DNA of 64,000 nt from Tolypothrix brevis GSE-NOS-MK-07-07A (lineage in GTDB: Bacteria > Cyanobacteriota > Cyanobacteriia > Cyanobacteriales > Nostocaceae): assembly GCA_019358985.1 (NCBI GenBank), contig JAHHIJ010000032.1:1-64000 (forward strand). Direction: 5' to 3'. The notes below the pieces were generated by a model. It was not told where the DNA came from and made no database searches. It saw only the letters and a program-made list of their open reading frames with translations. Of this stretch, positions 1 through 64,000 are shown piece by piece. The number at the start of each line of letters is the position of its first letter. The stretch's first letter is position 1. Made by a program: the position numbers and the translations under genes.

Positions 1-2
1 CC

Positions 3-248
3 GGTGCATCAAGTGCCTCTGACATGCAAACAGTCACTTATGGCGGACTGTCAGATAAGACCCCAGTCGAATGGAGCTTTTTAAAAAACTACGAAATCTT
101 CAGTCTTTCCCCAGATGGGTCCTTTCCCTTGATGAAAGTCAGTCGCTCGAAAGCCGTCCGATTATCAGACCGCGAAGTTTTGATGGTTGGCGGCGGACGT
201 TGTTACCGAGTTTCACTTTCAAACCACTATGAACGAGCAGCATTTTGA
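3..248 (+). CDS. Hypothetical protein, possibly partial at its 5' end
   Basis: The frame is open from the left edge of the window. An internal ATG at 24 would give a 74-residue protein, but there is no stop between the window edge and that ATG, so the gene may begin outside. I recognise no domain. The gene is followed by a strong HIP1-based hairpin (268-300) and then by a block of overlapping small genes on the same strand. It could be the tail of an accessory-element gene or a chance open frame; the lack of a clear ribosome-binding site before the ATG keeps confidence low. Confidence 0.35.
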   Translation, partial: GASSASDMQTVTYGGLSDKTPVEWSFLKNYEIFSLSPDGSFPLMKVSRSKAVRLSDREVLMVGGGRCYRVSLSNHYERAAF

Positions 249-267
249 AGTCAGCATCCATGAAAAA

Positions 268-300
268 GCGATCGCGCAGATTGAACGTTGACGCGATCGC
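268..300. terminator. HIP1-based hairpin
   Basis: GCGATCGCG (268-276) and CGCGATCGC (292-300) form a 9-bp stem around a 15-base loop. It lies between the first open frame and the small-gene block, so it could end upstream transcription. There is no T-run after it, so terminator function is only an inference. Confidence 0.4.
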
Positions 301-380
301 CTTTCCGAAGTGTGAAAACTCAGCAGCCTTAACGCGGAAGCTGGGTTTTGACCCCAAATAAAATCAGAGCTAATCAAATC

Positions 381-578
381 ATGACAGATAAGTACATCGA
401 AAGACAAATCAAATTCTACGAGTCAGCCACATCTAAAGAAGCCCAAAACGATGCTCTTTACCGCCTGGGGACTCATTTAGAGCTAGAAGCTGTGCCTTGC
501 AACGGTAACGCCAACCTCACAGAAGAGCAGCGGGAAATTATTCTGGATGCAGTTCGTAAAGGGGGCAACAATGAGTAA
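381..578 (+). CDS. Small hypothetical protein of the accessory block
   Basis: This 65-residue protein starts with MTDKYIERQIKFYES, is charged and probably helical, and matches no family I know. The ATG at 381 is preferred over the upstream ATG at 348, because the shorter form begins with a natural helix and the longer form adds a basic, non-conserved-looking leader. Its last codons overlap the start of the next gene (ATGAGTAA), which is typical of translational coupling in a compact phage-like or plasmid-like operon. Confidence 0.55.
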   Translation: MTDKYIERQIKFYESATSKEAQNDALYRLGTHLELEAVPCNGNANLTEEQREIILDAVRKGGNNE

Positions 579-777
579 ACCTTTTAACCAAAACCTGTAC
601 TCATCATGCCGGAAAGCTTGTGAAGAGCGCGGCGTACCCGAAGACTTAACCGAAAAAGCATCCATGATAATCGCCAGTGATGAAGCGTTAAAACCCGACT
701 TGGGACGCACTCCTGAAGACCAGGAAGTTATGAAACAAGTCTTGCCCTACCTGCAATCTGGAGGAAAAACAGAATGA
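571..777 (+). CDS. Small hypothetical protein of the accessory block
   Basis: This 68-residue protein begins MSKPFNQNLYSSCRKACEE. The ATG at 571 follows a GGGGGC-type purine run seven bases upstream and overlaps the previous stop codon, so it is preferred over the earlier ATG at 547. The stop overlaps the next start as ATGA. The protein is small, charged and has two Cys-free helical halves after residue 20; no domain is recognised. The coupled overlaps on both sides mark it as part of one transcription unit with the ATPase gene. Confidence 0.55.
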   Translation: MSKPFNQNLYSSCRKACEERGVPEDLTEKASMIIASDEALKPDLGRTPEDQEVMKQVLPYLQSGGKTE

Positions 778-929
778 AAGAGAGCGACCCCACCCTAATA
801 TTCTTAGGGGTGGCGGCGCTCGGCGTCGCCATCTGGTTGTACAACTCAAACACTGACTCGCAGACGGCACTTAATCAGTGTAACAACGACTTTCGAGCAT
901 TTAAAGAGGGGGTACTTTATGGCAGATAA
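774..929 (+). CDS. Small single-span membrane protein
   Basis: A 51-residue protein read directly from the sequence: a short acidic start (MKESDPT), then a hydrophobic segment LIFLGVAALGVAIWLY at about residues 8-23, then a polar tail with a single Cys. This is one membrane span. The start overlaps the upstream stop (ATGA) and the end overlaps the first ten bases of the ATPase gene. Small membrane proteins beside a P-loop ATPase occur in filamentous phages (coat proteins) and in conjugative modules. That comparison is inference only, because no sequence family is recognisable at this length. Confidence 0.5.
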   Translation: MKESDPTLIFLGVAALGVAIWLYNSNTDSQTALNQCNNDFRAFKEGVLYGR

Positions 930-2079
930 TTATTGGGTACCGATGCGGCTCCCATCCCCCAAAGAAATTGCCAAATACGCACTTTGGGGAACCGGGAGAA
1001 TAATGTTATCAGGCTGGTTGTTTGGACTGTACGGCGTCACAGCCGTCTGTAAGGTGACAATCAATGTAGCAGAAATGACACGACTAACCACACTGCAACT
1101 ATTGAAGGTTTACGACCAACTGCCTTATATGGGTGCAGCCGTCCAAAATATCATCGACGTGTCTGCAACGACTGTTACAGAAGAGTTTGACATCATCACC
1201 GATATCGTTGCCGCAACTGAAGGCAAGCAAGTAATGGTCATAGGGGAGATGGGGACGGGCAAGTCAACCATTGCCCAATACTTCGCTTATAGCGTTGGTG
1301 GACGTGTCAAAGTATACGAATGCGAGGGGACACCTACCGACTGGCTAGGGCTTGAGGTAATTGGTAAAGGCGAGAATTGGGCGGCTATCGAGCGCGGAAT
1401 GTTGGAAGATTTAGAGGATTTATCCAACCAAATGAAGACCCGCAACGAACGCGGTGACGGTGCGTTAGAGGGTACGGAACGGGTAATCATCGTTGAGGAG
1501 TACCCAGAACTGGTTTCTAAAGTCCCATCATCGGGTGAATGGTTAGAGCGTCATGCTAGGAGGGGTCGCAAAGCACGCCGCTTTACGGTTTTACTCTCGC
1601 AGTACGATCGCGTTGCCGCTTGGGGACTTGAGGGTAAGTCAGATTTAGCAGACGCTTTTTACCGAATCAGACTTGGTAAAAAGGCTCAAGCGCACGCTAA
1701 ATCCTTGAAAAATAACGCTCTTGTTGACTGGCTAAAACAAGACCGCTCCCATTGTTTGCTTGATGATAGTCCCTGTAAACTTCCAAATTACAGGGAAATG
1801 AAGTCAGCATCAACTCGTTATAGTTCAACCATACTACCACCAAACAGTAACAACCCGATCCAAGACAAAAAGGAGGCAGAAAATGCCCTCAAATCCGCTT
1901 CTGGAGCCGATTTGGGGGTAAATTGTTCGAGCAATGATGAGCTACTTTGGCGGGTAATCCAGCGACTTGGAACCGAAAAATCCGACAGTGCGATCGTGAC
2001 GGAGATTCTCGGTTTCACCGGTAAACGTTACTCGGAAGGTAAAACCGTTTTGGAGAAACTGCGGCGGGAATTTGGGTAA
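919..2079 (+). CDS. P-loop ATPase with N-terminal hydrophobic segment (FtsK/HerA/Zot-like fold suspected)
   Basis: A 386-residue protein with a hydrophobic stretch at about residues 20-50 that could anchor it in the membrane. The Walker A motif GEMGTGKST is at residues 109-117 and a Walker B-like run RVIIVEEYPE is at 188-197. Then comes a probable sensor region (TVLLSQYDR, near residue 230), and a C-terminal part (about 335-386) that looks like a winged helix. The layout fits ATPases that move DNA or assemble virions (FtsK/HerA, conjugation ATPases, inovirus pI/Zot), but I cannot choose among them. It sits in a chain of overlapping small genes and ahead of a DEDD transposase, so a cryptic mobile element or prophage is the likely setting. 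Confidence 0.7.
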   Translation: MADNYWVPMRLPSPKEIAKYALWGTGRIMLSGWLFGLYGVTAVCKVTINVAEMTRLTTLQLLKVYDQLPYMGAAVQNIIDVSATTVTEEFDIITDIVAATEGKQVMVIGEMGTGKSTIAQYFAYSVGGRVKVYECEGTPTDWLGLEVIGKGENWAAIERGMLEDLEDLSNQMKTRNERGDGALEGTERVIIVEEYPELVSKVPSSGEWLERHARRGRKARRFTVLLSQYDRVAAWGLEGKSDLADAFYRIRLGKKAQAHAKSLKNNALVDWLKQDRSHCLLDDSPCKLPNYREMKSASTRYSSTILPPNSNNPIQDKKEAENALKSASGADLGVNCSSNDELLWRVIQRLGTEKSDSAIVTEILGFTGKRYSEGKTVLEKLRREFG

Positions 2080-2106
2080 AATTTTGACGCGACACTGGGG
2101 GTGGTA

Positions 2107-2424
2107 ATGTATTTTGGCTTTGACGGGAATACAAAAGGTTTTGAAAAAATTCTATCTCGGATTGCCGATAACCATGATGGGGGGAAACACAACCATAAAG
2201 AAGTTAGGGCTTATGCCCGTTGCCTGCTGTCCATCCTGCCTGAAATCAATTGCAATTTCAACGTCAAGCCAGAAGTGCAAATATTACTTGCTGCGTTGAC
2301 TGCCTCCGGATTGCCTCACCGCGATCGCGCTTTTTTAGCGGATTGCATTCTCAAACTATTAGAGGAAAGTACCAACTCAAAAATTGAAAGTACTACTGAA
2401 GACACAAACGGTATTCCTTTTTAA
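2107..2424 (+). CDS. Hypothetical protein downstream of the ATPase
   Basis: A 105-residue protein. The ATG at 2107 is chosen because ACTGGGGG, a good ribosome-binding site, lies just upstream; a GTG at 2101 is the alternative. The middle (YARCLLSILPEINCNF, then PEVQILLAALTASGLP) is helical, and the tail is Ser/Thr-rich and probably disordered. No family is recognised. It is 27 bases behind the ATPase gene and ends just before a hairpin, so it is probably the last gene of the block. Confidence 0.5.
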   Translation: MYFGFDGNTKGFEKILSRIADNHDGGKHNHKEVRAYARCLLSILPEINCNFNVKPEVQILLAALTASGLPHRDRAFLADCILKLLEESTNSKIESTTEDTNGIPF

Positions 2425-2460
2425 CCCGCCTGACGAACCGGACTAAAAAAGCCGGCGAAA

Positions 2461-2479
2461 CTCCCGCATTTTTCGGGAG
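2461..2479. terminator. Hairpin after the ATPase gene block
   Basis: CTCCCG and CGGGAG form a 6-bp stem around a T-rich 7-base loop, 36 bases after the last stop of the block. There is no clear T-tail. It may be a terminator or the first stem of the structured region before the transposase. Confidence 0.45.
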
Positions 2480-2499
2480 TCGCGGATCGAGTCCAAATC

Positions 2500-2725
2500 A
2501 TTCGCCTGTAAGTAGTGCAGTAACTTAGGGCTTTTAACACGAATCAAGCGTAATCGCTTTTAATCTTTCGTAAGCTCGGTTACTACACTATAAAGCAGTT
2601 TCCCTCGTAGTGTCATGGGCTTTAGCCCATGACACAGCCTTGAGAGTGAATTAGGCTACGCGCCTTTGGGTGATTCATAGGCTTTTTATACGAGGTTTAT
2701 TGGTTCCACAAACAACCACACCCAA
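2500..2725 (+). ncRNA. Candidate bridge RNA region of the IS110-family element
   Basis: The non-coding stretch before the transposase is rich in complementary arms. TAGTGCAGTAAC (2513-2524) pairs with GTTACTACACTA (2579-2590) in 11 of 12 positions. It encloses ACGAA/TTCGT (2539-2543, 2567-2571) and a small AAGCG-TAAT-CGCTT hairpin (2546-2559). A perfect 11-bp hairpin follows at 2611-2634. IS110-family elements (for example IS621) encode a bridge RNA in the non-coding end upstream of the transposase, and its loops pair with donor and target DNA. Position and foldability fit; the loops, ends and transcription are not shown. Confidence 0.4.
2611..2634. repeat. Perfect 11-bp inverted repeat
   Basis: TGTCATGGGCT and AGCCCATGACA are separated by two bases. 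It lies about 100 bases before the DEDD transposase and may be part of its bridge RNA or an unrelated interspersed palindrome. Confidence 0.7.
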
Positions 2726-2730
2726 TACAT

Positions 2731-3918
2731 ATGAATAAAAGAATTTTGGGGCTTGATATCAGCAAGTCCTCAGTTTCTGCGTGCTTACTCGAAAGTAAGC
2801 CGGACGATCCACGTCAATTTTATTATGAATGTCCGTTTAAATTGTTTAGCGCCAACAGTGCAGGGATAAAAGCACTATTGGCGCTAAAACCGGACATTGC
2901 AATCATGGAACCGACCGGGGTTAATTACAGCAGATTATGGGGTACACACCTTGCCCGCGCCGGCGTCGAAGTCCGGCTTGTGGGACACAAAGAACTTAGG
3001 AGCTACCGGGAACACCATTTAAATTTACCCGATAAAGATGATGATGCCGATGCCTTAGCGCTCGCTTGTTACTACTTTGATTACTTCGATTCTCCCAGAC
3101 GGTTTGTCCAAATTAGGGACTTTACCACGACCCGGATTCGAGAACTGGTGCTGAGGCTTGCTCACCTCAATCGGGTGCAAAGCCCAATTATCAATCGGTT
3201 GCGCCAGGATTTAGCTTGGCAGTTTCCCGAAGTCGCACATGTAAAATCCCGGCGGGCAATTGATGGTGATGTGCCGTTACTGTGGGGTTGGTTGTGTGGT
3301 GAACGTAAAAGCAAGCGATATGACGGTTTACGCTCTAACTCTATTGGATTGGGTATTACTAGCACAGTTCGGTATCACGCCAAGCGCATATGCGACTTGC
3401 AGCGAGAAGAATACAGCATCGAGGTTGAGTTGCTGCAACTTCTGATCGATGAGAAGTTTACCGTTTACCGCGAGGTTTTTAAAAGCTTTGGTTTCGGCTT
3501 ACGCCTGGAGGGAATTATACTTTCACAAATTTATCCAATTGAAAATTACTTCGGTGCTGATGACAAGCCAGAGGTGAGAATTCGCAAGGGGCGAAAGTCA
3601 GGAAAGCCCACGAAGCGTTACTTATCGCTACGACGATTCCAGAAGTCCTTAGGGCTTGCACCGTCCCTAGAAGCATCAGGCGACAAGAGTAAAGTCAAGA
3701 TTGTTGGTGGTTCCGACTTGTGTCGTATCGCTTTCTGGCAGTGGGTTTTTACTCGTATTGAACCCAAACACAGCCGTCTTAATAATGAGATTGGTGAGAT
3801 TCTCGGTAGTCAGTTGGATGCTGAGAAAGCCGCCGGTCGTCCGGTGCGGTTGGTGCGATCGCGCATATCAGCCAAAGCTGCTAAGTTACTATTTCGGGAA
3901 TTGGTTAAAGTACTATAG
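2731..3918 (+). mobile_element. IS110-family (DEDD) transposase
   Basis: A 395-residue recombinase. The N-terminal RuvC-like DEDD domain shows Asp9 (LGLDIS), Glu60 (IMEPTG) and an Asp-x-x-Asp pair at 104/107 (DDDADALALA). The C-terminal Tnp20 domain carries FQKSLGLAPSLEASGDKSK with the likely catalytic Ser316. Both halves needed for activity appear intact and there is no frameshift. IS110 enzymes use a bridge RNA and leave no terminal inverted repeats, so the element's exact ends cannot be read here. The sequence looks divergent from common IS110 members, with a long middle section. The gene ends only 57 bases before the amylase start, so insertion may have replaced the amylase promoter. Related DEDD recombinases (Piv/PivNM) serve as integrases of filamentous prophages, which matters given the ATPase block upstream. 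Confidence 0.85.
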
Positions 3919-3975
3919 TGAAAGATTTCTATTTTGAAATCTGTATCTACGAAGGATTCTTACACAGGCTCAAGC

Positions 3976-5433
3976 ATGACCAACGGCGTAATAATGCAAT
4001 ATTTCCATTGGTACATTCCCGATGATGGTAGCCTATGGAATCAACTGAACAAAACGGCTCACGAGTTAAAGAGTGCAGGCTTTAGTGCTTTATGGCTACC
4101 ACCAGCTTACAAGGGTACTGGTGGCGGTAGAGATGTCGGATACGGAGTTTACGATTTATTTGATTTGGGTGAGTTTGATCAAAAAGGCAGTGTCCGCACA
4201 AAATACGGAACACGCGATCAATATCTGACAGCGATTAAAACGGCTCAAAATGCGGGTATTCAAATTTACGCTGATGTAGTTTTAAACCACAAAGATGGTG
4301 GAGATGAAACAGAACGCATCTGGGCACAGGAAATGGATTGGAATGATCGCAACCGTCCAGTCAGCGATTGGTATGAAATTGAAGCTTATACTAAGTACAA
4401 TTTTTCTGGTCGGGGAGATAAATACTCCAGTATGAAGTGGCATTGGTGGTGGTTTGATTCATTGTCCTACAATGCAATTACCCAAAAAGCGGATAAACTC
4501 TATCGGCTCAAAAACAAGCAATTTGAGACAGAAGTTAGCCACGAACACGGGAACTATGACTATTTGCTAGCGAACGACTTGGATATGGGTTACGAGTTCG
4601 TGCGTGGTGAGTTGATGTATTGGGGACGTTGGTTTGTTGACACCACAAATGTAGATGGCTTCCGGATTGATGCTGTTAAACATATTCGTTCCGGCTTTTT
4701 CCGCGATTGGCTGAACCACTTACGAGTGCATTTTGGCGGGCGAGAATTGTTTAGTGTGGGGGAGTACTGGTCACAGGATGTCAATGCGTTACACGGCTAT
4801 ATAGCAGCTAGTGATGGGCGTTTGTCGTTGTTTGATGTACCACTCCACTTTAAGTTTCATCAAGCAAGTCGCCAAGGTCGTAGTTTTGATATGCGATCGC
4901 TTTTTGACAGAACTTTAGTTAAGGAACAACCAAGCAAAGCTGTCACTTTTGTCGAAAATCATGATACGCAACCCTGTCAAGGGTTAGAATCACCCGTTGA
5001 ACCTTGGTTTAAGCCTTTGGCGTATGCACTGATTTTACTACGCCGTGAAGGCTATCCTTGCGTTTTTTATGCAGATTATTACGGAGCGCAATATCATGAT
5101 AAGGGACGGGATGCAACTCTTTATTCTCACCGTTTTTTGATTGACAAGTTTATCAAAGCGCGTAATGAATACGGTTTTGGCGACCAACACGATTATTTTG
5201 ACCATCCGAGTACTATCGGTTGGACGCGGTTGGGTAATAGCGAACATCCAGGAGCAATGGCTGTAGTCATGACTAACAGTGAACCGGGCAGCAAGTGGAT
5301 GAATATGTTTCGAGGAAATGCAGCTTTTTACGATTCCACTGGACATATTCCAGAAATTGTGCATACCAACAGCCACGGGTGGGGTAATTTCCCTTGTCCA
5401 GGTGGTTCGGTGTCAGTTTGGCTGCAAAAGTAG
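3976..5433 (+). CDS. Cytoplasmic alpha-amylase (GH13)
   Basis: A 485-residue glycoside hydrolase that cleaves internal alpha-1,4 bonds in glycogen or maltodextrins. The ATG at 3976 gives MTNGVIMQYFHWYIPDDGS, the usual beginning of liquefying and cytoplasmic bacterial amylases; the TTG at 3934 would add a non-homologous leader. There is no signal peptide. Catalytic residues are visible: nucleophile Asp in GFRIDAVKH (about 231), acid/base Glu in FSVGEYWS (about 261) and the third Asp in VENHDTQ (about 329). These positions closely match those of Bacillus licheniformis amylase. The protein is full length. It lies right behind an IS110-type transposase gene and ahead of a strong terminator. Confidence 0.93.
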   Translation: MTNGVIMQYFHWYIPDDGSLWNQLNKTAHELKSAGFSALWLPPAYKGTGGGRDVGYGVYDLFDLGEFDQKGSVRTKYGTRDQYLTAIKTAQNAGIQIYADVVLNHKDGGDETERIWAQEMDWNDRNRPVSDWYEIEAYTKYNFSGRGDKYSSMKWHWWWFDSLSYNAITQKADKLYRLKNKQFETEVSHEHGNYDYLLANDLDMGYEFVRGELMYWGRWFVDTTNVDGFRIDAVKHIRSGFFRDWLNHLRVHFGGRELFSVGEYWSQDVNALHGYIAASDGRLSLFDVPLHFKFHQASRQGRSFDMRSLFDRTLVKEQPSKAVTFVENHDTQPCQGLESPVEPWFKPLAYALILLRREGYPCVFYADYYGAQYHDKGRDATLYSHRFLIDKFIKARNEYGFGDQHDYFDHPSTIGWTRLGNSEHPGAMAVVMTNSEPGSKWMNMFRGNAAFYDSTGHIPEIVHTNSHGWGNFPCPGGSVSVWLQK

Positions 5434-5460
5434 TTTCAAAATTATAGCGCTTTCAGACCT

Positions 5461-5511
5461 TCAGACTAAAGTCTGAGGCTACATAAACAAAGCCCACCTG
5501 CGTGGGCTTTT
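5461..5511 (+). terminator. Terminator hairpin preceded by a palindromic repeat
   Basis: AAAGCCCAC-CTGC-GTGGGCTTT (5489-5510) is a GC-rich stem with a tetraloop, flanked by A and T runs. It can serve both the amylase and the convergent TPR gene. A second palindrome, TCAGACTAAAGTCTGA, occupies 5461-5476. The pair looks like an interspersed cyanobacterial repeat unit. Confidence 0.75.
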
Positions 5512-5582
5512 AGATATGAAGTCCGCGCACCATCCGGACGAGCGTTTGTTTAGCCGCGACTTTATTCGTCGGGCAATAAGTG

Positions 5583-6665
5583 CTATCGATGAACTTTTGA
5601 TTGTTTTAGCATTTGCGTCAGTCTATCAAGTAATAGAACTTCCCGCTTGCTGTCTTCAAGTGTCCGCGCTAATATGATTGCTCTTTCATAAAAATTGCGA
5701 GCGGTGGGATAATTACCTAATTGCTCATACAAGAAAGCATAAGACTCAAAAGATTTTAACTTCTCGCCTAAATTTTCTGATTCTGTAGCCAGTGTTAAAC
5801 GCTGTTCTAGTAAGTCGAAAGCGCGTTCATATCTTCCTACAGAACGGTGAGCTGTAACCAAACCGTCAATTGCTCGTAATTCGTTGGTGCGATCGCTTGT
5901 AACTTTTGCCATTCGCAATGCTGAACCATATGTACCAATGGTATCTTGATAATTGCCAGCGGCTAGGTAAGCATCGCCTAAATTATTCAAGGTATTCGCT
6001 TCGGCGATCGCATCTGGTGTTCGACGGCGAAAAATTAAAGCTGTTTCCAACAACTTAATCGCTTTGTTATAATCTCCTAGCCTCACTGTCGCTAAACCCA
6101 AGTTACTTAAAGACAGTCCTTGTCCTTCGATATTTTTGACATCACTGGCAATTGTTGCCGCTTCTGTAAAGATTTCAGCCGCTGGGGTGAATTCTCCTTT
6201 TTGCAGTAATAATGTGCCGATGTTATTTAGTCCAAAAATCTGTCCTTGAAAATCTTCAGTATCACGAGCGATCGCTAACCTCCGACGCATTGGATCTTCA
6301 GCTTCTTTTAATCGACCCAATTGTACATAACCTTTAGCAATTAAATTGTAAACTAAACCTTGCGCCTTTAAATCGCCAATCAAATGATAAATATCCAGTG
6401 CTTGTAACCAAGACTCAATTGCTTTATCCGATTTTCCTTTTTGTTCTTGTTGCTCACCTTGACGCACCAACATATCAGCCTCGTCTCTTGATTCTCGCAC
6501 TGCTGAATGGTTTACAGGACGGTGGAGTTGTTGGGTAATATCTACCGCACCTGCTGCGATCGGATTTAGCAAAACTAGCAACAGTAAATACGATATACCA
6601 CAAAACTGACATTTTGTCAATAATTCTCTAGAAAGTTTACCTAGAAATAAATGTTTTTGCTTCAT
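5583..6665 (-). CDS. Secreted or membrane-anchored TPR protein
   Basis: A 360-residue protein from the ATG at 6665. The start is chosen because MKQKHLFLGKLSREL is followed by a hydrophobic run (ISYLLLLVLLNPIAAGAV) ending in a plausible signal-peptidase site. The longer frame from 6803 would bury this signal inside an unrelated leader and overlap the neighbouring gene. The mature part holds about six tetratricopeptide repeats (for example AQGLVYNLIAKGYVQLGRL, ANTLNNLGDAYLAAGNYQ). TPR arrays bind partner proteins; no enzymatic domain is present and the partner is unknown. The gene follows the sigma-like gene on the same strand after 94 bases. Confidence 0.8.
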   Translation of the reverse strand: MKQKHLFLGKLSRELLTKCQFCGISYLLLLVLLNPIAAGAVDITQQLHRPVNHSAVRESRDEADMLVRQGEQQEQKGKSDKAIESWLQALDIYHLIGDLKAQGLVYNLIAKGYVQLGRLKEAEDPMRRRLAIARDTEDFQGQIFGLNNIGTLLLQKGEFTPAAEIFTEAATIASDVKNIEGQGLSLSNLGLATVRLGDYNKAIKLLETALIFRRRTPDAIAEANTLNNLGDAYLAAGNYQDTIGTYGSALRMAKVTSDRTNELRAIDGLVTAHRSVGRYERAFDLLEQRLTLATESENLGEKLKSFESYAFLYEQLGNYPTARNFYERAIILARTLEDSKREVLLLDRLTQMLKQSKVHR

Positions 6666-6759
6666 AAAAATAACCGTAAAATTACGGTTTTCCCGAAAAT
6701 AAGTAATAGCCAGATTTGAGTTAACTTTAGAACAAGCTTGATTAGAGTTAATACTTAAG

Positions 6760-7389
6760 TTAGGATTGCGGTAAATCTTCACCCAAGTAGATGGCGCGGA
6801 CATCCGCAGGTAATTTGTCCTCTAACATAAGATAGCCTTTGGCGAGAAAATTGGCTACATCTAATGGAGCGATCGCTTCCCCTTCAGCTTGCAGATAAGC
6901 AGCAATGCGAGTTTCGCTCCAGTGAAAGGTTTGAGCCATTAAAACCATCAATCGCAAAACTGGAGGCATTTGTTCCAAAGCTTGTTCGATATAACACCAT
7001 AGTGGTGGAGAAGTTGCTTGCAGAGAATAATGAATTGCTTCTGTGGGTGGTAATTCGAGATCGTTGATACAGAAAGCCGTCATATTGATCAGCCAATTTT
7101 GCAAAGTTAAAGTTTCTTTACTAGATTCAGCGTTGGTTAAATCAAGTCCAGCGAGTTGGTAATATATATGTCGCCAAGTCAAAGCAAACAGATAATCTGC
7201 TTGCACAGGCGATCGCGCTGAATGGCAGATTAACGTGTATACTATCGGGCTATAACGACAAAACATCGCCGTAAAGTATTTTCCAGCTTCCGGATGGGAC
7301 TGAAATAAATCCAAAAGTTCCTGATCACCGTAATGGAACAGCGATTTAACTAGAGGGTGATTAGCTTCGGGAAAATGTGGTATTTGCAC
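6760..7389 (-). CDS. Sigma-70-like (degenerate) regulatory protein
   Basis: A 209-residue protein resembling cyanobacterial proteins annotated as sigma-factor-like. The segment FCRYSPIVYTLICHSARSP with ADYLFALTWRHIYYQL (about residues 43-78) resembles sigma region 2. A C-terminal part beginning ALEQMPPVLRLMVLMAQTF and SETRIAAYLQAEGE (about 137-170) resembles region 4. Region 4 recognition residues are weak, so it may have lost promoter binding. No membrane segment is seen. It probably shares a transcript with the TPR gene downstream. Confidence 0.55.
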   Translation of the reverse strand: MQIPHFPEANHPLVKSLFHYGDQELLDLFQSHPEAGKYFTAMFCRYSPIVYTLICHSARSPVQADYLFALTWRHIYYQLAGLDLTNAESSKETLTLQNWLINMTAFCINDLELPPTEAIHYSLQATSPPLWCYIEQALEQMPPVLRLMVLMAQTFHWSETRIAAYLQAEGEAIAPLDVANFLAKGYLMLEDKLPADVRAIYLGEDLPQS

Positions 7390-7606
7390 AATCCAAATGA
7401 ATGTATGTTGTTAGAATGGATATTATTAGAAATGAATTGTTCATCAACTGTCCTCCAGATAATCGCGATCAGGTCTTGATGTTGGTCTGGAGCGTGAGTA
7501 ACATCTAGACTACTTTGTTATTGATACACTATAAAATACGGACTTTATTTAAGTCTGTACCCTTGAATAATAAAATCGATTCCTCAATAAAATCCTAGAT
7601 GTGTTC

Positions 7607-8206
7607 ATGGTTATAGCAGTTAGTGTGACACCGTTGTTAATTCAACCTTATACTTTAAGCTCTTTCTTACCTTCCCTGGCGTTAGATAGTTTATTGTCTA
7701 CCCAAGGCATTATGGTGATGCTGCTAGCAGCCTACGCCGGTGCTATGTGGATGTTCCTTACCAGTGCGCCAAAAGTACACACCGTTATGGTGTCAGATTT
7801 GGAGATTGCCCGCCAATTGTACCAAGGGCTGCTAGATTTGCCAGCAGCAGAAGTACCTTTGCACTACTATTACAACTACGAGCAAAGTATAGGTGCTGCG
7901 GGAATCGATCCGCTCTACATGTCAGCTAGCCCGACGTTTTCCGGCAGCAGAATGATGAATAATGCTAGCGAAGGGCTTTGGTATCAATTAAAGAAAAACA
8001 CCCAGCTACACGTCATTACTGGAGCTAGTTTAGGCAGCAAAAGTCAGCAACGTCACGTTTGCTTTGATCGTGAGTGCCTGGATATGATTTTAATGCGTGT
8101 GGAAACGCGAGGTTTGAAATTCAAGATTCGCAATCGCAAACCCTTGAATTTTTTGATTAAGGATTATGAAGGGCGCGTGATTGAGTTGGCTGAGGTGGCA
8201 AATTAG
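7607..8206 (+). CDS. Hypothetical cyanobacterial protein with a glyoxalase/VOC-like core
   Basis: About 199 residues from ATG 7607 (a GTG lies six bases upstream). The first 55 residues are hydrophobic and could form one or two membrane spans (TPLLIQPYTLSSFLPSLAL and GIMVMLLAAYAGAMWMFL). The rest begins KVHTVMVSDLEIARQLYQGL, which is the opening strand-helix of vicinal-oxygen-chelate folds, and later has KNTQLHVITGA and CLDMILMRVETRGLKF, also in keeping with that fold. The metal ligands of an active glyoxalase are not evident, so an enzymatic role should not be assumed. The stop lies two bases before a MITE-like element. Confidence 0.55.
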   Translation: MVIAVSVTPLLIQPYTLSSFLPSLALDSLLSTQGIMVMLLAAYAGAMWMFLTSAPKVHTVMVSDLEIARQLYQGLLDLPAAEVPLHYYYNYEQSIGAAGIDPLYMSASPTFSGSRMMNNASEGLWYQLKKNTQLHVITGASLGSKSQQRHVCFDRECLDMILMRVETRGLKFKIRNRKPLNFLIKDYEGRVIELAEVAN

Positions 8207-8208
8207 TT

Positions 8209-8442
8209 ATTAGTCATCGACCGAATTGAACTATGCGTTGCCCCAAAACCTTGTAGAGACGTAGCACTGCTACGTCTCTAGGTGTATTCGATATTAGCGA
8301 TAGGCTGCTATATGCCTAAATTTTCTGCTTGAATCAAGTTTCAAACTAATAGACGTCTCCAGAAAAGAGATAGAGACTATTCTGTGCTACGTCTCTACAA
8401 AGGTTTGGGGCAACGCATAATTAAATTAGGTCGATGTCTAAT
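8209..8442. repeat. MITE-like element with long imperfect terminal inverted repeats
   Basis: The two ends are inverted copies of one another over more than 50 bases, with few mismatches. The left arm runs from ATTAGTCATCGACC through TATGCGTTGCCCCAAAAC to TAGAGACGTAG, and the right arm mirrors it up to GGTCGATGTCTAAT. Inside the left arm is a perfect 13-bp hairpin (8254-8280, AGAGACGTAGC core). It encodes no protein, as expected for a miniature element mobilised in trans. Related copies lie at 36494, 46225 and 58044. The right end supplies the stop codon of the alcohol dehydrogenase. Confidence 0.8.
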
Positions 8443-9439
8443 GTTTCAAAACCAATCGATACCGTGCTTTCCCACTATGTAGCCGTTCTATAGCCTCGTT
8501 TACTTGGTCAAACTCGAAAATTTCAATTATTGGCTCTATTTTGTGTCGAGCTGCAAAATCGAGCATTTTGACAGCTGTAGCAGGACTGCCAAGAGGACTA
8601 CCAGATATTGATTTTTGACCCGCTATTAAAGGGAAAATGTTCGTACTGAGGGGATTAGGAACTACACCAACAAAGTGGAGTTTTCCCTTAGGACGCAAGC
8701 AGGCAATGTAAATATTCCAATCTAGATCAGCGTTAACGGTTGAGAGAATTAGGTCAAAAGAGTTTTCTACAGATTTAAGTGCATTTGGGTCACGGGAATT
8801 GATAAAGTGATTTGCACCAAGTTCTCTAGCTTCAGCTTCTTTGTCAGGACTAGTGGAAAATGCAGTCACCTCACAACCCCAAGCATGAAGAAACTTCAAT
8901 GCTATATGACCTAATCCACCAATACCAATTACACCAACGTGATCAGTAGGTTTGACATCAAATTGCACAATGGGATTAAAAACGGTGATACCACCACAAA
9001 ATAATGGTCCAGCAGCTACAGGATCAATACCTTCAGGTAAAGGTATTGCCCAAGAGGAGTGAGCGCGTACCTTGTCAGCAAAGCCACCATAGCGTCCAAC
9101 AATTGTACCTTCGGCTGTGAGGCAGAGATTATGATTACCAGACATGCACCACTCACAAGTCATGCACGATCGCGAATTCCAACCAAGTCCAACCAACTGC
9201 CCTGGTTTGAGATTTTTCACCTCACTACCAACAGAGCCAATCTTGCCAATCACTTCATGACCGGGAACAATCGGGTACTTAGACATTCCCCAATCATTGT
9301 TAAGCATACTCAGGTCGCTATGGCAAATCCCACAGTATTCAACATCGATTTCCACATCCTCGCTGCCAAGTGATCCTAGCTCATATTCAAAAGGCTTTAG
9401 TTCTTCACCAGGTTTGAAAGCTGCGTAAGCGCGAACCAT
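8438..9439 (-). CDS. Zinc-dependent NAD(P)-alcohol dehydrogenase
   Basis: A 333-residue medium-chain dehydrogenase of the YahK/AdhC (cinnamyl-alcohol dehydrogenase-like) type, likely reducing aldehydes with NADPH. Catalytic zinc ligands: Cys36 in CGICHSDL and His61-Glu62 in PGHEVIG. Structural zinc: Cys92, 95, 98 and 106. A Rossmann turn GIGGLG is near residue 172. The length is normal or slightly short. The stop codon TAG lies within the terminal repeat of a MITE-like element, so the last residues (VLKH) may be altered compared with relatives. The upstream region has no obvious operon partner. Confidence 0.9.
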   Translation of the reverse strand: MVRAYAAFKPGEELKPFEYELGSLGSEDVEIDVEYCGICHSDLSMLNNDWGMSKYPIVPGHEVIGKIGSVGSEVKNLKPGQLVGLGWNSRSCMTCEWCMSGNHNLCLTAEGTIVGRYGGFADKVRAHSSWAIPLPEGIDPVAAGPLFCGGITVFNPIVQFDVKPTDHVGVIGIGGLGHIALKFLHAWGCEVTAFSTSPDKEAEARELGANHFINSRDPNALKSVENSFDLILSTVNADLDWNIYIACLRPKGKLHFVGVVPNPLSTNIFPLIAGQKSISGSPLGSPATAVKMLDFAARHKIEPIIEIFEFDQVNEAIERLHSGKARYRLVLKH

Positions 9440-9611
9440 AAAAATGACCTGTTGTGATGTTAGTTTTTGTCACAATTATTTATTTTACAGTTTGCTCTGG
9501 CGCATTTAACACTTTACGCCTGCTTGGAAAGAAAACTTTGCATTTGCCAGTAGCAAGTTCTGTAGCAGTGTGTTAGCACAAATGTCTGTAACAAAGGCGA
9601 AAATGGGGAAT

Positions 9612-9640
9612 GGTGCGTTACGGCTGACACCTAACGCACC
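9612..9640. repeat. GGTGCGTTA/TAACGCACC hairpin repeat
   Basis: A 9-bp perfect stem just downstream of lysS, and it may act as its terminator. The same core palindrome recurs at 20092-20127 and 42458-42536. Confidence 0.7.
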
Positions 9641-9646
9641 CTACAA

Positions 9647-11167
9647 CTAAGTTGCTGATTCAGATTCTGATTTTTCTGGCTTGAGTAACGGGAAAGCGAT
9701 CGCATCCCGAATACTTGCACAATCAGTTAACACCATCACCAATCTGTCAATCCCAATACCTAAACCACCAGTCGGCGGCATTCCGTATTCCAAGGCAGTT
9801 AGAAAGTCTTCATCTACACCTTGGGCTTCTAAATCACCGGCGGCTTTGCGTGCAGCTTGTTGTTCTAAGCGATCGCGTTGTTCAATCGGATCGGTTAATT
9901 CTGAGAAGCTATTAGCTGTCTCTCTCCCGACGATAAATAACTCAAATCGCTCTACCAAACCAACTTTAGAACGATGCGGCTTTGCTAATGGCGAAATTTC
10001 TACCGGGTAATCAACCACAAAGGTAGGCTGAATTAACTTTTCTTCAACCTTTTGCTCAAAAGCTTCATTTAAGAGTTTGCCGATGGATGGGCAATCATCT
10101 ATACCTTCCAGCCCAGCGTTTTTACTGGCGGATTTCGCTTCTTCTAAAGTTTGGAAAGCGTTAAAATCCAAACCTGTATATTCCTTAACTAAATCGTGCA
10201 TTGTCACCCGACGCCAAGGAGAAGAGAAATTAATCGCCGTATCTTGATAAGTAATTTGCAGCGTACCGAGAACCTCTTGAGCAACAGTGGTAATAATTCC
10301 CTCCGTCAGCGCCATCATGTCGTTGTAATCGGCGTAAGCTTGGTAAAGTTCAATTGTGGTAAATTCGGGATTGTGGCGGGTAGAAATGCCCTCATTACGG
10401 AAAATCCGCCCTAATTCAAACACCTTTTCAAATCCACCGACAATCAACCGCTTGAGATGCAATTCTGTCGCAATTCGCAGATACAATTGCATTTCCAGGG
10501 TGTTGTGGTAAGTGACGAAGGGACGCGCATCGGCACCGCCGGCTTCACTTAACAACACTGGCGTTTCAATTTCCAGAAAATCCCGCTGTTCTAGGTAACG
10601 ACGAATACCTGCCGTAATTTGGGCGCGACGGCGGAAAGTTTGCCGCACTTCCGGGTTCACAATCAAGTCAAGATACCGCTGACGGTAGCGTTTGGCAACA
10701 TCCGTTAACCCATGCTGTTTATCAGGCAACGGTAACAGAGATTTGGTCAAAATAGTGTATTGTTTGACGTAAACAGATAACTCGCCCTTTTCAGTCCGTT
10801 TGATCGTGCCTTTAACGCCGATGATATCGCCGATATCTGTGAGTTTATCGAGTTGTTTGAAAGCATTCTCAAGAGTATCTGCCATGCCTTCTTCGATGCG
10901 TTTTTTCTCTAGATAAAGCTGAATTGTGCCAGTTTCATCTTGCAAGGTGACGAAGGCTAGTTTACCCATAAAGCGACGTAACTTGATGCGTCCGGCGATC
11001 GCTACTTCTAAATTGACTTCTTCACCATTGGGTAAATCCGCAAAATTTTCTTGCAATTCAGCCGCGCGATCGGTAGATTCCCAACGATAGGCGTAAGGAT
11101 TCATACCTAGCTGCTTTAGCTGTTCTACTTTTTCTAGTCGCGTGGCACGAATATCTTCTTCCGACAT
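9647..11167 (-). CDS. lysS: Lysyl-tRNA synthetase, class II
   Basis: A 506-residue enzyme that charges tRNA-Lys. The N-terminal OB-fold anticodon-binding domain spans about residues 55-150 ([18 protein letters not shown]). The class II catalytic core follows, with motif 2 ([20 protein letters not shown], about residue 250) and motif 3 ([14 protein letters not shown], near residue 470). The length and start ([18 protein letters not shown]) match the bacterial family. The gene is alone on its strand, flanked by intergenic gaps. Confidence 0.97.
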
Positions 11168-11536
11168 GGTTTACGAACTTTCATAGGGCAAGATTAATTA
11201 TAGATGCTGTTCCAAAGTCTTGACTCATCTACATTTTAAGCCATAAGACTTGCAGCATTTATGGTATTGAACCCGTAGCGGATAATTATTCCTAATATTT
11301 CGGTAATTTACATAAGTAATTTTGTAGCTTTATATAGTCATGCTTTCACAAGTAAAAGTTAACTCTTAACTAAAGCTGTCTATTCCTTTAGGTTTCAAGG
11401 GAAAGACAGTAATTACCCAGATGTATTAAACATAGCCAAGTTTGTTAAAAATTAGTTGAATTACTGACTTTATTAAATTCAAAATTATTCGTAGGACAAA
11501 ACTATTGGTCTTGCATATTGCTAGAAGAGAGAAACT
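11168..11536. other. Intergenic region between lysS and the DUF2207-like gene
   Basis: This AT-rich divergent spacer contains the promoters of both flanking genes. I see no conserved hairpin, repeat or further coding frame in it. Confidence 0.5.
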
Positions 11537-12547
<1,011 letters not shown>

Positions 12548-12638
12548 CCAGGGGTAGCAAGTCGCTGCTAGGTTGTTTTTCCCGATTGAGAATGGAAATG
12601 CTATTAAGTGGGCTGCTGCCTCTAAAATTTAATCACTT

Positions 12639-13238
12639 TCAAGCATCAACAAAACTGCGTAAAATACCCAAAATTTTCCCAATATCTTGAATAAAATACT
12701 CATCTAAATCAACTTCAATTCTTTGTTCAATTAATCTCATAAATTTCCAAACGCTGCCTGTGGTAACAACACCATAGATAATTTCAATTTGATTTTCTTT
12801 ACGTTCATTAAATAATTTAGCGGCAATCATTTCGGCGATACATTGCCCTAATCCAGATTGAATATTATCGTTTTTGGCTTCAACGATTGTAACTACAGGC
12901 GCTTGAATAAATAGCTGTTCTGGAGAGAGACTGATTAGAAAATCACAAAACCCACTTAAACCTTGTTCTGGAGCAACGTTAAATTCTTTCCCAGAAAATA
13001 GACTAATCCGATTTACTAGTTGTTTTTTAAGTTCAAAAAGAATGGGAGCGATAATAAATTCTGAACGTGCTTTTTCTGTACCGATCGCAACTGCCAAAGG
13101 AATATATTCTTTAAGAATTTGTGCCAGAATTGTGCTATAATCTACCGCTGCAACATTAGTAAAGATGCCAATTCTCTCGGAAATACTAAATCCAAAGGTT
13201 TCCGATATCACATCAATAGTAAATTGGCTATACGGCAT
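12639..13238 (-). CDS. Conserved cyanobacterial protein with PD-(D/E)XK nuclease-like pattern
   Basis: A 199-residue protein. The order of residues fits a PD-(D/E)XK core: a Glu in the helix (EKARSEFIIAPILFEL), then SGFCDFLISLS, then VVTIVEAKND with the E-x-K pair near residue 127. The family is common in filamentous cyanobacteria, often in several copies, and may be defence- or repair-related, but no function is established here. There is no signal peptide and no operon partner closer than 16 bases downstream (a convergent orientation is not involved). Confidence 0.6.
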   Translation of the reverse strand: MPYSQFTIDVISETFGFSISERIGIFTNVAAVDYSTILAQILKEYIPLAVAIGTEKARSEFIIAPILFELKKQLVNRISLFSGKEFNVAPEQGLSGFCDFLISLSPEQLFIQAPVVTIVEAKNDNIQSGLGQCIAEMIAAKLFNERKENQIEIIYGVVTTGSVWKFMRLIEQRIEVDLDEYFIQDIGKILGILRSFVDA

Positions 13239-13254
13239 GACAAAAATTAATTAT

Positions 13255-13620
13255 TCAATTGTGCAAAAAGTGTGCTGAGACAGCTTTCATTTTCAGATTA
13301 CTAATTTGCACGATCGCTTTCAACATCTCTTGTTGATCTGGTTGCAAGTCAAGTGACTCTAATGCTTGATCGAGGCTATTACCTGCGTGTAGAGTTTTGG
13401 CAAGTTTCACACGTTGGGATGAGTCTAACATCGCCTGAATGTCTCTATTTTTACGTTGACGCACAGCTTGAAGTTGCTGACGCTGTTGAGGAGTCAGGTT
13501 AATCTCTTGATAAATATTTGCACTATTACTAAAATCTAGTTTAGTTGGTGCTGCCGAAGCAACGAAGGGCAACAACAAGACAACAGCAAGAATAGTAGCT
13601 AACACAAACACCCGCTTCAT
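13255..13620 (-). CDS. Exported small protein with LTxxQ (Spy/CpxP-like) motif
   Basis: A 121-residue protein from ATG 13620, chosen because MKRVFVLATILAVVLLLPF then VASAAPT is a clear signal peptide; the upstream in-frame start at 13659 would add an unlikely leader. The mature part has LTPQQRQQLQAVRQRKNRD, an LTxxQ motif as in periplasmic Spy/CpxP chaperone-like proteins. A second copy, LDLQPDQQEMLKAIVQ, follows. The inferred location is periplasm or thylakoid lumen. A role in envelope stress is possible but unproven. Confidence 0.7.
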   Translation of the reverse strand: MKRVFVLATILAVVLLLPFVASAAPTKLDFSNSANIYQEINLTPQQRQQLQAVRQRKNRDIQAMLDSSQRVKLAKTLHAGNSLDQALESLDLQPDQQEMLKAIVQISNLKMKAVSAHFLHN

Positions 13621-13716
13621 ATAATTAATAGCCGTACTCAACAATGCGTAGATTATCACACTTATAAGGAAATGATAAACTGTTAGGTATTTAATTTTAT
13701 TATTTAGCAGCGTTTC

Positions 13717-13908
13717 TTAAGATACTTGCAACAAATAGCTCATACAGTGTCCCATAAGGAAATAAACTACTAACATCGCGGCAGCAGCTAAAGCAACTAA
13801 TGTACCTGCCAACATTAAAGAAAACTCTTTATCCTGAAAAGCTTTTTCCATTAGGTGCAACGACCATGCCACTAACGCGACATCAAATACTAAAATAGGA
13901 ATCAACAT
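13717..13908 (-). CDS. Small membrane protein with two spans
   Basis: A 63-residue protein with two hydrophobic helices (IPILVFDVALVAWSLHL and LMLAGTLVALAAAAMLVVYF) joined by the short loop EKAFQDKEF. Codon usage and the clean start favour a real gene. No function is known. It stands alone between the LTxxQ protein and hisF, all on the minus strand. Confidence 0.65.
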   Translation of the reverse strand: MLIPILVFDVALVAWSLHLMEKAFQDKEFSLMLAGTLVALAAAAMLVVYFLMGHCMSYLLQVS

Positions 13909-14008
13909 TTTTTTTATATTTATTAATACTTGTTATGAATCTTAACACTGTTCTGGAGTCCTGTCTCTAACCTTAGATAGATGTGGTTATTTGGAAAATG
14001 AATGGTGA

Positions 14009-14779
14009 CTATACTATTCTTACTGGTAGAGCGCGATCGCGTAAATAATTTTTAATTTCTGCCACACTTAGTTGTCCATAATGTAAAAGTGATGCCAGTA
14101 ATGCGGCTTCTGCTTGACCTTTTGTGAGAGCATCGTAAATATGTTCACATGTACCCGCGCCACCAGATGCAATTACTGGGATTTGGACGGATCGGGCGAT
14201 GGCGCTGGTTAAATCTAAATCATACCCAGCTTGGGTACCATCAGCATCCATACTTGTTACCAGCAGTTCACCTGCACCTCGTTTTTCGACTTCTTTTGCC
14301 CAAAGCAGAGCATCCTTACCCGTATTTTCCCTTCCTCCTCGTACATACACATCCCAACCAGGGTTATTTGGGTCTTTTCGGCTTCTGGCATCAATAGCAA
14401 TCACAATGCACTGATTACCGAAGCGATCGCTTGCCCGATTAATGAAATCTGGGTCACGTACCGCTGTAGAATTAATACTAACTTTATCTGCGCCAGCTCG
14501 TAACAAAGCTTTAACATTTTCTAAGGATTGAATTCCTCCGCCCACAGTTAGAGGAATAAAGACCTGTTCAGCGGTGCGGTAAACTACATCAAGAATAATG
14601 CCTCTGTCTTCATGAGTCGCCGTAATATCTAGAAACACTAACTCATCAGCACCAGCTTCGTTGTAAACTTTTGCCAGTTCTACGGGATCACCTGCATCCT
14701 TCAAGTTGACAAAGTTAACTCCTTTTACAACCCGTCCCGCCTTGACATCAAGGCACGGTAAGATTCTTTTAGATAACAT
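14009..14779 (-). CDS. hisF: Imidazole glycerol phosphate synthase, cyclase subunit
   Basis: A 256-residue (beta/alpha)8 enzyme of histidine biosynthesis. With HisH it converts PRFAR and ammonia to imidazole glycerol phosphate and AICAR. Catalytic Asp11 ([14 protein letters not shown]) and Asp130 (IVIAIDARS) are present, and so are the phosphate-binding turns (VGGGIQS, IASGGAG). The length and start are normal. hisH is not adjacent, which is usual in cyanobacteria, where his genes are scattered. Confidence 0.97.
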
Positions 14780-14933
14780 AGCAAGTTTGGCAATTTTTCC
14801 TTAATTGTTCGGAAATTAAATTTTAAAGCTTATGAGTTGATTTCAGAACCCGTATTTTCTCACCCGTATTTATACTCATATTACAGATGGGTGGCGATCA
14901 AAAGTCGTGCAGTAAAAGTTGATAGCAGCAATT

Positions 14934-16028
14934 ATGGCGATTATCTCCTCTAAAAAACAACCTCAAGAACCTAACAAACAACCAAAACAGTCTCACCAGA
15001 CGCAAGTTACTGCAAAACCAGATATTTTGCAACCAGAAGTTGCTGTTGATGAAGGTAAGCTTGAAGTTGGGATTCGTCCACACACATTTGCCGATTACAT
15101 TGGGCAAAAAGACTTAAAAGATGTGCTAGAAATTGCCATCAAGGCAGCGCAATCTAGAAGTGAAGTGTTGGATCACTTACTTCTATACGGTCCCCCAGGA
15201 TTGGGTAAGACCACAATGGCAATGATTTTAGCATCAGAGATGGGGGTAAATTATAAAATCACGAGTGCGCCTGCCCTAGAACGTCCTAGAGATATTGTTG
15301 GGCTATTAGTGAATCTTAAACCCGGTGATATTCTCTTTATTGATGAAATTCATCGCCTTTCGCGGATGACTGAGGAAATTCTCTATCCAGCGATGGAAGA
15401 TTATCGTTTAGATATTACCGTGGGTAAAGGTTCGAGTGCGCGAATTCGGAGTATACCACTTTCTAAATTTACATTGGTGGGGGCAACAACCCGTGTCGGT
15501 GCTTTAACTTCACCATTGCGCGATCGCTTCGGCTTAGTTCAAAAGCTGCGATTTTACGAAGTTGAGGAAATGACCCACATTATACAACGCACCGCCCAAT
15601 TACTCCAAACCCCCATGACTAAAGATGGCGCCACAGAAATTGCTCGTCGTTCGCGAGGAACACCAAGAATTGGAAATAGGCTACTCAGACGAGTGCGTGA
15701 TTATGCGGAAGTTAAAAAATCTGGGGAGATAACCGAAACCGTAGCAGCCGAAGCATTGCAACTATTTCAAGTAGATCCTTGCGGTTTGGATTGGACAGAT
15801 AGAAAAATGTTGAGTGTAATAATTGAAAACTTTAATGGTGGTCCAGTAGGTTTAGAAACTATTGCCGCAGCAACAGGTGAAGATACACAAACAATAGAAG
15901 AAGTTTATGAACCCTATTTAATGCAAATTGGCTATTTAAGTCGCACTCCCCGTGGGAGAACAGCCACAAAAGCAGCATACAAGCATTTGGGCTTCACACC
16001 GCCGAATGAGCAGATGTCTCTTTTGTAG
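14934..16028 (+). CDS. ruvB: Holliday junction branch-migration helicase RuvB
   Basis: A 364-residue AAA+ motor that works with RuvA/RuvC in recombination repair. It has a non-conserved Gln/Pro-rich leader (about 1-40). Walker A GPPGLGKT is at 86-93, Walker [11 protein letters not shown] near 135, a sensor region [17 protein letters not shown] near 185, and a C-terminal winged helix ends in [16 protein letters not shown] 14934 is preferred over a TTG at 14919. The gene is divergent from hisF. Confidence 0.96.
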
Positions 16029-16050
16029 TATATATCTGTTGGAAAACAAT

Positions 16051-16152
16051 GTAGAGACGTTCCGGCGGAACGTCTTTACAAGGGTTTGGGGTAACGCATG
16101 GTTAATTCTACCAGTTGTCTAATCTAGAGACGTTCCGACGGAACGTCTCTAC
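16051..16152. repeat. Two GAGACGTTCCG/CGGAACGTCTC palindromes
   Basis: Hairpins at 16051-16079 and 16125-16152 share the core AGACGTTCCG...CGGAACGTCT. Between them lies GGTTTGGGGTAACGCAT, a variant of the MITE arm seen at 8209-8442. They lie downstream of ruvB and may also end its transcript. Confidence 0.75.
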
Positions 16153-16275
16153 CAAGAATTAGGAATTTCATATTAATATTCAGCAACGGCAAATTTAATC
16201 TAGCTCCACTCCCCCCTCCTACTTCATTATGATAAATTGTGAATTTTAACCGCAGATGAACACAGATAAACGCAG

Positions 16276-17082
16276 ATGATTAAGTTAATTGCTATTTTGT
16301 TAAGTTTGTTGCTTGTGTTTGGATTGGGTGAGCCAGTTATGGCACAATCTCAACTGCCCCAGATTACTGAAGAACAGTTACAAAAAGGGGATGAGTTGAC
16401 GAAGAAGGCTTTTGCTGCTACTGATAAAGGTGATTTTGCCAGTGCTGAAAAGTATTGGACAGAGATTATTGAGAAATTTCCTCAGAATCCGGCAATATGG
16501 AGTAATCGGGGAAATTCGAGAGTAAGTCAGAATAAGTTGCTTGAAGCGATCGCAGATTATAACAAAGCTATAGAACTTGCGCCAAATGCCACCGATCCTT
16601 ATTTGAATCGCGGTACAGCCTTGGAAGGATTGGGAAAATGGGACGATGCTCTAGCTGACTATAATCATTTGCTAGAGCTTGACCCTAAAGATGCGATGGC
16701 GTATAATAATCGCGGAAATGCGAAAGCGGGTTTAGGGAAATGGGATTCGGCGATCGCTGACTATCAAAAAGCAAATGAAATTGCCCCAAATTTCGCCTTT
16801 GCTCGTGCTAACTACGCTCTGGCTCTTTATGAAACAGGCGAAACAGAGCAAGCTATTAAAGAAATGAAAAACATCGTCCGCAAATATCCGAAATTTGCCG
16901 ATATGCGCGCAGCGCTGACCGCAGCTTACTGGGTAAGTGGACAAAAAGGTGAAGCGGAAAGTAACTGGGTAGCAGCTTATGGACTTGATAGACGCTACAA
17001 AGATATTAGCTGGGTGAAAAATATCCGCAGATGGCCCCCCAGTATGATAGCAGCTTTGGATAAGTTTTTGAAACTCAAGTAG
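16276..17082 (+). CDS. Exported TPR protein, probably thylakoid lumen or periplasm
   Basis: A 268-residue protein with a signal peptide (MIKLIAILLSLLLVFGLG, cleavage after VMA-Q). At least four TPR units follow (AIWSNRGNSRVSQNKL, DPYLNRGTALEGLGKWDDAL, MAYNNRGNAKAGLGKW, FARANYALALYETGE). The C-terminal part (DISWVKNIRRWPPSMIAAL) is a conserved tail in cyanobacterial and plastid lumenal TPR proteins, so a role in photosynthetic complex upkeep is a fair inference. No catalytic motif is present. Confidence 0.8.
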   Translation: MIKLIAILLSLLLVFGLGEPVMAQSQLPQITEEQLQKGDELTKKAFAATDKGDFASAEKYWTEIIEKFPQNPAIWSNRGNSRVSQNKLLEAIADYNKAIELAPNATDPYLNRGTALEGLGKWDDALADYNHLLELDPKDAMAYNNRGNAKAGLGKWDSAIADYQKANEIAPNFAFARANYALALYETGETEQAIKEMKNIVRKYPKFADMRAALTAAYWVSGQKGEAESNWVAAYGLDRRYKDISWVKNIRRWPPSMIAALDKFLKLK

Positions 17083-17163
17083 GGCAATTACTATGACTCG
17101 TAACAAAATAAGCAACCGAGGCAAGTCAATTTATATGAAGATATTTATATCTAGCACAGTGCA

Positions 17164-17195
17164 GTGCATAAGTTGATTTAAATTACACCTATAAA
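17164..17195. repeat. GTGCATAAGTTGATTTA...TTACACCTATA repeat, copy 1
   Basis: About 32 bases shared with copies near 51653 and 52461 (GTGCATAA, TTGAT and ACACCTAT blocks conserved). It has no clear internal symmetry and could be an element end. It lies upstream of the FkbH fusion gene. Confidence 0.5.
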
Positions 17196-17266
17196 GAAAG
17201 AAGCAAGGTTGGTTTTAAAGCTTAACCTGAAAAACGTCTGGGTGTTTATATCGGGAAACTTTTGCG

Positions 17267-20056
17267 ATGAAATTACTCAAAATAATCTCTGCACTTGTTA
17301 TTGAAACTATAAATTGGTTTTATCCACTGGTGTTGATCATTCTGACTGGATTTTTAGAGGCTTGGCTGATTTTCAGTATGTTTCCAGAAATCAACACCCT
17401 GGTTCTGATGGCAATATTTCCCATTCTTTACTTATTCTGGTTGTTTCTCTTTTTGTGCCTGAGTGCATTGGGGACAACTCTTGTGTTTCTGTTTGTCAAG
17501 AAACCAAGATTTGTAGAAATTGATCTCCTTAAGGATTTGCCGTTACTTATTCAAATATCACCGATAATTAACTCTTACAGGATAATGCTACTGCTCGATA
17601 CATTGCCTGTGCTGAATTATTTGAAACTTTCCCCAACTCCATTAAAATGGCTCAGAAATCTGGCAATGCGTGCCTATTCTCCAAAGGTGCATATCGGTAA
17701 TAGATCTATCGTAGTTGCATGGCTACAAGATCCAGATTTGACGTACATCGGCAAGAATGTTGTTATTGGTAGTGAATGTCATATTGTTGCTCATGCTCTC
17801 AACACATCTGAAGGTAAAGTTAAATATATTTCAGAGCCAATTACAATTGGAGACCGCAGTACGATTGGTGGTAATACCCGAATTGGAATGGGTGTCAAAA
17901 TTGAGGAAGAAGCCATAGTAGAAGTAGGAAGTAATGTGCTTCCTTACACACGTGTAGGGCGTGGTGAAATCTGGGGTGGGAATCCTGCTATTTTTCTCCG
18001 CAAACGCAACGAATATGCAGATGAAACAAAACCAAAGTCTTCGCTTCCGCAAATAGCTTCCTCAGAATTGAATGAAATAATTGCTAATGCTATTCGTTTA
18101 TCACCAGAAGAGATTACTAATGACCTGAATAGCGAAAACTGTATGACATGGGATTCCATCGCCACAATGTCAATTGCCGCTGCATTATATGACCGTTTTT
18201 CAATTCGTGTTCCTGCTAAAGATATCTTCAAACTGAATTCTCGCAATTCAATCGAACAGCTAATTGGCGCTCATACAGATAATAACTTTCCAGATAGTTC
18301 AGACGGTGTATTAACTCCGAACCAAGATAGAGAAATTCCCAATAATTCAGAGCTTCTTCCACTTTATAATCCAGAAACTGTAACTCAGGCACTTGCTCGT
18401 CGTTATCGGGAATCGATGCAGGAAAGTGAGAAAAAGATTGTCATCGCTGCCAGTTTTACTGCACAACCACTCGGTTCTACCATACAACTTTGGTGTCAAG
18501 CTTTCGGCATCCCATTTTCTGTTGAGTTTGGTGAATTCAACCAATTGGAGCAGACTCTTCTTTCTCCAGATAGCGTGTTTATGAATAATCCAAACGGGTT
18601 AAATATAGTTCTGATTCGCCCAGAGGATTTAATCTCCGAAGGAGATAAGGACGGAATGATTCGAGCCAATCAACTATTGGAAGCTATCGGTAGTTATGCT
18701 GTTAATAAAAAGGGTTTGATTGTGTCGAATTTGCCTCCAGCAGTTTCGCCATTTTTTCATGGAAAGTATCAACAAGTGGAGAAACTACGTTTTTGGTGGC
18801 AGGAACAACTAGAAAAAATGGAAGGAATCCATATCCTAGACTTTGCTAGAGTTATTGAAGAAGTTGGACGACAAAATTCACAAGATGCTTCATTTGAAGC
18901 GATCGCTCGCGCTCCCTATTCACAAATTGTCTATCAAGGACTGGGGATTGCAATTACCCGTCTAGCGCGTGGAATATTTCTTCCAGCTAAAAAAGTTCTG
19001 GCACTCGATTGTGATGGCATTCTGTGGGGGGGTATTGTGGGCGAAGACGGTATTGATGGCATCGCCTTAAGTGATGATCATCCCGGTCGCAGTTTTCGTC
19101 TATTTCAAGAAATGCTTCTAGATTTGAAAAAACGCGGTATTCTTCTAGTCCTAGCCAGTAAAAATGAAGAGGCAGATGTCTGGAATGTATTTGACAGTCA
19201 TCCCGAAATGGTTCTGCAACGCTCTGATATTGCGGCTTATCGGATTAACTGGAAGGCAAAATCTGCCAACTTGCGCGAACTTGCGGAGGAATTAAACTTA
19301 GGTCTGGACTCTTTCGTTTTTGTGGATGATTCCCCAGTCGAATGTTTGGAAGTGCAGACTAATTCTCCAGAAGTAACTGTTGTTACCATGCCAAAAGAGC
19401 CAGCACATTATGTTGAAACTCTTTCCAAACTCTGGTGCTTTGATTCTTCCAATATCACAACAGAAGATAAGATACGAACAGAATTTATGGCGCAGGAGCA
19501 ACAGCGTCGGGAATTGCAGCAAGGTGTAAATAGCCTTGAAAGTTATCTAGAATCCTTGCAACTAATTGTAGAAATTCGGTCTGTTGAGGAAAGAGATTTG
19601 CCAAGGGTAGCGCAACTGACCCAGAAAACCAATCAGTTTAACCTTTCATTAATTCGCCGTTCCTTATCTGAAATTCAAGACATTCAAAAATCCTGCTCCA
19701 TTCTAATGCTGAATCTTAAAGACCGCTTTGGTGATTATGGTCTTGTTGGGGTGGCAATTCTTAAGCAGGAAAACGGATGTCTGTTTCTAGATAGCTTCCT
19801 AGTGAGCTGTCGTGCTTTGGGACGCGGAGTAGAGCAATCCTTTTTATGTAGCGTTTTTGATTTAGCCAATCAGAAGGATTTAAAGACGATTATTGCTCCT
19901 TACTGTTCAGGTCTGCGAAACGAGCAGGTGAAGACTTTTCTTTTAAAAATGGGTTTTTCGCAAAAGCAATCAGACCTTCTGGAAGCTGAAGTGGCGATCG
20001 CTCCCGAAAAGCCTAAGCACATAAAAATGCTAATTCGGATGCCAGATTTGGTGTAG
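17267..20056 (+). CDS. Membrane acyltransferase-ACP-FkbH fusion protein
   Basis: A 929-residue multidomain protein. Residues about 1-75 hold two membrane helices. About 140-260 form a left-handed beta-helix acyltransferase-like domain (hexapeptide turns such as IGDRSTIGGNTRIG). About 270-350 form an acyl-carrier domain with the likely phosphopantetheine Ser in MTWDSIATMS. About 380-570 form a hydrolase-like linker region. About 575-740 form an FkbH/HAD domain with VLALDCDGILWGG. The C-terminal part (about 750-925) is GNAT-like. FkbH enzymes load glycerate from 1,3-bisphosphoglycerate onto an ACP. Having the ACP and acyltransferase in one chain suggests glyceryl transfer to a membrane-facing or polysaccharide acceptor, which is inference. 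It stands alone with no polyketide genes nearby. Confidence 0.85.
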   Translation: MKLLKIISALVIETINWFYPLVLIILTGFLEAWLIFSMFPEINTLVLMAIFPILYLFWLFLFLCLSALGTTLVFLFVKKPRFVEIDLLKDLPLLIQISPIINSYRIMLLLDTLPVLNYLKLSPTPLKWLRNLAMRAYSPKVHIGNRSIVVAWLQDPDLTYIGKNVVIGSECHIVAHALNTSEGKVKYISEPITIGDRSTIGGNTRIGMGVKIEEEAIVEVGSNVLPYTRVGRGEIWGGNPAIFLRKRNEYADETKPKSSLPQIASSELNEIIANAIRLSPEEITNDLNSENCMTWDSIATMSIAAALYDRFSIRVPAKDIFKLNSRNSIEQLIGAHTDNNFPDSSDGVLTPNQDREIPNNSELLPLYNPETVTQALARRYRESMQESEKKIVIAASFTAQPLGSTIQLWCQAFGIPFSVEFGEFNQLEQTLLSPDSVFMNNPNGLNIVLIRPEDLISEGDKDGMIRANQLLEAIGSYAVNKKGLIVSNLPPAVSPFFHGKYQQVEKLRFWWQEQLEKMEGIHILDFARVIEEVGRQNSQDASFEAIARAPYSQIVYQGLGIAITRLARGIFLPAKKVLALDCDGILWGGIVGEDGIDGIALSDDHPGRSFRLFQEMLLDLKKRGILLVLASKNEEADVWNVFDSHPEMVLQRSDIAAYRINWKAKSANLRELAEELNLGLDSFVFVDDSPVECLEVQTNSPEVTVVTMPKEPAHYVETLSKLWCFDSSNITTEDKIRTEFMAQEQQRRELQQGVNSLESYLESLQLIVEIRSVEERDLPRVAQLTQKTNQFNLSLIRRSLSEIQDIQKSCSILMLNLKDRFGDYGLVGVAILKQENGCLFLDSFLVSCRALGRGVEQSFLCSVFDLANQKDLKTIIAPYCSGLRNEQVKTFLLKMGFSQKQSDLLEAEVAIAPEKPKHIKMLIRMPDLV

Positions 20057-20324
20057 TGATATTAAGAGATTGTTTATAAACAAAAAATCAAGTAGGGTGC
20101 GCTCTTCGACAATCTAACGCACCCTACAAGTTTAAGATTTATTTTACAGGTGGATATGTGGAGACTGTTAGTCGTGCTGCCGATATTATTGAACAAGCTG
20201 TATCTACAAGAAAGCCAGTCTTAGGGTACTCCAAATAAAAAATGCCCAATTGTCAGAAGCGAAGGTCGTGTTCGCGTTGGCAAAGCCACTCCCAGGGAAG
20301 CGGAATGAAGCAATCTCAAAGTCC
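20057..20324. other. Intergenic region with repeat hairpin and a possible gene remnant
   Basis: It contains the GTAGGGTGCG/CGCACCCTAC hairpin (20092-20127). After it, a plus-strand open stretch of about 35 codons ends at 20238 (reading ETVSRAADIIEQAVSTRK) and has no start codon. It reads like protein but I cannot place it, so it may be the tail of a decayed gene. Confidence 0.35.
20092..20127. repeat. GTAGGGTGCG/CGCACCCTAC hairpin
   Basis: A 10-bp stem with a 16-base loop, of the same family as those at 9612-9640 and 42458-42536. It sits 36 bases after the FkbH fusion gene and may act as a terminator. Confidence 0.7.
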
Positions 20325-20966
20325 TCATATCCCCAAATTACCCTTTCGTTCGCACCGAAAACCTCGTTGCTGCCAATCTTGCATATTCACTTGGGTTAGT
20401 CTAGTCACACTTGAACATTCTGGCTGAATGAATTGACTTAAACCTGCCCAAAACAAACTACGGGTTACATCCGCTGCCGTTTTTAACCAAGACTCACGAT
20501 TACCAGGAATGCCTTTTTCCTGAACAATCCCAGGTTCTACCCAAATACCATGAGCACCTAAAAGAATTTGTCCTAACCATTTGGCTCTTGGTAAGTGAGT
20601 TGGGGAAGTAATAAGCATGACTTTATGCACTCCCAAACGGCGCAAAATTGGAATACCATAATAAAAATTTTCAAAGGTGGAATCGGCACAATGTTCTAAC
20701 CAAACATTTTCTACAGGTGCTAATTCTCGTTGAAAAATCAGCCAAATACAAGGGTCTTGAGAACCGCGAGAAATTAAAATCGGCGTTTCGGGAGATTTTT
20801 TTGCTTCCTGGGCAACATAAATTTCCCTAGTAATGCTGCCACCAAGTACAAAAAAGCCGTCTATTGGCAAGGATGAGGCATTGAGTAACGTTATAGTAAT
20901 AAAAATCAGCCAAATACCCAACAACGCACATAAACTCAGAGCTAATTTTTGTAACATTTGCCACAT
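20325..20966 (-). CDS. YdcF-like (DUF218) membrane-anchored protein
   Basis: A 213-residue protein from ATG 20966, chosen because the N-terminal hydrophobic helix (LALSLCALLGIWLIFITITL) then sits next to the start; an upstream ATG at 21032 is possible. The DUF218 fold is seen in DGFFVLGGSITREIYVAQ, LISRGSQDPC, STFENFYYGIPILRRLG and MLITSPTHLPRAKW. Family members such as SanA/YdcF act at the envelope and are linked to vancomycin tolerance or nucleotide binding; the substrate is unknown. Confidence 0.8.
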   Translation of the reverse strand: MWQMLQKLALSLCALLGIWLIFITITLLNASSLPIDGFFVLGGSITREIYVAQEAKKSPETPILISRGSQDPCIWLIFQRELAPVENVWLEHCADSTFENFYYGIPILRRLGVHKVMLITSPTHLPRAKWLGQILLGAHGIWVEPGIVQEKGIPGNRESWLKTAADVTRSLFWAGLSQFIQPECSSVTRLTQVNMQDWQQRGFRCERKGNLGI

Positions 20967-21032
20967 TATTTTGCAGTTTTTTATCCTATCTTCGATGAAT
21001 GCTTTTTGTAAAAATACCTTCAGATGGTACAC

Positions 21033-21761
21033 GCACTTTCAAAGCTAACTTGGATTTTGTCCTAAAGACATATACTTAAGCACAAGCAAGTGCTATCTTA
21101 ATTAAAAGTAATTGAGGGTTAACTGCTGCTTGACAATATCCATGCATATCAAGGCAGATATATAGATTATTGCCGATATATTTGCCCAAATCAGCGATTT
21201 TTTGCTGTATAATCAAATGACGCGTAATTAGTGCGGGATGCAAAAGCTTACTAGGCGTGAAAACCTTGAAATACTTGGCAAGAACTAATTATTATAAAAT
21301 CAATACACTAAGCCCTTCATCATTTTTTGATGATCTCTAACAGGGAATATCAGGTCAAACTGAGCAATCAGTAAGTCGTAAGACGCTTGATATAGCGCAA
21401 ACTTGGCGGTTGCCTTAACCGTCCCGCCAAAGTTTGTAAGAAGGCAGAACATAAACCGCGATTCGTTCGATCTGCACAGATTTAATTACTTGTAGATAGA
21501 TATGCACAGATTTTTAGCAGCGCTCTTCTGGAGGACACACACTCTTTGTGTCAAAAATTAAGATTAACCTTCCGGAAATAGATGACAAACGGAAGGATAA
21601 TTGTTAAAAAGTAACGCAGTGTTTCAGCCGAATTGAAAGGGCAAAATTATGTAGGAATTGTAGCTTTGTCAGCACAAAAACCGAGAAATTACTGGTCAAT
21701 TTCCTGGAAAACCAGATTGCTAAACTGTCAATAACACAATTATTCCAGCTGATATACATAC
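21033..21761. other. Long intergenic region before ctp, with several hairpins
   Basis: This spacer lacks a convincing coding frame but has three stems. CAAACTTGGCGG/CCGCCAAAGTTTG lies at 21398-21436 (one bulge), GACACA/TGTGTC at 21534-21552, and CCTTCCG/CGGAAGG at 21568-21596. They may belong to the 5' leader of the downstream protease gene or to a separate small RNA. Transcription cannot be judged from sequence. Confidence 0.4.
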
Positions 21762-23096
21762 ATGAACCAATCTGCGAAACGTTCCTCACCGCTCCAAGTA
21801 GCCTTGATTGGTGGAGCGATCGCCACAACAGCAACTTTGTCTGTGTTCGGTCAAGCGTGGTGTCGCACCGTCCACGCCGCCTTACAAGATAGCCCAAAAG
21901 CGATCGTAGACCAAGTGTGGCAACTAGTAAATCGTGAATATGTTGATGGGAAATTTAATCAACAAGATTGGCAAGCAACTAGACAAACCCTATTAAGTAA
22001 AAATTATTCTTCTCGTGACGAAGCTTACACAGCCATCCGGGAAGCTTTAAAAAAATTGGGCGATCCTTACACTCGGTTCCTAGACCCGAAACAGTATGAT
22101 TCCCTAACCAGCCAAACATCCGGGGAAGTGTCTGGAATTGGCATTCGGATGGAACTGAATGAAAAAACCAAGCGACTCACCGTTGTGGAAGCGATCGAAA
22201 ATTCGCCAGCACTCAAAGCAGGTGTCAAAGCCGGCGATGAAATACTAGCAATTGACGGCAAACCAATAAATGACTTGAAAGTAGAAGATGCCTCTAAGCT
22301 GATTCGCGGCAGAGCTGGTACTACTATAACTTTGCGGCTTGCACGTCAGGGTCAAAGAGAAATGGATGTCAAGCTGACACGAGCCACCATTGAAGTGCCA
22401 ACGGTGAAATACACCCTGAAGCAAGAAGGTGGACGACGTGTTGGCTATATCAGATTGCGGGAATTCAGCGCTCACGCTGCTGACCAAATGCGGCGGGCAA
22501 TTCGCGATTTGAACGGTCAACAAGTTGATAGTTACGTCTTAGATTTGCGCGGAAATCCCGGTGGTTTGTTAACTGCAAGCATTGAAATTGCTCGCATGTG
22601 GATAGATAATGGCGGGATTGTCAAGACAGTAGATCGTGTGGGAGGAACTGAACTCAGCAAGGCAAATAACACTGCCATTACAAAACGTCCCTTAGCGGTA
22701 CTCATAGATAATAATTCAGCTAGTGCTAGTGAAATCCTCACAGGCGCACTTAAGGATAATAAGCGAGCGGTAGTTGTTGGTAGCCAAAGCTTTGGTAAAG
22801 CCTTAGTACAGTCAGTGCATGAACTGCCAGACGGTTCCGGCGTAGCCATCACCATTGCCCATTACTACACCCCTCAAGGAACAGATATTAACCATAAAGG
22901 TATTACCCCTGATATCAAGATAGATTTATCAGAGGCGCAAGAGCGTCAGTTGGCGATTAATCCAAATTTGGTGGCGACTCAAAACGATCCGCAATATGCG
23001 CGGGCGATCGCTGCTTTATCTAGCAATAACTTCGCCCAACCCAACTCAAATCAACGGTCAAAACCCTTGAGCGTTCGCGCCTCAGATTTGAAATAG
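21762..23096 (+). CDS. C-terminal processing protease (S41 family, Ctp)
   Basis: A 444-residue serine protease with an N-terminal membrane or signal segment (VALIGGAIATTATLSVFG). A PDZ domain spans about 115-200 (GIGIRMEL, SPALKAGVKAGDEILAIDG). The S41 catalytic domain shows NNSASASEILTGALK (Ser, about residues 317-330) and SFGKALVQ (Lys, near 346). Cyanobacteria carry CtpA (D1 precursor processing), CtpB and CtpC. The sequence looks more like the CtpB/CtpC group than CtpA, but I would not assign it firmly. It is expected in the periplasm or thylakoid lumen. Confidence 0.9.
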   Translation: MNQSAKRSSPLQVALIGGAIATTATLSVFGQAWCRTVHAALQDSPKAIVDQVWQLVNREYVDGKFNQQDWQATRQTLLSKNYSSRDEAYTAIREALKKLGDPYTRFLDPKQYDSLTSQTSGEVSGIGIRMELNEKTKRLTVVEAIENSPALKAGVKAGDEILAIDGKPINDLKVEDASKLIRGRAGTTITLRLARQGQREMDVKLTRATIEVPTVKYTLKQEGGRRVGYIRLREFSAHAADQMRRAIRDLNGQQVDSYVLDLRGNPGGLLTASIEIARMWIDNGGIVKTVDRVGGTELSKANNTAITKRPLAVLIDNNSASASEILTGALKDNKRAVVVGSQSFGKALVQSVHELPDGSGVAITIAHYYTPQGTDINHKGITPDIKIDLSEAQERQLAINPNLVATQNDPQYARAIAALSSNNFAQPNSNQRSKPLSVRASDLK

Positions 23097-23177
23097 TAGA
23101 CAAAATATGATACTACGGATTTACGATTTTGGAGTGGGAATAATAATAATTAACCCCACCTCCAAAATCATAAATCC

Positions 23178-24173
23178 ATGAATCATCAGCCACCTGACTT
23201 TACCACCACCAACACTTTTTTCCCTCATGTGTCGGTAGTAATACCTATATATAATGGTGAAAAAGACTTACCAGATTTAATTTCTTGTCTGTTAGGGCAA
23301 ACTTACCCAAAACAGCAGGTTGAGTATTTGCTGGTAGACAATAACAGCAGCGATCGCACTCTCACTTTTCTCGAAACCGCTGCCGAACATTGCCCAATTA
23401 CAATTCGTCCTTTAAGTGAAAACCAAATCCAAAGCTCTTACGCTGCCAGAAACACAGGCATTCGCGCTGCTTGTAGAGACGCGATTAATCGCGTCTCTAC
23501 AAGTGAAATAATAGCCTTTACTGATGCTGATTGCCGTCCGCAACATCAATGGTTAGAAGCATTAGTACAGCCTTTTGTCAAGCAAGATGTGACAATTGTC
23601 GCCGGAGAGATTGAGGCGTTACCAGGCAAAACCCTTCTAGAAAAATATGCCGATCGCCAAGAGACTTTATCACAAAAGCACACCCTCGCCCATAAATTTT
23701 GTCCATACGGTCAAACCGCTAATTTAGCAATTCGACGCATCGCATTTGAAAAAGCAGGTTTGTTCCGTCCTTATCTGACCACTGGTGGCGATGCTGACAT
23801 GTGTTGGCGAATTCTCTTTGAAAACATCGGGCGTTTAGAATTTTCACCAAGAGCGATCGTCCAGCATCGCCACCGCGCTACACTTAAAGAGCTAGAAAGT
23901 CAATGGCGGCGTTATGGACGCTCAAATCGCTATTTACACGAACTGCACGGTGTTGAGTTGATGCGCGAGACTACAGCAAAAGAATACGGATATCTCTTGC
24001 TGCGTTGGTTGTTGAAAGAAATACCAAAAAATAGCTGCAAAGCGATCGCCCGTAAAGCCAGCCTTGTAGACTTATTAAGTACACCTATTGGTTTATTCAC
24101 TGGCATAGCGCGTTACTCTGGGCAAAAAGATGCCCAATTGCCAGAAAAAGCCAAAATTATTGATTGGCTCTAG
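23178..24173 (+). CDS. Family 2 glycosyltransferase carrying an in-frame palindromic insert
   Basis: A 331-residue GT2 enzyme, probably making a surface polysaccharide. The GT-A fold is seen in VSVVIPIYNGEKDLPDLISC (17-36), LVDNNSSDR, the metal-binding FTDADCRPQ and the later TTGGDADMCWRI. At residues 99-110 the reading frame passes through a perfect 34-bp palindrome (23470-23503), giving CRDAINRVSTSE between RNTGIRAA and IIAFTDADC. Relatives normally have only a few residues there, so the insert lengthens a loop just before the DxD motif while keeping the frame. Activity is plausible but untested. Confidence 0.85.
   Translation: MNHQPPDFTTTNTFFPHVSVVIPIYNGEKDLPDLISCLLGQTYPKQQVEYLLVDNNSSDRTLTFLETAAEHCPITIRPLSENQIQSSYAARNTGIRAACRDAINRVSTSEIIAFTDADCRPQHQWLEALVQPFVKQDVTIVAGEIEALPGKTLLEKYADRQETLSQKHTLAHKFCPYGQTANLAIRRIAFEKAGLFRPYLTTGGDADMCWRILFENIGRLEFSPRAIVQHRHRATLKELESQWRRYGRSNRYLHELHGVELMRETTAKEYGYLLLRWLLKEIPKNSCKAIARKASLVDLLSTPIGLFTGIARYSGQKDAQLPEKAKIIDWL
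23470..23503. repeat. Perfect palindrome inserted inside the glycosyltransferase gene
   Basis: A 17-base arm (CTTGTAGAGACGCGATT) is followed at once by its exact complement. It belongs to the GTAGAGAC...GTCTCTAC family found in intergenic regions of this window, here read through as codons. Confidence 0.9.
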
Positions 24174-24320
24174 GAATTTTGGATGGTTGAATTTTGGATT
24201 GGCAATAATTTTCTTACCATGTCTAGTTAGGGGTAGAAATTACCGAACAGTTACCAACCCCCATTCCCTAGTCCCCAATTTCCGCTAAATTTAATAAAAG
24301 TAGTGTCAAGGAAACTTCAA

Positions 24321-25016
24321 ATGTCAGCACAACTGTTACTGGTGGATGACGAACCGGGATTGCGTGAAGCCGTCAAGGATTATTTGCAAGAAAGCGGTTT
24401 CAGCGTTCAAGTTGCCAGTAACGCCCGCGAGGGGTGGGACTTGATGCAGCAAAGTACACCTGATTTAGTGATTTCCGACGTCATGATGCCTCAGGTAGAT
24501 GGCTATCAGTTCTTAAAGCAACTGCGGGAAGACCCTCGCTTTAAAACGCTGCCGGTGGTCTTTTTAACGGCAAAAGGAATGACAACCGATCGCATTCAAG
24601 GTTATCAAGCTGGTGTTGATGCTTATCTACCCAAGCCTTTCGATCCGGATGAATTAGTCGCAATTATCGAAAATTTACTTATCCGTCGCACCGCCAAGTC
24701 TCATCCTACAGGTGAAGAGGGCGAAACCTTTGATATTGCTGAACTCGCAAATCAGATTGCCCAAATTAAAGCGCTCTTAACTCAAAAAAGTGCCATCACC
24801 CAATCTCCTGCACCTTTTGCTATCGACTTGACCCCCAGAGAACAAAGTGTTTTAAATTTGGTCGCTGAAGGGCTAATGAATAAAGAAATTGCCCGTCGTT
24901 TGGAAACCAGCGTCCGCAACGTCGAAAAGTACGTCAGTCGTTTGTTTAGTAAAACCGGCACTAACAGCCGTACTGAATTAGTTCGTTTTGCTTTAGAACA
25001 CGGTCTTGCTAAGTAG
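24321..25016 (+). CDS. LuxR/NarL-type response regulator (Rre1/Ycf29-like)
   Basis: A 231-residue two-component regulator. ATG 24321 (MSAQLLLVDDEPGLREAV) is chosen over a GTG at 24303. In the receiver domain, acidic pocket VDDE, phospho-acceptor Asp in LVISDVMMPQVDG and Lys in PKPFDPDEL are all present. In the LuxR-type HTH, LTPREQSVLNLVAEGLMNK and RLETSVRNVEKYVSRLF are seen (about 168-225). The arrangement resembles cyanobacterial Rre1 and plastid Ycf29, which act in stress response with Hik2/Hik34. That assignment rests on overall likeness. No kinase gene is adjacent. Confidence 0.88.
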   Translation: MSAQLLLVDDEPGLREAVKDYLQESGFSVQVASNAREGWDLMQQSTPDLVISDVMMPQVDGYQFLKQLREDPRFKTLPVVFLTAKGMTTDRIQGYQAGVDAYLPKPFDPDELVAIIENLLIRRTAKSHPTGEEGETFDIAELANQIAQIKALLTQKSAITQSPAPFAIDLTPREQSVLNLVAEGLMNKEIARRLETSVRNVEKYVSRLFSKTGTNSRTELVRFALEHGLAK

Positions 25017-25076
25017 TCATTAGTTATTTGTCATTAGTCATTAGCTTTGGACAAATGACAACTGACTATTGACTCT
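25017..25076. repeat. Short tandem heptamer-like repeats
   Basis: Iterated GTCATTA and TGACTATTGACT units directly after the response-regulator stop, of the STRR type typical of heterocystous cyanobacteria. Confidence 0.7.
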
Positions 25077-25615
25077 TGCCTGGAGCCGTATCTTTGTTTG
25101 GTTGAGAATAATAAATCGGTTAAATGCACCCGATTGAATTTGTTTTGCTTGCTATGTTAGTAAAAAGCTAAGTAATCTTTAGACAAAACAGACACTCAGG
25201 GTAATGTCTCAAACTCTAGATGACCAATATCTAATGGGAAGGTTACTAACTTAGACTTCCTTTATTTAGTAGGAGTAATCTGGTTTGAGCAATTAATAGG
25301 GAAAAATACATCTTCAAAAACCCTAAGTAACTTCAAATGTTTTGGGTATAAAGACATAGTAAGCACCCAATCATAACCGTAGTGCAAGGAAAGTAAGGGC
25401 TACTGTAAATGCGATCGCGACTTAACCTTAAAAGCCTAATTAAATTGGCTTCCAAATAGAGTGTAGTTAGTCTTTGTTCGCCTGATGTCAGTTTCAACAA
25501 GCCAATTCCCAAATGAGCGTAAATAGGCAAATGGTTAAACTTAAGAAATTCAACATTTTCTGCCCGATATACGATTTGCTACTACCTAAATCAAATAAAT
25601 ACTCTTAGCACCTAA
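25077..25615. other. Intergenic region
   Basis: An AT-rich spacer between convergent genes. A short frame at about 25204 could encode a 16-residue peptide but nothing supports its use. No strong hairpin or further repeat is seen. Confidence 0.4.
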
Positions 25616-25897
25616 CTATTGAATAGTCTCAGTAGAATTCCGCAATCGCATCAGTTGACGACGCATTTGCGGTGAGGCTTTCAATTCAGAAACTTCCTGT
25701 GCCTTCACAGAAGCGTGCAGGGTTTCCAGAAACTCGTCAGATCCTTCTGTTAAAGCTTCTAGAAGCACTTGCAACAATTGATCGCGATCGCTTAATATAC
25801 TCTTCTCCTCAATCATTCGGAACTTGAGATGAATTTCGCACTCATAAACACTTACATCAATGTTATTTACCTGACATGGCAATGCTTTGGAGTTCAT
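25616..25897 (-). CDS. Small regulator resembling the Npun_R1517/Asr1734 heterocyst family
   Basis: A 93-residue protein reading VSVYECEIHLKFRMIEEKS, then a helical LLQVLLEALTEGSDEFLETL, then a basic tail (MRRQLMRLRNS). This resembles a small conserved protein of filamentous cyanobacteria that databases call a heterocyst-differentiation regulator. The match is from memory and cannot be confirmed here. It is transcribed away from a long (875-base) upstream gap, which leaves room for complex control. If correct, it supports a heterocyst-forming host. Confidence 0.55.
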   Translation of the reverse strand: MNSKALPCQVNNIDVSVYECEIHLKFRMIEEKSILSDRDQLLQVLLEALTEGSDEFLETLHASVKAQEVSELKASPQMRRQLMRLRNSTETIQ

Positions 25898-26772
25898 AGT
25901 GTTTAGGATTCCTTTACTTGGTGGTTGTCATGGTTGGCAGCTAAATTTCCGGCAAAAATTCTTTATATTTTTTTTGAACCCAAAGTGTTTGAATTAAGAA
26001 CTTGCCTTGATTCATCACATTTGTATTTCATCACACCCTCCTTTGGTTTGTTTATAGCTAGACTTTTGGTGTCTAGATTTTCGCCACTACTGCCCCATCT
26101 GCGCTTTATAGTAAGCCATAACTATTATTCAGTTTTTAAGATTTTATGCAATAAAGTTTCTGTAAGAAGTTGCCTGCCCTTTTTAAAGGTTTTTACATCA
26201 ACTTTATCTTTACGTCAATAACAGTTCGACTTTTGACTAGAAAACTAGTGGTTCCACGTACCTAAAAATCATGCTTTTTTCCTATTTAATTAGAGCCTGA
26301 AGCGGTTATAGCATAATTCCGTAAAATTACTACATGTGCGTTTTTTTCAAGAGAAATTAGATGAGACATTTATGAGAAAAATTATTAGAGATAAAATTTT
26401 TTCGGGATGACATAGACACCAATCAAATTATTCTGTGTTGAGTGCCTCACTGTGGCATGACTAAAGCGGCTGACAAGCATCAAAAGTGGCATAAATCCTT
26501 TTAGCTTTGATTAGCAGACCGCTAGGGCAAATTTGGGGTTCCCCAGACATGAATGAAAATTCACTTACTCTGTTCTTGATTTGAGAAGTCTGTTTTTTCT
26601 TAAGCTTTAAGCCTTGACTTTTGTTTGTTATTATGCATTAGCTTACCTCAATAAATACTAGAACCTAATGATTAGCGATGCGCCTCGAATGATAATCACA
26701 AGAAAGCATTCAAGAGAAGGAAGAGCGTTTACAATAATTTGAGTGTAATCAACCAAAATCTTACACCGTTTT
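25898..26772. other. Long divergent intergenic region upstream of ndhM
   Basis: 875 bases between the small regulator and ndhM. An open frame at 25925-26221 has unusual composition (rich in Phe, Leu, Ser), no ribosome-binding site and no recognisable domain, so I do not call it. No strong palindrome or known RNA is seen. Promoters for both genes must lie here. Confidence 0.45.
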
Positions 26773-27126
26773 ATGGACAACCCGATGCTGCTCAAGTCAA
26801 CAACCCGGCATATCCGCATTTTTGCCGGAGAAATTGACTCTCATGGCGAACTGGTTCCTAGCAATCAGGTCTTAACGTTAGATGTAGACCCAGACAACGA
26901 ATTTAACTGGAACGAAGATGCGCTGCAAAAAATTTATCACAAGTTTGATGAATTGGTCGAAGGATCTAGTGGTGCAGACCTGACAGACTATAACTTACGC
27001 CGCATAGGGTCAGATTTAGAGCATTATATGCGATCGCTTCTACAAAAAGGCGAAATCAGCTACAATCTAAATGCCCGCGTCACTAACTACAGTATGGGTC
27101 TTCCCCAAGTCGCGGTAGAAAACTAA
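26773..27126 (+). CDS. ndhM: NAD(P)H-quinone oxidoreductase subunit M
   Basis: A 117-residue subunit of the cyanobacterial/plastid NDH-1 complex on the thylakoid, used in respiration and cyclic electron flow. Near-canonical sequence throughout: MDNPMLLKSTTRHIRIFAGE at the start, LDVDPDNEFNWNEDALQKIY in the middle and SYNLNARVTNYSMGLPQVAV at the end. The length is normal. It is a single gene followed by STRR repeats. Confidence 0.97.
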   Translation: MDNPMLLKSTTRHIRIFAGEIDSHGELVPSNQVLTLDVDPDNEFNWNEDALQKIYHKFDELVEGSSGADLTDYNLRRIGSDLEHYMRSLLQKGEISYNLNARVTNYSMGLPQVAVEN

Positions 27127-27136
27127 CAATCTTAAC

Positions 27137-27226
27137 TAGTCAAAAGTCATGAGTCAAAAGTCAAGAGTCAAAAGTCTAAAAAGTCTTGACCATTGACCAT
27201 TGACCTTTGACCCTTGACTATTATGA
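27137..27226. repeat. STRR cluster with inverted halves
   Basis: AGTCAAAAGTCA-type units (left half) face TTGACCATTGACC-type units (right half), so the transcript could fold into a long imperfect hairpin. The right half runs up to the start codon of the phytase-like gene and contains an in-frame TTG at 27214. Confidence 0.75.
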
Positions 27227-28566
27227 CTAAATTTTTCACAAGCAGGCTCATCTTTATGCCTGCTCTTATTTTCTCACTGTTACTCAGCTTTCCCGCACTC
27301 GCTGCCGAACTATTAGGACGTGCAGTTTTACCAGCCGATACTTTTGCTCCCGGTTCAACCACAAGTCAATTCAAGAAGACAAATCGCACCGTTCCTTTTC
27401 TCAATGCACAACCCGTGCAGGGATTTTCTGCTGTCATTCCAGGACCAAAAGCCGGCACTTATCTGGTAATTTCCGATAACGGTTTCGGTTCAAAAGCGAA
27501 TTCACCTGACAACGTACTGCGTATTTACGCACTAGAACCGGACTTCAACACGGGTAAAGTTTTCCCAGTTAATTTCAAAACTGGTGAAAGACTTAAAAGC
27601 TTTAACCGCGAAAGTTTTTTAGAACTAAATGATCAAAGAAATTTAGCTAACTTCCCCATAATCGCTTCACAGAAAGTTTATCCAGGTAGTAATATTCCAG
27701 TAAGTCAGGAAATAGCCAAAAATCGCTTGCTCACAGGAGGAGATTTTGATACAGAATCCTTCCGTCAAGTTAGCGATGGCACTTTCTGGGTAGGAGATGA
27801 GTTTGGTCCGTTTTTGCTACACATAGGACAAAATGGTGAATTGCTGGATTCTCCGATTCCCTTGCCGAACTTAAGAGCGGTAGGGAAGTTAAAATTTGTT
27901 AGATCTCCAGATAATCCAGAATTCGCCAATTTACCTGATGATGCTGCCCGAATTGCTGCTGCTAATCTTGGTGGTTCTAAGGGGTTTGAAGGCTTGGCGC
28001 TTAACAGCAGCGGCACAAAGCTTTACGCTATGCTAGAAGGAGCATTAAAGGATGAACAAGTGCGATCTCGGTTGTTAATTAATGAATTTGATTTGGCAAC
28101 CAAACAGTACACAGGTAAAGTTTTTTCCTATAAGTTAGAAAACCCCAATTACGCAATAGGTGATTTAACTGCAATTAACGACAACGAATTTATTGTCATC
28201 GAACGCGATAATAAGCAAGGCGACCCTAATAATCAAGCTTTTAAAACACCTGCTCAATTCAAACGCCTTTATAAAATTAATATCACCAATCTAGATAAAC
28301 AGGGTTTTGTCCAAAAAGAATTATTAGTAGACTTACTGAAAATCTTAGACATAAAAAGTATTGTGGGGAACCTTGCAAAAAACAATATATTTACATTTCC
28401 TTTTGTGACAATCGAAAATGTTTTGCCTATAGATACCAGAACATTGCTGGTGATCAACGATAACAATTATGCTGATACAATTGGTCGTTATCCAGGGCAA
28501 GCCGATAATACTGAATTCATCAAAATTAGGCTAGATAAACCCTTAAATTTAGTTAAAAATCAATAA
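27223..28566 (+). CDS. Exported esterase-like/phytase-like protein
   Basis: A 447-residue protein with a signal peptide (SRLIFMPALIFSLLLSFPAL, cut near ALAAE). The rest matches the phytase-like esterase family (PF13449): a beta-propeller-type domain with GFSAVIPGPKAGTYLVISD, VSDGTFWVGDEFGPFLLHI and GGSKGFEGLALNSSGTKLY. Family members may hydrolyse phosphate esters extracellularly; the substrate is unknown. ATG 27223 (MTKFF) is preferred over the TTG at 27214 inside the repeat. Confidence 0.85.
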   Translation: MTKFFTSRLIFMPALIFSLLLSFPALAAELLGRAVLPADTFAPGSTTSQFKKTNRTVPFLNAQPVQGFSAVIPGPKAGTYLVISDNGFGSKANSPDNVLRIYALEPDFNTGKVFPVNFKTGERLKSFNRESFLELNDQRNLANFPIIASQKVYPGSNIPVSQEIAKNRLLTGGDFDTESFRQVSDGTFWVGDEFGPFLLHIGQNGELLDSPIPLPNLRAVGKLKFVRSPDNPEFANLPDDAARIAAANLGGSKGFEGLALNSSGTKLYAMLEGALKDEQVRSRLLINEFDLATKQYTGKVFSYKLENPNYAIGDLTAINDNEFIVIERDNKQGDPNNQAFKTPAQFKRLYKINITNLDKQGFVQKELLVDLLKILDIKSIVGNLAKNNIFTFPFVTIENVLPIDTRTLLVINDNNYADTIGRYPGQADNTEFIKIRLDKPLNLVKNQ

Positions 28567-29296
28567 TATTAAGTTTAATTAAGAAAAGTGTGCAAGAAAT
28601 ACAGCTACTAAGCATTTGAAAACACAGATAAATTATCTATATTTTAACTTTGATAAAATTGACTTGGCAATACGGATGAACTATGTTAACAATATTTTCA
28701 TAGACAATATTCGTATTGGACAATCAATATTTTTATCTTCTTCAAGAGAATGTTATTAATTTTGATTACAGTTTGATTGAATTCAATGTGCCAATTTGCT
28801 GGGTGCAAGTAGTGTAAATGGTAATAAACCCAATTTTTGAGCGCCGTATCCGGATTTATTGCCATGAACATGAAGCCAGTAGGAATTAGTGCCTAACAAT
28901 TCGTTATCTTTAGGCTTAATTAAGGTTAATTTATGTCAACCTACTTATAAACTATAAAAATACCAGTATTATCTGTCTGTTGGTGATGAAATAATTCATC
29001 AAAAGCAAACTGCATGTTCTGGTGGGGTTATGATTTGGTAACAGGTCTGGAGTAATCGATGCTTTAGTAACAAAGAGTAACAGAGCAGACAAGCTATGAT
29101 CGGGCTATAAGGTTTACTTAGGGGTATGTTAGTTGGGAAAGCTGATAAAGTTGATAAATAAGTATTAGCACCTGCTGGCTGCCACGCTGGCATTCCTATG
29201 ATTCATTCATTGGATAAGTCAACTTAAAACATAAGCGGACTGCCGCTGTAACTGCTGTTGTGTGGAAATTGCTAATCGCTGATCGGTGCGAAAATT
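28567..29296. other. Long intergenic region with a possible minus-strand gene remnant
   Basis: 730 bases before the PP2C gene. On the minus strand, 28783-28935 is open for 50 codons, lacks a good start (an upstream stop precedes it) and reads like a protein end (GTNSYWLHVHGNKSGYGAQ). It faintly recalls the GK-rich strand of tyrosine recombinases, but I do not assign it. The rest shows no clear hairpin or repeat. Confidence 0.35.
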
Positions 29297-31657
29297 ATGG
29301 AAAATGACGCGGCAAGGCTCTATTGCCCAAATGACCTTTGTCAAACCCCCAACCCCTTAACTCACAAGTTTTGTCAGAAATGTCGCACACCCTTACCGAA
29401 GCGTTACCTGTGGGTCGTGGGAGATGGGGAAAGTGTGGGTAACTCCGGAGAAATATTAGCCGATCGCTATTTAGTCATCAGTGAATCTGTTCTTTTAGAT
29501 ACTAAACCCGGTTTAGCACATGACACTCCAGGATTAGAAAATTTCCAGTCAATCAGACCTTATCTGCGACTAATTCCCTACCGCTTACACGTTCCCCAGG
29601 TTTATGGAGTGCTACAGCTAGCTGATAAGCAGCAAGTGCGGGAAATATTACTTATAGAAAAACCGCCACTTTTCATCAATAACAGCACCAACCAAGTACA
29701 ACTCTACAACGATTTAATTACTGCTTGGAGTCGTGCCACATCAATGAGGCAACTCAATTGGCTGTGGCAAATCGCTCAACTTTGGCAACCTTTAGCGAGT
29801 GAGGGTGTCGCCTCTAGCTTACTCGATCCTAATTTATTACGGGTAGAAGGATCGTTAGTGCGTTTGTTGGAATTGCGTGTAGATTCAACAAGACCAGAGT
29901 TAACTGAATTGGGTGAATTTTGGCAGCAATTATGCCTTGAGGCAAAAAGTGCGATCGCTGAATTGGTAAATGAAATTTGTCGTTCTTTGATTCAAAGAGA
30001 AATAAACTCCTCTGAACATTTAATAGAAGTTTTAGATAAGGGACTGGCAGACGTAGGCAAAACACAAAAACCTACTATTAACATTATCACCAAAACCGAA
30101 ACAGGTCCCAGCCGCCAACGCAACGAAGATGCATGTTATCCTCCTGCAGGAACTCTTGTAACCAAACCCCCTAACTCTACAGCTTTAGCTATTGTCTGTG
30201 ATGGTATCGGCGGACACGAAGGTGGTAATGTCGCATCAGATTTAGCGATCCAAACGATTCAGCAGCAAGTACAGCATCTCACCAAACTTCCCCCCGACCA
30301 CATAGTACCAGCAAATCTACTGACAGACTTAGAAAACGCAGCAGCCGTTGCTAATGATAAAATTAGTCAGCGCAACGACACCGAAAATCGCCAAGGACGC
30401 CAGCGTATGGGTACAACTCTGGTGATGGCGTTGCCTATTGCCCATGAAATGTATATTACCCATGTTGGTGATAGCCGCGCCTACTGGATTACACGCCACG
30501 GCTGTTATCAAGTTACCCTTGATGATGATGTCGCCTCCCGTGAAGTACGGCTAGGCTATGCTATTTACCGTGAGGCTGTGCAACATAGTTCCTCTGGTTC
30601 TTTGGTGCAGGCTTTAGGTATGAGTCCCAGTATTTCATTGCATCCTACGGCACAGCGGTTTATCCTGGACGAAGATTCGATTTTCCTGCTGTGTTCTGAT
30701 GGTTTAAGCGACTTTGACCGAGTTGATCAATACTGGGAAACGGAAATCTTGCCGATTCTCACTGGTGAGACTGATGTTCTCAAAGTGGCTAATCAGTTAA
30801 TAGAAATTGCTAATACCAAAAATGGACACGATAATGTAACCATAGCTTTGGTACATTGTCAAGTCAAATACTCGGAACCAAAGTCAAAGTTGACGGCAGT
30901 TATTCCTGAACCTTCATCAATTAAAGCTTCTGATTCGCCACCCACAATAATTCAAAGCGCTCCCTCAAGCAGTCCCAACCAAAAAACCCAAGTAATTCCA
31001 GAAATAAAGGCAGCCACACGGTTAAAAGTACCGTTACAGTTGGGAATTATCTTATTATTAGTTACCGGAGCCGGGTTATTCGGCTACTGGTTGACGCAAT
31101 GGGGATCTGGTACAAATTTTGGCACTCTTCCAACTCAGGTGCAACCTACAAATCCGAGTGTTACCACTTCACCTGAGGAACAACTATCGCTTTCTGATTT
31201 AGATGTTGGTTCTGAGATTACCAGCGATAGAGAAATAACTCTGAGTAAAAAGAGTAAAAACAAATCTGCCCCAAATTTAGCAGTCACAGCACCAGCAGGT
31301 AGTGTTTTGCAAGTTACCAAAAAACCAATTCCTCAAGAGGAAGACTCTATAGTGCATCTGCGAGTCTGTTCAGTAGGTAGCGACACGACTCAACTAAACA
31401 ATACCACTGCACAAACAATAAAAAAATTATCTAACACCAAATCCTCCACCACAGCTTCTAAACCTTTGGTGAAAAACGGGGAAGACGTATGGATTCAATT
31501 ATCGGAACTTCAGCGCTTAAATACCTCCGTCCTTGCACCGGGACAATCCGGTAAATGTCAAGCTGATAATGAAACTGTAACTCCTTCTGTTAAACAATCT
31601 GTGGCTCCGTCTACACCTTCACGCTCACCTGATGATGATATTCGACCCCAAAGGTAA
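29297..31657 (+). CDS. Zinc-ribbon PP2C-type protein phosphatase with membrane anchor
   Basis: A 786-residue signalling protein. An N-terminal zinc ribbon uses Cys10, 15, 26 and 29 (CPNDLC, CQKC). A region of about 40-260 lacks a clear family. A PP2C serine/threonine phosphatase domain (about 265-525) has the metal-binding RNEDACYP, LAIVCDGIGGHEGGNVASD, THVGDSRAYWI, LLCSDGLSDF and GHDNVTIALV. A membrane span (LGIILLLVTGAGLFGYWL, near 585) follows, then a Ser/Thr/Pro-rich outer part. It removes phosphate from Ser/Thr residues. The next genes encode FHA domains, which read phospho-Thr, so it likely opposes a kinase encoded elsewhere. Confidence 0.88.
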   Translation: MENDAARLYCPNDLCQTPNPLTHKFCQKCRTPLPKRYLWVVGDGESVGNSGEILADRYLVISESVLLDTKPGLAHDTPGLENFQSIRPYLRLIPYRLHVPQVYGVLQLADKQQVREILLIEKPPLFINNSTNQVQLYNDLITAWSRATSMRQLNWLWQIAQLWQPLASEGVASSLLDPNLLRVEGSLVRLLELRVDSTRPELTELGEFWQQLCLEAKSAIAELVNEICRSLIQREINSSEHLIEVLDKGLADVGKTQKPTINIITKTETGPSRQRNEDACYPPAGTLVTKPPNSTALAIVCDGIGGHEGGNVASDLAIQTIQQQVQHLTKLPPDHIVPANLLTDLENAAAVANDKISQRNDTENRQGRQRMGTTLVMALPIAHEMYITHVGDSRAYWITRHGCYQVTLDDDVASREVRLGYAIYREAVQHSSSGSLVQALGMSPSISLHPTAQRFILDEDSIFLLCSDGLSDFDRVDQYWETEILPILTGETDVLKVANQLIEIANTKNGHDNVTIALVHCQVKYSEPKSKLTAVIPEPSSIKASDSPPTIIQSAPSSSPNQKTQVIPEIKAATRLKVPLQLGIILLLVTGAGLFGYWLTQWGSGTNFGTLPTQVQPTNPSVTTSPEEQLSLSDLDVGSEITSDREITLSKKSKNKSAPNLAVTAPAGSVLQVTKKPIPQEEDSIVHLRVCSVGSDTTQLNNTTAQTIKKLSNTKSSTTASKPLVKNGEDVWIQLSELQRLNTSVLAPGQSGKCQADNETVTPSVKQSVAPSTPSRSPDDDIRPQR

Positions 31658-31796
31658 TATCAACTAAGTAAAAGAATCGATAAACCAAAAAAAACCTAAA
31701 ATAATAATAAAGGCAAGAATCAGCAAGGCAGAAACTTTTGCTTTGTAACATGATTGTTGGAAATTATTTGATTAAACCTTTTAGTTTAATGAATCC

Positions 31797-33377
31797 ATGC
31801 CATCCCTGAATCTGGCGATCGCCCGTCTCGTCAATACCGGCACCGACAACTTCGCCATTTGGGTAGTTAACGCACCCTATCCTAGTGGTTATGCTCACCA
31901 TGACTGTGTATGGTCTCCACACCTAACTCAAGCATGGATTGAGTGGCAGGAAATGTTTGCTGGTCATGGTCGCTTGGATCTTCCTCCAGGCTCAACCCCT
32001 CCACCTGCCAACCCACAAACTATGGACTTGATTTCACCCCCGAATGGTCAGACTCCTGGTCCTTACACTAGTCGTCTGATGCAATACTTGGGAATAAGTT
32101 TGTGGCGTTGGGTATTTGACGGAGCTATTCTCGGTAGTCTAGAACGCAGTCAAGGCATGGCTATGGGTGAGCAGACACCTTTGCGCTTGCGATTGGAAAT
32201 TCGCGACCCAGACCTCATTGCCCTACCTTGGGAAATTATGCAGCGGGAAGCTGGTCAACCTGCAATTTCCCTTAGCAAACAAGTGTTATTTAGTCGCACA
32301 ACCACTGAAGTAGATCCTCTGCCGTATTTGCGAACAGATCCAGCTTTAAATATTCTGCTAGTTTTGGGATCTGACAAGAAACTCCAGCTCGAAAAAGAAG
32401 CAGTTATTCTCAAAAAAACTCTTTGCGATAGTCCTGTAGTCAGTAATCATTCTCAAGGATATGCACCATGTACGGTGACTACACTTTTGCAACCAACTCG
32501 ACAAGAGTTGATTCAACAGTTAGAAAGCAGAGAATACAATGTTTTATTTTATGCCGGTCATGGTCGTCCCGCACCAGATGGAGGTTTCCTGTTTTTGCAA
32601 CCGGGCATGACACTTAATGGCATAGAATTAGCCCAAGTATTGACTCGGAATAACGTGAACTTGGCGGTTTTTAATTCTTGTTGGGGAGCGCAACCCGCTG
32701 CGGAAAATCGCCAAGCTATACCCTCTAGTAGTTTAGCAGAAGTGCTGATTCGTCATGGTGTGCCGGCAGTTTTGGCAATGCGGGATCAAATTGGCGATGA
32801 TGAAAGTCTAATTTTTATTCAAGCTTTTGCCCAAGCTTTGCGAAAGCGTTTACCAATTGATGAAGCTGTAGCAGAAGCAAGGCAACATTTATTAACAATT
32901 TATAAGTTCAATCAACCCGCTTGGACTTTACCAGTTCTCTATTTACATCCCAATTTTAATGGTGAACTGATTAAGAGCTTTGATGAAGGAATTACCGAAC
33001 TGCCGGAAACTGGTATCCCCAGTATAACTTCGTTGGTTCCCAATGCTTGTTTGCGATCGCTTGACAAAGGTGTAACCTGGTTTTTACGAAGTGGTGTTAC
33101 CCGTATCGGTCGCACGAAAGATAATGATATTGTCATCCCAGAAGGATCTGTTTCTAAACGGCACGCAGAAATTTTATGCCGAAATAATCTCAGCGGTGCT
33201 ACTCCTATCCGAACTTATTCCCTGCAAGATTTGTCCACTTACGGAACTACCTGGTTTTTAGCGGCAAACAGTTGGCAACAAATCCTCCGTCAGGAAGTAC
33301 CCTTAAAATCGGGAATGCAGTTAAAGTTTGGTAGTCCTAAGGGTGAAATATGGCAGTTTATTATTGAAGATTCTTAA
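31797..33377 (+). CDS. CHAT-domain protease fused to an FHA domain
   Basis: A 526-residue protein. The CHAT (caspase-like) domain has His255 in FYAGHGRP and Cys295 in FNSCWGAQ, so the dyad is intact. An N-terminal region (1-180) reading LRLRLEIRDPDLIALPWEIM is typical of CHAT pre-domains. The C-terminal FHA domain (about 430-520) has TRIGRTKDNDIVIPEGSVSK then RHAEI, the phospho-Thr-binding residues. A caspase-like protease steered by a phosphopeptide reader, 139 bases after a PP2C phosphatase gene, suggests phosphorylation-controlled proteolysis. The substrate is unknown; the next gene's product is one candidate. Confidence 0.87.
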   Translation: MPSLNLAIARLVNTGTDNFAIWVVNAPYPSGYAHHDCVWSPHLTQAWIEWQEMFAGHGRLDLPPGSTPPPANPQTMDLISPPNGQTPGPYTSRLMQYLGISLWRWVFDGAILGSLERSQGMAMGEQTPLRLRLEIRDPDLIALPWEIMQREAGQPAISLSKQVLFSRTTTEVDPLPYLRTDPALNILLVLGSDKKLQLEKEAVILKKTLCDSPVVSNHSQGYAPCTVTTLLQPTRQELIQQLESREYNVLFYAGHGRPAPDGGFLFLQPGMTLNGIELAQVLTRNNVNLAVFNSCWGAQPAAENRQAIPSSSLAEVLIRHGVPAVLAMRDQIGDDESLIFIQAFAQALRKRLPIDEAVAEARQHLLTIYKFNQPAWTLPVLYLHPNFNGELIKSFDEGITELPETGIPSITSLVPNACLRSLDKGVTWFLRSGVTRIGRTKDNDIVIPEGSVSKRHAEILCRNNLSGATPIRTYSLQDLSTYGTTWFLAANSWQQILRQEVPLKSGMQLKFGSPKGEIWQFIIEDS

Positions 33378-33568
33378 GACTGGGGATTTGAAGAGGGGGA
33401 AGGGGAAATGCTCAATCGCTAATAACAAAAAAAGATAATTTATGCCACCATAACTTATCTGAGAAAAACCAGATATCACTCTCAAGCAAATCAAATTTAT
33501 TTTACGGAAATCACATTCTTCCAGCTGTAGCTGTCAATATTGCTAAATAATCAATCGGGAGACGACAA

Positions 33569-34210
33569 ATGACTAAAAATATAAACGCATCAGAAACTTG
33601 CCATCCCTTACCCTCTCAATTCGATTTAGAATTGTTGTCAGCTCTGGTGGAACCTGAAGATGCTACTTATCCCTGGAATCCCGCTGACGAAGAGTCAGAA
33701 ATCTATTTTCGAGAGCTAGAAGAGCAGTTCGCTCAAGATTTCACAGATGAAGAACTGACAAGCCATTCGGAAGCTTTCTATGGAAAACTTGACACACTTT
33801 GGTCAGAAATTTCTGAATGCTCACACTACAAGTGTAATACAGAAAATATTACTTTAGCTAATCTTCAAAAAACTTTACATTCGGCTTTTGCTGCCAGTGT
33901 ACCCCAAAGTTGGCTAAATGCGATCGCTCAAAAAGCCTCAGAAATGTTAAACACCAGCCGAACAATTGGCGATAAACTATTAGTTGAGTGTGTTCAGACT
34001 GTACTACCAAGCTGGGAAACAGAAGACCTTTTAGTTCTAGCACGTCCCTACGCTTATGCCATGCGAGGTAGGGAACCGCAAAATGCAGAATCTACAATCA
34101 CGGAGATCAATAATCGAGAGTGGACAGCTTTATCTCAAATCGAACAAGCAAAAGTTAGTTTAGCGATCGCTCACTATGCCTTCACCCAATTAGATAATCT
34201 TCAATCATAA
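33569..34210 (+). CDS. Acidic hypothetical protein next to the CHAT-FHA gene
   Basis: A 213-residue soluble protein, strongly acidic at the N-terminus (PADEESEIYFRELEEQF), helical in the rest. It has TLHSAFAASVPQSWLNAIAQ and LSQIEQAKVSLAIAHYAF but no known domain. It has a good ribosome-binding site (CGGGAGACGAC) and follows CHAT-FHA on the same strand by 191 bases, so it may be a partner or substrate of the protease. That is inference only. Confidence 0.6.
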   Translation: MTKNINASETCHPLPSQFDLELLSALVEPEDATYPWNPADEESEIYFRELEEQFAQDFTDEELTSHSEAFYGKLDTLWSEISECSHYKCNTENITLANLQKTLHSAFAASVPQSWLNAIAQKASEMLNTSRTIGDKLLVECVQTVLPSWETEDLLVLARPYAYAMRGREPQNAESTITEINNREWTALSQIEQAKVSLAIAHYAFTQLDNLQS

Positions 34211-34583
34211 ACCTAAATTAAGAATTCTATGCATCTCATCTGGTTTGATTTCTTTGATGTGGCAAAGCAGCAGTGCAGCGCAAATAGCATTTATGTTGCT
34301 AGTGTAATAGAGCAGAAGGTAGGAATACTTGTACTGTCAGCTTTTAGTTTTTGTTTGAATGCCTGCCTTGTCTTCACGCCCTAGATGCCATTCTCACAAT
34401 CTTTAATTATTTATCTTCAGGTATAGTTTTCACAGGTTATCACAACAATAAAATAGACGCTAGACAAGCGTCATCTACCCAAAGACATAAAATACAAGTA
34501 AGTCAAGAGTTAACAGTCAAAAGTTAACTGCCTAAAAAGTCTTGACCATTGACCCTTGACCATTGACCATTGACCCCCATCTT
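34211..34583. other. Convergent intergenic region with STRRs
   Basis: It contains a GACGCT-AGACA-AGCGTC hairpin (34456-34472), and at 34500-34577 an STRR cluster with AGTCAA units facing TTGACCATTGACC units. The region probably holds terminators for the two convergent genes. No coding frame is seen. Confidence 0.55.
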
Positions 34584-35960
34584 TCATTTTGGTTCGATAA
34601 AGCGAGTAGCAAAATTTTGCGCTCGCGTTGGCGATAATACCCGTGCTTTAAGAATTGCAGCCATCAAAAAGGCGTAAGACAAGACCCCAACCACTACCAA
34701 AAGCAAAGCATTGATAGACCCTGTTGCGTTCCACAAAGCGTGGAGTGCTGAAGCGCTAACATAACCAACAGGCAAAATCTGCCAACTTCTGCGGGGTTTG
34801 AGAACAGCTAACCCGATAAAATACCCTAAATACCCGCTGTAAGCCATGTGTCCGGCAACAGACCCTAAAATGCGAGGAATTAACAGTTGTAATCCTACCA
34901 GTTGACCAGCAGCTGCGAGACCTCCCGCTTGTTGGGTCGCATTTTGAATAGATGGTACATATTGTCCTAAAGTTTCTAAGAGTGTGAAACCTACGGCAGA
35001 AGCAGTTCCTAGAAGAATACCATCTAGAGGTTCCCAAACGCCAACACGTTCGCGTAAAGGCGAGGGTAGTACTCTGGCGATGGCATAAGCTCCTAATACT
35101 GGCAGTGCCTTTAGTAATTCCTCCATCAAGCCGGCGCCAAAAAAGTAACGCACAAGTAACTCTGTGAACGTGGTAGCATCTTCAGCAGAAGGCAAGTTAC
35201 CAGGTAAGATAACGCGAAATACGAAGATAAATATATCTAACAAAGGACTGAGTAAAATCAGCGTAGTCGTTAATGCTGAGGCTAGTAACACCCACCAAGG
35301 CTTTTGTTTACCGCAAAGCTGATAGACAAAATAGTAAGCCGCAAAAGCGATGTAAGTAGCGACAATAACTTGATTGGCTTGGGGCTGACCGACCGTGGCA
35401 AACATTAGTACTACAAAAATTACTGTCAGGATTCCCGGTATCAGGTATGCTTTACGAGTTAAATCTTTGCCAGTCGAAATAATCGGAAACAGTTGAGTGA
35501 AGCTGACAGAATCTAGTTTTTGCATCGACTGAAGAGGAGTCGCTGCTGGTGGTAACGGTTTAGAAGCAGGTTGCGACATCACCGTTGCTTGGGGGATGAG
35601 TTCGTACTCAAATAGCAATTCTGGACCATCATAACCTAAAGTTATGCGATCGCCTGGTTGCAATTCCTGAGTACCTTGCAAGGGTTTCCCATTTAAATAA
35701 GTGCCATTAGCACTATTTAAATCAGAAATTACCCAGCTAAATCTAGTATCTGCGGATGATGAGATGGGACGAACCACGGCATGACGACGGGATACCATCC
35801 GATAGTTCATGGCATCGAAGACAACTTGGCAATTAGGATCCCGTCCAATTACCGCATCTTTACTGGCAAGCAGTGAGTAGCGAGATGCTGACCCAAAAGC
35901 TGCTTCATTACCAGACACTAGCCGCAGAAAAGCGTTATGTCTTGCGTTTTTCCCTGTCAT
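34584..35960 (-). CDS. FHA domain fused to PrsW-family intramembrane protease
   Basis: A 458-residue protein. The N-terminal FHA domain spans about 35-115 (AVIGRDPNCQ, MVSRRHAVV, LNSANGTYLNG), so it reads phospho-Thr in the cytoplasm. A Pro-rich linker follows, then about eight membrane helices of the PrsW family with the conserved GLMEELLKALPV (Glu280, Glu281, Lys284), His371 in GSVAGHMAYSGY and His407 in SASALHALWN. PrsW of Bacillus cleaves an anti-sigma factor. Here phospho-signals could direct cleavage of a membrane regulator. It is convergent with the PP2C/CHAT-FHA genes. Confidence 0.88.
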   Translation of the reverse strand: MTGKNARHNAFLRLVSGNEAAFGSASRYSLLASKDAVIGRDPNCQVVFDAMNYRMVSRRHAVVRPISSSADTRFSWVISDLNSANGTYLNGKPLQGTQELQPGDRITLGYDGPELLFEYELIPQATVMSQPASKPLPPAATPLQSMQKLDSVSFTQLFPIISTGKDLTRKAYLIPGILTVIFVVLMFATVGQPQANQVIVATYIAFAAYYFVYQLCGKQKPWWVLLASALTTTLILLSPLLDIFIFVFRVILPGNLPSAEDATTFTELLVRYFFGAGLMEELLKALPVLGAYAIARVLPSPLRERVGVWEPLDGILLGTASAVGFTLLETLGQYVPSIQNATQQAGGLAAAGQLVGLQLLIPRILGSVAGHMAYSGYLGYFIGLAVLKPRRSWQILPVGYVSASALHALWNATGSINALLLVVVGVLSYAFLMAAILKARVLSPTRAQNFATRFIEPK

Positions 35961-36493
35961 TGAGTTAGAATTCGCTTCTCAATTAATTCGCTTAAATTAT
36001 CACAGCAGCAGGACTTAACCGTAGCCACATCAGCAGCAGCATTGCTAAATACAATATAGCCTCACTTCCTGTTAAACAATGAGAAATTTATAAATCAAAA
36101 TTTAAGATAGTATTATGCCAGAAAAATAGGATTCTGGCTATCTGAGGTATTTAGAGGGGCTATTCTTGGTAAGCTGTATGAAATTATAGTTCATAGTTTA
36201 TCGACTTTGTAGCACTATATTAAAGTTTAAATGTCTGGTCATTGATTAAATCTTAGTAGTCTTTACCAAGACTAATTGTATTGAAAAATATAAAAAGTCT
36301 AATTTTTTTGTAGTAGAGACGTTCAATCAGAACCTCTCTACGATGATATCAGTTATTTTTTGTGACTGACAGTTGACCTCTGACTACTGACTATTTCCAA
36401 ATTTATAGACCAAGAACTTTAATTAAGTGTTGTAGGGTGTTAGTTGTTGGTTGTGAAAAAGTACTCGTTACAACCATCCACTATCAATTATCC
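35961..36493. other. Intergenic region
   Basis: An AT-rich spacer with a decayed copy of the GTAGAGACG palindrome (36311-36341) and STRR-like TGACTGACAGTTGACC units near 36361-36395. No coding frame or RNA gene is seen. Confidence 0.45.
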
Positions 36494-36586
36494 AATAGAC
36501 ATCTCCAGAAATGAATGATGCGTTATCTGACCCCAAGAGACGTAGCAGTGCTACGTCTCTACATTCATTTTCGGAGATGTCTAATA
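36494..36586. repeat. MITE-like element overlapping the 3' end of narM
   Basis: Terminal inverted repeats AATAGACATCTCCAGAAATG and CATTCATTTTCGGAGATGTC, plus a perfect inner AGAGACGTAGC hairpin (36536-36560). It is the same family as 8209-8442 but shorter. The right arm encodes the last six residues and the stop of narM. Confidence 0.8.
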
Positions 36587-37035
36587 TATAAATTAAATTC
36601 GGCGATTGCTTTCGGGAAATTTTCGTTTTCATGTCCTGGACGACTAAGTTTCAGTAAAGAAAACCGCTGCAATTCAGTTAAATTCCCCCATTGTTGGGGT
36701 GTGATGCTTATACCTATTTCTTGGAGTTTTTTCTGAAGGCTATCTGGGATATTATTAGCATCCATCCACGGGGGATGAGGTTCAATAAATAATGTTGTCG
36801 GTAGTGTGCCGCTACGTTGTAAAATCAAATTATCAAGATACTTATGATAAGCTTGAATTTCGTTTTCTGTGGTGCAAGGTAGTTCCACTAAAGCTTCACG
36901 CTCAACTTGAGTCATGTGGCTCCAATCGGATAATTTCAGCTTAATACCACAGGTATCGAGTTTGTAGCGTACTTGCATAGGAATGCAACGTAGAGATTCA
37001 ACAAAATCTGCCTCGAATTTAAAAAAGACTGCCAT
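36565..37035 (-). CDS. narM: Nitrate reductase-associated protein NarM
   Basis: A 156-residue protein of the nitrate-reductase-associated family (TIGR02664), required for nitrate reductase activity in Synechococcus. It is seen in FFKFEADFVESLRCIPMQVR, YKLDTCGIKLKLSDW and the repeated half ISITPQQWGNLTELQRF. The last six residues (IRHLRK) and the TGA are written by the terminal repeat of a MITE-like element, so the native C-terminus has been replaced. It lies 17 bases after psiE on the same strand and about 2.5 kb from narB, on the same strand as the nitrate genes. Confidence 0.85.
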   Translation of the reverse strand: MAVFFKFEADFVESLRCIPMQVRYKLDTCGIKLKLSDWSHMTQVEREALVELPCTTENEIQAYHKYLDNLILQRSGTLPTTLFIEPHPPWMDANNIPDSLQKKLQEIGISITPQQWGNLTELQRFSLLKLSRPGHENENFPKAIAEFNLYIRHLRK

Positions 37036-37052
37036 AATATTCCTCCGATGAT

Positions 37053-37511
37053 TTAAGATTTTGATTTAGAATTGCTGTAACGAATAATCCAATAACTTAT
37101 TGATAAAGCGAAAATGGCAATTCCCAGTCCAATTACTTCAACACCATCGGTTTTTTCTAAATCGAGTATAATAATTTTCCGAGATACAGCAATTAAAGAA
37201 GTTACAATAACTAATTCAACCTGAACAACGTGTTTTTTCAGATAAGCTGTGATATTTTCTAAAATTTCTAAAGCAATTAAAATATTTAGAAATAAACCAA
37301 ATATTTTAAATAATGTTTTGTTGATTGCACCATATTCTGTGGTAAAAAGTTCTTTAATCAGAAGCACTCCTAAGTCAAAAATGGCTACCAAAATTACTAC
37401 CACCATCGCTAAAGATAAAACTTTAGAGACTACCACCTCTATGCTTTCAATATAGTGCATAAAGTTGTCATCTTTGCTAGCTTCTTTAAATTGCCTGAAT
37501 AGCTTCCACAT
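37053..37511 (-). CDS. PsiE-family membrane protein
   Basis: A 152-residue protein with about four membrane helices (SLAMVVVILVAIFDLGVLLI, LFKIFGLFLNILIALEIL, VELVIVTSLIAVSRKIII, GLGIAIFALSISYWII). ATG 37511 is chosen because AGGGGGG lies 9-15 bases upstream and MWKLFRQFKEASKDDNFM is the normal opening; the longer frame from 37652 crosses a repeat-rich leader. PsiE was named for phosphate-starvation induction in E. coli; its function is unknown. It is probably cotranscribed with narM (17-base gap). Confidence 0.8.
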   Translation of the reverse strand: MWKLFRQFKEASKDDNFMHYIESIEVVVSKVLSLAMVVVILVAIFDLGVLLIKELFTTEYGAINKTLFKIFGLFLNILIALEILENITAYLKKHVVQVELVIVTSLIAVSRKIIILDLEKTDGVEVIGLGIAIFALSISYWIIRYSNSKSKS

Positions 37512-37667
37512 CTTCTGCACCCCCCTGTGAAGTAAAAAGTGAAAAGCAAAAAGAAAAAAGAAAAACCCCATAGATAAATCTATAGGATGGAAAAAGAATG
37601 CCTTACCAATTCGCGCTTTGTATTTAGAAGGCGCTTTTTTCTTATCTTCCATATCTCAAACTAGGAG

Positions 37668-37716
37668 ACAGTCAATAGTCAATAATCAATAGTTACAAAA
37701 ACTATTGACTATAAAA
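37668..37716. repeat. STRR cluster
   Basis: AGTCAATAGTCAATAATCAAT units facing ACTATTGACTATA, so the two halves can pair. It lies upstream of psiE. Confidence 0.65.
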
Positions 37717-38078
37717 TATTCACCAATTCCCCGGATCGCCAAATATATTGTCATGTATATTTAGCAGCTTATCATTCTTCAGGTCGCAATTGATAAGTAG
37801 ATGGGCATAAATAAACCCTTCTTAACGTAGTAACCTGATTAGCCGTTAAATCCTCACCGACGAGCGGTAAACCGCTCACTACTAACCAGGAGAGTATTTT
37901 ACATTTAATTTCGCCCACTTACTTAATGATTATTTCAACGTTCACCAGCAAGGAGTCCCACACCATAATCCCTGATTTGGTGTGGGGAGGAATTGCTGGT
38001 TGGATTTGTTGCATCCAAAACGCCAACTTTTCCCATAGCGAAAAAAGGGAGGAGGATAGCAACAAATCCAACAATAGT
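37717..38078. other. Structured non-coding region downstream of the IsrB gene
   Basis: It holds nested stems. GAGCGGT/ACCGCTC lies at 37862-37877. A long imperfect hairpin runs from ACCAGCAA (37944) through CCCACACC/GGTGTGGG to TTGCTGGT (38000). A perfect 14-base inverted repeat GTTGGATTTGTTGC/GCAACAAATCCAAC lies at 37999-38072. These stems probably form the right end of the IsrB-carrying element, as IS200/IS605-type transposons carry terminal hairpins. No protein is encoded. Confidence 0.55.
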
Positions 38079-39230
38079 TTATGCAACAACGCATAATCTC
38101 GTACTCCGTTTTATTAATTTGACATTGTTGGGATTAAATTGACCAATGCGTGACCAGTTGTGGTCGTAGATGGAAATATTTTTTGTTTTCCCAGAATTAG
38201 TAAATCCGCCAACCCAACCGCGTATTGCCTCTTTATTACGAAAGGCTTGAACGTAGTCACCTGACCGAAAACCAAATGGTGTTATTGTTCCACCTTGTCG
38301 TTTTAAAATTCCACCCTTCGAGTAGTTTTCTTGATGCAATTTTCTCCTAAATAATTTAGGTCGAGTAATCACAATGAATGGTGATAGAGTTACAACACAT
38401 TCCCCAACCCAATGATGCCCGTGATTTTTTGGGGTATGGAAAGCTTTATACTGAACAAATGCGGTAGATGCTAATGCTATTGCATCGTTAGCATGAGTTT
38501 CTGGAGTCTGCTTTGATTTATCTTTCTTGTCTTTAACAAGACCTAGCTGAGTGCGGTATTTCCCGGTATCCAAAGAATCTATTTCTTTGAGGGGTGCAAG
38601 CTTTGACGCTTCGACTCTAAACCATTCTTGCCCAACTGTTACAGGAGATATGCCAAATCCATGACCTTTGGAATTACCACCACACGACTCGTCTCTAATC
38701 TCGGAGATAGGAATTATTTTGGACATTTCTGACAATATTCTTAATTCCATTTCTCGATTAGCTTTGATGCTAGGCGGTAGCTTTTCTTGGCGACGATTGC
38801 TAAATCTTTTTTCTCGGTGATTGCGTAACTTGAAAGCAACTTTGCGGTTAATGCGCTGTCCTCTGCGAGTGCGTCTTAACTCATGTCTTTTTTCCATTTT
38901 TCCTGTTACAGACTGTCTATCTTTCGTCGTCTTTTTAGATTTATAAAAACCGGGAATACAAGCATGGAATAAAGCAATTGTTGCTAACTTAGTTTGGAAT
39001 GCAATACCTGTAAAAGCCTTGCCTCTATCTGTTCCGCACACTATTTCTTGCGTATTGTATCCAGATGGTTCGCGTAATAATTGGATGTAAAATAATCCGA
39101 CTTTATTGCGTAACCCTTCAGCTTTACCCAACTTTATCCACTTCCTCGCTCTTGCCGGAGTGGTCGGCATGAGTGGTTTCCCATTTGAGGATAGAACTGG
39201 TACTCGTGTTGTTTGATTATTCTGTGACAT
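38079..39230 (-). CDS. isrB: RNA-guided nickase of the IsrB type (IscB relative lacking HNH)
   Basis: A 383-residue protein. An N-terminal PLMP domain has VLSSNGKPLMPTTPARARKW (13-31). RuvC-I has Asp68 in CGTDRGKAFTGIA. An Arg-rich bridge helix (about 113-150) includes the RRTRRGQR run. RuvC-II ends in PISEIRDE (Glu181). RuvC-III is ETHANDAIALA (His246, Asp249). Only about 65 residues separate RuvC-II and III, with no HNH nuclease, which defines IsrB rather than IscB. The C-terminal part (GGTITPFGFRSGDYV, SIYDHNWSRIGQF) is the usual TAM-side domain. IsrB uses an omega RNA to nick DNA. No TnpA gene is nearby. All RuvC acidic residues are intact. Confidence 0.85.
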   Translation of the reverse strand: MSQNNQTTRVPVLSSNGKPLMPTTPARARKWIKLGKAEGLRNKVGLFYIQLLREPSGYNTQEIVCGTDRGKAFTGIAFQTKLATIALFHACIPGFYKSKKTTKDRQSVTGKMEKRHELRRTRRGQRINRKVAFKLRNHREKRFSNRRQEKLPPSIKANREMELRILSEMSKIIPISEIRDESCGGNSKGHGFGISPVTVGQEWFRVEASKLAPLKEIDSLDTGKYRTQLGLVKDKKDKSKQTPETHANDAIALASTAFVQYKAFHTPKNHGHHWVGECVVTLSPFIVITRPKLFRRKLHQENYSKGGILKRQGGTITPFGFRSGDYVQAFRNKEAIRGWVGGFTNSGKTKNISIYDHNWSRIGQFNPNNVKLIKRSTRLCVVA

Positions 39231-39470
39231 TTGTTTTTAGGGATAACCCAAATTACTTTGTATTTAGAATAAATTCTGTCCCTTCGGGCAATCTGGTAAG
39301 CGTATCTTCTATTCACGACTAGACCGTACAGGGGGCTAAACTAGGGAAATATTTAGCCGTGTAACCTTACCAAATCTCGTTGCCCTAACCAACTCTCTCC
39401 TTGCATACCGTGAACTTAGTGAACTAAGTATTTTGCAAGCCTACACTGTCCCGGAGGGCAGTGTAGGTAG
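39231..39470 (-). ncRNA. Candidate omega RNA of the IsrB gene
   Basis: The leader just upstream of the nuclease start folds well on the minus strand. CCTACACTG/CAGTGTAGG is a perfect 9-bp hairpin with an inner 3-bp stem (39440-39467). CTTAGT/ACTAAG-type arms lie at 39414-39429. GGGCAA and GGTAAG on one side (39286-39300) pair with CTTACC and TTGCCC on the other (39366-39385). They close around a GGCTAAA/TTTAGCC hairpin (39334-39358). IscB/IsrB omega RNAs are encoded directly upstream of the nuclease, with the guide at the 5' end. That would place the guide just beyond 39468, toward narB. Ends and expression are not shown. Confidence 0.6.
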
Positions 39471-39576
39471 TTGACTGCGTAATATTGATTAATACAGAAC
39501 GACTTTGAGCCGCCCTGTTTTTTTCTGTACTTTTGTTAAGAAATGCGTTCACTTGTCGCCAAAGGTGGTAATGATG

Positions 39577-41871
39577 TCAGCCGACACCACTGGTTAATGA
39601 CACTTGCTTAGGCAACTCAGTATTAACCGCAACTGGCACTAATTGTACCGCACAAGCTTTTAATTCTGGTTGGAGTGAGTCGGGACAAGATTCTGGATGT
39701 GTGAGAGCGTTTGCTTCAGAATTTTCTGCCCACAGCGCACCCCAATGCATGGGGACAAAGACCGTACCGGGTGCGATCGCTTTTGTAATTTTAGCAGGAA
39801 ACTTGGATTTTCCCCGACGCGATCGCACGGACACCCACTCCGAATCTGTAATATTCAACTTTGCCGCATCACGAGGATGAATCTCAATAAATGGTTGGGG
39901 ATGCATCGAGCGAATTTTTTCAATGCGACCGGTGCGTGTTTGAGTGTGCCAATGTCCGTAAAGTCGCCCAGTTGTCAAGACAAAGGGATAATCAGGATCG
40001 GGTGGTTCTGCTAATCCTCGCGAATGATATGCGCCAAATCGAGCGCGTCCATCAGGAGTGTGAAAACGCAAATCAGTGTAAAGTCTTTTGGAATTAAAAG
40101 TTGTAGAGACGCGATTCATCGCGTCTGTATTTGTAGAGACGCGATTCATCGCGTCTGTATTTTCTTCAAAACCAAGAACACCAGTATCAGAATCGATATA
40201 TATCGGTTCAGGTTTATTTTCTGGATGGGGCCATTGAGTCGCACCTTCCGCTTGTAATTGCTCGTGACTCATACCTGTCATATCGCAAGGACGATCGCAA
40301 GTCAGTTGCACAAACTCAGTATATACCTCAGCGGAGTTTGTAAAAGAAAATTCTTTCTCAAAACCTAAGCGACGCCCTACTTCAGCAAAAATTTCCCAAT
40401 CTGCTTTTGCTTCCCCTGGTGGTGTGCGGAATGCTTGACATAAGGTGACTACTCGTTCGGAGTTTGTCATCACACCAGTTTTCTCACCCCATTGTGCTGC
40501 GGGTAAGAGAACGTGAGCGTAAGCAGCAGTTTCTGTGGGATAATAAGCATCTTGATAGATTGTAAAAGGCGATCGCAATAACGCTTTTTTCGTCCGCTCC
40601 AAATCTGGCATACTCACAGCCGGATTAGTCGCCGCAATCCACAATAACCCGACATTACCGTTTTCTAACTCCGTAATCATATCCCACGCCGTCAAACCCG
40701 GATTTGGGGAAATTTGCCCCGGCTTCAGTCCCCAAAATTCCTCAACTTCCCCTCGCTGTTGGGCATTTTTCACCGTCCGATAACCAGGTAACAGATGTGA
40801 TAAACCTCCCGCTTCGCGTCCTCCCATCGCGTTTGGCTGACCGGTTAAGGAAAATGGTCCGGCTCCTGGTTTACCAATTTGTCCGGTCATTAAGTGCAAA
40901 TTAATGATGGTTCTGACTTTTGCGGTACCTTCCGATGATTGATTTACACCCATTGACCACATCGACAGAACCCGCTGTGATTGTCCCCAGTAGCGAGCTG
41001 CTGTTTCTAAATCTTCAACGCTGATACCGCAGCGATGAGCTACGACATCAGGGGAATAATGGCGAATCACCTCAGCGTATGCAGGGAAGTTGCTGGTACA
41101 ATCCTCAATGAACGCGGGATCGATGTAATTCCAGCGCATCAATAAGTGAGCCATCCCGTTCATCAAGTCGATATCTGTACCGGGACGAATCGCTAAATGT
41201 AAATCTGCGGCTTCTGCGGTTGGTGTGCGTCGGGGATCGACCACAATCATTTTCACTTTGCGATTCTTTTTATGGTATTTCTCCAATCGGTTGAAAATGA
41301 TCGGGTGACATTCAGCCGTATTGGTACCAATTAAAAAAGCACAGTCAGTTAACTCCAAGTCATCGTAACAGCACGGGGGACCATCTGCGCCAAAGCTTTG
41401 AATGTAGCCAGCTACAGCACTGGACATACATAAACGAGAGTTGGCATCAAAGTTGTTTGTACCCAAACAGCCTTTCATCAATTTCTGAGCTATGTAGTAG
41501 TCCTCAGTTTGAAACTGACCGGAACCATACATACATATGGCTTCTACTCCTTGGGTAAAGCGCACAGTTTGAATGCGCTGGGTGATAAGATTAAAAGCTT
41601 CATCCCAAGTTGCGCGGCGAAATTCCTGTTTTAAGGAGTCTCGTAGCATTGGGTAGCGTAATCTATTTTTATCTAAAGATTCGGCGATGGTTGCGCCTTT
41701 AACACACACCATACCTTGACTTGACGGATGCGCTTTATCCCCCCGCACTCGCCAAATTGGAGTTCCTTGGCTATCTCGATTTGTGGCTTTGCCATGTTGC
41801 GCTGGGGGGGAGACTTCTAATCCACAGCCTACACCACAGTAAGGACAGACGGTTTTAGTAATTTCAGTCAT
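39577..41871 (-). CDS. narB: Ferredoxin-nitrate reductase with in-frame repeat insert
   Basis: A 764-residue molybdopterin enzyme reducing nitrate to nitrite with reduced ferredoxin. The 4Fe-4S cluster uses Cys9, 12, 16 and 56 ([15 protein letters not shown]). Mo-bisMGD domains follow, and the C-terminal dinucleotide-binding part contains [20 protein letters not shown]. At about residues 571-590 two tandem copies of a 30-bp palindromic repeat are read in frame as [10 protein letters not shown] twice, in the linker before [17 protein letters not shown]. The insert keeps the frame and avoids the known active-site segments. Last gene of the nirA-nrtP-narB set, 720 bases behind nrtP, with its own candidate NtcA site. 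Confidence 0.95.
40101..40160. repeat. Two tandem 30-bp palindromic units inside narB
   Basis: Each unit is TTGTAGAGACGCGATTCATC followed by GCGTCTGTAT; arms AGACGCGAT/ATCGCGTCT pair. This is the same family as the perfect palindrome in the glycosyltransferase gene. Unit length 30 is a multiple of three, so copy number can change without shifting the frame. Confidence 0.9.
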
Positions 41872-41983
41872 GGCGTTTATACCGTATTCACCAGTTGTCT
41901 AAATTTTGAACAATGACTTAATTTAAGAGCGAATAGTTGTGTTTTCAAACTTTTGATATCATGGAAGCGCAAATCACAGATAC

Positions 41984-42013
41984 TGTAGAGACGTTCCGGC
42001 GGAACGTCTTTAC
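41984..42013. repeat. GTAGAGACGTTCCGGCGGAACGTC hairpin
   Basis: A palindrome of the AGACGTTCCG class, in the leader of narB. It is followed by GACGGTTGCGACGTTTTTGT and TTAATTAAACGGACATGATA, which recur around 55111-55208. Confidence 0.75.
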
Positions 42014-42213
42014 GACGGTTGCGACGTTTTTGTTACTGTTAATTAAACGGACATGATATGAAATTCGCTCGCTGCACTTAAAAATGTTTAAGCTGCTGAG
42101 AGAAAATTCTGATAGTTTCTGTTAAGAATTTTTCTCAAATTTGCGGGAAAAACTTTCGGAATTTATCCTGATAGCATTTTTACTTATTTAATATCAATTG
42201 TGACCAACAAAAA

Positions 42214-42227
42214 GTATTTTATTATAC
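42214..42227 (-). promoter_or_regulatory. Candidate NtcA site upstream of narB
   Basis: GTATTTTATTATAC is a perfect GTA-N8-TAC core. On the minus strand an AT-rich TTAAAT-like box lies 22 bases downstream, as in NtcA-activated promoters, but it is a weak match to TAN3T. It would give narB its own nitrogen-controlled start about 300 bases upstream of the gene. Confidence 0.5.
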
Positions 42228-42269
42228 TTTTTTTCAACTAATATCATTCATTAAGCCCCAAATTTTCGC

Positions 42270-42296
42270 AGAGACGTAGCAATGCTACGTCTCTAC
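42270..42296. repeat. AGAGACGTAGCAATGCTACGTCTCT hairpin
   Basis: A near-perfect palindrome of the AGACGTAGCA class, in the nrtP-narB gap, next to the candidate NtcA site. Confidence 0.75.
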
Positions 42297-42457
42297 ATAA
42301 ATGTGATTTTTTTCCACAATTCCTTAAATTGAAGATACACACAGATTGATTTTCTGTGTGTATCTCAGGTTTGATTTTTAGGAGTTTATTAGTAGTAATC
42401 CTAACCCAACTAACTACTATAGGAATCCGGTTTGAATTTTGAACAAAATTCGGTATT

Positions 42458-42536
42458 GTAGGGTGTGTTAGAACGGAGTTCGTACCGCACCATTTGTAAG
42501 GATTTGGTGCGTTACGCTGTCGCTAACGCACCCTAC
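42458..42536. repeat. GTAGGGTGTGTTA...TAACGCACCCTAC element
   Basis: Thirteen-base inverted ends with one mismatch, plus an inner GGTGCGTTACG copy. It is of the same family as 9612-9640 and 20092-20127, here as a longer miniature element downstream of nrtP. Confidence 0.7.
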
Positions 42537-42591
42537 GTATCTTTTCAAAAATCAAATAGTAATCCTATAACTACTATCTCCTATTGAAATC

Positions 42592-44094
42592 TTATTCTTC
42601 CGCTAACATGGGAGCTTTTTGGGTTATCATTTCTAATGATTCATCCTCGGAAGCGCTAGCAAAAGAGCCTTTCGGTTCTTTGAGGAAGAAGGCACACATA
42701 AAGGCGCAGATTAAAGCAGCTATACCCATTGTGGCAAAGAGTGTTGGTGGATTGGTTAAGCTGTAGATTGTCAGATAAACCACACCGCCGAAGTTACCGT
42801 AAGCGCCGACATTACCAGCAATTTGACCTGTGGCTTCTTTCTTAATTAAAGGTACGATACCGTAGGTTGCACCGCAGCCAGCTTGGGCAAAATATGCGGC
42901 TAATATAGTAACAGCGATCGCTAGGGGAAGAGGCCAGCTTTTGTTAATAAAATGTGTGATCAAATAGCTGACACCAATCCCAGCAGAAATAATTGTCATT
43001 GTCCATTTGCGAGAGCTAAATTTATCAGAAATTAAGCCACCGCTAGGACGAGAAATTAAGTTCATAAAGGGATAGATAGAAGCAATCATCCCCGCTACCA
43101 CATGCTCTAAACCAAAGGTTTTTTCAAAAAATGCCGGCAGCATGGAAACCGCTGCCAGTTCCGAACCAAAGTTAGTAATGTATGTGAATTCGAGTAAAGC
43201 TACTTGACCAAATTGATAGCGTTCTGAAGGGGCGTAAATTTTTCTGCCAGTTAATAGTTCTTGGTTGACTTTATAAGCTTGGTAGCTTTGATAAGCAAAT
43301 AATCCGAGTAACGCAACCCAAACCAAATACATTTGGCTGAGATTTAAGAAGTGAATGTTCTTTTGTTCTAAACGCCAAGCTAATAAACCTAAAGCGAAAA
43401 TTAAACCAAAGTTGGAAACAATCATTGCCCAGAAACTTTTGACACTGGTTACTTCCAAAGAACCATTTTTCTTAGGACGTTTGTAAGTTTTGCCGGCAGG
43501 AGTATCTTGAACGGTGTTGAAATAAATTACACCGTAAATTGCTGCAATTATACCTGTAAGAGCGATCGTCAAACGCCAGTTAGAAGCACCACCAGTCATA
43601 AAGCTAGCCGCAACCGCAATTATCGGTAAGGCAAATTCAGCCCCAAATGCCCCAAAGTTGCCCCAACCGCCATAAACCCCTTGAGCTATACCAATATCTT
43701 TCGGGGGAAACCATTCGGACACCATGCGGATACCGACGACAAACCCAGCACCGACAATTCCCATCAACAAGCGACTGATAACCAATTGGTTAAAGTTTTG
43801 TGACAGCGCTGTAGCCATACAGGGAACCACAGCAAACATCAGCAGCATTGAGTAAGTTATTCTCGGACCATAACGATCCAAAAGCATCCCAATTATAATT
43901 CGTGCTGGAATTGTCAGCGCTAAGTTGCAGATACCCAAAGTTTTAATTTGTTCGGGCGCCAGATGTAATTGCTTACCTATAGTTGTCGCAAAGGGAGCAA
44001 AGTTAAACCAACAAACGAAGGTGAGAAAAAAGGCAAACCAAGTCTGATGTAAGATGCGATAGCGACCGGTAAATGAAACTAAACCTTTGAGCAT
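42592..44094 (-). CDS. nrtP: Nitrate/nitrite permease of the MFS type
   Basis: A 500-residue major-facilitator protein with about 12 membrane helices, homologous to NrtP of the nitrate-nitrite porter family. It has FTGRYRILHQTWFAFFLTFV at the start, the NNP-type motif GIVGAGFVVGIRMVSEWF, GVYGGWGNFGAFGAE, and a second glycine-rich signature GNVGAYGNFGGVVYLTIY. It imports nitrate and nitrite into the cytoplasm. Its place between nirA and narB is the usual one in cyanobacteria that use NrtP instead of the NrtABCD ABC transporter. It is 259 bases behind nirA, a gap filled with repeats. Confidence 0.95.
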   Translation of the reverse strand: MLKGLVSFTGRYRILHQTWFAFFLTFVCWFNFAPFATTIGKQLHLAPEQIKTLGICNLALTIPARIIIGMLLDRYGPRITYSMLLMFAVVPCMATALSQNFNQLVISRLLMGIVGAGFVVGIRMVSEWFPPKDIGIAQGVYGGWGNFGAFGAEFALPIIAVAASFMTGGASNWRLTIALTGIIAAIYGVIYFNTVQDTPAGKTYKRPKKNGSLEVTSVKSFWAMIVSNFGLIFALGLLAWRLEQKNIHFLNLSQMYLVWVALLGLFAYQSYQAYKVNQELLTGRKIYAPSERYQFGQVALLEFTYITNFGSELAAVSMLPAFFEKTFGLEHVVAGMIASIYPFMNLISRPSGGLISDKFSSRKWTMTIISAGIGVSYLITHFINKSWPLPLAIAVTILAAYFAQAGCGATYGIVPLIKKEATGQIAGNVGAYGNFGGVVYLTIYSLTNPPTLFATMGIAALICAFMCAFFLKEPKGSFASASEDESLEMITQKAPMLAEE

Positions 44095-44185
44095 TGAATT
44101 TTCCTAAGTAAAAACTGAATAATTGCGTAGAAAAATCTGTGGACAATTACATAATTGCCCTAAGATGTTGGTTGATAATTGTTAG

Positions 44186-44346
44186 TACGGACGTTCCGGC
44201 GGTTCTAGTACAGACGTTCCGGCGGAACGTCTCTACGACTACAGACGTTCCGGCGGAACGTCTCTACGGCACCTTTTGTACAGACGTTCCGGCGGAACGT
44301 CTCTACGGCACCTTTTGTACAGACGTTCCGGCGGAACGTCTCTACC
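44186..44346. repeat. Cluster of five ACAGACGTTCCGGCGGAACG palindromes
   Basis: A partial copy (44186-44202) and four full hairpins (44208-44236, 44240-44268, 44279-44307, 44318-44346), some with a shared GGCACCTTTTGT spacer, showing local tandem duplication. The cluster lies between nirA and nrtP and, if transcribed, would form successive stem-loops in the operon mRNA. Confidence 0.85.
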
Positions 44347-44353
44347 ACGCCCA

Positions 44354-45928
44354 CTAACCACTAACCACTAACTCTTCTTGTGCGCGTGCGCCGAAGTTTT
44401 CTATTAGCAGTTGGCGTAATATTGGCTGCAAATCTTCGCAGGGTATGCTTTTGGTGACACAAGTTCCTAAATGTGCATCTTTACCAACTTTGCCGCCCAT
44501 ATAAATGTCAACTCCTTCTAAAGTTTTGCCATTTTTGCGTACTTTAGTTCCCATTAACCCGATGTCTGCAACTTGCGGCTGTCCGCAGGAGTTAGGACAA
44601 CCTGTCCAGTGAATGCGTACAGTCCGAGTGAATGTTAACTCGCTTTCCAATGCTTTGATCATTGCCAAAGCGCGGTTTTTGGTTTCAATTAGGGCAAAGT
44701 TGCAAAATTGGGCGCCTGTGCAAGAAACTAGCGATCGCATTAACGAACCAGGCACAATTTGAAATCTTTCTAACAGATTTTCTGTTAAAAATGCTGTCAA
44801 TCTTGTATCAGCAATATTGGGGATAATCACGTTTTGCTCAACTGTGAGCCTAATTTCACTACTGCCGTAAACTTCTGCAATACGAGCAATTTCAAACATA
44901 TCATCGGCAAAGAATCGACCAACGGGAATGTTTAACCCGACGTAGTTTAATCCTGGTTGCTTTTGTTTGTATACGCCAATGTGGTCGCGTTTTTCCCAGT
45001 CGATTTCATCTTTGGCTGCTGCGGTAATTAATGACTTACCCAAACGGTTTTCGACTTCTGAGCGGAATTTGTCTAAACCCAATTCATCAATTAGCCACAT
45101 TAAGCGCGATTTTTGGCGATTTGCGCGTAAACCGCGATCGCGATAAACTTCTAAAATCGCTCTACATACAGCAACTACATCTTCTGGAGGCACCCAAGCA
45201 TTTAACGGAATCGCTGCATCACACCGTTTGGCAGAGAAAAAGCCCCCAACCAGGACATTGAAGCCAAACTGAGGTGAGGAAAACTCTTTCCCCCCCTCCT
45301 TAAAAGCGGGGACAAAAGCCAAATCGTTGATTTCCGCATGAACTGAGTTATCACGTCCAGCGGTGATGGCGATGTTAAACTTACGCGGCAGGTTGCTAAA
45401 CTCTGAGTTACCAACGCCATTGTTGGTAATCATATCTTGAATTTGCTGTACCAACTCTCGCGTATCAAACAACTCCGAAGCATCCAATCCAGCTACGGGA
45501 TCGCCTGTAATGTTGCGAACGTTGTCCATTCCTGACTGTACAGTGGTTAAGCCAACAGCTTCAAATTTATTAAAGATATCTGGTAGATCTTCAATGCGGA
45601 TGCCTCGCAATTGGATATTCTGTCTAGTAGTGATGTCAGCGTAGCCGTCTTCACCGTAACGCTGCACTACTTCAGCTAGCACACGCATTTGATGAGAAGT
45701 TAGAATACCGTTAGGCATCCGCAACCGCATCATAAACTTGCCGGGAGTGGCTGGACGAAAGAACACACCCACCCATTTTAGCCGATGGTCGCGATCGCAT
45801 TCGTCCATTGCTTCCCAACCGAAGGAGGCAAATTTTTCGATTTCTGCTTTAACGGCAAGTCCATCTTTTTCTGCTTTGAATTTCTCGAACTTGTTTAAGC
45901 TGGGTGTGGTAGTTGCTGTGTCTGTCAT
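44354..45928 (-). CDS. nirA: Ferredoxin-nitrite reductase
   Basis: A 524-residue siroheme/4Fe-4S enzyme reducing nitrite to ammonium with ferredoxin. The cluster and siroheme are bound by Cys residues in VSCTGAQFCNFALIETKNR and TGCPNSCGQPQ. The N-terminal ferredoxin-binding part (LKWVGVFFRPATPGKFMMRL) is normal. The last residues (LVVSG) and the stop are encoded in GTTAGTGG tandem units, so the tail is probably repeat-derived. First gene of nirA-nrtP-narB; it has a clear NtcA promoter upstream. Confidence 0.97.
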   Translation of the reverse strand: MTDTATTTPSLNKFEKFKAEKDGLAVKAEIEKFASFGWEAMDECDRDHRLKWVGVFFRPATPGKFMMRLRMPNGILTSHQMRVLAEVVQRYGEDGYADITTRQNIQLRGIRIEDLPDIFNKFEAVGLTTVQSGMDNVRNITGDPVAGLDASELFDTRELVQQIQDMITNNGVGNSEFSNLPRKFNIAITAGRDNSVHAEINDLAFVPAFKEGGKEFSSPQFGFNVLVGGFFSAKRCDAAIPLNAWVPPEDVVAVCRAILEVYRDRGLRANRQKSRLMWLIDELGLDKFRSEVENRLGKSLITAAAKDEIDWEKRDHIGVYKQKQPGLNYVGLNIPVGRFFADDMFEIARIAEVYGSSEIRLTVEQNVIIPNIADTRLTAFLTENLLERFQIVPGSLMRSLVSCTGAQFCNFALIETKNRALAMIKALESELTFTRTVRIHWTGCPNSCGQPQVADIGLMGTKVRKNGKTLEGVDIYMGGKVGKDAHLGTCVTKSIPCEDLQPILRQLLIENFGARAQEELVVSG

Positions 45929-46096
45929 GAGTTGACTTCCGTTGCTTTGTTGCTAGTTCGCGTTTGAATATCTGAATGTAGTTTTATCGGTTTGTGAATG
46001 TACGATTTTTTTTAAAGTAAATTTTTGAGTTTTACGACATTGCAAATTGATCAAAGCTCTTTTTTGACGAGGCTTGTAACAATTTGCTTGTTCCTA

Positions 46097-46138
46097 AGAT
46101 TAAGGTTGGATGAATGTTAAAATCGTATAAATAGTTAC
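46097..46138 (-). promoter_or_regulatory. NtcA-activated promoter of nirA
   Basis: On the minus strand, GTAACTATTTATAC (46125-46138) is a perfect GTA-N8-TAC site. Exactly 22 bases further is TAATCT (46097-46102), matching the TAN3T -10 box. This is the canonical layout of class II NtcA promoters, which turn on under nitrogen limitation. The leader to nirA would be about 160 bases. Confidence 0.85.
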
Positions 46139-46224
46139 TAAATTTTAGTAAAATTGCAGATAATGCATGAACTTGATGCATTATCTGTATGAGAAAATTT
46201 GATCAGAGCGATCGCACTCCGAAA

Positions 46225-46445
46225 ATTAATTATGCGTTGCCCGAAACCCTCGATTAGACGTAGCAGTGCTACGTCTCTACGTATGACTCTGGAAATATCT
46301 ATTACAGCAACTTTGGAGGACTTTAGTCCTCACTACAAACCTTATTTGAACCACACATCAAAAACCTATGTAGAGACGTAGCAATGCTACGTCTGTTACA
46401 TATTTTTCGGGCAACGCATAATAAAAGAGTGGTGGATGTCTATAC
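46225..46445. repeat. MITE-like element between nirA and the HEAT gene
   Basis: Arms TTATGCGTTGCCCGAAA (46230-46246) and TTTCGGGCAACGCATAA (46405-46422) are inverted. Inside are two AGACGTAGCA...TGCTACGTCT hairpins (near 46256-46280 and 46370-46395). It is the same family as 8209-8442, inserted just upstream of the NtcA site region. Confidence 0.8.
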
Positions 46446-46504
46446 AGGCAATTAACTGGACATGATATAACAGCAAATAACCACCAACCAACAACTAATC
46501 AATT

Positions 46505-47803
46505 GTGAACAACATCAACCAGCTTTTGGTGCAAGTGCAGGCAGCACACGATGCGGCTGATTGGTCACGAGTCTTGCAATGCGTGCAACAGTTCATTCTG
46601 GGAGAGGATGCCAAAGATTCAGAGATAGTTAAAAATCAAGAATATTTGCTGGAATTAGCACTCTGCGTTTTAAAAATGGGGGATTTTCAGCAACGCTGGG
46701 AAATTGGTAAAGTGTTTGTCCGTTTGGGAAATATTGCTATAACCCCGTTGATTGATATCCTAGAAGATGAAGATGCAGAGTCAGAATTGCGATGGTATGC
46801 AGTCCGGATTTTGGGAGAACTGAAAAATCCCATTGCGATCGCATCCCTGGTAAAATTTCTTCAAGCCAATGAAAATGAAGAATTTAAGGCGATTGCTGCT
46901 ACCGCCTTAGCAAAAATTGGAAAAAGTGCCATCAGTGCTTTATCAGGACTTTTAGCATCCAAAGATACACGAGTTTTTGCAGTGCGATCGCTTTCTTACA
47001 TCCGTCAACCAGAAATTATTACACCTCTATTAAGTGTGGTGAAAGATCCCCTAGTTGAAATCCGCGCTATTGCCATTGAAGCTCTCAGCAGCTTTCACGA
47101 TCCTCGTATTCCACCGATTCTTTTAAATGCTTTAACTGATGTCGCTAGTGCTGTTAGACGTGAAGCTGTGCTTAGTTTGAGTGTTCGCACTGACTTACAT
47201 CAAGAATTAGATTTGGTGGTGAAACTCCAACCCAAGCTTCATGACCTTAATATAGAAGTTGCCCAAGCAGCAGTAGTTGCACTTTCGCGAATCGGTACTG
47301 ATGAGGCGGCAAAACAGTTATTTTTAGTGCTAATATCGCCCCAGACACCAATAAAATTACAACTTGAAATTATCCGCGCCCTGAGTTGGATGAAGACATT
47401 ATCCAGTTTAGAATATCTCCAAGAAGCATTTAATCAACTTTCATTGGAGACAGTGTGGTTAGAAATTGTCACAGTTTTAGGTCGAGTCAAGGATTCAACA
47501 TTAATTGAGAAAGCAACTGTAATTTTACTTTCAATAGTGCGATCGCAACATCCAGCAATTGAGATTGCCTCAATTAAAAGTGCGATCGCTTTATCTTTAG
47601 GACAATTAGGCAATATTGAGGCAATTGAACCATTGATTTATCTTCTAACAGATAATAATGAAGTCGTCAGATTGCACATCGTCGCTGCACTAAAGAATCT
47701 CGCAGCAGAAACCGCTTATCAACAATTGCAACAATTATTAAATAATCCCACCCTGACACCAGATTTACGCGAAGGAATTACCGCAGCTTTGGCGGAATGG
47801 TAA
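46505..47803 (+). CDS. HEAT-repeat protein divergent from nirA
   Basis: A 432-residue protein of about nine HEAT/PBS-lyase-type repeats (ELRWYAVRILGELKNPIAIA, VEIRAIAIEALSSFHDPRIP, VVRLHIVAALKNLAAETAYQ). It starts at GTG 46505. Such repeats bind proteins; phycobilin lyases CpcE/F also use them, but residues for that role cannot be judged. Divergent placement from nirA recalls nirB of other cyanobacteria, a gene needed for full nitrite reductase activity, but I cannot show that this is the same family. Confidence 0.75.
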   Translation: MNNINQLLVQVQAAHDAADWSRVLQCVQQFILGEDAKDSEIVKNQEYLLELALCVLKMGDFQQRWEIGKVFVRLGNIAITPLIDILEDEDAESELRWYAVRILGELKNPIAIASLVKFLQANENEEFKAIAATALAKIGKSAISALSGLLASKDTRVFAVRSLSYIRQPEIITPLLSVVKDPLVEIRAIAIEALSSFHDPRIPPILLNALTDVASAVRREAVLSLSVRTDLHQELDLVVKLQPKLHDLNIEVAQAAVVALSRIGTDEAAKQLFLVLISPQTPIKLQLEIIRALSWMKTLSSLEYLQEAFNQLSLETVWLEIVTVLGRVKDSTLIEKATVILLSIVRSQHPAIEIASIKSAIALSLGQLGNIEAIEPLIYLLTDNNEVVRLHIVAALKNLAAETAYQQLQQLLNNPTLTPDLREGITAALAEW

Positions 47804-47855
47804 TACGTAGTAAGCACGAAGAGTGCTTACTACCCTAGCCACATTTATTCTCAAC

Positions 47856-48797
47856 ATGCCAAAATGTGGACGCGAAACTAATACATCGGTATTTAGTGTG
47901 TTTAAATTTTTTACGAAACTTGACTATTTGTTAAAAGAAACTTTCCTCGGCTTGCTGCGAGGAGGTTGGATGAATTGGGCGGCGGTGAGTACCGTTACTG
48001 TGTTATTATTTTTATTCGGGTTGAGTCTGCAAAGTTCTTGGCAATTAGAAAAGCTGCTTAACCAATTTGGTAGCCAGCTAGAAGTCTCAGTATACCTGAA
48101 TGCGGGTGCTACGGTTGAAGCGATCGCTCCAATAGTTGAGAAATTACCTCAAGTAGCGGCGATGCAAACAATCACCAAAGAGCAAGCTTGGAATAAACTA
48201 GTAAAGGAACTAGGAATTTCTGATATTGAAGGTGTCACCCAGCAGTTAGGCGATAATCCTTTAGTTGATGAGATTAAGGTCAAAGCACGTAACTCCCAAG
48301 TTGTCCCCAATTTAGCGACGCAACTTGCTAAAATACCCCAAGTTAATTCAGTGCAGTATGTAGATGAAGCTGTGCAACGTATTGCTCAGTTACATACTGG
48401 GTTGAATTGGATTACTTTAACAATTACCATAATTTTGACTTCCACAGCGATCGCAGTCACTAGCACCACAATTCGCTTAATTGTTCTTGCACGACGTCGG
48501 GAAATTGAAATTATGGAACTTGTGGGTGCAACTTCGACTTGGATTTATCTACCGTTTATTTTACAAGGAATTGCTTTTGGTTTAGTTGGTGGTGCGATCG
48601 CTTGGAGTTTCATTTCTCTAATCCAACAGTTTATCACTAAATTGCTCAGTAATCAACCTGAGTTTATCCAATTTCTCACCAACGGTTTGCAACTCACTAG
48701 CGGACAAACTTTATTATTACCTTTGATTCTCCTGGGTTTTGGTGCCACAGTCGGATTCTTAGGAAGTTTGTTTGCAGTGCGTCGATTTGCTAGATAA
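47856..48797 (+). CDS. ftsX: FtsX-family cell-division permease
   Basis: A protein of about 313 residues. It has a cytoplasmic start, TM1 (AAVSTVTVLLFLFGLSLQ), an extracytoplasmic domain (LEVSVYLNAGATVEAIAP onward), then three helices (TLTITIILTSTAIAVTST, IYLPFILQGIAFGLVGGAIA, LLLPLILLGFGATVGFLG). The motif ARRREIEIMELVGAT is diagnostic. FtsX pairs with the ATPase FtsE to control wall hydrolysis at the septum; ftsE is not adjacent. The start is uncertain: ATG 47856 is used, with GTG 47823 as an alternative. Confidence 0.88.
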   Translation: MPKCGRETNTSVFSVFKFFTKLDYLLKETFLGLLRGGWMNWAAVSTVTVLLFLFGLSLQSSWQLEKLLNQFGSQLEVSVYLNAGATVEAIAPIVEKLPQVAAMQTITKEQAWNKLVKELGISDIEGVTQQLGDNPLVDEIKVKARNSQVVPNLATQLAKIPQVNSVQYVDEAVQRIAQLHTGLNWITLTITIILTSTAIAVTSTTIRLIVLARRREIEIMELVGATSTWIYLPFILQGIAFGLVGGAIAWSFISLIQQFITKLLSNQPEFIQFLTNGLQLTSGQTLLLPLILLGFGATVGFLGSLFAVRRFAR

Positions 48798-48927
48798 TAA
48801 TTATAATTCCTAGTCGGCGCTACCCTGCGGGAAAGCTTCGCTAACAGCGCTGAAAAAATCCCCAATTTCACAGTCGGGTACCGTAACACATATTCAAAAT
48901 AAAAGCGCTGAAGCGCTTACTACGTTC

Positions 48928-50286
48928 TTAAATTTTAATATTCGACAACGGATTAAACAAGCGGGAAAATTCACCATTTTCAAATGTTTCATCCCAATTT
49001 GTGGGTAAACGATGAGGATTAGGATTTTCCCGTGTGGGTACCCGCATAAAAATGTAATCACACTTAACATTATCTAACTTCGTCTGGGAAGTAATTAACC
49101 AATCTTCGATGTAAGCACCGGTAAGAGTTGCACCTCTCAAATCGGTTTTATTTAATTCCGTTTGTCCTAAATTCGCTCTCGAAAAATCTGCATCTTGGAA
49201 GTTAGATGCACTAAGATTCGCTCCTATTAAGCTAGCATCCTTGATATTCGCTCCCTGCAAATTTATATTTTGCAAGTTCCAGCCGTTCAAATTTTTATTT
49301 TGTAAGTCTTTCGTAACCAGCAATTCTCGTAATTGCAGATCATCAAGATAAGTTGTTCCCACAGCGGCAAGATCCAACTTTTTCGCTTGATACCAGCAAG
49401 TGCGTGTCAAAATAGCCGTGGTAAAGCTGGTATTTTTCAGTCTGGCTTGGGTAAAGTCCGCATCTGTCAAATCGCAGCCTTGGAAACTAGTTCCATATTT
49501 TGTCACAAAAGCGATCGCTAAATTCCGAGTTAAGCTTTGCTTTTCATCTCCAAATAAGGCATGACAACTGACATAAGCACTAAGTAATATTACTGCTACT
49601 GACACTATTAATGCTACCCCACCAGAAATCAAATTGACCATTGCTGCTGCCACAGCCACGGCTCCAGCTATTGCCCCCGCAACTGACACTGTTACTGTCA
49701 CTGCAAGCAATCCAGCGATAATTCCGGCAAATGCGGCGGCTCCAGCTATGACTACTGCCCCTGCCGCTACAATTACTACTGATATTGAGGCAGTAACAAT
49801 TACTGCTACTATCGGGGCTAATTCCATGACGCTTGTAACTGCTACTCCAGCCCAAGCTACTGCTACTATAGCTGTCCAAGCGATCGCAGCCAAACCAGAA
49901 GCGATCATTGCCATGATCAAAAATCCCCAGGCTGCTGACAATCCCCGGCGGATAATGGTAATAAAAAACACTAGCAAGAGGATCAAGCTAACTACCACAA
50001 CATAAATATTTTCGCGGTGATTGTTAACGAGAATAAATCCTAGCAGGGAACCGCCAACGGCTGATAGCAGTCCGGATATTGCCGATAGGAGTAATGCAAA
50101 TATTAGCAAAGCGATCGCCCAACGGCGTTGTAAACCTGCTTTGGCGTTGCAAAAATTTGCACTCTTGAGAATGGCACCATTAAAATCTGTACCACGAATA
50201 TCAGAATCAGAGAAATCTGCGCCGGTTAAATCTTGCCCTTTAAAGGATTTGCCTCTGAGCTTTCCACGGCGATAATTTTGAGCCAT
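48928..50286 (-). CDS. Pentapeptide-repeat protein with a central multi-span membrane region
   Basis: A 452-residue protein. Pentapeptide repeats (A[D/N]LXX) flank the membrane part: N-terminal about 5-48 (DLTGADFSDSDIRGTDFNGA) and C-terminal about 265-400 (ANLSASNFQDADFSRANLGQ). The centre (about 57-245) is very rich in Ala, Val, Ile and Gly and forms about six to eight helices. Pentapeptide stretches make right-handed quadrilateral helices that bind proteins. Function is unknown. ATG 50286 is preferred to a TTG two codons upstream. Confidence 0.8.
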   Translation of the reverse strand: MAQNYRRGKLRGKSFKGQDLTGADFSDSDIRGTDFNGAILKSANFCNAKAGLQRRWAIALLIFALLLSAISGLLSAVGGSLLGFILVNNHRENIYVVVVSLILLLVFFITIIRRGLSAAWGFLIMAMIASGLAAIAWTAIVAVAWAGVAVTSVMELAPIVAVIVTASISVVIVAAGAVVIAGAAAFAGIIAGLLAVTVTVSVAGAIAGAVAVAAAMVNLISGGVALIVSVAVILLSAYVSCHALFGDEKQSLTRNLAIAFVTKYGTSFQGCDLTDADFTQARLKNTSFTTAILTRTCWYQAKKLDLAAVGTTYLDDLQLRELLVTKDLQNKNLNGWNLQNINLQGANIKDASLIGANLSASNFQDADFSRANLGQTELNKTDLRGATLTGAYIEDWLITSQTKLDNVKCDYIFMRVPTRENPNPHRLPTNWDETFENGEFSRLFNPLSNIKI

Positions 50287-50292
50287 GTTCAA

Positions 50293-50597
50293 TTTGAACA
50301 GAGTGGGACACTTTTTGCTACAGGTTGTAGGATATCAGTTTTTGGTGAGTTTATTTCTGTTATGTATTTAAATTTAAAAATCTAGTAGTCCACCTTCCGC
50401 ACCCAAAACGGTCACAATCTGTTATTACTGAGGTTAATTCATCAATTGTAATTTACGCTACGCGATCGCTACAGGGTTGTATAGTGTGACCAATTGGTAG
50501 TAAACAAGGTTTGACGCAACGGATATTGAGTGTAAAAGATGTGCCGACAGCCTCAAACAATTGCAGGTTAATTGGTTTGCGAGTTTTGGGATAGGTC
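50293..50597. other. Intergenic region with a possible short minus-strand frame
   Basis: On the minus strand about 45 codons ending at 50453 read like protein (KPINLQLFEAVGTSFTLNIR) without a clear start, and overlap the end of the upstream gene in another frame. It may be a remnant. Otherwise nothing is recognised. Confidence 0.3.
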
Positions 50598-51587
50598 TTA
50601 TGAGTAAGCAAAGGCAATTTTAATAACTGCTATTTTTCTGACTAGCGTCATCTCTCCGGTTTTGATATCCACAGTGAATAAAGAATTCATTGGCTCATGA
50701 TTGATATTAGCCACTGCATATAGTTCTCCTAGTGGAGAAACACTTAAGCTGAGTAAGTCATTTTCTAAAGGTTTATTGTTGAAGTGCAATTCTGACAACT
50801 TAATAATTAGTGGTTTGCCAGTGATTAGTGAATTATTCTCCATGTCTAACTGCACCAAATGCATACGGTGTCCTATCCCCATGCTTGTAGCATAAATTTT
50901 TCTATTAACTGGGGATTGAGTGAGATTGCTATAGCGTTGGTCTGGTTGCAGGTCGGGTAAAACAAGTCCATCATAAGTTACTTTACCCGTCTTGTAGTCA
51001 ATAGTTGCTAACTCAAAGGGTGGGGCACCCGCTCTTAGACTAACTATGCCCAGAAGCTTGCCATCTTTAGTTTCGAGCAGACTTTCTAAAGTACTATTTT
51101 CCTGTTTAAATCCCCACACTTTTAGAGCTTTGTGAATTCGAGAAGACTTGTCAGTTTTAATAAATACAAGACGATTAAAATTGCCCTTTTGCGTGTGTGC
51201 TACACAGGTAATAATGAACATCCCGTTGGATAGAGGAGTGAGGCTTGTTAGCCTTTCGCGAGGCTGCTTATGGAAGGCTTTAGGGGCAGTTTTAGTATGT
51301 GTATTTAGGTTGTCAACGATGTGAGCCGAGATTGGAGAGTGTAATAACTGTTTACCAGTTTGTATATCTAAAGATATTAGAGATATTTGAGGGGTCGTGT
51401 GGGCTATATTTTTCCTCTCTGAAGTATGCAATGGTCTTCCTACTACATTACAAATCTTTCTTGCAGTTTCATTGGCTACATTTGCACTAACTATATCTAT
51501 ATTGTTGCTGGTCGCAAAGTGTACTCCATAAATTACGGAAGACTTCTGCACAGCAGTTTCTTGAATCTTGGGATTTATATTGGACAT
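50598..51587 (-). CDS. Hypothetical beta-propeller-like protein
   Basis: A 329-residue protein without a signal peptide. Repeating blocks such as PQISLISLDIQTGKQLL, FELATIDYKTGKVTYDGLVL and NSLFTVDIKTGEMTLVRKI have the strand-turn-strand pattern of propeller blades. No enzymatic motif and no known family were found. It is followed upstream by decayed WD40 sequence on the other strand. The start (MSNINPKIQETAVQ) has only a weak ribosome-binding site. Confidence 0.55.
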   Translation of the reverse strand: MSNINPKIQETAVQKSSVIYGVHFATSNNIDIVSANVANETARKICNVVGRPLHTSERKNIAHTTPQISLISLDIQTGKQLLHSPISAHIVDNLNTHTKTAPKAFHKQPRERLTSLTPLSNGMFIITCVAHTQKGNFNRLVFIKTDKSSRIHKALKVWGFKQENSTLESLLETKDGKLLGIVSLRAGAPPFELATIDYKTGKVTYDGLVLPDLQPDQRYSNLTQSPVNRKIYATSMGIGHRMHLVQLDMENNSLITGKPLIIKLSELHFNNKPLENDLLSLSVSPLGELYAVANINHEPMNSLFTVDIKTGEMTLVRKIAVIKIAFAYS

Positions 51588-51652
51588 ATCTTGTTAGTGT
51601 CCTCTAGAAATACTACTTGCAAATATAGCATTAAAATCTATTTACTGTACTT

Positions 51653-51688
51653 ACATGTGCATAAGTTGATTTGGCTTACACCTATTGA
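51653..51688. repeat. GTGCATAAGTTGATTTGG...TTACACCTATTGA repeat, copy 2
   Basis: It matches copy 1 (17164) and copy 3 (52461) in the GTGCATAA, TTGAT and ACACCTAT blocks. It lies at the start of the decayed WD40 stretch. Confidence 0.5.
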
Positions 51689-51988
51689 CCGTTTTGGGGT
51701 GCGTTTTGTTGATAATACAACTATTGCCGCAACCAATAGTGATAGAAGTATTAAGCTATGGAATGTAAACGGTAAAAAAAATAACAGACTTAGGAGGACA
51801 TATCGAACAAGTTCTTAACTTAGATGTCAGTCGCGATGGTAAATATATTGCTTCAGCTAGCAAGGATGGAACTGTTAAAATATGGAGTTCAAAATCCTAT
51901 AAACTACTGCAAAATTTAGTAATTCCTAACAGTATTATCGATATTATCAATCAACTCAGTTTTAGCCCTGACAGCAAAAAATCGTAGG
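51689..51988 (+). pseudogene. WD40-repeat gene remnant, frameshifted
   Basis: Two adjoining frames together read as WD40 sequence. The first ends at GVRFVDNTTIAATNSDRSIK-LWNVNGKK and shifts frame at the A-run near 51773-51780. The second continues with QVLNLDVSRDGKYIASASKD and VKIWSSKSYKLLQNL, up to SFSPDSKK. It is then cut off by the GTAGGTTGGGT repeat element at 51984. It has no start codon. It is probably the remains of a larger WD40 protein, perhaps of the caspase-NTPase-WD40 type whose truncated relative lies just downstream. Confidence 0.7.
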
Positions 51989-52058
51989 TTGGGTTGAGGA
52001 ACGAAACCCAACGTTCATAAGGTTTTGTTGGGTTGTGCAAAGCCTCCACCCAACCTAC
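51984..52058. repeat. GTAGGTTGGGT/ACCCAACCTAC miniature element
   Basis: Eleven-base perfect inverted ends, with inner AACCCAAC and GTTGGGTT arms. It interrupts the WD40 remnant, so it inserted after or during its decay. Confidence 0.75.
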
Positions 52059-52591
52059 AATTATCCTTAACTGAGCAGTATTGGGACAGAATTGCGATCG
52101 CTCTACCAAAAAAAACTCATCCGTGGATATACTTATTCAGTATCAGGGCTAAAAACAGTTAAGTAAGGTGCCGAAAGGAAGTGTTAACAAATTTTTGTCA
52201 TGTTTTATGATAGCGTTTGTCATGTTTTCATGTCAAGGGAGGAGAAACCCCTACCGTTAAATGGTCACTAGTGACTATATTGGCAAATGGAAACGTTCGA
52301 CTTGCCCCGGTGGTACTGGGGCTTTTATTAGAAAAGAATTATCTTAGCATCAATCTGTATATTTATCAAACTCTGGGTCGCTACAACGGGGTAATTGCTG
52401 AATTTACAAACACGGCAAGTTCCATATCATTTGGGAAAAAGTAAGCAACGCATTGTTCGGTACATGTGCATAAATTGATGTAGCTCACACCTATAAAACA
52501 AGATACAAGGTAAGCAATACTTGCTGAACGAAGGTTCGGCGAATCAGGTAGAACTTGCCGCTTCATATATTAAAACTTTTGTCAATATCAC
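52059..52591. other. Intergenic region before the caspase gene
   Basis: It contains decayed sequence and copy 3 of the GTGCATAA...ACACCTAT repeat (52461-52498). An open frame at 52217-52444 has no recognisable domain or ribosome-binding site. The caspase promoter presumably lies near the 3' end. Confidence 0.4.
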
Positions 52592-55069
52592 ATGACAGAA
52601 ATTAAACGAAGTCTGGCAGTAGTTATCGGCATCAATCAATACAGCAATGGCATCCCCGCATTGCAAACCCCTGTCAATGATGCGAAAGAAATCGCCGCCA
52701 CTTTGGAAAGCAAATACGAATACGACCAAGTCGTGTTAATGTTGGATGGGGATGCTAACAACGACAAATTCAACAGTTTATTGACGGCTTTTGAACAAAA
52801 TAAACTACTTTTATCTGATGGCAGCCAAATTGAAATTGGAGAGACTGATAGACTATTTTTCTATTTTGCCGGACATGGTATTGCCTCAGAATTAGATAGC
52901 GCTGATGCTCCAACAGGCTTTCTTGTTCCTCAAGATGCACGGATGGATAACAACAGCAGTTTGTTATCGATGACGCGACTTCACGATGCTTTAATTAAAC
53001 TGCCATGTCGTCATTTGTTGATTATCCTAGATTGTTGCTTTGCCGGGGCATTTCGTTGGGCAGGTAACAGAGAAGCAATGCGACAAAATCCATTATATCG
53101 CGAACGCTACGATCGCTTTATCTCTAGTTGTGCCCAAGAGGTAATTACCTCTGCAAGCGATGATGAAAAAGCTGCTGATTCCCTGTATCCTTTTGGGCAA
53201 CGCAGCGAACATGATGGACATTCTCCCTTTGCAGAGTTTCTCCTCAAAGCACTTAGAGAAGGAGCAGATTGGAGTGAAGACGGTGTACTAACCGCAATGG
53301 AATTATATGTATATTTACATAGTCAATTAGGGAAAATAAACGTCAAACAAACCCCTAACTATTCTCAACTTCAACGCCATGATAAAGGTCAGTACATCTT
53401 TCCCATTCCTAGTTTTGACCGCAATAATTTAGCCTCAGCACCTGCAATTTCGGAAAATACTAATCCTTATCGGGGTTTAAAATCTTTTGAAGAAGAACAC
53501 AGTCAGCTATTTTTCGGCAGAAATAAATTAATTTCCCAGCTAGGAGAATTTATCAGAAATCGTCCGCTGACGGTACTGCTGGGTGCCTCTGGTTCAGGAA
53601 AATCTAGTTTGGTAAAAGCCGGATTAATTCCATATTTGAAACTGGGGACTAGGAACTGGGAGATGGCAAATATCCCTTATTCCCATTGTCCATTGCCTAT
53701 TACTAATTGTCCATTGCCACAAAAATGGCGCATTTTGGCTCCCGTGCGTCCAGGAGAATCACCTTTCACAGCTTTGAACAAAACGCTGGAAAAGGAAAAT
53801 TTGCCAATTTTTGCGGAACCAAACAAAGCTTTTGAACAAGAATTACAGAACTTGTATAAGAGTGTACATGAATGGTGTCGTTTGAATCCTCAGGCAAAAT
53901 TACTATTGATAATTGACCAGTTTGAAGAATTAGTCACCGTTTGCCAAGATGAAACTGAAAGTAAAAACTTCTTTGAAGGATTAGCAAGAGCAATAAAAGC
54001 TTTTCCTGAGCAGTTAAGAATTGTGGTGACATTAAGAAATGACTTTGAACCACAATTTCGGGATACTCCTTTAGAACCTTACTGGGAATCGGGGCAATTT
54101 GTCATGCCAAGAATATCGCGGGAAGAATTGCGATCTTGCATTGTCGAACCAGCCGCTGCTAAGGTAATGTATTTTGATCCACCAAGTTTAGTAGACGAAA
54201 TAATTGATGAAGTTGCACAGATGCCGGGAGCATTACCGCTACTTTCTTTTACTTTAAGTAAACTATATCTGAAATATATTCAGAGTGTTAAAGAAGGTAA
54301 AAAAAACAATCGCGCAATTACTCAATTTGATTATGAAGAATTAGGGGGAGTGACACGCAGTCTCACTAAAGCAGCAGACTTTGAATATGATAATTTAGTT
54401 AAACTTGACTCCGCTTACTCCCAAACTATCAAGCACGTAATGCTGCGAATGGTAGCGGTGGGTAGCAGCGATTTGACACGCAGACGGTTGCTATGCAAGG
54501 AGTTGGAGTATCCAGAACCCGAAAATACGCGGGTAAAGTTGGTGATAGAGCGCTTTGTGGCGGCGCGGTTGTTGGTGAAAGGACGCGATATAGAGAATAA
54601 TGAATATATAGAGCCAGCTCATGATGCTTTAATGCGAGGATGGAAAGAGCTGCTGAACTGGAAAAAACAAGAGTTAAGTCCTCTACTATTGCAAACAGAG
54701 TTAAGACCTATTTCAAATAAATGGGCAACCCAAAAGCATGATAAAAAGGCTGTTGGTCTTCTGTGGAATAACGATCCTCGCTTGCCGTTAGTACAGCAAT
54801 TACTTAAGTCTGATGTTGGCTGGTTGAATTTAACAGAATTTGAGTTTGTCAAGCGTAGTATCCAAAAAAGACGCAAGATGCACTTAAATGCGATCGCTAT
54901 GATTAGTGCAGTGATGATATTGCTATCGCAACTTACCGCTTTTGGGTTTATTCAACTTCATTTTACGATTGTCAATCACAATGCTCTTGAAATTAGGCGA
55001 ATTCCGAAAGTTAGTAATTGGGAATCTTCTTCCCAGTCTATCTGTCCTCAATTATATCAAATCCGGTAA
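52592..55069 (+). CDS. Caspase (metacaspase-like)-nSTAND NTPase protein, C-terminally truncated
   Basis: An 825-residue protein. The peptidase C14 domain (about 1-270) has His95 in FYFAGHG and Cys149 in ILDCCFAG. The nSTAND NTPase module has NPYRGLKSFEEEHSQLFFGR, Walker A GASGSGKSS (331-339) and LLLIIDQFEELVTV (Walker B). A winged-helix-like part (VKLVIERFVAARLLVKGRD) and a membrane helix near 775-795 complete it. Relatives usually continue into WD40 sensor repeats; here the protein ends shortly after the helix, so the sensor is missing or replaced. Residues about 352-377 are an in-frame STRR-derived insert. A role in immunity or programmed death is the family-level expectation. Confidence 0.85.
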   Translation: MTEIKRSLAVVIGINQYSNGIPALQTPVNDAKEIAATLESKYEYDQVVLMLDGDANNDKFNSLLTAFEQNKLLLSDGSQIEIGETDRLFFYFAGHGIASELDSADAPTGFLVPQDARMDNNSSLLSMTRLHDALIKLPCRHLLIILDCCFAGAFRWAGNREAMRQNPLYRERYDRFISSCAQEVITSASDDEKAADSLYPFGQRSEHDGHSPFAEFLLKALREGADWSEDGVLTAMELYVYLHSQLGKINVKQTPNYSQLQRHDKGQYIFPIPSFDRNNLASAPAISENTNPYRGLKSFEEEHSQLFFGRNKLISQLGEFIRNRPLTVLLGASGSGKSSLVKAGLIPYLKLGTRNWEMANIPYSHCPLPITNCPLPQKWRILAPVRPGESPFTALNKTLEKENLPIFAEPNKAFEQELQNLYKSVHEWCRLNPQAKLLLIIDQFEELVTVCQDETESKNFFEGLARAIKAFPEQLRIVVTLRNDFEPQFRDTPLEPYWESGQFVMPRISREELRSCIVEPAAAKVMYFDPPSLVDEIIDEVAQMPGALPLLSFTLSKLYLKYIQSVKEGKKNNRAITQFDYEELGGVTRSLTKAADFEYDNLVKLDSAYSQTIKHVMLRMVAVGSSDLTRRRLLCKELEYPEPENTRVKLVIERFVAARLLVKGRDIENNEYIEPAHDALMRGWKELLNWKKQELSPLLLQTELRPISNKWATQKHDKKAVGLLWNNDPRLPLVQQLLKSDVGWLNLTEFEFVKRSIQKRRKMHLNAIAMISAVMILLSQLTAFGFIQLHFTIVNHNALEIRRIPKVSNWESSSQSICPQLYQIR
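53644..53724. repeat. STRR-derived insert inside the caspase-nSTAND gene
   Basis: Units of ATTGTCCATTGCC and CCATTACTAATTG type, read as codons (IPYSHCPLPITNCPLP) between PYLKLG and KWRILAPVRPG. The frame is kept. The same unit type is otherwise intergenic. Confidence 0.75.
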
Positions 55070-55077
55070 ATTACTGA

Positions 55078-55208
55078 CAATGTAAAGACGTTCCGGCGGA
55101 ACGTCTCTACGACGGTTACGACGTTTTTACAATGTAAAGACGTTCCGCCGGAACGTCTCTACGACGGTTACGACGTTTTTATTATTGTTAATTAAACGGA
55201 CATTATAT
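55078..55208. repeat. Tandem 53-base repeat element downstream of the caspase gene
   Basis: Two copies of a unit made of an AAAGACGTTCCG...CGGAACGTCTCTACG hairpin followed by ACGGTTACGACGTTTTT, then TTAATTAAACGGACATTATA. The last part overlaps the end of the MOSC gene. The same tail sequence recurs at 42014-42059. Confidence 0.8.
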
Positions 55209-56016
55209 TATCGCCGATCGCTACATCACCATTACTAATAATTTTGGCTAAAACTCCTGTTTGGATATGGTGAAATTGCTTTTGTAATAAAGTCAGCAGT
55301 CCAATATCTCGTTCTCCGGTTTCTGGATGCACTTCTATATTTAAGCAGCGATTAATTCTCGCACTTATTTCAATTCTGGCTGTACCAAGTTGCATTTCTT
55401 GACCTACCCAGTCAAATTCTCCCCATGCGGGTACACCTTCTACAACTATATTCGGACGAAAACGCCGGACATCGATTTGTTGTCCGGCTAATTGAGTTAA
55501 ATTATCTATAGTTGCTTGACTAACTAAAGAAATATGCACTGCTTCTCTGTCAGGATAGCGAGTTTCACCAAACATCCCTACAAATTGTAAGGGTGGGTGG
55601 TTGCTATTTTTGGCAGCGAGACTGGGGTTAATTCCTGCTAAATAGCCAGTGAAAAATGCCGAAATGCGATCGCGTCCGATTTCTGTTTTCGTATCGCCAA
55701 TCAATAATTCTACACCTTTACGCTTGACTCTAAGAATACCACTAACTTCTTCATACTCGCAATCTAAAGCTGCTAAGGAATGCCAATCGTTTTGCATGAT
55801 GAAGTTTTCCTTCTTCATCCACGGCACAATAGTTGAGTCAACGTCTATCTCATCTTCCTTGTACATTAACGCAAAAGAGCGATCGCCTGGTATCCCATAT
55901 CCAACTTTTAAGGTTACGCTTTCTTGTGCTTTAGGTGTTAAACCCTTCACCGGATGGATAAATAATTGCTTAACCTGATATACTCGTGTTTGCTTCAAAT
56001 CGCTTAATCCAAACAT
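55192..56016 (-). CDS. MOSC-domain protein with a duplicated foreign start
   Basis: A 274-residue protein with the MOSC N-terminal barrel (VKQLFIHPVKGLTPKAQESV) and the MOSC domain (RRFRPNIVVEGVPAW, GTARIEISARINRCLNIEVH). MOSC proteins carry molybdenum cofactor-linked sulfur transfer; the sulfur acceptor is unknown. The first 14 residues (MFGLSDLKQTRVYQ) are identical to an internal segment of the neighbouring Rpn-like protein, from a 58-base duplication, so the native start has been replaced. The last residues and stop come from a repeat element. It lies 32 bases after the Rpn-like gene. Confidence 0.85.
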   Translation of the reverse strand: MFGLSDLKQTRVYQVKQLFIHPVKGLTPKAQESVTLKVGYGIPGDRSFALMYKEDEIDVDSTIVPWMKKENFIMQNDWHSLAALDCEYEEVSGILRVKRKGVELLIGDTKTEIGRDRISAFFTGYLAGINPSLAAKNSNHPPLQFVGMFGETRYPDREAVHISLVSQATIDNLTQLAGQQIDVRRFRPNIVVEGVPAWGEFDWVGQEMQLGTARIEISARINRCLNIEVHPETGERDIGLLTLLQKQFHHIQTGVLAKIISNGDVAIGDNIMSV

Positions 56017-56032
56017 TTCCTGTATTTCCTCG
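55975..56032. repeat. 58-base duplicated segment (copy at 56244-56301)
   Basis: The segment containing CTGATATACTCGTGTTTGCT and ending in TCCTCG occurs at both places with a single mismatch. One copy lies inside the Rpn-like gene; the other forms the start of the MOSC gene. Confidence 0.9.
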
Positions 56033-56048
56033 TTTACTGAGGAGGTTG

Positions 56049-56879
56049 TTATTGTCCAGCTTGTCTTACCTCATCCACGGTTAAACTTAAAGCTTGCGCT
56101 ATCTGTTCCACAGTCAACCCAGCAGCTAACATTGGTGGTACAGCGAGTAACTTTCCTCTACGTTCTCCTTCCTGTTCTCCTTCCCGTTTACCTTCCTGTT
56201 TACCTTTCTGTTCTCCTTTCTGTTCGCCTTCTGCAAAAGCTTGCTGATATACTCGTGTTTGCTTCAAATCGCTTAATCCAAACATTTCCTGTATCTCCTC
56301 GATATCCATGCTAGGAAATTTATAAACCAAAATCGTCTCGATTAATTGTAATAATTGTTGCTTTTTCCGTACTGAATCAACTTCTTGCCTGGTTCTCGTA
56401 ATTAACTCCCTGGCTTCTTGTATTGCCTTATCTTCATTTTCTACCACTAATTTAATCGTAGCAATGCCAATGGGTAGAGATGCGGTTTCCCCTAACTCAT
56501 CCAAATAAATGCGAGTAACTCTCCCGGAAGCAAAAGACTCGCGGTAGTGCTTGGTTTTTGCGCTGTCGATGCTGCGAGTTGGGTAAATCACCACAGCAAA
56601 CCAATCATTTTCTGGTTGGTTTTGACGCAGGTATAAATGAACTTCTGTAAACAGCCGTGAGTAAATTTCTGAGTCTGCTTGAAACTGGACTTCGAGAAAA
56701 TAAATTGGCTTTTCCTCCGTTTCTGGGAGAAATACACCATCGATTCGGAAAGCTGTTTGCTTGACTTCAACTGATGAAAATTCATACCCTGTGGCAGTTT
56801 CGGGAGAATTGCCAATTAGTTCAAAAAATATATTGGGGAATTCTTGAAATAGGCGATAAAATATGCTGTCTGTTTTCAC
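56049..56879 (-). CDS. Rpn/DUF2887-like PD-(D/E)XK nuclease-family protein
   Basis: A 276-residue protein. The N-terminal nuclease-like part shows DSIFYRLFQEFPNIFFELIG, FRIDGVFLPE (Asp) and IYFLEVQFQ (Glu-x-Gln instead of Glu-x-Lys). A run of EGEQKGEQKGKQ-type repeats (about 213-245) forms a charged helix, and a small helical end (AAGLTVEQIAQALSLTVDEV) follows. Such proteins are numerous in cyanobacteria and may act in DNA breakage/recombination or have lost activity. The Lys-to-Gln change in the last motif is worth noting. Confidence 0.8.
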   Translation of the reverse strand: MKTDSIFYRLFQEFPNIFFELIGNSPETATGYEFSSVEVKQTAFRIDGVFLPETEEKPIYFLEVQFQADSEIYSRLFTEVHLYLRQNQPENDWFAVVIYPTRSIDSAKTKHYRESFASGRVTRIYLDELGETASLPIGIATIKLVVENEDKAIQEARELITRTRQEVDSVRKKQQLLQLIETILVYKFPSMDIEEIQEMFGLSDLKQTRVYQQAFAEGEQKGEQKGKQEGKREGEQEGERRGKLLAVPPMLAAGLTVEQIAQALSLTVDEVRQAGQ

Positions 56880-57032
56880 GAATCGGAGTATTTAAACGCA
56901 GAGTTATTATGACTTTTTAAATTATCATACTTTCAAAACCCCACCTGCAAACGGAGAGATTTTTGAGAAGGGCGATCGCTTTGTGTTTTTCAATAAAATA
57001 GCGCGATCGCCTGAATATTTTGGCAGACTTTT

Positions 57033-57995
57033 TTAATCAGAAGTGGAACTCATGGATTTTTGTTTAGCGGGCTGATTTTTACCGTTATTCCCACCTGCAA
57101 TACTACGCAAATATGCGCTGCCAATAGTCAATAAAAATACTAAATAACCTACTGCTTGCAGGAGATAAAGATGATCTCTGTAGCCAAATAATGATTTGAG
57201 GATAATGCCTGGGAATTGTTCATCAGGTAAGATTTTGGAGGTATTTGAAACCATCGGACCCAAAATGCAAGAATGAACCTTAGTAAAGCGTTCATAATAA
57301 AAACAAATACTTTCCGAAGCGCGATCGCTTAATGCCAAAGCAGCAGCAGCTTCATCAAAGCGTTGCAGTGCTGTCACTACCAACCCGGCAACAATAAATA
57401 CCAAAAAAATGCCCATCACCTGGAAAAATTGCCGGATGTTAATTTTAACACCCCATTTAAATATCAGCATACCAACAGCAGCAGCCGCAACTAAACCGCT
57501 AACGGCGCCGAAAGCTGGCATAAATCCTTGTTGAAAATTGGCAGCAACAAAGAAAACTGTTTCAAAACCTTCACGAAGAACGGCAATCAAAATTAACCAA
57601 AAAACGCCCCAACCGGCATTATTATCTGCTTTGAGGGCGCTTGTGACTGCTCCTTCAACTTCAGCTTTCATAAATCTGGCTTGTTTGGTCATCCAGATGA
57701 GCATCCAACTGAGCATAGCGATCGCTAATACGCAGAAAAATCCCTCTAGCAAAACCTCTGTCACCGATGCGTATTGGGGATTTGCAGCACTTAGCGCCAT
57801 CGTAACCCAACTCAATAACACACCTACCAGCGCACTCACGGCAATGCCAACGCCCACACCAGCATACACCCATGAGTTAAGCTGAGATTGCTTGGCTTTT
57901 TTCAATAAAGCCAGCACAATCCCCACAACAAGGGCAGCTTCTACTCCTTCTCGGAGTGTAATTACAAAAGTCGGTAGAGCAGTACTAAAATTCAT
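57033..57995 (-). CDS. FTR1-family high-affinity iron permease
   Basis: A 320-residue permease with about seven helices. The iron-binding RExxE motif occurs twice (ITLREGVEAALVVG near residue 13; IAVLREGFETVFF near 145). FTR1 proteins import Fe3+ delivered by a ferroxidase. ATG 57995 (MNFSTALPTFV) is preferred over a TTG at 58022 in repeat sequence. It lies in a minus-strand cluster with a ferritin-like protein, a lipoprotein and a multicopper oxidase, which resembles the fungal Fet3-Ftr1 pair. Confidence 0.92.
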   Translation of the reverse strand: MNFSTALPTFVITLREGVEAALVVGIVLALLKKAKQSQLNSWVYAGVGVGIAVSALVGVLLSWVTMALSAANPQYASVTEVLLEGFFCVLAIAMLSWMLIWMTKQARFMKAEVEGAVTSALKADNNAGWGVFWLILIAVLREGFETVFFVAANFQQGFMPAFGAVSGLVAAAAVGMLIFKWGVKINIRQFFQVMGIFLVFIVAGLVVTALQRFDEAAAALALSDRASESICFYYERFTKVHSCILGPMVSNTSKILPDEQFPGIILKSLFGYRDHLYLLQAVGYLVFLLTIGSAYLRSIAGGNNGKNQPAKQKSMSSTSD

Positions 57996-58043
57996 TGTGA
58001 ATAGTCCAAAGTCAATGGTCAAGAGTCAAGAGTCAATGGTCAA

Positions 58044-58139
58044 TAGACATAGGAGTAGAAATTAATTATGCGTTCCCCCGAAATTTTTGATTAGACGTAG
58101 CAGTGCTACGTCTCTACGTCTATTTTTGGAGATGTCTAA
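58044..58139. repeat. MITE-like element (short form)
   Basis: Ends AATAGACATAGGAG and GGAGATGTCTAATA are inverted, with an inner TTAGACGTAGCAGTGCTACG hairpin. It is the same family as 8209-8442 and 36494-36586. It lies between FTR1 and the ferritin-like gene, flanked by STRR units (58007-58043, 58138-58182). Confidence 0.75.
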
Positions 58140-58185
58140 TAGTCAATAGTCTAAAGTCCAAAGATTGACTCTTGACTCTTAATTA

Positions 58186-58620
58186 TTAGCTAAAATCGCG
58201 TAACATTTTTTTCAATTCGAGATTATGCATCTCTTCTTGTCCTATCATGTTACGGGCGAATTCTTCTAAGTAAATGCTGGCATTAGTTACAGTCTCTAGG
58301 AGATTTTTATACAAATCCAGAGCATTTTTTTCGTGGGATAAGCTTTCTGTCAAGATATCTTTAACTGAATGCTTGTAAGTTTCTTCCATCTGTGCAATTT
58401 TGAGGCTGGGGTGTCCATCTAAACCTGTGAGTATTTCTCCCACTTGTTCAGCATGAAGTAGAGACTCGCTAGCTTGCGCTTTGAAAAAAGCCACGATAGG
58501 AATGCGGTTGGGACCTGTAACCATCAGAGAATAATGAGTGTAGCGCACTACGCCGGCTAGTTCAAATTCCATGATTGCGTTGAGTAAGTCGATGGTCTTT
58601 TTCTGGTCAAGCTCTTGCAT
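58186..58620 (-). CDS. Bacterioferritin/ferritin-like diiron protein
   Basis: A 144-residue four-helix protein. Metal-ligand residues are visible in MEFELAGVVRYTHYS, ASESLLHAEQVGE (E-x-x-H), DILTESLSHEKN and MIGQEEMHNLELKKML. It probably oxidises or stores iron. It lies 190 bases from FTR1 and 204 from the lipoprotein gene, on the same strand, which fits iron handling after uptake. Confidence 0.85.
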   Translation of the reverse strand: MQELDQKKTIDLLNAIMEFELAGVVRYTHYSLMVTGPNRIPIVAFFKAQASESLLHAEQVGEILTGLDGHPSLKIAQMEETYKHSVKDILTESLSHEKNALDLYKNLLETVTNASIYLEEFARNMIGQEEMHNLELKKMLRDFS

Positions 58621-58702
58621 GAGTCGTTAGTTGAAGTAATGTGTAGAGAGTAATCAGTTAAGAATTGGTATTAGGAGTTAGGAGTATAATTCCTAACTTT
58701 TG

Positions 58703-58761
58703 CAGAGACAATCCGGTGGAACGTCTCTACTGTACAAACGTTCCGGTGAAACGTCTGTACC
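58703..58761. repeat. Decayed pair of AGACGTTCCG-class palindromes
   Basis: AGAGACAATCCGGTGGAACG and ACAAACGTTCCGGTGAAACG are imperfect copies of the palindrome. They have diverged arms, so they are older than those around 44186. Confidence 0.6.
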
Positions 58762-58824
58762 TATTCTCACTTATAAGCTAATTTTAAACTCTTGAATTTT
58801 GCTATTAAGAATTAAGTAAAAGTT

Positions 58825-59883
58825 CTATTGCTGCGCTTGGGTGCTTGATTTGTCAATCACGGTTTGAGAATTTTGCTCAATAGTTTTTACTAGCTTGGTA
58901 ACATCATCAGGAGTTTTGACTGATGCAGCTGGTGGGATAGCGGAGGGCCAAACTTTAACTAGTTCAGTCATACTTGTTTCAATACCTTTATGTGCTTCCG
59001 GAAAGTCTTTCGACATTTGGCTAGAAATGCCTTTGTATAATTCGTTAGCGTAGATGACAAAACCACGAGAGTCTTGATATTCTATTGGTGCAGATATTTT
59101 GCCGTTAGCGATCGCAGCACCATATTCTGAGTTTGCCGAATCTAATAACTCATTAATCACCTGTAGTACAAATCCTGTTTTTGAGCGTTGCGTTTCTGGT
59201 AAAGCTGCGATCGCACCATCTATTGCTTGCATTGAAGAGCCAAAATCAGCTTCGATTTTGGCTGCTTTAGGATTCGATTTTATTGAATATTTTATTACAT
59301 CTTGAAACTTTACTAAAGTCGTCTTAAATTCTTTGACTTTACGTTCGTTTAATTGATCTTCAACATCAACATAAATTTCTTCAACTGGATGCCCAATATG
59401 AGGTTCTGCTTGTTTAGGTTGATTTTGATCTAACAGTTCTTTGGCTACTATAAGATGTCCTTTCATCAAGCCCAATTTAGTCATATAGTCAACATCTTTT
59501 GCTTCACCTGTAAGCGCTATCTCTTGAACAGTAACCATATCTTTAATTTGGTCAAACTGCTCTTGAGTTATCACCTTTTTGGACACTAATTCGGATGGTG
59601 AGGCATAAGGACGATTAGCTTGAATTTTGTTTGATAATGCTGGTATTGCTAGCTTTGCCTCAAACTTATCCAACTCGGACAATATCGCATTGTTGATATT
59701 TATTTGAGCTTTGCTGCCGTGACCGCTGTGATTATTATTACTTACTGCCTCCCTTGCCTGGGAGCTAGAATTAGCAACAGGGGCAGGTGAATTATCTGCG
59801 CTTGGTGTGCCGCTAGTACAGGAACTGAGGGAAACTATGGCACAAGCGGCAATAGCCATAAAAATGTAACGAATTTTGATCAT
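58825..59883 (-). CDS. Lipoprotein with helix-hairpin-helix-like domain, iron cluster
   Basis: A 352-residue protein from ATG 59883, preceded by CTTGGAGC (good ribosome-binding site). The lipoprotein signal AIVSLSSC places the lipidated Cys near residue 22, then a disordered linker with NNNHSGHGS. Next is a ComEA-like repeat (ININNAILSELDKFEAKLAI, VTQEQ-type second half), and then a long helical part (about 130-340) resembling EfeO/imelysin-type helical bundles. Its place between ferritin and multicopper oxidase suggests iron delivery to FTR1; this is inference. Confidence 0.7.
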   Translation of the reverse strand: MIKIRYIFMAIAACAIVSLSSCTSGTPSADNSPAPVANSSSQAREAVSNNNHSGHGSKAQININNAILSELDKFEAKLAIPALSNKIQANRPYASPSELVSKKVITQEQFDQIKDMVTVQEIALTGEAKDVDYMTKLGLMKGHLIVAKELLDQNQPKQAEPHIGHPVEEIYVDVEDQLNERKVKEFKTTLVKFQDVIKYSIKSNPKAAKIEADFGSSMQAIDGAIAALPETQRSKTGFVLQVINELLDSANSEYGAAIANGKISAPIEYQDSRGFVIYANELYKGISSQMSKDFPEAHKGIETSMTELVKVWPSAIPPAASVKTPDDVTKLVKTIEQNSQTVIDKSSTQAQQ

Positions 59884-60094
59884 TTTTGCTCCAAGAAACG
59901 TTTGAAAAGTATTAATTAAAACTTTGTCAGCAACAGGACGTAAGTTTGACATTTAGTCGTAGAATTTAGTTTTGCATATAAATGATATATTTTATCAATT
60001 AGTTAAAAAAATTAACTATGATGTTAAAGAATTATTATCAATTTAGATTATGCCCTAACTTGATGCAAAGTATAAGGCAACACATTTGTATAGT

Positions 60095-61150
60095 TTAGGA
60101 ATTTTTCTGAGTTTGAAGTGCGTTTTTACTGTCTGCGACTACTTCAAAATTACCCATGCAGCCGTTTTCAGCGATCGCATCCTGATGCGGATGAAACATA
60201 TACTTACCCGGATAGCGAAAGCTGAATTCTAAAATGTGTCGCTCCGCTATACCCATCGTAATTACATCTGCTTTGTGAGTGGGAGTGAGAGTCATTCCCG
60301 TGGGATAAACATTAAAAAAGTTGGCGTGGAGGTGAAAAGTAACCGCTGGATCGAATTCAATAATGTTGAGGACGTACAGCCGAATCAACTGATTTTGATA
60401 AATCTTAATCGGATTATCCATGTAATAATGCGGTAAACCGTTGAAAGCATAATACTCATTACGGTCATCATCATTGATGTCATACCCAGCCATAATTAAG
60501 ACTATTTCATCTGCCGGCGGACGCGGCTTGGGTGGGTCAATGATAAACATTCCGTATAAGCCTTTGGCAATGTGACGGGTTACTGGTTCTATATGGCAGT
60601 GGTACAAATGAACGCCATAAGGTTCCGCGTCAAATTCATAAATTGTGGCATTACCGTTGCTAACTGGACGAATACCATCCATTTCTGCCGGATGGACACC
60701 GTGAAAATGCAAAGAGTGCGAATGTCCCGCTTGATTGTGGAACAATACCCGCACGCGATCGCCTTGTTTTGCTCTGAGTGTCGGTCCAGGAATCCGACCA
60801 TTTAAATCCCAGATGTTGTAAGACACAGCACTGTTTAGCTCAATAATAGAAGTCCCCGCAGTTAAGCGAAATTCGCGGATAGTGCGTCCATTTTCTTGCT
60901 TTACCGTGCCATAATCAAAATTCCGTAGCACCTGCATTGGGTTGGCAGCTGTTGTTGGGGCGTAGACGCCCTGCGTCTTGTCGCCAGACATCGCCTCCAT
61001 CGGCGGTATCTTGACAATTGACTTACTTTGTGCATTCAACGTCTGCCAAAGCGCCGCCGCGACCGTCACACCAGCCCCAGCTAATCCCAGCTTCAACAGT
61101 TGACGACGACTCCAAAGATTTTCTTTCCCCAGAGCAAAGTTGTTAGGCAT
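60095..61150 (-). CDS. Tat-exported multicopper oxidase (probable ferroxidase)
   Basis: A 351-residue two-domain cupredoxin from ATG 61150. The Tat signal is SRRQLLKLGLAGAG. Copper ligands: HSLHFHGVH, HLYHCHIEP, HLHANFF and FHPHQDAIAENGCMG. The layout (type 1 and type 2/3 sites) resembles two-domain oxidases and nitrite reductases. With an FTR1 permease in the same cluster, oxidation of Fe2+ before uptake is the best guess; oxidation of other metals is possible. Confidence 0.85.
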   Translation of the reverse strand: MPNNFALGKENLWSRRQLLKLGLAGAGVTVAAALWQTLNAQSKSIVKIPPMEAMSGDKTQGVYAPTTAANPMQVLRNFDYGTVKQENGRTIREFRLTAGTSIIELNSAVSYNIWDLNGRIPGPTLRAKQGDRVRVLFHNQAGHSHSLHFHGVHPAEMDGIRPVSNGNATIYEFDAEPYGVHLYHCHIEPVTRHIAKGLYGMFIIDPPKPRPPADEIVLIMAGYDINDDDRNEYYAFNGLPHYYMDNPIKIYQNQLIRLYVLNIIEFDPAVTFHLHANFFNVYPTGMTLTPTHKADVITMGIAERHILEFSFRYPGKYMFHPHQDAIAENGCMGNFEVVADSKNALQTQKNS

Positions 61151-61375
61151 GGAATTTCCAATTAGCGCCCAAATAAGATTGCAAAAAATTTGCAATTGAC
61201 CTATGTATATTATCGAAATTAATAATATTTGTCAATAATCTTTAGCTGGCATGATAAAATAACACATTTTATACACAGTTGTTAAAAAGAAAGTTTATGG
61301 TATATCTTTTTGCAATAAAGTGGCAAAATGCGCTTTGATTGATGAACTGCCCAAACTACTTATAAAAGGTCAAAA

Positions 61376-61567
61376 ATGACTACTTTATCTCGTCCTTCAG
61401 TGTTGCAAAAGACCGCAAATGTTACTCTGTCTAAACCTGTGCAGGTAACGATTTATATGCTGTTATCTTCTTTAGTTATCTGGACTGTCTTATTCTCCAC
61501 TTACCCTGCGGTTCATAACGCAGCACACTCAACACGTCACCATACATTAGGAGTTGCATGTCACTAA
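61376..61567 (+). CDS. cbtB: CbtB-family cobalt-transport protein
   Basis: A 63-residue protein with one membrane helix (VTIYMLLSSLVIWTVLF) and a His-rich end (HNAAHSTRHHTLGVACH), the diagnostic CbtB tail thought to bind cobalt. CbtA, its usual partner, is not seen; the next gene encodes a different membrane protein. No cobalamin riboswitch is apparent in the short upstream region. It begins the plus-strand gene set after the iron cluster. Confidence 0.8.
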   Translation: MTTLSRPSVLQKTANVTLSKPVQVTIYMLLSSLVIWTVLFSTYPAVHNAAHSTRHHTLGVACH

Positions 61568-61703
61568 ATTATCATAATTCCCAGAATTTTCAGTTATTTT
61601 TGTTGGGAAATGATTTGAAGTGACGTAGAGTAGTTAGGAGTCAGAAGCCAAAACACAAAAGCTTACTGACACCTAACATTTAGATTTACCAAAAAGGTTT
61701 GAG

Positions 61704-62870
61704 ATGAAAAAATATCGGTTGTTCGGAGTTATCAGCGTTGTTTGTATCGCGTTATCAATTCTTTATTCCTTTGCGGGAGTTTCCCAAACTTCTATACCGA
61801 GAGTGCAACTTACAACTAACCCACCATTAGAAAAGATTCTGCCCTTTGAAGCAGAAGCAAAAAAACCACAATCTCCCGTTACTTTGACGCTACAAGCTGT
61901 TGATGCTGTGGGTAAACCCTTAGAAAATGCTTTAATCAGCTTAGAAATTATCACACCACCGCGTAACTTTTGGTTAACAACAGATTTTCCCATTGTTGAA
62001 GGAACAAAATTGCTGCAAATGAAGGCGGCTGCACCTAATGGTAAGCTAGAAATTCAGCAGATATTACCGATTCGTGGTAATTATCAACTGCGGGTAAATG
62101 TTTCACCAATGATTGCAAATACTTTTGCGACTTATGAGCAAACCTTGAATTTAAAAGTTCGGGAAAATCCAGTTAAATATAAATATTTTGTTGTTGTTGC
62201 CGCTGTTTTATTATCAGTTGGATTGTTGGGTGGTTGGGTTATTGGTGGACAAGAAGAACTGCGAGAAGGTGAAATTGCCCCGCATTCAGTGCGTCTGTTA
62301 TTAAGTGCGTTGACGGTGGTGGCAATAGTAACATTATTGTTTATCAATATTAGCGCAGAAGTTGCAGAAGCTCACGGCAGCGGACACTCAAATACTACGG
62401 AATATCGCGCTCCATCAGTGCAAAAATCTCAGCAATTGGAAGTCAGACTTGACGCAGATAAAAACGCCACCGTGGGAAAACTTGCGAATTTAGCGCTACA
62501 AGTCAAGGATAGCGTCACAGGACAACCAATTAAAGATATCGTGTTGCAAGTGGAAGCGATCGCTTTAGAACATAATTTAACAGTTTTTGCCTACAAAGGT
62601 ATTTCCGACCCACAAGGCAAGTTAATATGGCAGGAGCAATTCTTTGATGGTTCACCTCACCAAATCGAAGTAGAAGCAACTCCCAACCCTGGATCTAAGC
62701 GTCAATTTTCAGCCATGAAAGTAGCACAGGAAATTGAAGTTGAGGGAATCGCACCACCAATTTATATCCGCTTAATTAGTTTATTTTACTTTACAGCCTT
62801 TGTCGGCATTGGTATGGCGATGGGATTGCTAATACAACATCGACGCAAACCACAAGTAAGAACAGAATAA
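61704..62870 (+). CDS. Hypothetical membrane protein with two Ig-like domains
   Basis: A 388-residue protein. It has an N-terminal helix (LFGVISVVCIALSILYSF), a beta-rich domain (about 35-150, VTLTLQAVDAVGKPLENALI), two helices (KYFVVVAAVLLSVGLLGGWV and LLLSALTVVAIVTLLFINI), a His-rich stretch (EAHGSGHSN), a second beta-rich domain (about 245-350) and a final helix near 360-380. I recognise no family. The placement after cbtB and the His cluster hint at metal handling, which is speculation. It lies 25 bases before the next gene, so they are probably cotranscribed. Confidence 0.65.
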   Translation: MKKYRLFGVISVVCIALSILYSFAGVSQTSIPRVQLTTNPPLEKILPFEAEAKKPQSPVTLTLQAVDAVGKPLENALISLEIITPPRNFWLTTDFPIVEGTKLLQMKAAAPNGKLEIQQILPIRGNYQLRVNVSPMIANTFATYEQTLNLKVRENPVKYKYFVVVAAVLLSVGLLGGWVIGGQEELREGEIAPHSVRLLLSALTVVAIVTLLFINISAEVAEAHGSGHSNTTEYRAPSVQKSQQLEVRLDADKNATVGKLANLALQVKDSVTGQPIKDIVLQVEAIALEHNLTVFAYKGISDPQGKLIWQEQFFDGSPHQIEVEATPNPGSKRQFSAMKVAQEIEVEGIAPPIYIRLISLFYFTAFVGIGMAMGLLIQHRRKPQVRTE

Positions 62871-62894
62871 AAACAAAATTTTCAGGTATACATA

Positions 62895-64000
62895 ATGTTT
62901 TATTTTGGTATTGAGCATGAAGTCGCTTTCCTCAACAAAGAAGGAAAATTTGCTGATTTTTCGCGAACAAAATTCGCTGATTTTAATCAAATCGTAGAAA
63001 AATTACCCACATACCCCAGTGATTATCCCCAATTGCGTGTTGGGGATGCTGGTATTAAAGAAAAAAGATGGTACATTGAAGGGTTTGAACGATTTGAAGA
63101 TTCGGAAAATGTCATCGAATGCGTCCCTAAAGGCATCGAAATCAGAACAACTATAAATTCTACTATTCAAAACGCTATAAATGAATTATCAGAAAGTTTT
63201 CGTTTATTGTGTGAAGGTGCTAGTAGTTTCGGTTTTTCGCCAGTTTTAATTAGTTTTAATCCATACTATGCTGTTTTTGAGCCGCAACCCCCATTAAATG
63301 ATTATGAAATAAAACGGCGACAGGCTTCTCCGGAAAAACAAACAGCACACATTCCCATGTTGACTTATGGTCCTGATTTAAATATATCAGTTAGCGGGTT
63401 ATCTACTGAAGGCGTAATTGATATTGGCAGAAAGTTAACTTATTACAGTCCTTACATTGTTCCGTTTAGTTATAGTTCTCCTTTTTATCAAGGTACTTTG
63501 TGGGATGGTTTATCGGTAAGGACATTTATGAGAACGGGAAAAAGACCGGCGGTGATGGTATTTGTAGAAAAGCGCGAACAACTGATTGATAGTGTACCTT
63601 CATTAACGAAAATAGCACGTATACCCGCAGAAGTTGGGAGAATTGAATTTAAAGCTTTTGATAGCTGTGATGATTTTACAATTTATGCCGCTTTGTTAGC
63701 ATTATTAAAGGGTTTGGTGTTAGATAAAACTCTTCTGGGTAGAGCAACTGTACCCGATGCGGAGAAACATCAAATATCCGCAAAAGAAGGTTTTGACAAC
63801 GAAGATATTTTAGCCACAGCTACACAAGTTTTGCAAGCATCTGAAACTGCACTCGCAAACGATCCTGATGTTCAGTTGTTAGCACCGCTGAAAGTTATGC
63901 TTGTAAACGGACAAACACCATCTCATAAACTAATTCAGATTTTTAACGGAGTAGGTTCCATAGAAGAAGCACTCTTACAAACTTACAGGAGATTTGAGGT
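62895..64000 (+). CDS. Glutamate-cysteine ligase-like protein (3' end outside the window)
   Basis: Read directly from the sequence, ATG 62895 opens a frame (MFYFGIEHEVAFLNKEGKFA) that stays open to the window edge, 368 codons. FGIEHEVAFL is the typical opening of the GCS2-type glutamate-cysteine ligase family, with later DLNISVSG and EVGRIEFKAFDSCDDF. Such enzymes form gamma-glutamyl bonds with ATP. Whether this one makes gamma-glutamylcysteine is not certain. It follows the Ig-like membrane protein by 24 bases. Confidence 0.75.
   Translation, partial: MFYFGIEHEVAFLNKEGKFADFSRTKFADFNQIVEKLPTYPSDYPQLRVGDAGIKEKRWYIEGFERFEDSENVIECVPKGIEIRTTINSTIQNAINELSESFRLLCEGASSFGFSPVLISFNPYYAVFEPQPPLNDYEIKRRQASPEKQTAHIPMLTYGPDLNISVSGLSTEGVIDIGRKLTYYSPYIVPFSYSSPFYQGTLWDGLSVRTFMRTGKRPAVMVFVEKREQLIDSVPSLTKIARIPAEVGRIEFKAFDSCDDFTIYAALLALLKGLVLDKTLLGRATVPDAEKHQISAKEGFDNEDILATATQVLQASETALANDPDVQLLAPLKVMLVNGQTPSHKLIQIFNGVGSIEEALLQTYRRFE

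What the first reader, a model, noticed from the sequence alone, without database searches (positions are those of the whole stretch)
38079..39470. IsrB-type RNA-guided nickase with a foldable omega RNA next to narB
The protein keeps Asp68, Glu181, His246/Asp249 and an Arg-rich bridge helix but has no HNH domain, which is the IsrB definition. Its leader contains a 9-bp perfect hairpin and a two-part closing stem (GGGCAA/GGTAAG with CTTACC/TTGCCC) around an inner GGCTAAA hairpin, as expected for an omega RNA. Both look intact, so the system may be active. If the guide lies just outside the leader (about 39468-39490), its match elsewhere would give the target.
Basis: partly seen in the sequence, partly recalled or inferred. 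Interest (0 to 1): 0.85.

Follow-up and report, generated by a model that had tools for sequence, protein, structure and literature searches.

The report
IsrB transposable element beside narB
A cyanobacterium carries an intact-looking jumping element between nitrate genes; it encodes a small Cas9-like, RNA-guided DNA nickase whose guide matches the element's own unoccupied insertion site, an ordinary member of a known family whose natural target site could be worked out here.

Summary
Window 38079-39230 (minus) encodes a 383-aa IsrB, related over its full length to the solved DtIsrB, with Asp68, Glu181, His246 and Asp249 invariant in 13 aligned sequences and no HNH match. Its leader is a HEARO-type omega RNA (36 bits, below Rfam's cut-off of 83) whose fold is supported by covariation. 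Comparison with other insertions and with two congeneric empty alleles places the element at 37939-39475 (1537 bp), inserted without target duplication just before TTGA, the motif published for DtIsrB; the two residues that read it are kept (R361, Q364). No second site was found in the host genome, so the evident target is the empty allele of its own locus; the occupied junction reads GTCA instead and should be spared. Across seven elements, 16 of 26 empty alleles read guide plus TTGA. The likely role is the one proposed for OMEGA nucleases: nicking empty copies so that the element is retained. This is a new member of a known kind; cyanobacterial IsrBs were already tested in vitro. No mobilising transposase was identified, and expression and activity are untested.

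The parts
37939..39475 (-). IsrB insertion element, 1537 bp (GTCAACTACC ... GTGAACG), no target-site duplication; a G at one end can be assigned to either end
   Evidence: ends shared with other insertions; absent from two congeneric empty alleles
39476..39495 (-). guide / protospacer (20 nt, length taken from DtIsrB), lies in the narB 3' flank just outside the element
   Evidence: 20 of 20 bases identical in both congeneric empty alleles; HEARO model starts at 39475
39273..39475 (-). omega RNA scaffold (HEARO, RF02033)
   Evidence: cmscan 36.2 bits, E 2.2e-5, model 1-211 of 211, gathering score 83 not reached; fold; covariation
39440..39467 (-). left-end 9-bp hairpin (transposon-end hairpin, also first stem of the omega RNA)
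   Evidence: sequence; 6 of 10 pairs of the helix change on both sides among 13 sequences
38079..39230 (-). isrB, 383 aa; D68, E181, H246, D249; R361/Q364 = DtIsrB R323/Q326
37957..37986 (-). right-end hairpin CCCACACCA/TGGTGTGGG
   Evidence: sequence; conserved in other elements
37935..37938 (-). TTGA, target-adjacent motif next to the right end
   Evidence: right end directly followed by TTGA in this and other elements; TTCA and TTAA in the two congeneric empty alleles
39577..41871 (-). narB-type nitrate reductase, upstream neighbour (context, not part of the element)
   Evidence: NCBIfam nitrate-reductase/formate-dehydrogenase family hits, none at its curated cut-off
36565..37035 (-). narM, downstream neighbour (context)
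   Evidence: TIGR02664 195.9 bits, cut-off 110

Best explanation
A 1537-bp IS200/IS605-type element that carries isrB but no transposase gene inserted between narB and the narM side of a nitrate-assimilation cluster, directly 5' of a TTGA. Transcription through the left end would give an omega RNA whose 20-nt guide is the flanking chromosomal sequence. [quoted passage not shown] Repair of nicked empty copies from an occupied sister chromosome would keep the element in place. Shown here: the element's ends, the guide and empty-site relation, TTGA, the conserved catalytic and motif-reading residues, and the covarying RNA fold. Inferred: transcription, nicking, repair-driven retention and mobilisation by a Y1 transposase in trans.
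For: Full-length homology to DtIsrB. HEARO match at the leader. 29 of 61 pairs change on both sides, 0 of 500 shuffles reach this. dN/dS 0.055-0.105 in 10 of 10 comparisons, with dS above 1 in 9 of them. Empty alleles in G002 and G004. 26 empty alleles at 80% identity or more for seven elements, 16 with guide+TTGA. R361 and Q364 correspond to the TTGA-reading R323 and Q326 of DtIsrB. No second site for the guide in the host genome. Three near-full-length Y1 transposase matches in the genome.
Against: HEARO score below the gathering threshold. The window's right end reads GTGAACG where most others read TTTTAG, so mobility may be impaired. No transposase with matching ends was found. Neither congeneric empty allele has TTGA (TTCA, TTAA), so they are not direct evidence of a cleavable target in this genus. 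One of five covariation measures, further pair types, does not exceed shuffles (245 of 500), and three of the 61 pairs fail in 10 or more of 13 sequences. No consensus promoter on the minus strand. The structure model was too poor to use.
Confidence: 0.75

Rival explanations
1. A fixed relic: the element inserted long ago and can no longer move; isrB and the RNA are intact only because decay is recent.
For: Altered right end; no cognate transposase found; fragmentary relatives in the same genome.
Against: Open frame with invariant catalytic residues and low dN/dS between lineages, though dN/dS mostly reports history before this insertion.
Confidence: 0.3
2. A host-co-opted RNA-guided regulator of the nitrate genes, bound rather than cutting, guided by the narB 3' flank.
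For: Position inside a co-directional nitrate cluster; no terminator-like site between narB and the RNA in a simple scan.
Against: Catalytic residues kept; no second guide site with NTGA at up to 3 mismatches in the genome; element absent from this place in G002 and G004; closest relatives sit in unrelated flanks.
Confidence: 0.05
3. An IscB that lost HNH recently, or another RuvC family member, rather than IsrB.
For: NCBIfam's only hit is guided_IscB, 85 bits, below its cut-off of 175.
Against: DtIsrB far outscores all IscBs and aligns over residues 4-378; 44 of 135 family genomes hold matches at E<=1e-85, most over nearly the full query.
Confidence: 0.03

Closest known systems
DtIsrB from Desulfovirgula thermocuniculi (PDB 8dmb; PMC9581776, passages seen; organism name recalled)
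   Same: full-length homology, RuvC without HNH, PLMP motif, omega RNA 5' of the gene, TTGA motif, R/Q motif-reading pair
   Different: 32 residues longer than the 351-355 residues implied for DtIsrB; omega RNA about 203 nt by the HEARO match against a 262-nt scaffold; different host
CwIsrB (Crocosphaera) and DsIsrB (Dolichospermum), cyanobacterial IsrBs tested in vitro (PMC9581776, passages)
   Same: cyanobacterial IsrB with omega RNA
   Different: reported motif NTG rather than TTGA; sequences not compared here
Microcystis orf2067, IsrB homologue inserted into phage Mic1 gp49 at ATGA (PMC11237433, passages seen)
   Same: cyanobacterial IsrB-carrying insertion at an NTGA motif
   Different: observed insertion into a phage gene; chromosomal and without observed movement here
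HEARO RNA (RF02033)
   Same: match over the whole model at the leader
   Different: score under the gathering threshold, as for the other IsrB loci hit

Membership tests
IsrB | RuvC-like nuclease with conserved catalytic Asp/Glu/His/Asp | tested here: met
   D68, E181, H246, D249 invariant in 13 sequences
IsrB | no HNH domain | tested here: met
   Pfam at E<=1 gives only RRXRR
IsrB | sequence closer to IsrB than IscB | tested here: met
   8dmb E 4.3e-45 against best IscB 8.9e-9; no tree was built
IsrB | N-terminal PLMP motif and arginine-rich bridge helix | tested here: met
   KPLMPTTP and KRHELRRTRRGQR in the ORF, aligned to DtIsrB
IsrB | omega RNA upstream of the gene | tested here: met
   HEARO full-model match E 2.2e-5 but below gathering score; covariation; expression not tested
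IsrB | guide outside the element followed by NTGA in the empty site | tested here: met
   16 of 26 empty alleles across seven elements; for the window's own element 0 of 2 (TTCA, TTAA), TTGA being seen only beside the inserted element
IsrB | RNA-guided nicking of the non-target strand | not testable with these tools
   needs biochemistry
IS200/IS605-type element | subterminal hairpins and no target-site duplication | tested here: met
   hairpins at both ends; clean junctions
IS200/IS605-type element | mobilised by a Y1 transposase (TnpA) | tested here: inconclusive
   none in the element; three near-full-length Y1 matches elsewhere in the genome, none with matching ends nearby
IscB | HNH domain inserted in RuvC; NCBIfam guided_IscB cut-off | tested here: not met
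   no HNH; 85.1 bits against 175

The most novel reading that the evidence does not exclude
IsrB drives homing-like retention in a cyanobacterium with many chromosome copies, with the guide made as the tail of the nitrate operon transcript, and related strains escape it by losing the third base of the target motif: both congeneric empty alleles keep the full 20-nt guide match but read TTCA or TTAA instead of TTGA, and across seven elements 9 of 10 motif-less empty alleles differ only at that base.
Probability: 0.1. Interest if true: 0.65.

Novelty: new member of a known kind. Interest (0 to 1): 0.3.

Why it matters
IsrB is thought to be an ancestor-like stage of IscB and Cas9, and what it does for its element in nature is, as far as I know, not settled. 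This locus and its relatives give natural pairs of guide, target motif and empty allele in culturable cyanobacteria, so the retention idea could be tested on natural targets instead of designed ones.

Tried and rejected
Target elsewhere: the left flank (165 bases) had no second match better than E 1.74, and 16 guide bases plus NTGA at up to 3 mismatches matched only the element's own junction.

Escape by motif loss: 10 of 26 empty alleles lack TTGA. At the general identity of these alignments that is about what drift gives; the third base differs in 9 of 26 against 107 of 627 for other G positions. The 26 are not independent (shared ancestry; the L021 site lies in a dispersed repeat), so I treat it as suggestive only. 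Eleven further junction-spanning alignments, all for L020 and below 80% identity, were dropped before the count; 1 of those 11 read TTGA.

Cognate transposase: ends of this and two other elements were compared with five Y1-matching loci of the host (L107-L111), with no match. Loci holding only the right end (10 of the 30 fetched) had no hit to the three host TnpA proteins, nor did 10 regions fetched. In one search the TnpA query file was empty through my own filter; one search repeated it properly. L211/L215 pairs a similar right end with what reads as a TnpB; L104-L106 share the left end, and I read L106 as a TnpB remnant by eye, but the search with the L211 TnpB did not hit L104-L106.

Structure prediction: mean pLDDT 52, not used; no fold search was run.

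Consensus promoters and terminators: nothing on the minus strand; the scan covers only sigma-70-type consensus.

Literature: the papers on ISC elements (PMC4810608) and on OMEGA systems (PMC8929163) are not held. A search for HEARO with ATGA/GTGA gave nothing relevant in its 10 listed papers. That HEARO elements integrate before ATGA/GTGA is recalled.

Full report
What is there. The minus strand of window 38079-39230 is an open frame of 383 codons. Its best match among solved structures is DtIsrB (8dmb), E 4.3e-45 over residues 4-378; the best IscB gives 8.9e-9 over about 170 residues. Pfam reports only RRXRR (E 5.4e-37), no HNH. NCBIfam's IscB model matches at 85 bits, below its cut-off of 175. 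Ten pairwise dN/dS values against relatives lie between 0.055 and 0.105; dS exceeds 1 in nine of them, so they are rough.

The RNA. cmscan places HEARO (RF02033), the whole 211-position model, at 39475-39273 minus with 36.2 bits (E 2.2e-5 for the 1901 bases searched); the gathering score of 83 is not reached, and a whole-window scan at gathering thresholds gave nothing. Among 12 other IsrB-type loci scanned, 7 had a HEARO match at E<=0.5 (26.9 to 41.6 bits, none at gathering) and 5 had none (L012, L014, L017, L019, L020), so the Rfam model fits this group poorly. Independent support comes from 13 aligned leaders: the window's minimum-energy structure forms 93.0% of cells, against 84.7% in shuffles and 25.7-45.0% when slid, and 29 of 61 pairs change on both sides (shuffled mean 14.7, 0 of 500 as high). 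The number of further pair types does not exceed shuffles (245 of 500), and three pairs fail in 10 or more of the 13. The structure was derived from one of the sequences, which favours it somewhat.

The element's ends. Nine of the 12 relatives found by name share the left end GTCAACTACC at the position equal to 39475, each with unrelated sequence outside. A scripted search over 43 loci found a right end in 21 (16 after removing five duplicate records); in all 21 it is followed by TTGA. The search pattern itself contained TTGA, with up to 8 errors allowed, so this alone is weak. The window reads GTGAACG before TTGA where most others read TTTTAG.

The empty site. A query joining the window's outer flanks matched across the junction in two of the congeneric genomes, G002 and G004. 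A pattern search of the five genomes of the genus found the unoccupied site in the same two, with no mismatch, and none in G001, G003 or the host. There the guide sequence GTATTAATCAATATTACGCA runs straight into TTCAAATAATC or TTAAAATAATC; in the window it runs into the element, and after the element comes TTGAAATAATC. The element is therefore 37939-39475, 1537 bp, without target duplication, and the guide is 39476 outwards. The TTGA of the window's own pre-insertion site is inferred from the base now beside the element; neither congener has it.

Other elements. Joined flanks of 12 further elements were searched in 217 family genomes; only two candidates per genome were scored, so counts are lower bounds. 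From the 46 loci I examined, 26 junction-spanning alignments of at least 80% identity came from seven elements, the window's included: 16 read guide followed by TTGA, 10 do not. Six of the 13 elements gave no junction-spanning match there. Nine of the 10 without TTGA differ only at the third base. These show that TTGA commonly stands at the site before insertion.

Target reading. DtIsrB prefers a TTGA motif at 60 degrees and NTGA in earlier work, and reads G3 with R323 and A4 with Q326 (PMC9581776, passages). Counting along the aligned chain puts these on R361 and Q364 here, both invariant in the 13. At the occupied locus the guide is followed by GTCA, which lacks G at the third place, so self-nicking is not expected (inference).

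Setting. The neighbours in the same direction are a NarK-family transporter, a narB-type reductase, then the element, a PsiE-like gene (below cut-off) and narM. In 13 of 29 other narB loci, DNA like the PsiE-like gene lies within the 1.5 kb flank. A dispersed repeat of about 130 bp (37794-37928) is inserted 6 bases beyond the TTGA.

How it probably works. By the mechanism proposed for OMEGA nucleases, IsrB with the omega RNA would nick chromosome copies that have lost or never had the element, and copying from an occupied copy would restore it. The sequence relations fit this; expression, nicking and restoration are not shown. What moves the element is unknown: the host has three near-full-length Y1 transposase matches, none with matching ends nearby.

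How common and how new. Matches at E<=1e-85 occur in 44 of 135 genomes of the family, and two more distant IsrB genes with HEARO matches lie in the same genome. Cyanobacterial IsrBs (CwIsrB, DsIsrB) were tested in vitro with an NTG motif (PMC9581776, passages). An IsrB homologue inserted at ATGA was reported in a Microcystis phage (PMC11237433, passages). I therefore file this as a new member of a known kind. Five literature searches showed no listed paper on natural empty sites of IsrB elements, but the main OMEGA paper is not held, so I make no claim of priority.

Noticed in passing
L006:883-1953 (host genome G000:C44, about 147963-149033): One open frame joins the N-terminal half of an IsrB-like protein (79% identical to the IsrB-like ORF in L004, with the RuvC-I Asp-containing GVDPGS changed to GIEERR) to a ComFB domain (Pfam 75.5 bits). 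It may be a chance in-frame junction after truncation, or a real fusion.
   Followed up: partly
window 37794-37928: Dispersed repeat of about 130 bp next to the IsrB element: 49 matching rows in the host genome, itself included, 20 of them at E below 1e-20 (40 of 96 candidates scored). It is absent from the two congeneric alleles.
   Followed up: partly
window 40102-40158: Two in-frame copies of a repeat giving TDAMNRVST inside narB, in a stretch where the narB matches of many relatives are interrupted.
   Followed up: no
L103 (G000:C32:270500-278500): Both ends of a decayed relative of this element lie about 5.3 kb apart (L103 930 to 6187) and enclose three open frames of 840, 309 and 356 aa in the opposite direction; by eye the first looks like a dynamin-type GTPase and the third like a patatin.
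   Followed up: partly
G014:C79 118553-122709; G002:C168 58117-58500; G004:C297 20261-20368: Fragments resembling the end of narB recur downstream of narB in other genomes, as if this intergenic stretch is repeatedly rearranged.
   Followed up: no
L015:896-2330: In Plectonema cf. radiosum an element of this type lies about 425 bp from a run of 14 tRNA-family matches plus one tRNA-Sec match.
   Followed up: no
empty alleles of seven elements (L085, L086 and others): Where an empty allele lacks TTGA the third base is nearly always the one changed (9 of 10); the base differs in 9 of 26 against 107 of 627 for other G positions, without correction for relatedness.
   Followed up: partly
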